A stretch of DNA of 13,407 bases. It comes from Acidimicrobiia bacterium (GTDB lineage: Bacteria > Actinomycetota > Acidimicrobiia > Acidimicrobiales > Acidimicrobilacustridaceae). The stretch spans positions 1 through 13,407 of the forward strand of contig VERC01000036.1 in NCBI GenBank assembly GCA_018882825.1. The letters are read 5' to 3'. The translations under genes were made by a program, and so were the position numbers. Shown here piece by piece: positions 1 through 13,407 of the stretch. The notes beneath the pieces are model-generated. The model had not been told where the DNA came from. It saw nothing but the letters and a program-made list of their open reading frames with translations, and searched no databases. Within the stretch, counting starts at the first letter, position 1, and every line of letters begins with the position of its first letter.

Positions 1-538
1 GGGTGAGGAGATTGGCCAGCGGACGACCGATGGTGAGTCCGCGGCCCACGATCACCACATGGCGACCCTCGATGGGTACTCCGTAGTGCACGAGCAGCGC
101 CTGGATCCCCGCCGGTGTGCACGGCAGCGGCCCATCGACGCCCTGCACGAGGTGACCGAGGTTGACCGGATGCAGTCCGTCGACGTCCTTGGCCGGATCC
201 ACCCTCAGCAGCGCCGCTTCGAAGTCGAGGTGCTTCGGGAACGGGTACTGCATGAGATAGGCGTCGACGGCCGGATCGGCGTTGAAGCGATCGACGACGG
301 CGAGCACGTCGTCCTGGGTGGCATCGGCCGACAGGTGCACATGATGGGAGACGATGCCCAGCGCCTCGCAGTCGCGGTGCTTCATGGCCACGTAGTTGGC
401 CGAGGGACCGTCGTCGCCCACGAGCACGGTGCCCAATCCGGGGGTGACGCCCCGCTCGACGAGGGCCTGCACGCGACCGGACAACTCGGACTTGATCTGC
501 GTCGCCACCGCCTCGCCGTCGAGCACCCGGGCCGTCAT
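1..538 (-). CDS. folD: Bifunctional methylenetetrahydrofolate dehydrogenase / methenyltetrahydrofolate cyclohydrolase (C-terminus beyond window)
   Basis: FolD oxidises 5,10-methylene-THF with NADP and hydrolyses the product to 10-formyl-THF in the cytoplasm. The 179 visible residues cover the catalytic N-terminal domain and the start of the nucleotide-binding domain. Family landmarks seen: YVAMK with the catalytic Lys at residue 53, QYPFPKHLD (98-105; usually Q-L-P-L-P), KDVDG (117-121) with the substrate-binding Asp, PCTPAG (139-144) and VVIVGRGLTIGRP (161-173), the actinobacterial form of the VGRS..GRP dinucleotide loop. About 100 residues are missing at the left edge. The ATG start at 538 fits the family N-terminus, has no good ribosome binding site, and sits six bases after a TAGGGT element. 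It is divergent from dus. Its product feeds PurN and PurH, encoded further right. The family assignment is secure. Confidence 0.95.
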   Translation of the reverse strand, partial: MTARVLDGEAVATQIKSELSGRVQALVERGVTPGLGTVLVGDDGPSANYVAMKHRDCEALGIVSHHVHLSADATQDDVLAVVDRFNADPAVDAYLMQYPFPKHLDFEAALLRVDPAKDVDGLHPVNLGHLVQGVDGPLPCTPAGIQALLVHYGVPIEGRHVVIVGRGLTIGRPLANLLT

Positions 539-544
539 GGGGGC

Positions 545-550
545 GACCCT
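545..550 (-). promoter_or_regulatory. Putative -10 element of folD (leaderless)
   Basis: TAGGGT on the minus strand fits the actinobacterial TANNNT -10 pattern. Six bases separate it from the ATG at 538, so transcription would start at or next to the A of the start codon. No convincing -35 is visible. The gap to dus is short, so this promoter and the dus promoter are packed face to face. This is an inference from spacing only. Confidence 0.45.
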
Positions 551-562
551 AGTGGTCGTCGC

Positions 563-568
563 TAGCGT
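563..568 (+). promoter_or_regulatory. Putative -10 element of dus-maf
   Basis: TAGCGT fits TANNNT and ends eight bases before the GTG at 577, predicting a start of transcription at about 575-577 and a leaderless or near-leaderless mRNA. No clear -35 is visible. If this reading is right, the upstream TTG at 568 cannot be the start codon, because its first base is the last base of the -10 element. Confidence 0.35.
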
Positions 569-576
569 TGCCGATC

Positions 577-1710
577 GTGGTCAGCCCCCTCTCGATCGGC
601 CCTTGGCGACTCGATCCGCCCGTCGTACTCGCCCCCATGGCCGGGGTGACCAACAGCGCGTTCCGACGGCTGTGCCGCCGCTACGGCGCCGGGCTCTACG
701 TCAGTGAGATGGTCAACGCCCGTGGCCTGCTCGAGGGCGGCGAACGCAGTCGGCAACTGGCCCGGTTCGCTCCCGACGAGTCACCTCGCTCGCTGCAGTT
801 GTACGGCACCGATCCGGCCACGATCGCCGCCGCGGTGACGTCACTGGTCGACCAGGACCTCGTCGACCACATCGACATGAACTTCGGGTGCCCGGCCCCC
901 AAGGTGATGCGCCACGGCGGTGGCGCGGCGGTGCCGGCGCGACCACGGCTGTTCGGCCACATCGTGGAGTCGGCCGTGCGCGCCGCCGGGCCGGTCCCGG
1001 TCACCGTGAAGATGCGCATCGGTCTCGACGACGACCGCACCACCTTTCTGGAGGCCGGGCGACTGGCCGCCGATGCCGGGGCCGCCGCCATCTCCCTCCA
1101 CGCCCGCACCGCCGCCCAGCGCTATTCGGGTCGGGCCCGCTGGAGCGCCATCGGCGAGTTGGTGGAGACGGTGTCGGCCGTGGCCCCGGGTCTGCCCGTC
1201 CTCGGCAACGGCGACATCTGGACCGCGGCCGACGCGCTGGCCATGATCGAACGCACCGGCTGTGCCGGCGTGGTGGTGGGTCGGGCCTGTCTGGGGCGGC
1301 CGTGGTTCTTCGGACAGTTGGCCGATGCCTTCGCCGGTCGACCCGTGCGCCCCGAACCGACCCTCGGCGAGGTGACCGGCATCGCCGCCGAACACGCTCG
1401 ACTGCTCACCGAGGACATCGACGAACGACGGGCCCTGTTGATGATGCGCAAGCACCTCGGCTGGTACATGACCGGGTTCGCCGTCGGTGCCCGGGCCCGC
1501 CGCGACCTCACGTCGGTGCGGACCCTGGCCGAACTCGACGATCGTCTCGGCGCCCTGGACCACACGCTGGTGGTCGACGCCACCACCGCGGCCCGACCAC
1601 GGGGCACACAGTTCGGTCCCCATGCCGTGACCGTGCCCGAGGGATGGCTCGATGCCGATGCCGACGCGCCACCCGATCAACGGGCCGATGCCCTGGTGAG
1701 CGGCGGCTGA
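577..1710 (+). CDS. dus: tRNA-dihydrouridine synthase
   Basis: A flavin enzyme that reduces specific uridines in the tRNA D-loop region to dihydrouridine, using NADPH. Numbering from the GTG at 577 (377 aa), landmarks are VLAPMAGVTN (17-26, FMN site), NFGCPAPKV (102-110) with the catalytic Cys at 105, VTVKMRIG with the FMN-contacting Lys at about 145, LHART (174-178) with His 175, GNGDIW (210-215) and VVVGRACLGRPW (233-244, phosphate-binding loop). The C-terminal third (MRKHLGWYM and after) is the helical tRNA-binding domain. Length and the GGGAAV stretch fit the DusB-like actinobacterial form. An in-frame TTG at 568 would add three residues; GTG 577 is preferred because of the nearby TANNNT element. 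The stop overlaps the maf start by one base, so the two are translationally coupled. Exact position specificity cannot be told from sequence. Confidence 0.93.
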   Translation: MVSPLSIGPWRLDPPVVLAPMAGVTNSAFRRLCRRYGAGLYVSEMVNARGLLEGGERSRQLARFAPDESPRSLQLYGTDPATIAAAVTSLVDQDLVDHIDMNFGCPAPKVMRHGGGAAVPARPRLFGHIVESAVRAAGPVPVTVKMRIGLDDDRTTFLEAGRLAADAGAAAISLHARTAAQRYSGRARWSAIGELVETVSAVAPGLPVLGNGDIWTAADALAMIERTGCAGVVVGRACLGRPWFFGQLADAFAGRPVRPEPTLGEVTGIAAEHARLLTEDIDERRALLMMRKHLGWYMTGFAVGARARRDLTSVRTLAELDDRLGALDHTLVVDATTAARPRGTQFGPHAVTVPEGWLDADADAPPDQRADALVSGG

Positions 1711-2300
1711 TGCGACTCGTCCTGGCCTCGGCCTCACCCCGTCGACGCGAGCTGCTGGCCGATCTCGGACTCGCCTTCGAGGTGCGACCCGCCGACATCG
1801 ACGAATCGGTGCGGGCCGGCGAGTCGGGCACGACGTACGTGGAGCGACTGGCCCGTGAGAAGGCGTTGGCCATGGCCGCACCCGACGAACTGGTGCTGGC
1901 CGCCGACACCACCGTCGATCTCGACGGCGACCTGCTCGGCAAACCCGTCGACGCCGACGACGCCCGCGCGCTGATGCGTCGATTGTCGGACTCCACCCAT
2001 CACGTGCACACCGGCGTGGCCGCGGTGACGTTCGATCCCGATGCGTCCTCGCCGCGCGTGCTCAGCACCGTGGTCACCACGGCCGTCACCTTCGCCCCGG
2101 TGCCGGACGAGTGGATCGACTGGTACATCGACACGGGAGAACCGTTCGACAAGGCCGGCGGCTACGGGATGCAGGGGGCGGCGGCCATCTTCGTGCACCG
2201 CATCGACGGCAGTCCGTCGAACGTCATCGGTCTGCCCCTCGACGCCGTCGCCGCACTGGTGCGACGAGCGGGGCTGGACCTGTTCGACTTCGCCCGGTGA
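1710..2300 (+). CDS. maf: Maf family nucleoside triphosphate pyrophosphatase
   Basis: Maf proteins hydrolyse non-canonical or excess nucleoside triphosphates (dTTP, UTP or modified pyrimidines) to monophosphate and pyrophosphate, a house-cleaning role also linked to septum control. The 196-aa product has the signature N-terminus LASASPRRRELL (5-16), the ADTTVD segment (65-70) with the catalytic Asp, GKP (77-79), DKAGGYGMQG (147-156) and SNVIGLPL (170-177). The DTTV and G-Y-G-x-Q-G forms resemble the dTTP/UTP-cleaving (YhdE-like) subgroup, which is an inference. ATG at 1710 overlaps the dus TGA (ATGA), so it depends on dus transcription and translation. An in-frame extension further upstream is a shadow inside dus. 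It converges on the gene ending at 2316, with 15 bases between stops. Confidence 0.94.
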   Translation: MRLVLASASPRRRELLADLGLAFEVRPADIDESVRAGESGTTYVERLAREKALAMAAPDELVLAADTTVDLDGDLLGKPVDADDARALMRRLSDSTHHVHTGVAAVTFDPDASSPRVLSTVVTTAVTFAPVPDEWIDWYIDTGEPFDKAGGYGMQGAAAIFVHRIDGSPSNVIGLPLDAVAALVRRAGLDLFDFAR

Positions 2301-2315
2301 GGCGGGCACCGCAAC

Positions 2316-4361
2316 TCACTTCGAACGCTTGACCGCCCGGAGCGTCTCGGACTTGGCGTACACGGGTACGGCCTCGGCGGCACCGGTGCCCACCGGCCAG
2401 GCCGGTGCCCGATAGATGGCCAGTCGCGCCGACTGGACGCAGTCGCCGGTGGACGCACAGGTGAGCGTGTTGGAGACACCCCGGTAGTCGGTCACCACCC
2501 GCATGGCCTCCACCAGTTGTCGACGATCGATGACGAGGGTTCCATCGCGCCCCACCGTGGCCACGCGCTGCACCGCGTCGAACACGAGATTGGCGGCATC
2601 GAACGCCGATGTGTTCCACACCGAAGACGGTGCCTGTCCGTAGATGGTGCGATAGGCGGACCGGTACTCGTCCCGATAGAAGGGGCGATCGACGAGCGCG
2701 GCGATGTCGGGGCCCGAGGCGAAGGCCCCGATCCGGGCCGCAGGACGCAGCACGGCCGCCGTGGTGCAGGCATCGCTGGTGACCGCCACCAGTCCGGCGG
2801 TGGCCGGGTTCGATCCGATGGCCCCGAGAAGGTCCTCGCACACCGGCGAGTTCACCGGCAGGTACACCGCCTGGAATCCACCGGCCGCGATGCGTCCCAC
2901 CACCGGTGCGGGATCCTCTCCGGAGCGAAGGGTGAACGTCTGCAACTCGGGCTGTCCGAACGAGATCATCCGCGTGGAGAACACGCTGGACAGTTCGTCG
3001 GCGTACACGGTCCCGTCGACCACCACCGCCAACCGGTCGAGTCCGAGCTCACCGCCCACGAAGTCGGCCACCACCGAGCCCTGCATGAGGTCGTTGGGGG
3101 CGGTGCGGAAGTAGGTGCGGGAGGGATCGGTCGAGGTGGTGAGGATCGGCGCCGTGTTCTGGGCCGAGACCATCAGCACACCGGCCTCGGCCACGACCGG
3201 TTCGGCCGCCTTGTACGCCGCGCCCGAACAGGTGGTGCCGATGATCGCCACCAACGACTTCTCGTTGAGCAACTGACCGGCACCCGAACGTCCACCCTCG
3301 GCCGAACACTGGTCGTCGACCGCCAGCAGGTCGATCTCGCGGCCGAGCAGACGGCCGGGCGCACCATCGAACGATCCGTCGAGGTAGTCGATGGCCAGAC
3401 GGATCCCGCGCAGCGCATCGGCACCCGTGGCGTCGGCGTCCTTGCCGATGCGGAGCAGCGCCCCGAGCGGCACGGGCTCGTCGGGCGCGATGCGCACACA
3501 GTCCGCCCCCGACCCGGTGCAGGTGTCCGGACCGGCAGCCAGCACTCCGGCGGGTCCGACCCACGGCAGGTACACCCCGGTGCGCACCTCGGCCGCCATG
3601 TCCCGAACCGGTGCCCGATCGACGATGAAGGGGCCGCGGAACGGCGCCGAGATCCCGACGATGAGCGCCAGGTCGAGGGCGACGACGACGACGATGCCGA
3701 CCGCCACGTACACCGTGTTCCCGCCGGTGCGCAGCGCCACGAACAAGGCGTTGACGATGAGGGCGAAACCGGCGATGACGCTCAACAGGAACAACTGGAT
3801 CGGCATCTCGCTGTCGGCGATGGAGATGAGTTCGCGCCGCACGGTGGTGAGGTCGGCCATGGACTCCTCCATGGCATTGGCGGTGGCCGAGGGGACATAG
3901 GGACGGCTGGCGATGGCGAAGGACACCGATTGCAGTTCCTGCAACGAGAGGAAGGCCGGCGAGACCCGCGGTGCCCGTGGGTCGTTCGAGGCGAAGGCGC
4001 TCCAGTCGTAGCGGGCCGAGTCGGAGAGATAGCTGCCGAGTCGCTGCTGCACGAGCGAGGTGTCGACCGAGGGCAGCCCCTCCGAGGCCCACGCCAGACG
4101 ACTGGAGGCCGCCACCTCGCGACCGACCAGGGTCTGGGCCTGCCGCAGGGTCGAGTACTCGGAGTTGATGAGGAAACCCGTGAGGATGGCGAACAGGCTC
4201 CCCAACGCCGTCATGTAGGCCGCCGCCGCCATGCCGGTGCGTTCCCGGTTGTCACCGATGCGCGAGTGCAGCAGGAGGTACGTACCGGCCGACACGGCCC
4301 CGACCACCGCCATCGCCAGGAGGAACAGCATCCAGTTGGGCAGTGAGGTCAACCACGTCAC
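2316..4361 (-). CDS. Membrane-anchored LivJ-like solute-binding protein fused to a DUF4239 (bestrophin-like) four-helix domain
   Basis: A 681-aa protein from a GTG at 4361, seven bases after the VOC stop. Part one (about 1-260) has four hydrophobic segments near 8-31, 44-65, 187-210 and 215-238, with a 120-residue loop between the second and third. It ends in PFRGPFIVDRAPV (240-252), which looks like the end of DUF4239 domains. Part two (about 298-655) is a type I periplasmic binding domain of the branched-chain amino acid family. DDQC at 349-352 and GTTCSG at 375-380 match the LivJ disulfide pair and ligand loop, followed by AGVLMVSAQNTAP (393-405) and YFRTAPND (417-424). All eight cysteines (281, 288, 352, 378, 508, 532, 635, 641) lie after residue 280, fitting an outside, oxidised domain. 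Short positive loops (about 32-43 and 211-214) suggest both ends face outside. There is no lipobox and no ABC permease or ATPase nearby. Ligand and function are unknown; sensing or gated transport are possibilities. The extended frame above 4361 is a shadow of the VOC gene. Confidence 0.8.
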   Translation of the reverse strand: MTWLTSLPNWMLFLLAMAVVGAVSAGTYLLLHSRIGDNRERTGMAAAAYMTALGSLFAILTGFLINSEYSTLRQAQTLVGREVAASSRLAWASEGLPSVDTSLVQQRLGSYLSDSARYDWSAFASNDPRAPRVSPAFLSLQELQSVSFAIASRPYVPSATANAMEESMADLTTVRRELISIADSEMPIQLFLLSVIAGFALIVNALFVALRTGGNTVYVAVGIVVVVALDLALIVGISAPFRGPFIVDRAPVRDMAAEVRTGVYLPWVGPAGVLAAGPDTCTGSGADCVRIAPDEPVPLGALLRIGKDADATGADALRGIRLAIDYLDGSFDGAPGRLLGREIDLLAVDDQCSAEGGRSGAGQLLNEKSLVAIIGTTCSGAAYKAAEPVVAEAGVLMVSAQNTAPILTTSTDPSRTYFRTAPNDLMQGSVVADFVGGELGLDRLAVVVDGTVYADELSSVFSTRMISFGQPELQTFTLRSGEDPAPVVGRIAAGGFQAVYLPVNSPVCEDLLGAIGSNPATAGLVAVTSDACTTAAVLRPAARIGAFASGPDIAALVDRPFYRDEYRSAYRTIYGQAPSSVWNTSAFDAANLVFDAVQRVATVGRDGTLVIDRRQLVEAMRVVTDYRGVSNTLTCASTGDCVQSARLAIYRAPAWPVGTGAAEAVPVYAKSETLRAVKRSK

Positions 4362-4368
4362 CGCTCTG

Positions 4369-4746
4369 TCATCCGTTCCGTGGCGCCGGCGCCACCAGTT
4401 CGACGGCGTTTCCGTCGGGATCGCGCAGTTGCAGCGAGGGCGTGCCCGACTCGTCGACGATCGACGGCACGTCGAGGCCGCGGGTGCGCAGTTCGGCGGC
4501 CCACGCCTCCAGCGTCGGGCCGTCGGGAACGGCGAACGCCACATGGTCGATCGGTGACCGATCGACGTCGGGGTCGCCGGGCGACACCACGATCACCATG
4601 CGCGCGGCGCGACTGCGCAGCGCCACCACGTCGCCGTGCTCCGACATGACCTCCATGCCCAGCACCGCGCAGTACCAGTCCACGCACGCCGGAACGTCGC
4701 GGACCCGCAACTGCAGGTGACTGAAGCCGGTGACCGGAGCGTCCAT
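4369..4746 (-). CDS. VOC (glyoxalase / bleomycin-resistance fold) family protein
   Basis: A 125-aa single-domain protein with the paired beta-alpha-beta-beta-beta repeats of the vicinal oxygen chelate superfamily: [11 protein letters not shown] (8-18), [11 protein letters not shown] (23-33), DHVAFAV (67-73) and [12 protein letters not shown] (107-118). His 10, His 68 and Glu 116 sit where metal ligands are usually found, so a divalent-metal enzyme (lyase, isomerase, dioxygenase or thiol transferase) is plausible, but the substrate cannot be predicted. ATG at 4746 lies 20 bases after the purH stop, and the next gene starts seven bases after its own stop, so it is co-transcribed with purH and the DUF4239 fusion gene. 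A link to purine synthesis is not implied by the family; it may be a passenger. Confidence 0.85.
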
Positions 4747-4766
4747 CGGGGAAGTCTCGCCCACGC

Positions 4767-6293
4767 TCAGTGCCGGAAGTGGCGTTCGCCGGTGAGGACC
4801 ATGGCGAGCCCGGCGGCGTCGGCCGCCGCGATCACCTCGTCGTCGCGGATCGACCCACCGGGTTGGATCACGGCGGTGGCCCCGGCCTCGATGGCGGCAT
4901 CGAGACCGTCGGCGAACGGGAAGAACGCGTCCGAGGCATAGGCCCCACCCCGGGCCCGACCATCGGCCTTCACCGCGGCGAGGTGACCGGCGTCGCGACG
5001 GTTCTGCTGACCGCACCCGATGCCCACGGCCTGACCGTCCTTCACCAGCACGATGGCGTTGGACGTCACCTTGGCCACGATCCGCCAGGCCAGCACGAGG
5101 TCGGCCCATTCGGCGTCGCTCGGCGCCCGTTCGGTGGCCACCGACCACGTGGAGCGGTCGATGCCGACCGGATCGGAGGTCTGTACGAGATACCCGCCGT
5201 CGATGGGCCGCAGGGAGAGCTCGGGCGTGCTCGGGGCCGAGGCCTCGAGGATGCGCAGGTTCTTCTTGGTCTGGAGCACCTCGAGCGCGTCGGCGTCGAA
5301 CGCCGGCGCCACCACCACCTCGGTGAACACCGGGGCGATGGACTCGGCCACGGCCTTCGTGACGGTGCGATTCAGGGCGATGATGCCACCGAAGGCGCTC
5401 ACCGGATCGCACTGGTGCGCCCGCGTGTAGGCGGCGAGGAGGTCGTCGGCCACGGCCACACCACAGGGGTTGGCGTGCTTGATGACCACCGCCGCGGGTC
5501 GGTCGCCGATCGCGTGCACCAGTTGCCACGCCGCCTCGGTGTCGTAGACGTTCAGATACGACATCTCCTTGCCGCCGAGTTGGCGGGCACCGTCCCACCA
5601 GCCGCGCTCCCCGACCGTGGCGTAACGGGCGCCGACCTGATGGGGGTTCTCGCCGTAGCGCAGCACCTGCTCGCGTCGCAGTTCGATCGTCAGCGTTTCG
5701 GGCAGTTCGTCCGGCGCCTCGGTGACGCGAGTGCCACCGGCGGGCATGCCGGCGTCGAACCAGGCGAGGATCTCGGCGTCGTACGCCGCCGTGTGGGCGA
5801 AGGCGTCGCGGGCCAACCGCCTGCGGGTGACAGGTGACAGCGAACCCTCGGCGCGCAGCTCGGCCACCACCTCGGCGTAGCGCGACGGATCGGTGACGAT
5901 GCCGACGTGGGCGTGGTTCTTGGCCGCCGCGCGCACCATCGCCGGTCCACCGATGTCGATCAACTCGATCGACGGATCGGCCGAGAACGGATAGAGGTTG
6001 GCCACCACGAGGTCAATGGCGTCGATGCCGTAGGCCTCCATGTCGGCGCGGTGTTCGGCGTCGGTCGGATCGGCGAGGATGCCGCCGTGCACCTTCGGAT
6101 GCAGGGTGACGACGCGGTGGCCGAGGATGGCCGGGAAACCGGTGAGGTCGGCGACGTCGGTGACGGGGATACCGGCCTCGGCGATGGCGCGGGCCGTGCC
6201 GCCGCTGGAGACCAGGTCCCAGCCCATCTCGTGCAGGGCGCGAGCGAGTTCCACGATCCCGGTCTTGTCGTACACGGACAGGAGTGCCCTCAC
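4767..6293 (-). CDS. purH: Bifunctional AICAR transformylase / IMP cyclohydrolase
   Basis: Carries out the last two steps of purine synthesis: formyl transfer from 10-formyl-THF to AICAR, then ring closure to IMP. The 508-aa product has both domains. The N-terminal cyclohydrolase shows SVYDKTG (6-12), SSGGTA (29-34), HPKVHGG (65-71), NLYPF (99-103) and [16 protein letters not shown] (112-127). The C-terminal transformylase shows VIKHANPCG (270-278) with the catalytic Lys 272-His 273 pair, SAFGGI (299-304), DAFFPFADG (455-463), QPGGSIRD (477-484) and TGERHFRH at the end. Length is normal (E. coli about 529). GTG 6293 is chosen because it overlaps the purN stop (GTGA) and follows a strong AGGGGGAG six bases upstream; the longer frame runs into purN. 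The coupling to purN should keep the two folate-dependent steps in proportion. Confidence 0.97.
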
Positions 6294-6853
6294 TGGACGC
6301 TCCCCCTTTCCATGATGTCGGCGATGGTGCGGACGTAGATCCGACGCTCCACTTCCTTGATGCGTTCGTGCAGCGACTCGACGGTGTCGTCGGGCGCCAC
6401 GATCACCGCCTCCTGGGCCAGGATGGGTCCGGCGTCGACCTCCTCGGTGGCGATGTGCACGGTGCAGCCCGTGACCTTGACGCCGTGGGCCAGCGCGTCG
6501 GCCACACCGTGCCATCCGGGGAACGACGGCAACAGCGCCGGATGAGTGTTGAGCACGCGCCCCGGATGGGCGTCGAACACCGCGCGGCCGAGGATGGTGC
6601 CGAAACCGGCCATGGCCACCAGGTCGATGTCCCACCCGGCCAGCACACCGACCAACTCGGCGGTGTAGCCGTCACGATCGAAGTCGGCACCGAAGCTGCG
6701 CCGCTCGAGCCGCTCGCAGGGGACCCCGCACCGGGCGGCGACCTCCTCGGCCCCGCAGGCCCGATCGACGACCACGAGGGTCACGGACACGCCGGCGGCG
6801 CAGATGGCGTCGAGGATCGTTCCACTCCCCGACGCGAGCACGGCCAGTCGCAT
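6290..6853 (-). CDS. purN: Phosphoribosylglycinamide formyltransferase (GART)
   Basis: Transfers the formyl group of 10-formyl-THF to GAR in the third step of purine synthesis, in the cytoplasm. The 187-aa protein shows the N-terminal phosphate loop ASGSGT (7-12), AGFGTIL (82-88), LNTHPALLPSFPG (101-113) and TEEVDAGPI (136-144). Asn 102, His 104 and Asp 140 correspond to the catalytic triad (Asn106, His108, Asp144 of E. coli). Loop 7-14 reads GSGTIL rather than the common GSGSNL, a mild variation. ATG 6853 is the family N-terminus. It begins 11 bases after the amidohydrolase stop and has no Shine-Dalgarno sequence, but a TAGGTT element overlaps that stop, so it may be both read through from upstream and started on its own. 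The purH start overlaps its stop by four bases. Confidence 0.96.
   Translation of the reverse strand: MRLAVLASGSGTILDAICAAGVSVTLVVVDRACGAEEVAARCGVPCERLERRSFGADFDRDGYTAELVGVLAGWDIDLVAMAGFGTILGRAVFDAHPGRVLNTHPALLPSFPGWHGVADALAHGVKVTGCTVHIATEEVDAGPILAQEAVIVAPDDTVESLHERIKEVERRIYVRTIADIMERGSVQ
6300..6307 (-). promoter_or_regulatory. Ribosome binding site of purH
   Basis: AGGGGGAG on the minus strand lies inside the end of purN, six bases before the GTG at 6293. It is the clearest Shine-Dalgarno sequence in the window and decides the purH start. It contrasts with the transcription-unit heads, which mostly lack one. Confidence 0.75.
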
Positions 6854-6861
6854 GACGGCCG

Positions 6862-6867
6862 AACCTA
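6862..6867 (-). promoter_or_regulatory. Possible internal -10 element of purN-purH
   Basis: TAGGTT on the minus strand includes the amidohydrolase TAG stop and ends eight bases before the purN ATG. It fits TANNNT and would give a leader of about 0-3 bases. No -35 is seen. The absence of a Shine-Dalgarno sequence before purN makes it more believable, but the hexamer could be chance. Confidence 0.25.
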
Positions 6868-8559
6868 GCAGGGGGCCGTCAGCGACCTTCCGGGCATGGC
6901 GCCGGTGTGCTCACCGTCCTCCATGAACACCTCACCGTTGACCAGCGTCCACGCGTAGCCCTCGGCCCGTTGCACGAAGCGACCGGCGCCGGCCGGGAAG
7001 TCGTGGGTGAAGGTGGGCAGGGGCAGGAACAGCCCGTCGAGGTCGAGCACGTTCACATCGGCCCGAGCGCCGGGGCGCAGCACACCGCGGTCGGCCAGTC
7101 CGAACAGGGCCGCGGCGCGACCGGTGAGTTGGTGCACGCCCTCGCCCACCGACATGAGTCCGCGTTCACGCACCCAGTAGGAGAGGAAGAACGTGGGTTG
7201 ACTGGCGTCGAGGATCTGTCCGACATGCGCGCCCGAATCGGCCAGGCCCAGCATCATGCGCGGATCGGTGAGCATCTCGGCGATGGCCGGGAAGTCCTGG
7301 TTGAGGATCGGCCAGTTGAGGATCACCGCGCCGTCGGTGGCGTCGACCAGATCGAGATAGGCCTCGACCGCGCTCGTACCCGCCCGCTCGGCATGGGCGG
7401 CCAGGCTGTCGGTGGGTCGACAGTCGTACCGCGCGCCGCGCTCGGGAGTGAGCACGTAGAACTCGCGACACGACTCGAGTCCGCGTGGGCCGTCACCGGC
7501 GGCGATGAGCCGGGACCGCACTTCCGGATCGCGCAACACCGCCACGCGTTCGTCGAGCGACAGGCCGTCGAGCACCTCCCAGCCCGGTCGATGACCGAAC
7601 GGTGTGTGATGGCCGAGGGAGAAGATCACGCCGATGCTGCGCGAAGTCGTCTGCGGGCGCAGGTCGGCGCCGTCGGCGTTGGCCTGCGCCACGAAGTCGA
7701 GAACCTCGCGCCACTGGTTCGGCGCACTCAGCACGTTGGTGAGGTTGAAGGTGAACGGTCGGCCGGCGGCACGACTCATGGCCGCCATGATCGCCACCTC
7801 GCTCTCGGCCCGGTCGGTGCCCGGTCCCTCACCGTCGAAGCGCGGCGCGCACCCGAGCACACCGCGACCGTGGGTGCGCAGCACCGAGGCCAGCGTCACC
7901 AGCTCGCGTTCGACCGCCCAGGTTCCGGGCACGTTGCGGCCATCGGCGGCCACGTGCCGACCGGTGCGCGAGGTGGAGAACCCCACCGCACCGGCGCGCA
8001 TCGCCTCGTCGACGAGGTCGACCATCAGCGCCAGTTCCTCGTCGGTGGGAACGGCGTCGGCATCGAGTGACCGATCGCCCATGGCGTAGTAGCGAACCGC
8101 GCCGTGCCCCACGAAGCCGCCGTGGTTCAGTCCGGTGGGTGTGGCATCGAGCCAGCGCAGGTAGTCGCCGTGCGTCGTCCACGTCCACGGCAGTCCCTCG
8201 AGGATCGACCGGGCGGGGATGTCCTCCACCGATTCCATGGCCGAGGCCAGGAAGCCGGCGTCGCCCGGACGCACCGGGGCGAAGGTCATCCCGCAGTTGC
8301 CCAGCACCACCGAGGTGACACCGTGCCAACACGTCGACGTGCCCAACGGGTCCCACCCGAACTGCGCGTCGAGATGGGTGTGCACGTCGATGAACCCGGG
8401 GGTGACGAGCCGTCCCTCGGCCTCGAGCGTGCGCGCTCCAGTGCCGACGTCGTCACCGATGGCCACGATGGTGTCGCCGTCGATGGCCACCTCGGCCGGG
8501 CGCGGTTCGGCACCGGTCCCGTCGACGACGAGCCCTCCGCGGATGACCAGATCGTGCAT
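6865..8559 (-). CDS. Amidohydrolase family protein, D-aminoacylase (N-acyl-D-amino-acid deacylase)-like
   Basis: A 564-aa TIM-barrel metal hydrolase of the amidohydrolase superfamily. The closest pattern is the D-aminoacylase / N-acyl-D-glutamate deacylase group, which removes acyl groups from D-amino acids. Seen: the N-terminal beta-sandwich strand (VIRGGLVVDGTG), GFIDVHTHLD (56-64) with metal-binding His 60 and His 62, GNCG (87-90) with Cys 89 where this group has its metal-ligand cysteine, HGRG (230-233), LADSGAHVGQ (439-448) with catalytic Asp 441, and the C-terminal return to the sandwich (GVLRPGARADVNVLD, 492-506). Many environmental actinobacterial homologues are annotated this way without a proven substrate, so substrate is open. 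ATG 8559 lies 28 bases after the sucD stop and six bases after a TACTGT element. It heads the purN-purH run, 11 bases from purN. Confidence 0.85.
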   Translation of the reverse strand: MHDLVIRGGLVVDGTGAEPRPAEVAIDGDTIVAIGDDVGTGARTLEAEGRLVTPGFIDVHTHLDAQFGWDPLGTSTCWHGVTSVVLGNCGMTFAPVRPGDAGFLASAMESVEDIPARSILEGLPWTWTTHGDYLRWLDATPTGLNHGGFVGHGAVRYYAMGDRSLDADAVPTDEELALMVDLVDEAMRAGAVGFSTSRTGRHVAADGRNVPGTWAVERELVTLASVLRTHGRGVLGCAPRFDGEGPGTDRAESEVAIMAAMSRAAGRPFTFNLTNVLSAPNQWREVLDFVAQANADGADLRPQTTSRSIGVIFSLGHHTPFGHRPGWEVLDGLSLDERVAVLRDPEVRSRLIAAGDGPRGLESCREFYVLTPERGARYDCRPTDSLAAHAERAGTSAVEAYLDLVDATDGAVILNWPILNQDFPAIAEMLTDPRMMLGLADSGAHVGQILDASQPTFFLSYWVRERGLMSVGEGVHQLTGRAAALFGLADRGVLRPGARADVNVLDLDGLFLPLPTFTHDFPAGAGRFVQRAEGYAWTLVNGEVFMEDGEHTGAMPGRSLTAPC

Positions 8560-8565
8560 GCCCCG

Positions 8566-8571
8566 ACAGTA
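8566..8571 (-). promoter_or_regulatory. Putative -10 element of the amidohydrolase-purNH operon (leaderless)
   Basis: TACTGT on the minus strand fits TANNNT, and six bases separate it from the ATG at 8559, which puts the predicted transcription start on the A of the start codon. No -35 match is visible. It lies in the 28-base gap after sucD, so the operon below may be independent of sucCD. Confidence 0.5.
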
Positions 8572-8587
8572 CCGACGGGGCGGTGGC

Positions 8588-9481
8588 TCAGGCCCAGCCG
8601 TGCTCGCGGACGACCTGCACCATCAGTTCGCCGGCCTCGGTGGGGTTCTTGCCCACGCGCACACCAGCGGCCTCGAGGGCCTCCATCTTGGCCGCGGCGG
8701 TGCCCTTGCCACCGGAGACGATGGCTCCGGCGTGGCCCATCTTCTTCCCCGGAGGCGCGGTCACACCGGCCACGTAGGAGACGACCGGCTTGGTCATCTT
8801 CGTGGCGATGAACTCGGCGGCCTCCTCCTCGGCCGACCCACCGATCTCACCGATCATCATCACGGCCTTGGTGTCGGGGTCGTCCTCGAAGGCGGCGAGG
8901 CAGTCGATGAACGAGGTACCGGGCACGGGATCGCCGCCGATGCCCACACAGGTGGTCACACCGATGTCCTGCAACTTCAGTTCGTAGAGCGCCTGGTAGG
9001 TGAGGGTGCCCGAACGGCTGACGATGCCCACCGGCCCACCGGGCTTGGCGATCTCGCCGGCGGTGATGCCGATGTTGCACTTCCCGGGACTGATGATGCC
9101 GGGGCAGTTCGGGCCGAGCAGGCGCACGTTCGGGAAGTCACGCTTCAACTTGTTGAAGAACCACGCCTCGTCGTGGGCCGGCACACCCTCGGTGATGCAC
9201 ACGATGAACTCGACGCCGCCTTCGGCTGCCTCCATCACCGCGGCGCGCACGCCGGGCGCCGGGATGAAGATGCACGAGGCGTTGGCACCGGTGGCGGCGA
9301 CCGCGTCGCCCACCGAGGCGAAGATCGGGATGCCGTCCACGTCGGTCCCGGCCTTCTTGGGGTTGGTGCCGCCGACCACGTTGGTGCCGTAGTCACGGTT
9401 GCGTAGGCCGTAGAAGCGTCCCTGGGAACCGGTGAGGCCCTGGTAGACGACCTTGGTGTTCTCGTCGACGAAGATGCTCAC
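8588..9481 (-). CDS. sucD: Succinyl-CoA synthetase (succinate-CoA ligase), alpha subunit
   Basis: With SucC, interconverts succinyl-CoA and succinate while making ATP or GTP, a TCA-cycle step. The 297-aa product has the CoA-binding Rossmann domain (YQGLTGSQGRFY, 13-24), GPNCPGIISPGKCNIG (123-138), SRSGTLTYQ (155-163), CVGIGGDPVPG (178-188) and the phosphohistidine loop KMGHAGAIVSGGKG (247-260), with the phosphorylated His at 250. Length and motifs are standard. The start is a GTG at 9481, seven bases after the sucC TGA, preceded by a weak GGA; the pair is translationally linked. The end is followed by the amidohydrolase promoter. Confidence 0.97.
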   Translation of the reverse strand: MSIFVDENTKVVYQGLTGSQGRFYGLRNRDYGTNVVGGTNPKKAGTDVDGIPIFASVGDAVAATGANASCIFIPAPGVRAAVMEAAEGGVEFIVCITEGVPAHDEAWFFNKLKRDFPNVRLLGPNCPGIISPGKCNIGITAGEIAKPGGPVGIVSRSGTLTYQALYELKLQDIGVTTCVGIGGDPVPGTSFIDCLAAFEDDPDTKAVMMIGEIGGSAEEEAAEFIATKMTKPVVSYVAGVTAPPGKKMGHAGAIVSGGKGTAAAKMEALEAAGVRVGKNPTEAGELMVQVVREHGWA

Positions 9482-9488
9482 GTCGTCC

Positions 9489-10631
9489 TCAGTTCTTCTT
9501 GGCGAGTTCGACGGCGGTCGCCGCGGCCTCGAGCATGGTGGGCTTGCTCTGGAGCTTGTCGGAGAGGTGCGGGGCCAACAGCGCCCGTCCCTCCTCGGCG
9601 TTGGTGCCGTCGAGGCGGATCACGATCGGCGCCGAGATGTCGACCATCTCCAGGGCGCCGATGATGCCCTTGGCCACCTCCTCGCCCCGCGTGATGCCAC
9701 CGAAGATGTTGATGAAGATCGACTTCACGTTGGGGTCGTCGTTGATGACCTGCAGCGCGCCGGCCATCACCTCGGCGTTGGCCCCGCCACCGATGTCGAG
9801 GAAGTTGGCGGGCTTGCCACCGGCCTGGTTGACGACGTCGAGTGTGCTCATGGCCAGACCGGCACCGTTGGCGATGACGCCCACCGTTCCGTCGAGGCCG
9901 ACGTACTGGAGTCCCTTGGCGTGGGCCGCCTCCTCGCGCTCGTCGCGCACCTGCGTGCTCTCGTACTCGGCCCACTCGTGACGGAAGTCGGCGTTGTTGT
10001 CGAGCGTGACCTTGGCGTCGAGCGCGTGCACGTTGCCGTCGGTCTTCACGATCAGCGGGTTGATCTCGGCCAGATCGGCGTCACCGTCGGTGTAGGCGGT
10101 GTAGAGCTTGCGCAGCAGTTCGACGGCGCCGTCGGTGACGGCCGGGTTCAACCTGGCCGCCGTCACCCACTCGCGACACTGGGCCTCGGAGAGTCCGTCG
10201 ACCGGATCGATCCAGATCTTGGCGATGGCATCGGGGTTGTCGACGGCCACCTGCTCGATCTCGACCCCGCCCTCGGCCGACAGCATGCCGAGGTGCTTCT
10301 TGGCCGATCGATCGAGGGTGAACGAGGCGTAGTACTCCTCGGCGATGTCCGAGGCGTGCTCGATCCACAGGATCCGGGTGATGTGTCCCTTGATGTCGAG
10401 CCCGAGGATGTTGCCGGCGTGCTCCCGCACCTCGTCGGCGTTGGTGGCGAGCTTGACGCCTCCCGCCTTGCCGCGACCTCCGGCGTGCACCTGCGCCTTG
10501 ACCACCACCGGGTAGCCCACGGCGTCGGCAGCGGCAACGGCCTCGTCGACGGAGCGGACGGCCCGGCCGTCGGAGACGGGGATGCCGAAGGTGGCGAAGA
10601 ATTGTTTGCCCTGATATTCGAGTAGATCCAC
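9489..10631 (-). CDS. sucC: Succinyl-CoA synthetase (succinate-CoA ligase), beta subunit
   Basis: Nucleotide-binding and succinate-binding partner of SucD. The 380-aa product begins DLLEYQGKQ and has the ATP-grasp fold: VVVKAQVHAGGRGKAGGVK (42-60) with the nucleotide-binding Lys 45, AEINPL (188-193) with metal-binding residues, NGAGLAMSTLD (255-265) and the C-terminal flavodoxin-like ligase domain with LDIGGGA (278-284) and FGGITRG (310-316). E. coli SucC is 388 aa, so length fits. GTG 10631 is chosen because the conserved N-terminus starts there; upstream frame residues have no family support. A TACGTT element lies eight bases before it and no Shine-Dalgarno sequence is seen. It heads the sucCD pair and is divergent from the Rieske-like gene. 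Confidence 0.97.
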   Translation of the reverse strand: MDLLEYQGKQFFATFGIPVSDGRAVRSVDEAVAAADAVGYPVVVKAQVHAGGRGKAGGVKLATNADEVREHAGNILGLDIKGHITRILWIEHASDIAEEYYASFTLDRSAKKHLGMLSAEGGVEIEQVAVDNPDAIAKIWIDPVDGLSEAQCREWVTAARLNPAVTDGAVELLRKLYTAYTDGDADLAEINPLIVKTDGNVHALDAKVTLDNNADFRHEWAEYESTQVRDEREEAAHAKGLQYVGLDGTVGVIANGAGLAMSTLDVVNQAGGKPANFLDIGGGANAEVMAGALQVINDDPNVKSIFINIFGGITRGEEVAKGIIGALEMVDISAPIVIRLDGTNAEEGRALLAPHLSDKLQSKPTMLEAAATAVELAKKN

Positions 10632-10639
10632 GGCCGGAC

Positions 10640-10645
10640 AACGTA
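10640..10645 (-). promoter_or_regulatory. Putative -10 element of sucCD
   Basis: TACGTT on the minus strand fits TANNNT and ends eight bases before the GTG at 10631, giving a predicted leader of 0-2 bases. A weak TTGGGT at 10664-10669 lies 18 bases upstream as a possible -35. The rest of the 89-base gap to the divergent gene shows nothing clear apart from that gene's own -10. Confidence 0.4.
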
Positions 10646-10708
10646 GCCACTCGACGGGCCTCGGACCCAACCCCCGGGACCGCGCTGGGGAACGGGCACC
10701 GACGGGGC

Positions 10709-10714
10709 CATACT
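10709..10714 (+). promoter_or_regulatory. Putative -10 element of the Rieske-like gene (leaderless)
   Basis: CATACT matches TATACT with one change, and six bases separate it from the ATG at 10721, predicting a transcription start on the A of the start codon. No -35 match is visible at the usual distance. There is no Shine-Dalgarno sequence before the ATG. Confidence 0.45.
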
Positions 10715-10720
10715 GCGACC

Positions 10721-11218
10721 ATGCCCGTTCAGGAGTCCCGCCGACGGACCTCCCGCTCCCTCGTGCTGGCCGTGGCCGGCGTCGCCGTCGGGATCATGCT
10801 GGTCCTCGGACTGTTCGTGATCGCCATCCCCTCGCTCACCGAGTCGGGCACCATCGAGGTGCAGTTGGGGTCCGACACCTACGACGCCGGTGGGGCCGCC
10901 TCCCGGTCGGAGAACATCCGCGACGGCGGTCCCCTGCTGTTCTCCGACGTGTCCAGCGGCAATCGCGACATCTACCTGCAGCACATCGGTGACGACATCC
11001 AGACCGGTTGGTACGCATTCGACGCCCGCCGGGTGGGTCAGTCCCGGAACTGCACCCTCGTGTGGCAGCCGGCCGAGTCGACCTTCCGCGACCCCTGCGA
11101 CGACACGGTGGTCCCGGCCGACGGGGCCGGTCAGCCGACGTACCCGGTGACGATCACCGACAAGGGCAAGGTCGTGATCGACCTCACACCCGACGAACCG
11201 CCCACCGGCTCCCGCTGA
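10721..11218 (+). CDS. Membrane-anchored extracytoplasmic protein with a degenerate Rieske-like domain
   Basis: A 165-aa protein of unproven function. The N-terminus is basic (ESRRRTSR), followed by one membrane helix at about 13-36 and no signal-peptidase or lipoprotein site that I can see, so it is probably anchored with the rest outside. The segment CTLVWQPAESTFRDPC (111-126), then PADG (132-135) and YPVTITDKGKVVIDL (141-155), follows the layout of the second half of Rieske domains (GC.L.WNPAE..F.CPCHGS.F...DG, ending in V...DG.V.VDL). The cluster ligands are gone: no CTH motif, Asp 124 where a ligand Cys should be, Asp 127 where the His should be. Cys 111 and Cys 126 match the Rieske disulfide pair. 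No 2Fe-2S cluster is expected. It is single-gene, divergent from sucC and convergent with efeU. The Rieske relation is an inference from pattern and would need a profile search. Confidence 0.75.
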   Translation: MPVQESRRRTSRSLVLAVAGVAVGIMLVLGLFVIAIPSLTESGTIEVQLGSDTYDAGGAASRSENIRDGGPLLFSDVSSGNRDIYLQHIGDDIQTGWYAFDARRVGQSRNCTLVWQPAESTFRDPCDDTVVPADGAGQPTYPVTITDKGKVVIDLTPDEPPTGSR

Positions 11219-11249
11219 GCACTCTCCGACCGACGCGCCGTGCGTGCCC

Positions 11250-12128
11250 TCAGGCCGAGACGGTCGGTGCGGAGGCCGGTGCAGAGGCCGATACGCCCGA
11301 GGCCACGGCGCTCTGCGTCCGTTCTGCACCCCGACGCGGCTGACGCAGGAACAGCACCAACGTCGGCACGAGGTAGCCGAACCAGGCCACGACCTGGAGC
11401 ACCGACAACGAGGCCCGGAAGTTGAACAGGCCGCTCAACAACGAGCCGTACCAGGCCTCTTCGTCGTACCACGACGGCATGGTCAGGGCGACGGCGTCCT
11501 CACCCGGCAACCACCCGAGTTCCTGGAACTCGTGCACGGCGTAGGACAGCACGCCGGCCGCCACCACGATCAGCAGTGCGCCGGTCACCAGGAAGAAGGT
11601 GGAGAGGTTGAAGTTCACGGCCCGCTTGTAGAGGAGATACCCGAGCACCACCGACACGGCGAGGCCGAGCACCCCACCCACCGCCGGATGACCCGTTCCC
11701 GACGTGGCCTGATCGTTCGTCCACAGGAACAGCGCGGTCTCCAGTCCCTCGCGCCCGACGGCCACGGCGGCCAGCACGGCCAGCGCCACGCCGCCGACGT
11801 CGAGGGCGGCATCCATCTTCCCGTGCAGTTCACCCTTGATCGTGTGCGCGGTGCGACGCATCCAGAACACCATCCACGTGAGGAACCCGACGGTGAGCAG
11901 CGACATGATCCCGGCGAAGGCCTCCTCGGCCTCGTCGCTGAGTGAGTTCGAAGTGATGTCCAGCACGAGGACGAAGCCGAGGCTGACCACCACGGCGATC
12001 CCCACACCGATCCAGATCCAGCGCAGGTGCTCGGTGCGCCGCACCTTGACCAGATAGGCCACGAGGATGCCGACGATCAGCGCCGCCTCGAGCCCCTCGC
12101 GCAACCCGATGAGGAAGTTGGAGAACAT
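11250..12128 (-). CDS. efeU: EfeU / FTR1 family high-affinity iron permease
   Basis: An integral membrane iron permease, the homologue of yeast Ftr1 and E. coli EfeU. The 292-aa product has about seven hydrophobic segments and both R-E-G-L-E iron-binding motifs, at 10-14 (LREGLEAALIVG) and 126-130 (GREGLETALFLW). The tail (about 263-292) is a polar, Ser/Ala-rich cytoplasmic or disordered extension. In E. coli the permease works with EfeO and the haem peroxidase EfeB; neither is encoded here, since the gene converges on the Rieske-like gene 31 bases later. Partners would have to be elsewhere. ATG 12128 is the family N-terminus. Upstream are a good promoter and an iron-box palindrome, so expression should be shut off when iron is plentiful. 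Confidence 0.93.
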   Translation of the reverse strand: MFSNFLIGLREGLEAALIVGILVAYLVKVRRTEHLRWIWIGVGIAVVVSLGFVLVLDITSNSLSDEAEEAFAGIMSLLTVGFLTWMVFWMRRTAHTIKGELHGKMDAALDVGGVALAVLAAVAVGREGLETALFLWTNDQATSGTGHPAVGGVLGLAVSVVLGYLLYKRAVNFNLSTFFLVTGALLIVVAAGVLSYAVHEFQELGWLPGEDAVALTMPSWYDEEAWYGSLLSGLFNFRASLSVLQVVAWFGYLVPTLVLFLRQPRRGAERTQSAVASGVSASAPASAPTVSA

Positions 12129-12134
12129 GGCGAG

Positions 12135-12163
12135 ATGTTAGGCATGCCTAACGGATCTGACAA
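12135..12163 (-). promoter_or_regulatory. efeU: Putative promoter of efeU (leaderless)
   Basis: On the minus strand TTGTCA (12163-12158) is five of six to the -35 consensus, followed by a 17-base spacer and TAACAT (12140-12135), a TANNNT -10. Six bases then lead to the ATG at 12128, so transcription would start at the start codon. It is the best-matched promoter in the window, and its -10 lies within the iron-box palindrome. Confidence 0.6.
12137..12152. promoter_or_regulatory. DtxR/IdeR-like iron box over the efeU promoter
   Basis: GTTAGGCATGCCTAAC is a perfect 16-base palindrome. Its TTAGG..CCTAA core is the core of the known actinobacterial iron boxes (consensus near TTAGGTTAGSCTAACCTAA) bound by DtxR and IdeR with ferrous iron. 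It overlaps the predicted efeU -10 and part of the spacer, so a bound repressor would block RNA polymerase. The gene's role in iron uptake agrees. The repressor gene is not in the window. Confidence 0.7.
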
Positions 12164-12176
12164 GTCGTCAGATCCG
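12152..12176. terminator. Hairpin between pcrA and efeU, possible pcrA terminator
   Basis: CGGATCTGAC (12152-12161) and GTCAGATCCG (12167-12176) form a perfect 10-base-pair stem with a five-base loop, starting five bases after the pcrA stop. There is no U-run after it, which is common for actinobacterial terminators but leaves the role uncertain. It also contains the efeU -35 and touches the iron box, so it could be a second regulatory palindrome instead. Confidence 0.5.
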
Positions 12177-12180
12177 GGGA

Positions 12181-13407
12181 TCACTCGCCCACCGGCTCCA
12201 GCGGCGCCCACGCCAGGAGGAGTCGCTTCTCCCCCACCGAGGGGAAGCGCACCACCGCCTCGGTCTTGTCGCCGGTGCCCTCCAGGGCGAGGATCACGCC
12301 CTCGCCGAACTTGCCGTGCCGCACGTCGTCGCCCACCTTCAGCCCCAGTCGATCGGCACCGCTGGGCTCGGGCGGAGCCGGACGCAGCGCCGCCTCCCGG
12401 GCCTCGTCCCGCCGGGACCGTCCGCCGATGACCGAGCCCGACCACTCGTCGTCATCGGCCCGCCGACCCCACTCGCCGGACCGGTCGCCCCGACCCCAGG
12501 TGCCCGTGGACCTCGACGCTGACGAACCGACGGTGCCGGTGGACCGTCGACTCCCCTTCACCGACTCCACCAACTGCTCGGGGATCTCGTCGAGGAAGCG
12601 GCTGGGCGGGTTGTACTGGGTGCTGCCGTACATCGTGCGGCACCACGCGTGCGAGAGATGGAGCCGTTCCTTGGCGCGTGTGATGCCGACGTAGGCCAGC
12701 CGGCGCTCCTCCTCCAACTCGTCGGGGTCGCCGATCGACCGGGAGTGGGGGAACACGCCGTCCTCCAGGCCGATCATGAACACGCACGGGAACTCGAGAC
12801 CCTTGGCCGAGTGGAGCGTCATGAGCACGACCGAGGACTCGTCGCCGTCGAGCGCGTCGATGTCGGCCACCAGACTCACCTGCTCGAGGAACTCGTCGAC
12901 CGAACCGACCTCGCGGGCCGCACCCACCAGTTCGGCGAGGTTCTCGATGCGACCGTCGGCCTCCACCGAGTGCTCGGCCTCCAGTTCGGCGACGTAACCG
13001 CTGCGCTGCAGCGCGGCCTCCAGCACCGCCGCGGGACCACTCTCGACCAACGGTGTGAGTTCGTCGAGGAGGGCGAGGAACGTGGCGATGCCCTTGGCCG
13101 CCTTGCCCGTCACCCCGGCGGCCGGGGCCTCGCGCAGGGCCTCGGTGAACGACAGGCCGTGGGCGCGCGCATGGGCGTCGAGTCGGCCCACCGATGACTC
13201 CCCCACCCCGCGCTTGGGCACGTTGAGCACTCGCTTGCAGCTGACCTCGTCGGCCGGGTTGACCGTCAGTCGCAGGTAGGCGAGCGCATCCTTCACCTCA
13301 CGGCGGTCGTAGAAGCGCGTGCCGCCGATCACCCTGTAGGAGATCCCCATGCGCACGAGGAACTCCTCGAGCACCCGGCTCTGGGCGTTGGTGCGATAGA
13401 GCACGGC
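12181..13407 (-). CDS. pcrA: ATP-dependent DNA helicase PcrA/UvrD (N-terminus beyond window)
   Basis: Superfamily 1A 3'-to-5' helicase of DNA repair and replication-fork clearance. Only the last 408 residues are visible; the ATPase Walker A part lies off the right edge, and the first visible GTG is internal. Numbering from the first visible residue: motif IV-like LYRTNAQSR (3-11), LNVPKRGVGESS (61-72, 2B domain), motif V VLMTLHSAKGLEFP (194-207) and motif VI EEERRLAYVGITRAKERL (232-249) with the arginine finger. Then come a Ser/Gly/Arg/Trp-rich linker (about 284-350) and a Tudor-like end, GDDVRHGKFGEGVILALEG (359-377), the RNA-polymerase-binding module of PcrA. LYRTNAQSR and the Tudor end favour PcrA (UvrD1) over UvrD2 or Rep. 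The stop is followed by a hairpin. Confidence 0.95.
   Translation of the reverse strand, partial: AVLYRTNAQSRVLEEFLVRMGISYRVIGGTRFYDRREVKDALAYLRLTVNPADEVSCKRVLNVPKRGVGESSVGRLDAHARAHGLSFTEALREAPAAGVTGKAAKGIATFLALLDELTPLVESGPAAVLEAALQRSGYVAELEAEHSVEADGRIENLAELVGAAREVGSVDEFLEQVSLVADIDALDGDESSVVLMTLHSAKGLEFPCVFMIGLEDGVFPHSRSIGDPDELEEERRLAYVGITRAKERLHLSHAWCRTMYGSTQYNPPSRFLDEIPEQLVESVKGSRRSTGTVGSSASRSTGTWGRGDRSGEWGRRADDDEWSGSVIGGRSRRDEAREAALRPAPPEPSGADRLGLKVGDDVRHGKFGEGVILALEGTGDKTEAVVRFPSVGEKRLLLAWAPLEPVGE

Follow-up and report, generated by a model that had tools for sequence, protein, structure and literature searches.

A bestrophin-like membrane domain coupled to a LivJ-like binding domain in Actinomycetota: a candidate ligand-controlled pore

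We found that a gene in a 13,407-nucleotide stretch of DNA from an acidimicrobial genome (the window) encodes a bestrophin-like DUF4239 membrane domain fused to a type I solute-binding protein (SBP) domain of the LivJ kind. The same two parts stay together in relatives, either within a single protein or encoded side by side, suggesting a channel or carrier under the control of a small molecule outside the cell. Computational analysis establishes the identity of both domains, their fold, the conserved coupling of the two parts and the conservation of the presumed ligand-contact residues.

The open reading frame, supported by Pfam matches and homologues, occupies positions 2316..4361 of the minus strand, with a GTG start, 681 amino acids and no internal stop. 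PF14023 (Bestrophin-like in Pfam, formerly DUF4239) matched residues 18–251 (3609..4310, minus strand; E 3.4e-24; 86.1 bits against a gathering cut-off of 32), and PF13458 (Peripla_BP_6) matched residues 308–632 (E 4.2e-23; 83 bits against a cut-off of 31.7). A preliminary description of this DNA had placed a type I binding domain behind a DUF4239 domain in one reading frame, and both profile searches bear this out. Of its further claim of four hydrophobic helices with a DUF4239-like end, the helices stand, since sequence and structure model each have four hydrophobic segments or helices in the N-terminal part (N-part); the DUF4239 likeness is not confined to the end, as the whole N-part matches PF14023. 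A 609-amino-acid open frame runs antisense to the gene (2517–4346, plus strand) and probably reflects no more than the high G+C content.

The fusion recurs widely. Homologue searches (the main search, a DUF4239-domain search and a search with a second fusion) scored the approximately 8,000 candidates with the most shared words. Both PF14023 and PF13458 were present in 54 of the 59 protein matches from the main search, which came from several data sources and included one piece of the window's own protein (P0005); the remaining fusions were 42–88% identical to the window protein. Length was at least 660 amino acids in 48 of 56 matches (P0002–P0057), and one match bore the source label Dehalococcoidia. 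Relatives also lay on sixteen public-genome contigs, mostly from actinobacterial metagenome-assembled genomes and one from Miltoncostaeales; one contig (L016) matched part of the binding domain only. One contig (L009) carries two complete fusion genes in tandem (5856–7898 and 7953–10028, 55 bases apart), which could yield mixed rings. Three contigs (L002, L004 and L007) share the window's gene order and the fusion, under a record title, Bifidobacterium breve, that looks wrong. A full-model search of a viral library gave four matches at E up to 0.001, two of them unnamed and the others bearing names of binding proteins or receptors.

An assembly or frame artefact that merged two genes would be compatible with the relatives in which the halves are separate adjoining genes, and with the frameshift near residue 215 of the fusion gene in a genome of the same genus (G102; L010/L047), itself either decay or an assembly error. 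However, because 54/59 matches bear both domains, and another genome of the genus (G588) has the fusion in a single frame, an artefact is hardly credible; many independent fusions rule it out.

The N-part has the fold of a bestrophin protomer. In a single-chain structure model of residues 1–262, the bestrophin fold extended over nearly the whole domain, and bestrophins were recognized as its relatives by structure only. The bestrophin Pfam models PF01062 and PF25539 were not among the matches listed at E up to 1, and the best PDB sequence in a profile search, a Homer protein at E 0.023, was not convincing. Profile comparison, using an alignment of 33 proteins ("freeonly") of which four come from the split clade described below, revealed remote similarity to a bestrophin profile (P 8.5e-5, with a modest HHalign probability of 60%). 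Pores of ionotropic glutamate receptors (iGluRs) were absent from the listed structural matches of the N-domain, which aligns with bestrophins.

TM1 spans residues 9–35 (4257..4337, minus strand, as are all features below), as judged by hydrophobicity and the model. TM2 and its extension (residues 43–95; 4077..4235; alignment and model) contain the longest invariant stretch, AAAYMTALGSLFAI, in a fusion alignment of 36 rows (35 of the 59 main-search homologues plus the window protein). TM2 is presumed, by analogy with bestrophins, to be the pore-lining helix. The neck of the bestrophin KpBest is described as I62, I66 and F70 (PMC8496536). We equate these positions with V62, I66 and F70 of E. 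coli YneE, a member of PF25539. In the hhalign profile alignment, at an inferred register, these YneE residues stand opposite S55, I59 and F63 of the fusion (4173..4199), each invariant in 36/36 fusions; the first neck position is thus a serine. The N-domain has in common with bestrophins (KpBest, BEST1/BEST2) the fold and I/F at two of three presumed neck positions; the profile alignment also places a PF-G motif after TM4 close to the PFG motif of bestrophins.

The C-terminal part (C-part; about residues 295–668; 2358..3479) is a LivJ-like type I SBP by both Pfam match and fold. As the preliminary description stated, all eight cysteines of the protein (281, 288, 352, 378, 508, 532, 635 and 641) lie in this second part. 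Seven of the eight columns are invariant in 36/36 aligned fusions; the first (281) is cysteine in 28/36, with at least two cysteines at residues 262–300 in all 36 rows. Cysteines number eight in the C-part of 34 rows and ten in that of the other two; in the N-part, four of the 36 rows have one. The first pair lies in a linker (residues 262–290; 3492..3578) delimited by comparison with split relatives, in which the DUF4239 gene stops near the fusion's linker and the SBP has an N-terminal signal or hydrophobic segment of its own; in fusions there is no such segment between the DUF4239 tail and the SBP. Cys352 and Cys378 (3228..3308) line up with the cysteine pair of E. coli LivJ and LivK, so the retention of this pair proposed earlier holds, and they may form a disulfide of the LivJ type. 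S379, T403 and Y453 are conserved in 36/36 fusions, and position 530 is D or E in 35/36; in the alignment with LivJ and LivK, S379, T403, Y453 and D530 fall at presumed amino-acid contact positions of LivJ. Our hypothesis is that the ligand is a small molecule, most likely an alpha-amino acid. The fold, the cysteine pair and the presumed amino-acid-site residues are thus common to LivJ/LivK and the fusion SBP; unlike LivJ/LivK, the fusion SBP is neither free nor lipid-anchored, lacks its own signal peptide and has no LivH relative alongside. In a quick tree of 55 SBP rows, 36 fusions and 7 split SBPs formed one group, with 12 ABC-type SBPs apart (support 100).

In other Actinomycetota, DUF4239 and a LivJ-like SBP are encoded by adjoining, overlapping genes, usually behind a PstS-like protein. 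Among 296 genomes of the phylum, the halves occurred as adjoining separate matches in G014, G016, G089 and G229. The order in split loci is PstS-like lipoprotein (PF12849), DUF4239, LivJ-like SBP, with overlaps; in G229 the contig end cuts the PstS-like gene, leaving a piece. The best PstS-like matches in the 296 genomes were in G014, G016 and G089, the top ranks of G014 and G016 being circular because the model was made from five split loci that include them; the fusion genomes G000 and G102 had no PstS-like match at 1e-12. A lipobox-like motif was present in 6/7 split SBPs (in L015 by eye), and the seventh had an N-terminal hydrophobic segment.

Two further searches across the class, of 199 and 198 genomes, identified 25 strong loci belonging to the SBP-linked DUF4239 clade (E up to 8.4e-71), leaving aside a 55-amino-acid piece at a contig end (L173) and the second piece (L209) of a frameshifted gene counted as L193. 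A type I SBP was fused or directly downstream in 24/25 loci, namely fused in two (one frameshifted) and directly downstream in 22 (one broken over two frames, at L182, G449:C24; that of L192 recognized by eye), and a PstS-like gene lay upstream in 19/25. The one locus without an SBP was L171 (G449:C19), where the next gene appears by eye to encode a ZIP-type metal transporter. At L158, a DctP-like gene lies on the opposite strand, ~900 bases from the DUF4239 trio. The fold and gene layout of binding-protein-coupled DUF4239 are well supported. These counts are to be read with several genomes present under two ids (L010/L047, L048/L164, L050/L157, L061/L169, L062/L187 and L102/L183), identical DUF4239 proteins at L013 and L168, and genes called by a script with a simple method, G+C by codon position. 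Neighbour scans covered type I, PstS-like, DctP-like and SBP_bac_3 proteins within flanks of about 5 kb or 1.5 kb (1.5 kb for the 25-locus set), less at contig ends. In a DUF4239 tree, unfused pairs fell near the base and the fused forms did not all fall together, with weak branching; this tree and the SBP tree were quick searches of sequence subsets with long branches.

DUF4239 is also paired with binding proteins of other kinds. At L204, DUF4239 is followed, in the same order, by SBP_bac_3, a domain of type II fold (PF00497, E 5.9e-31) that gave a weak, sub-cut-off match to the iGluR ligand-binding model PF10613 (3.5e-5). Searching with this fusion returned both domains in 15 of 19 matches; these 15 and the query showed the charge pattern described below for the LivJ-type fusions in 16/16, and two cysteines were invariant among the 16, one at 114 in the TM2–TM3 region and one at 270 in the C-tail. 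A second, unfused DUF4239 protein of the window's own genome (L017; G000:C280) shares 54% identity with the N-part of the second family. At two other DUF4239 loci (L101 and L103), DUF4239 overlaps a type I SBP gene, and L103 has consecutive overlapping genes for a type I SBP, DUF4239 and a DctP-family (TRAP) SBP (4282–7647); no TRAP membrane gene was seen by eye in the stretch examined. Twenty-eight weaker loci from the class-wide searches comprised the L204 fusion, three with an opposite-strand type I SBP about 650–735 bases from DUF4239 (L183–L185) and 24 with none. The absence of any type I, PstS-like, DctP-like or SBP_bac_3 gene from the stretch examined at 38 other DUF4239 loci indicates that SBP coupling is a trait of subclades and not of the whole DUF4239 family.

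The distribution of charge suggests how the membrane domain is inserted. The TM3–TM4 loop was net positive, and the TM2–TM3 region net negative, in 36/36 fusions; the TM1–TM2 loop was net positive in 29 of the 36 and negative in two, and the stretch after TM4 was net negative in 34. The pattern extended to a clade set of 74 sequences (73 of the 95 DUF4239-domain matches plus the window domain), with a positive TM3–TM4 loop in 74/74 and a negative TM2–TM3 region in 71/74. By contrast, the TM3–TM4 loop was negative in eight of nine bacterial bestrophins, and the first 25 residues past TM2 were positive in all nine; the TM1–TM2 loop (positive in 5/9) and the stretch after TM4 (negative in 8/9) do not separate the two orientations. 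The topology signal is weaker in the sequences of 29 free DUF4239 proteins of other actinobacteria, where the TM1–TM2 loop was ambiguous (14 positive, 11 negative), the TM3–TM4 loop was positive in 17 and negative in seven, and the TM2–TM3 region was negative in 28. Cysteines bear on the same question. A cysteine-rich C-part is as expected of an exported domain. Among 93 unfused DUF4239 proteins, 15 had cysteines in both the TM2–TM3 region and the C-tail, two and two had them in one only, and 74 had neither, a count that ignores relatedness and includes a few chance cysteines; with the caveat of relatedness, this co-occurrence fits a disulfide between two outer parts.

Because the charge is reversed in the TM3–TM4 loop and after TM2, and because of the cysteines and the lipobox-like partners, SBP-linked DUF4239 forms appear to sit inverted relative to bestrophins. 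TM1 would then run from outside to inside, TM3 and TM4 (residues 188–237; 3651..3800; hydrophobicity, model and charge) would be joined by a short loop on the inner face, and the helical region between TM2 and TM3 (residues 96–187; 3801..4076; model and charge) would lie outside. The vestibule of bestrophins is described as cytosolic (PMC8496536), whereas charge, cysteines and lipobox-like partners suggest that the extramembrane part here is extracellular and bears the SBP. The normal bestrophin orientation, with the SBP inside, is disfavoured by the charge pattern of the two discriminating places and by the cysteines.

Gene context argues against a role in an ABC importer. A glyoxalase-family gene (4369–4770) lies directly upstream of the fusion gene, and the rest of the window presumably holds, by inspection, purine-synthesis genes and amidohydrolase-like, sucC/sucD-like, dus-like, iron-permease-like and helicase-like genes. 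No relative of five Liv permease or ATPase proteins was found among window open reading frames of at least 80 amino acids, in agreement with the earlier remark that no ABC transporter is nearby. A LivH relative was present in 0/16 fusion or split loci, which speaks against an ABC-importer part; ATPase relatives (24–32% identity) occurred in 6/16 flanks, never with a LivH relative. Permease and ATPase genes were thus not found together beside the SBP at the loci examined, and could lie elsewhere in the genome. Other contigs of the host genome (80% complete) contain nine matches to PF02653, to which the permeases of Liv and sugar importers belong; PF13458 has ten matches in the genome, the window gene among them. 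The preliminary interpretation, an outer binding domain tethered to a helix bundle rather than an importer part, is partly supported.

We propose that the gene product is a binding-protein-coupled membrane pore. By analogy with bestrophins, the N-parts would assemble into a ring with TM2 around a central pore. The helical vestibule domain and the C-terminus would face outside, the inverse of bestrophins, with the LivJ-like domain hanging at the mouth of the outer vestibule; its ligand, a small molecule and most probably an alpha-amino acid, would bind there, and closure of the domain would open or shut the pore. The bestrophin fold and the conserved TM2 point to a pore, and control by a ligand is suggested by a binding domain placed at the outer vestibule. 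Only two loops, about 17 and 9 residues long, would face the cytoplasm; transmembrane flux is therefore the most likely output, and a cytosolic signal is unlikely. A bestrophin fold alone is no proof of conduction, and we found no report of channel activity for PF14023 in the literature searched; the pentamer, conductance, an amino acid as ligand and gating are hypotheses. We give an inverted bestrophin-fold pore controlled by an outer amino-acid-binding domain about an even chance of being correct. More tentatively, such proteins may represent a class of prokaryotic ligand-gated channels whose bestrophin scaffold sits inverted and has been combined with outer binding domains that differ in fold, either fused to it (LivJ-like or SBP_bac_3) or encoded by clustered genes (PstS-like and DctP-like).

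Three other readings of the protein have to be weighed. The SBP might capture a solute and pass it through the bestrophin-like pore, the solute being cargo and not a gating signal. The SBP relatives at about 30–40% identity to the C-part would suit this, as they adjoin LivH relatives and mostly open a Liv-type operon, and the variety of LivJ-like, PstS-like, DctP-like and SBP_bac_3 types beside DUF4239 fits different cargoes. A tethered high-affinity binder would, however, be of little benefit to a passive pore, and no energy-coupling part was recognized alongside; we consider transport of the bound solute unlikely. A sensor without flux, in which binding is signalled through the helix bundle to another membrane protein, has no cytosolic output domain to its credit, and the recurring neighbour families of fusion loci look like housekeeping genes by eye, an impression that may miss a partner; we regard such a sensor as improbable. 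Similarly improbable is that DUF4239 is a mere anchor for an SBP that serves a LivHMGF importer encoded elsewhere. The nine PF02653 matches on other contigs would provide candidate permeases, and the lipobox-like motif of the split SBPs is the usual anchor. Yet four helices in a bestrophin fold, with a TM2 that hardly varies, exceed the needs of an anchor, and split SBPs that are already anchored are nevertheless kept in an operon with DUF4239. Moreover, the 18 loci with a LivH relative all came from SBP-only matches, and the fusion and split SBPs group apart from ABC-type SBPs.

The nearest precedent for the fusion is bestrhodopsin, described as a pentameric fusion of rhodopsin and bestrophin (PMC12291454). 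In both cases a sensor module is fused to a bestrophin channel domain, or here a domain of that fold; bestrhodopsins are algal, with a light-sensing rhodopsin within the membrane, whereas the proteins described here are bacterial, with an external solute-binding domain. Rozenberg et al. (2022) is reportedly the primary paper on bestrhodopsins. In the iGluRs and bacterial GluR0, too, a membrane pore carries binding-protein folds of type I or type II on its outer side; here, unlike in iGluRs, the pore scaffold is a bestrophin fold and the binding domain is C-terminal. Our literature search, with most subscription papers outside its scope, found no account of a bestrophin or DUF4239 architecture with a binding protein, and practically nothing on DUF4239, a name that occurs once in each of two papers; a passage on bestrophins in PMC13183375 proved unrelated, and "PF14023" in print refers, by titles, to malaria gene numbers. 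The folds are known, and the combination is new, with a topology that is apparently reversed.

If the proposed pore is correct, the DUF4239 family would gain a function, and bestrophin-fold pores would be able to insert in reverse with a chemical sensor outside. The single-chain proteins would allow a ligand-gated bestrophin pore to be tested with purified protein, and, since different binding proteins recur as partners, the ligand of each member could be predicted and tested. Such proteins would constitute a bacterial parallel to ionotropic receptors, built on another pore.
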